Source: Candidatus Fermentibacterales bacterium
GTDB lineage: Bacteria; Fermentibacterota; Fermentibacteria; Fermentibacterales; JAFGKQ01
Direction of reading: 5' to 3'
Assembly (NCBI GenBank): GCA_016928495.1
Contig: JAFGKQ010000194.1
Location: forward strand, 1-5,269
DNA: 5,269 nt
The notes under the pieces were generated by a model. That model made no database searches and was not told the origin of the DNA. It was given only the letters and a program-made list of their open reading frames with translations. Within the stretch, counting starts at the first letter, position 1; every line of letters begins with the position of its first letter. Of the stretch, positions 1 to 5,269 are shown one piece after another. The translations under genes and the position numbers were made by a program.

Positions 1-270
1 GGCGTAGAGGACGATCGATCCCTGCGGCCCCAGCCTGTCGGGCAGTGGGCCCAGGAGCCAGGCTCCGGCGGCCATGCCGCCCATGTAGGCCACGAACACC
101 GCCGTCACGGCCTGAACGCTGCATCCGAGTATGAGAGAGAGCTGACGGACCCAGACGACCTCGAAGAGGAGACCGGCTGCGCCCGAGAGGAACAGAGCCA
201 GGCACAGGAAGCCGACAGCCCTGCCCGGATCCCGGGGAAGGCTTCGAAGAGGAGTGGGCCCCTGGCTCAA
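1..270 (-). CDS. Spermidine-synthase-like integral membrane protein, N-terminal part
   Basis: Partial gene leaving the window at its left edge; 90 residues are visible. The segment SGAAGLLFEVVWVRQLSLIL (residues 29-48), then a hydrophobic stretch with YMGGMAAGAWLLGPLPDRLG (about 62-81), matches the membrane N-terminus of fused proteins that carry a spermidine-synthase-like (SpeE-type Rossmann) domain behind several transmembrane helices. Two membrane segments are visible, about residues 18-36 and 50-73. The catalytic domain would lie outside the window, so neither aminopropyl transfer nor any other reaction can be claimed. I chose TTG at 268-270. The frame stays open further upstream, but that would overlap the neighbouring gene, and no in-frame ATG or GTG lies nearby. 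The Shine-Dalgarno is weak (GAGCGG). The start follows the stop of the 166-residue gene by 14 bases, so the two are probably cotranscribed. Family call fairly sure; start and function unsure. Confidence 0.7.
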   Translation of the reverse strand, partial: MSQGPTPLRSLPRDPGRAVGFLCLALFLSGAAGLLFEVVWVRQLSLILGCSVQAVTAVFVAYMGGMAAGAWLLGPLPDRLGPQGSIVLYA

Positions 271-284
271 GTCCCGCTCGCCGT

Positions 285-785
285 CTAGGATGGCTCTTCC
301 CAGGGCGTTTGCCTGTCCGACTCCGACCTTATCACTTCGCCGGACCGGATCACGGCCGAGTTGGGACACGAGAGCACGGTGCAGAAAGCGATTGCGTGGT
401 AGGGGTCCCGTCTTGGGTAGAGGTAGGCCATTACCCTGGTGGCGAAGGTCGTGCATGGGCAGTCCGAGAGAGTGTCAAGGTCGGTGCCGCAGATCGGGCA
501 CTTGAACTGGAGGACCTCCTCGGGATCCACCTGCCCCTCGATCAGCTCGTACGAGGAATCACCCAGCCTGGCGGATAGCGCCAGCAACCCTTCGCCCGAC
601 CGCTTTCCCCAGAACCTGAGCACTATCCCCGGCTGCCCCGCCACCTCGTGGTGCAAGCTTATCAGGTTGTGGCCATTGGGGCAGTAGGCTGCGTTGACCA
701 CGACATCCTCGCTGACCCGTTTCTCTCCCGATGACCTCAGCGGAATCAGGAGCCTGCCCGTCTCGTCGAATGCGTCGCCCGGCAT
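285..785 (-). CDS. Conserved-looking Cys/His-rich putative zinc-binding protein
   Basis: A 166-residue soluble protein that I do not recognise as a named family. It has four paired metal-ligand-like motifs: C35-P-N-G-H39, C96-P-I-C99-G, C109-P-C111 and C135-x4-C140-P-N-S. The first two resemble the halves of a zinc ribbon split by about 56 residues, and the latter pairs could form a second site, so one or two structural zinc ions are likely. There is no signal peptide or membrane segment. The start is supported by GGAGG at 790-794 (read on the minus strand), 4 bases before ATG. The gene is first after a divergent promoter region and is followed closely by the spermidine-synthase-like membrane gene. 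Redox or iron-sulfur binding is an alternative to zinc, and no catalytic motif is visible. Sure that it is a gene because of start signals, motif regularity and context; function unknown. Confidence 0.75.
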   Translation of the reverse strand: MPGDAFDETGRLLIPLRSSGEKRVSEDVVVNAAYCPNGHNLISLHHEVAGQPGIVLRFWGKRSGEGLLALSARLGDSSYELIEGQVDPEEVLQFKCPICGTDLDTLSDCPCTTFATRVMAYLYPRRDPYHAIAFCTVLSCPNSAVIRSGEVIRSESDRQTPWEEPS

Positions 786-815
786 TGTCCCTCCGTGTCG
801 CCTCCAGAGTCGTTG

Positions 816-827
816 TACGGCGCCGTA
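816..827. promoter_or_regulatory. 12-bp perfect palindrome, possible operator
   Basis: TACGGCGCCGTA is a perfect dyad. It touches the candidate -10 box of the minus-strand promoter (827-832) and covers its expected transcription start, a position where a bound regulator would block initiation. GC-rich palindromes of this length do arise by chance in such DNA, and no regulator gene is in the window, so the operator role is only a suggestion. Confidence 0.25.
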
Positions 828-855
828 TGATAGGCTGAATCGATCTTGCTGGGAA
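827..855 (-). promoter_or_regulatory. Candidate sigma-70-type promoter for the 166-residue gene
   Basis: On the minus strand, TTCCCA (850-855, four of six matches to TTGACA) is followed after 17 bases by TATCAT (827-832, four or more matches to TATAAT). The expected start lies near 818-820, giving a leader of about 35 bases before the ATG at 785. Found by eye only. Confidence 0.35.
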
Positions 856-875
856 GGCCGTGGGCGCCCGGCTCG

Positions 876-903
876 TTGACCCCGCGTCCGGGTTTCGTAT
901 CTT
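876..903 (+). promoter_or_regulatory. Candidate sigma-70-type promoter for the sucCD-fumarase operon
   Basis: TTGACC (876-881, five of six matches to the -35 consensus) and TATCTT (898-903, four of six matches to the -10 consensus) are 16 bases apart. The start would fall near 910, giving a leader of about 85 bases before sucC. It faces away from the minus-strand promoter, so the two -35 boxes are only 20 bases apart and one regulator could affect both. By-eye prediction. Confidence 0.4.
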
Positions 904-911
904 TCCTCTTC

Positions 912-929
912 CAGCCCTTCGCGGGGCTG
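912..929 (+). other. Small hairpin in the sucC leader
   Basis: CAGCCC (912-917) pairs with GGGCTG (924-929) around a six-base loop, just after the predicted transcription start. A T-tract (942-946) follows 12 bases later, too far away for a normal intrinsic terminator. It may stabilise the 5' end of the transcript or be incidental. No riboswitch-like fold is recognised. Confidence 0.2.
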
Positions 930-995
930 CCCATTCGTTCCTTTTTCTGAAGTTCCTTCGTGCGCATCAACAGGTTCCGAGGTTATGGGGGAGCA

Positions 996-2150
996 ATGAA
1001 ACTAGAGGAGTTCCAGGCGAAGGCGCTGTTCCGCCAGTACGGCCTTCCGGTCCCGGAGGGACTGGTTGCGACCCGTGTCGAAGAGGCTGTCTCCGCGGCG
1101 GAGAGGCTGGGCCTGCCCGTGGTGGTGAAGGCCCAGGTGAAGGCCGGTGGAAGAGGCAAGGCTGGCGGCGTCAAGCTGGTGCGCACCGTCGAGGAGTGCC
1201 GGGAGGCCGCATCGGGGATACTCGGGATGACCATCAAGGGCTATCCCGTGGAGAGGGTGCTGGTGGATCCGGCCCAGTCCATCGGCTCCGAGTTCTATGT
1301 GGGGATAACCACCGACAGGCGCAAGCGCAGGCCGGTCCTGATGACCTCCGCCTCCGGCGGTGTGGACATCGAGGAAGTGGCCAGGTCGACCCCCGAGAGG
1401 ATCTTCTTCCACACGATAGACCCCCGCTACGGTCTCAGGTCCTTCGAGGCCAGGGGCATGGCCTTCAGGCTGTTCGATTCGAAAGAGCAGGTGCTTGCCT
1501 GCGCCCGGATCATGGTGGATCTCTGGAGGTGCTTCGACGGCTGCGATGCGTCACTTGCCGAGATAAACCCCCTGGCGCTGCTCACCGACGGCAGCCTGGT
1601 CGCGCTGGACGCCAAGATAGTGCTCGATGACAACGCTCTGTACAGGCATCCTGACTTCGAGGAGCTCCGGCTGCCAACTGACGAGGAGCGGAAGGAGCAG
1701 GAGGCGAAGAGGATGGGCCTGAGCTACGTCAGACTGGACGGGAGCGTAGGCTGCATGGTCAACGGAGCGGGCCTGGCTATGGCGACGATGGATCTCATCA
1801 AGCACCTGGGCGGTACTCCGGCCAACTTCCTCGACATCGGGGGCAGCTCCAGCCCGGAGAAGGTCGTCGGCGCCATGAAGCTGCTGATGCGGGACTCGAA
1901 CGTCAGGTCCGTCTTCGTCAACGTCTTCGGTGGGATAACGCGCTGCGACGATGTCGCCAGGGGCCTGGTGGAAGCCCTGGGCAGCATGGGTGACCCTCCT
2001 CCCATGGTCGTGCGGCTGACCGGGACCAACGAGCGCGAGGGCGTCAGGATACTCTCCGAGACGGGGATCAGCGCGACCTCCGACATGACCGAGGGAGCCA
2101 GGAGAGCCATCGGCCTGGCGGAGGCCGGAGCATCCGGAGGTGCCTCATGA
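996..2150 (+). CDS. sucC: Succinyl-CoA synthetase (ADP-forming) beta subunit
   Basis: Beta subunit of succinate-CoA ligase, which with SucD interconverts succinyl-CoA + NDP + phosphate and succinate + CoA + NTP in the cytoplasm. The 384 residues are close to the 388 of E. coli SucC and align along the full length. Residues 1 to about 230 form the ATP-grasp domain: [17 protein letters not shown] (44-60) at the nucleotide site and EINPL (189-193), with N191 and D205 in the places of the E. coli Mg ligands N199 and D213. The C-terminal CoA-ligase domain has [11 protein letters not shown] (252-262), PANFLDIGG (275-283) and FGGITRCD (311-318). I chose ATG at 996 because the family begins like [12 protein letters not shown]; a GTG at 960 would add 12 atypical residues. 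The Shine-Dalgarno GGGGGAG (987-993) is unusually close to the start. The last codons overlap sucD. A malate-CoA ligase (MtkA) is the main alternative, but the fumarase neighbours favour SucC. Confidence 0.95.
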
Positions 2151-3016
2151 GCATCCTGATAGACGACAGGACGCGCCTTCTCGTGCAGGGCCTCGGTCGT
2201 GACGGGGCCTTCCACGCGAAGCTCATGAAGGAGTACGGCACCAGGGTCGTGGCAGGCGTTCACCCCGGAAGGGGCGGAAGCATGTACGAGGGCTTCCCGG
2301 TGTTCGACACTGCTGCGGAGGCCGTCGAGAAGACCGGTGCCGACTGCAGCGTGCTGTTCGTCCCGGCGAGCGCGGCCGGTGATGCCATTCTGGAAGCTGC
2401 GCACGCCGGCATCGAGCTGGTAGTGGCCATAACCGAGGGCATCCCTGTCTCGGAGATGTCGAGGGTGGTCGCGGAGATCGAGACGATGGACGTAAGGCTC
2501 GTAGGCCCCAACTGCCCCGGTCTGATCTCGCCGGGCAAGGCGAAGGTTGGCATCATGCCCGGGGACATCTTCGATCGGGGCGGAGTCGGCGTGGTGTCCC
2601 GAAGCGGCACCCTCACCTACGAGGTTGTGAGGAGCCTCTCGAAGGCGGGCATGGGCCAGTCCACTGCCGTGGGCATGGGCGGCGACCCGGTCGGAGGCAT
2701 GAAGTTCGTCGACTACCTCGAGCTCTTCGAGGAAGACCCCGACACGGAGGCCGTCGTGCTGGTCGGGGAGATAGGAGGCTCAGACGAAGAGGATGCTTCC
2801 CGCTTCGTCGCCGAGTCCATGTCGAAGCCCGTAGCCGGGTTCATCGTGGGTCGCACGGCACCCCCGGGGAAGCGCATGGGCCATGCCGGAGCGATCATCT
2901 CCGGTGGTTCGGGAACGGCGGAGGCGAAGGTGGCGGCCCTGGAAGCGGCGGGCATACCGGTTGCCGACGTGATAGACGAGCTTCCGGATCTGCTCCGGAA
3001 GAGAACGGGAGGTTAG
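2147..3016 (+). CDS. sucD: Succinyl-CoA synthetase alpha subunit
   Basis: Alpha subunit of succinate-CoA ligase; it binds CoA and carries the catalytic phosphohistidine. It has 289 residues, the same as E. coli SucD. An N-terminal CoA-binding Rossmann domain (1 to about 125) ends in [11 protein letters not shown] (120-130). The ligase domain has SRSGTLTYE (151-159), GGDPVGG (178-184), GEIGGS (207-212) with E208, and [13 protein letters not shown] (242-254), where H246 is the residue phosphorylated during catalysis. The start ATG overlaps the sucC stop as ATGA and has GGAGGTG (2136-2142) four bases upstream, so translational coupling to sucC is likely. Oddity: the CoA-phosphate loop reads [10 protein letters not shown] (14-23), one residue shorter than the usual QGxTGxxGxFH because the Thr is missing, and the following PGKGG is PGRGG (40-44). 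All other key residues are present, so activity is expected. Confidence 0.95.
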
Positions 3017-3020
3017 GAAG
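3007..3020 (+). promoter_or_regulatory. Ribosome binding site deciding the TTG start of fumarase alpha
   Basis: GGGAGG (3007-3012) lies inside the last codons of sucD, 9-10 bases before TTG 3023-3025. AGGAAG (3015-3020) is nearer but probably too close. No in-frame ATG occurs until residue 63, past conserved sequence, so TTG is the best start. Confidence 0.5.
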
Positions 3021-3022
3021 CC

Positions 3023-3868
3023 TTGAGAGAGATCGATGTCTCTGAAGTGACGAAGGCTGTGAGGGACCTGTGCATCTCCGCGAACATCTACCTCGGGGAT
3101 GACCTCAAGCAGAGCCTGAAGTCGGCCCGGGAGAGCGAGGAATCGCCCCTCGGCAGGGAGATACTGGACGTCATCATAGACAACTACAGGATCGCCGAGG
3201 AGAAGCAGATGCCCACGTGCCAGGACACCGGCGTGGCGGTGGTCTTCCTGGAGATAGGGCAGGACGTGCACCTCGTCGGAGGCGACCTCGACGAGGCGGT
3301 CAACGAGGGGGTGCGCCAGGGCTACAAGGAGGGCTACCTGCGCAAGTCCATGGTGTCTGACCCGGTGTTCGACCGCAAGAACACCGGCGACAATACCCCT
3401 GCGGTCGTCCACACGCGCATCGTGCCGGGAGAGAACATCAGGGTCCTGGTGGCTCCGAAGGGCGGCGGCTCCGAGAACATGAGCGAGATACGGATGCTCA
3501 CGGCTGCTCACGGCATCGAGGGCATCAAGAACTTCGTCATCGAGCGCGTCCGCGAAGCAGGGGCGAACCCTTGCCCACCCATCGTCGTTGGTGTCGGGAT
3601 AGGTGGCTGCTTCGAGAAGGCGGCCCTGCTCGCCAAGGAGAGCCTGATGAGGCCCCTCGGCCAGCCCAGCGAGGATCCGCGTTTCGCCGCCGTCGAGAAG
3701 GAGCTGGTGGAGAAGTGCAACGATCTGGGCATAGGTCCCGCTGGCTTTGGTGGAAGGACGACCGTTCTCGCCGTTCACATCAAGACCTTCCCCTGCCACA
3801 TCGCGTCCATGCCGGTAGCCGTTAACATCCAGTGCCATGCCTGCAGGCACGGAGAGAAGAAGATCTAG
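3023..3868 (+). CDS. fumA: Class I fumarate hydratase, alpha (N-terminal) subunit
   Basis: Catalytic [4Fe-4S] subunit of the two-subunit class I fumarase, which reversibly hydrates fumarate to L-malate. It has 281 residues, normal for the separate alpha chain. Key motifs are MPTCQDTG (63-70), NTGDNTPAVVH (120-130), APKGGGSENMS (144-154), NPCPP (182-186) followed by GVGIGG (190-195), GPAGFGGRTT (238-247) and QCHACRHG (270-277). By family comparison C66, C184 and C271 should be the three cluster ligands, leaving one iron free to bind substrate. Extra cysteines sit close by at 196 and 274. The start is TTG, 6 bases after the sucD stop. The beta subunit follows after 30 bases, so sucCD and the fumarase pair form one operon. 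L(+)-tartrate dehydratase (TtdA) is homologous and cannot be excluded by sequence alone; the sucCD neighbours favour fumarase. Such clusters occur in the methylmalonyl-CoA (mmc) gene cluster of syntrophic propionate oxidisers. Confidence 0.92.
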   Translation: MREIDVSEVTKAVRDLCISANIYLGDDLKQSLKSARESEESPLGREILDVIIDNYRIAEEKQMPTCQDTGVAVVFLEIGQDVHLVGGDLDEAVNEGVRQGYKEGYLRKSMVSDPVFDRKNTGDNTPAVVHTRIVPGENIRVLVAPKGGGSENMSEIRMLTAAHGIEGIKNFVIERVREAGANPCPPIVVGVGIGGCFEKAALLAKESLMRPLGQPSEDPRFAAVEKELVEKCNDLGIGPAGFGGRTTVLAVHIKTFPCHIASMPVAVNIQCHACRHGEKKI

Positions 3869-3898
3869 CGGGCCCTGCCCGTCTACGGAGGCGTCATC

Positions 3899-4453
3899 AT
3901 GAAGACAGTCGAGATGAGAACACCGCTCAGGACCGACCTTCTGAAAGAGCTCGAGGCCGGCGACAAGCTGCTCCTGTCAGGCGAGGTCTACACGGCCAGG
4001 GATGCGGCCCATAAGAGGCTGGTCGCTCTGATTCAGGAAGGCAAGGAGCTACCCTTCGAGCTGGAGGGCTCGGTGATCTACTACGTCGGCCCGGCCCCGG
4101 CCCGCCCGGGACAGGTCATGAACTCGGCCGGCCCTACCACCAGCTACAGGATGGACCCCTATACCCCGATCCTCATGGAGAACGGCATGAAGGCCTGCAT
4201 AGGCAAGGGCCCCCGCTCGCAGGAGGTTCGCGATGCCATGGTCGAGCACGGGGCCGTCTACCTCGCTGCCATCGGGGGAGCTGCCGCCGGCATCGCGTCC
4301 GCGGTGAAGGCCGCTGAGATCGTGGCTTACGAGGACCTGGGCCCGGAGGCCATCAGGAGGCTCACGGTAGAGCGCATGCCTCTGTTCGTGGTCAACGACA
4401 CTGCCGGCAACGACGCCTACGAATCCGGCGTCGCTCGTTGGGGACGTAGTTGA
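3899..4453 (+). CDS. fumB: Class I fumarate hydratase, beta (C-terminal) subunit
   Basis: Partner of the preceding alpha subunit; in single-chain class I fumarases this part is the C-terminal domain. It has 184 residues, the usual size of the separate chain. Recognisable segments are LSGEVYTARDAAHKRL (26-41), YYVGPAPA (61-68), GPTTSYRMDPYTP (78-90), which contributes substrate-binding Thr, Ser, Arg and Asp residues, IGKGP (101-105) and AAIGGAAA (123-130). ATG at 3899 has GGAGG (3887-3891) seven bases upstream. The protein normally ends soon after the D-x-x-G-N-D-x-Y segment (here 167-174). This one runs on for ten residues, of which the last three (GRS) and the TGA stop are encoded by the left arm of the repeat at 4441-4517, so the original C-terminus may have been replaced. 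The core is intact. Tartrate dehydratase beta (TtdB) is the alternative. Confidence 0.92.
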   Translation: MKTVEMRTPLRTDLLKELEAGDKLLLSGEVYTARDAAHKRLVALIQEGKELPFELEGSVIYYVGPAPARPGQVMNSAGPTTSYRMDPYTPILMENGMKACIGKGPRSQEVRDAMVEHGAVYLAAIGGAAAGIASAVKAAEIVAYEDLGPEAIRRLTVERMPLFVVNDTAGNDAYESGVARWGRS

Positions 4454-4517
4454 ACTAATTCAACTTACTCCCCATCCGCCTGTCAGTGAGTTAGTTGAAT
4501 TAGTTCAACTACGTCCC
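4441..4517. repeat. REP-doublet (REPIN/BIME-like) inverted repeat
   Basis: Two 30-base arms (4441-4470 and 4488-4517) are reverse complements with one mismatch (4466 against 4492), including 25 outer pairs without error; the loop is 17 bases (4471-4487). Each arm begins GGGAC and then has the tetranucleotide GTAG (4446-4449, and 4509-4512 on the other strand). That is followed by its own hairpin TTGAA-N4-TTCAA (4450-4463 and 4495-4508). A GTAG at the foot of a small palindrome, in two inverted copies, is the known layout of REP elements moved by RAYT/TnpA-REP Y1 transposases. The arms are clearly AT-richer than the neighbouring genes. No T-tract follows, so it is not a standard terminator, although the transcript would form a strong hairpin between fumB and larA. 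A pair of repressor operators is the alternative. Copies elsewhere in the genome cannot be checked here. Confidence 0.75.
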
Positions 4518-4536
4518 AGGATGACTCGGATGACCG

Positions 4537-4543
4537 GGAGGTG
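4537..4543 (+). promoter_or_regulatory. Shine-Dalgarno-like GGAGGTG before larA
   Basis: GGAGGTG is identical to the site serving sucD. It overlaps the GTG triplet (4541-4543) that would otherwise be the first start codon, and lies six bases before an in-frame ACG (4550-4552). The spacing therefore fits a start at 4550 better than at 4541. Confidence 0.45.
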
Positions 4544-5269
4544 TACGCAACGAGACTGCGGGTGCCATACGGACCGGACGGGAGCATCCCGCTGGATGTG
4601 CCGGAGGGTGGCCTTGTCCTCTACCCCAACGAGGTCCCCGTCTCCGACTGGAAGAGGGTCATACGCGATGCCCTCGAGGCTGCCTCGGGTCCGAGCAGCC
4701 TCACGGAGTTCCTGCGGGAACGCAAGAGCCTGCTCGTCGTGGTGAACGACGCTGCCCGACCGACGCCCACCGCGAAGGTCCTCTCGCTCATCCGTTCTGA
4801 TCTGAAGGGTGTTCCCCACAGGCTCATCGTCGCCACCGGTGCCCACCGGAGCCCGACCGAGGAAGAGCTCGAGACCATTCTCGGCGATCTCCATACTGCG
4901 GAGCGCGGGAACCTGATCATCCATGACGCACGCAACCCCGATGAGATGGTCCGCACGGGGACGACTTCCCGAGGCACGGAGGTCCTCCTCAACAGGGCCG
5001 TCCTGGAGGCGGACGGGATCCTCGTGATCGGCTCCGTGGAGCCGCACTACTTCGCCGGCTATACCGGTGGGCGCAAGGCCTTCGTGCCCGGTTTGGCTGC
5101 CTACTCCACCATCGAGCGGAACCACAGCCACGCCATGAGCCCCGACTCCCTTCCCCTGGCCCTCGAGGGCAACCCGGTCCACGATGACATGATGGACGCC
5201 CTGACCACCATCGGCGAGAAGCCTGTCTTTGCCATCATGACGGTGCTGACGGGCAGGGGTGATATCTAC
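4541..5269 (+). CDS. larA: LarA-type nickel-dependent 2-hydroxyacid racemase/epimerase homologue, N-terminal part
   Basis: Partial gene cut by the right edge; 243 codons are visible of a family of about 420 residues. LarA enzymes use the nickel-pincer nucleotide cofactor to racemise or epimerise 2-hydroxyacids through hydride transfer. Visible motifs are NDAARPTP (69-76), ATGAHR (98-103), HDARNP (128-133), EPHYFAGYTGGRK (167-179) and ERNH (192-195). H102, H169, K179 and H195 correspond to Lactiplantibacillus LarA H108, H174, K184 (which carries the cofactor) and H200, with spacings of 67, 10 and 16 against 66, 10 and 16. The nickel ligand and catalytic histidines are therefore kept. The substrate (lactate, malate, other) is not predictable. 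The start is uncertain: GTG 4541 is the first usual start codon, but the ribosome site overlaps it. ACG 4550 or GTG 4562 are alternatives, and the frame is open back to 4499 inside the repeat. No larB, larC or larE is in view. Confidence 0.88.
   Translation, partial: MYATRLRVPYGPDGSIPLDVPEGGLVLYPNEVPVSDWKRVIRDALEAASGPSSLTEFLRERKSLLVVVNDAARPTPTAKVLSLIRSDLKGVPHRLIVATGAHRSPTEEELETILGDLHTAERGNLIIHDARNPDEMVRTGTTSRGTEVLLNRAVLEADGILVIGSVEPHYFAGYTGGRKAFVPGLAAYSTIERNHSHAMSPDSLPLALEGNPVHDDMMDALTTIGEKPVFAIMTVLTGRGDIY

Follow-up and report, generated by a model that had tools for sequence, protein, structure and literature searches.

A short inverted pair of terminal repeats at the end of a fumarase gene, probably a miniature element of a TIRYT-type transposase family

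The fumarase beta gene of a Candidatus Fermentibacterales genome ends inside a compact inverted repeat that is probably a miniature non-autonomous mobile element in which a terminal repeat is present twice in inverted orientation; the long form of this repeat flanks a TIRYT-type Y1/HUH transposase elsewhere in the genome. The repeat belongs to a family of about 30 copies that matches the ends of this RAYT-like transposase gene, and it is this match that makes a tiny non-autonomous mobile element the most likely interpretation. Our best description of the element is a short dimer of terminal inverted repeats (TIRs), a REPIN-like MITE, of the TIRYT family, situated at the 3′ end of the fumarase beta gene. 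The window is the whole 5,269-nucleotide stretch that was analysed, contig C288 of the genome searched (2.3 Mb in 337 contigs, 81% complete).

An inverted repeat with GTAG-bearing arms

The inverted repeat consists of two 30-nt arms at positions 4441-4470 and 4488-4517 that are 97% complementary and lie 17 nt apart, separated by the spacer CCCATCCGCCTGTCAGT (4471-4487). A fourth G is present at 4440 on the left side, so the element may begin at 4440; the left arm on the forward strand can thus be written as GGGGACGTAGTTGAACTAATTCAACTTACTC (4440-4470), and the right arm, on the reverse strand, has the reverse complement GGGACGTAGTTGAACTAATTCAACTAACTC. Both arms are identified by the inverted-repeat search, by their genome matches and by folding. 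Under the same rule there is no comparable inverted repeat longer than 11 bp elsewhere in the window, and in eight Markov-resampled windows the longest is 11-12 bp, placing the 30-nt arms far beyond chance expectation. The whole element folds stably both as DNA (-29.7 kcal/mol, z -11 relative to shuffled sequences) and as RNA (-46.5 kcal/mol, z -9.6).

Within each arm GTAG is followed by AGTTGAA-CTAA-TTCAACT; in the left arm GTAG occupies positions 4446-4449 on the forward strand and the AGTTGAA/TTCAACT hairpin 4448-4465. Each arm on its own forms a hairpin of 7-8 bp (z -4.4 and -5.5), and the element is 55% A+T compared with 36% for the window. The preliminary description had reported two 30-base arms with a single mismatch, a GTAG and a mini-hairpin in each, four AGTTGAA heptamers in alternating orientation and an AT-rich core, and its account of the structure is correct in all of these respects.

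Copies and forms of the repeat in the genome

The 14-nt tip of the arm, GGGACGTAGTTNAA, has 29 exact matches in the genome (none for the reversed control) and 36 when one mismatch is allowed (two for the control), although these counts derive from pattern searches and the apparent conservation of the tip is therefore biased; among 59 other genomes, three contain one match each. A genome search with the 25-nt arm GGGACGTAGTTNAACTNATTCNACT, as the preliminary description had proposed, yields 14 matches at up to three mismatches and none for the reversed control, and the arm is thus multi-copy and present also in inverted pairs. The copies are mostly extragenic at gene 3′ ends. Fragmentation of the assembly raises the question as to whether the palindrome arose by chance or is an assembly product such as a foldback artefact, but there is a one-base difference between the arms, the spacer lacks palindromic symmetry, the flanks run into separate genes, and recurrence of the arm elsewhere with independent flanks refutes this explanation, to which we assign a negligible probability.

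The repeat occurs in two forms. The long form, GGGGACGTAGTTAAAGAAACTTAAGAAACTTGNCNNTTTA, is seen in many copies, and its ends bound six transposase-free elements of 147-206 bp (two on contig C28 and one each on C125, C133, C138 and C316) whose interiors look unrelated; the C316 interior, searched alone, has no second copy in the genome. Four of the six (on C28, C125, C138 and C316) are 147-149 bp long in spite of their unrelated-looking interiors. A longer arrangement is found at C49:1649-3018, where a stretch of 1370 bp with no transposase lies between two long-form ends that share a private substitution, AAAGTTAAG. It contains a 219-aa open reading frame, possibly a passenger gene, whose product resembles an outer-membrane barrel by eye and has no significant Pfam match.

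The window carries the short form, GGGGACGTAGTTGAACTAATTCAACTTACT, which aligns with the long form without gaps and lacks its inner end, including an inner TTTA segment retained in most of the family. It is present at about nine other loci, several of them single arms, and at the end of contig C55 (4855-5087) short-form arms are organized in a tandem 71-bp array. GTAG is present in all of the arms found, though the search pattern itself demanded nearly all of it. GTAG stands at the foot of a hairpin in the window arms, whereas no significant hairpin is formed by the arm flanking the transposase or by several others; the GTAG-plus-hairpin arm of the window is a sub-variant of the repeat that flanks the transposase. 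The short form agrees with the long form around the transposase on contig C225 at no more than 22 of the first 30 positions, so the transposase that belongs to it may be a different one, missing from the 81%-complete assembly.

A second repeat family, GGGGACACGCACTATTT, is found at 30 places and is about as abundant as the first, with inverted pairs on C281, C309 and C331 and a 73-bp tandem series on C16. There are also hybrid elements with one GGGGACGTAG-family and one GGGGACACGCACTATTT-family end in convergent orientation (C145:1048-1168, C255:3103-3185, C321:3969-4089, C234:4777-4971 and C240:3380-3814); by a rough hand estimate, the five hybrid pairs within 500 bp greatly exceed the number expected at random placement, about 0.1.

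The site at the end of the fumarase gene

The element lies between two genes on the forward strand, one for the beta subunit of a class I fumarate hydratase (3899-4453; Pfam PF05683, E 2.5e-57) and the other for a LarA-like (Lar_N) racemase (4541-5269, cut by the contig end; PF09861, E 1e-47). The fumarase C-terminus reads GVAEYRREE* in relatives and GVARWGRS* here, with about the last three residues (GRS) and the TGA stop encoded by the element; because the repeat reads in frame to this TGA, the gene still ends properly. The fumarase genes of order-level relatives end without the element, and their intergenic DNA is too diverged to define the insertion site. The element containing the C225 transposase likewise supplies the end of its upstream gene (GDVVKET*), and when a simple open-reading-frame rule is applied, convergent genes flank eight of the two-ended elements and the stop codon of an adjacent gene falls within several repeats. 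GTAG REPs that supply stop codons, and placement downstream of genes, have been reported previously (PMC3733652). We infer that insertions at gene ends are tolerated, and the window element illustrates how a metabolic gene can terminate within a repeat of this sort with no evident damage.

The position of a very stable predicted RNA hairpin (-46.5 kcal/mol) between co-directional genes is what would be expected of an operator pair or an RNA element – an attenuator, a terminator or an mRNA 3′ stabiliser – selected within a fum-lar operon, and stabilisation of mRNA or attenuation of transcription by REPs has been reported (PMC3733652). However, the same arm is present at many unrelated loci, the fumarase genes of relatives lack it, and neither a T-tract terminator (terminator scan) nor an Rfam match was found, so that we consider this origin very unlikely. 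A secondary role following insertion is possible, as is an effect on the mRNA.

A transposase flanked by the long form

A search of the genome with PF01797 gives two matches. The first, C225:1130-2206, is above cut-off and encodes a 359-aa Y1/HUH transposase located between perfect 32-nt inverted copies of the long form, the whole element being 1261 bp; the second, on C90, is flanked by a different repeat, GGGGACACATCACTTATCTC, and its mirror. A Y1 HUH gene flanked by the same arms, which the preliminary description had suggested looking for, is thus present with a longer form of the arm, and neither a unique arm nor a genome devoid of RAYT genes – the findings named there as refuting a RAYT-driven REP family – is what we observe. 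A locus on C237 where family-A and family-B ends are 1276 bp apart was considered as a second transposase copy and rejected, since the interval holds an unrelated long open reading frame.

The HxH (H74, H76) and Y---NP (Y133, N137, P138) motifs of the C225 protein are invariant in 22 homologous sequences, and the protein matches the NCBIfam REP_Tyr_transpos family (E 2e-14), though below the family cut-off. A phmmer search with this protein alone finds no match in the PDB, but a profile of the 22 homologues matches E. coli TnpA-REP (4ER8) weakly in its N-terminal part (E 0.014) and DnaA in its C-terminal part (E 2.4e-5); Bac_DnaA_C matches among the homologues are weak, and the C225 protein's own Pfam matches in this region are not significant. 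An AlphaFold model (mean pLDDT 80) places helices at residues 296-344, and the predicted fold has 4ER8 as its best PDB match, followed by IS200/IS605 enzymes. Defence-system models give no match for this transposase.

RAYT-like genes with flanking TIRs in place of GTAG REPs have been named TIRYTs (PMC3733652), and most of them are placed in TnpA-REP subclass 2.1, or RAYT group 1. The members of this group are long, bear a DnaA_C or HTH extension and other motifs at the GTAG-contacting positions, and no REPs were identified with them (PMC6006769). The C225 transposase together with its repeats fits this group.

On this basis a pathway for the window copy can be proposed. The C225 transposase, or a relative that is lost or unassembled, would bind the GGGGACG-tipped repeats as single strands, and would cut and rejoin them such that repeat pairs spread to new sites, surviving insertions being mostly those at gene 3′ ends. 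The window copy would have inserted into the final codons of the fumarase beta gene, adding a stable predicted hairpin to the fum-lar intergenic transcript. We infer movement of this copy, presumably by the C225 enzyme or a relative and through a single-strand mechanism, from the class of the enzyme; the fumarase genes compared come from relatives of the same order.

Sister lineages and the status of GTAG

Inverted repeats flank 25 of 29 homologous transposase loci, compared with none of 580 resampled controls, and most of them start with GGG[AT]CG. At 20 readable loci, not all of them independent, the tetranucleotide after GGG[AT]C is GTAG in six, GTAC in seven and something else in seven. 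In six sister-family genomes a local form of the repeat, GGGGACGTACCACACTTCTTCAACTT, is present in 8-18 copies, flanks the local transposase and also makes short inverted pairs; it was not found in the window's genome. One sister-family genome (C51:94786-94934) has three head-to-tail copies of its local TIR 34 bp apart, followed by an inverted one.

These data bear on whether the element is a canonical GTAG REPIN, whose REP hairpins carry GTAG at their base as the tetranucleotide that guides an E. coli- or Pseudomonas-type RAYT. The window arms certainly have this appearance, being an inverted pair in which GTAG sits right at the base of a perfect 7-bp hairpin in a genome that contains RAYT-like genes, and the stop codon given to the adjoining gene is as described for GTAG REPs (PMC3733652). 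The repeat that flanks the transposase is nonetheless unfolded (z +0.33), the short-form copies on C87 and C205 fold poorly, and GTAC, GTTG, GCAC, GGAC and others replace GTAG at homologous loci. In a profile alignment read by eye, TnpA-REP residues W94, E100, H101 and R104 line up with F, S, I and D, and Q95 is retained; E100, H101 and R104 contact GTAG, and the DnaA-like tail points to subclass 2.1, in which REPs were not found (PMC6006769). We therefore regard a canonical REPIN as improbable. Of the RAYT-driven REP family proposed in the preliminary description, the RAYT-type transposase flanked by related arms is borne out but the canonical GTAG REP is not, as the lineage is one of TIRs with a DnaA-like-tailed enzyme, without a hairpin at C225, and shares GGG[AT]CG rather than GTAG. 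We prefer to see this GTAG as one part of GGGGACGTAG, the form that the TIR tip takes in this lineage, and not as proof of a canonical REP, though it may act as a guide in the window arm.

A rather unlikely variant of the TIR-dimer interpretation is that, within one genome, the TIRs of a TIRYT are evolving into a family of GTAG-hairpin REPs, as suggested by the long repeats around the transposase that have no hairpin and the short form that has GTAG at the foot of a perfect hairpin and forms a compact REPIN in the window. If true, this would be a living intermediate in the origin of REPs from transposon ends, and such cases make testable the idea, expressed in PMC3733652, that TIR families may shed light on REP formation. 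Altering GTAG moves the site of cleavage in some TnpA-REP systems (PMC8266576), and the GTAG/GTAC difference between sister lineages is thus worth testing. We found no published assay of target recognition by subclass 2.1 enzymes, and two sister lineages, each with a transposase and its own repeat variant, provide a natural set for such tests.

Relation to known systems

The left and right ends of IS200/IS605-like elements are dissimilar. The window element resembles the MITEs of these elements in having two transposon ends without a gene, but the ends here are perfect inverted repeats and the interiors of different copies look unrelated. With the REPINs or BIMEs of RAYT groups 2 and 3 (Bertels and Rainey 2011, PMC3116915) it shares an inverted GTAG pair, a possible long hairpin, and non-autonomy with a RAYT gene elsewhere; it differs in that a hairpin is not present in every copy, GTAG is not invariant across the system, the transposase belongs to a different group, the repeat units are rich in A+T, and the copies number in the tens rather than hundreds.

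The TIRtron/TIRYT families (Di Nocera et al. 2013, PMC3733652) are similar in their RAYT-type Y1 transposase, their long TIRs tipped with a run of Gs, and the moderate abundance of TIR singles, dimers and clusters; the HxH and Y---NP motifs, the DnaA_C-like extension and the G-run tip of the TIRs are all present here. The host lineage of the window was not seen in the available part of that survey. The tip is GGGGACGT rather than the published GGGGWSAS, a sequence common to many but not all published TIRs, and one to which the second family of repeats in the genome, GGGGACAC, conforms; the window sub-variant differs further in having GTAG at the foot of its hairpin. The element is therefore best classed as a short TIR dimer belonging to a TIRYT family, a further example of a kind already known, and it documents a TIRYT-linked family of miniature elements in a poorly studied bacterial lineage.
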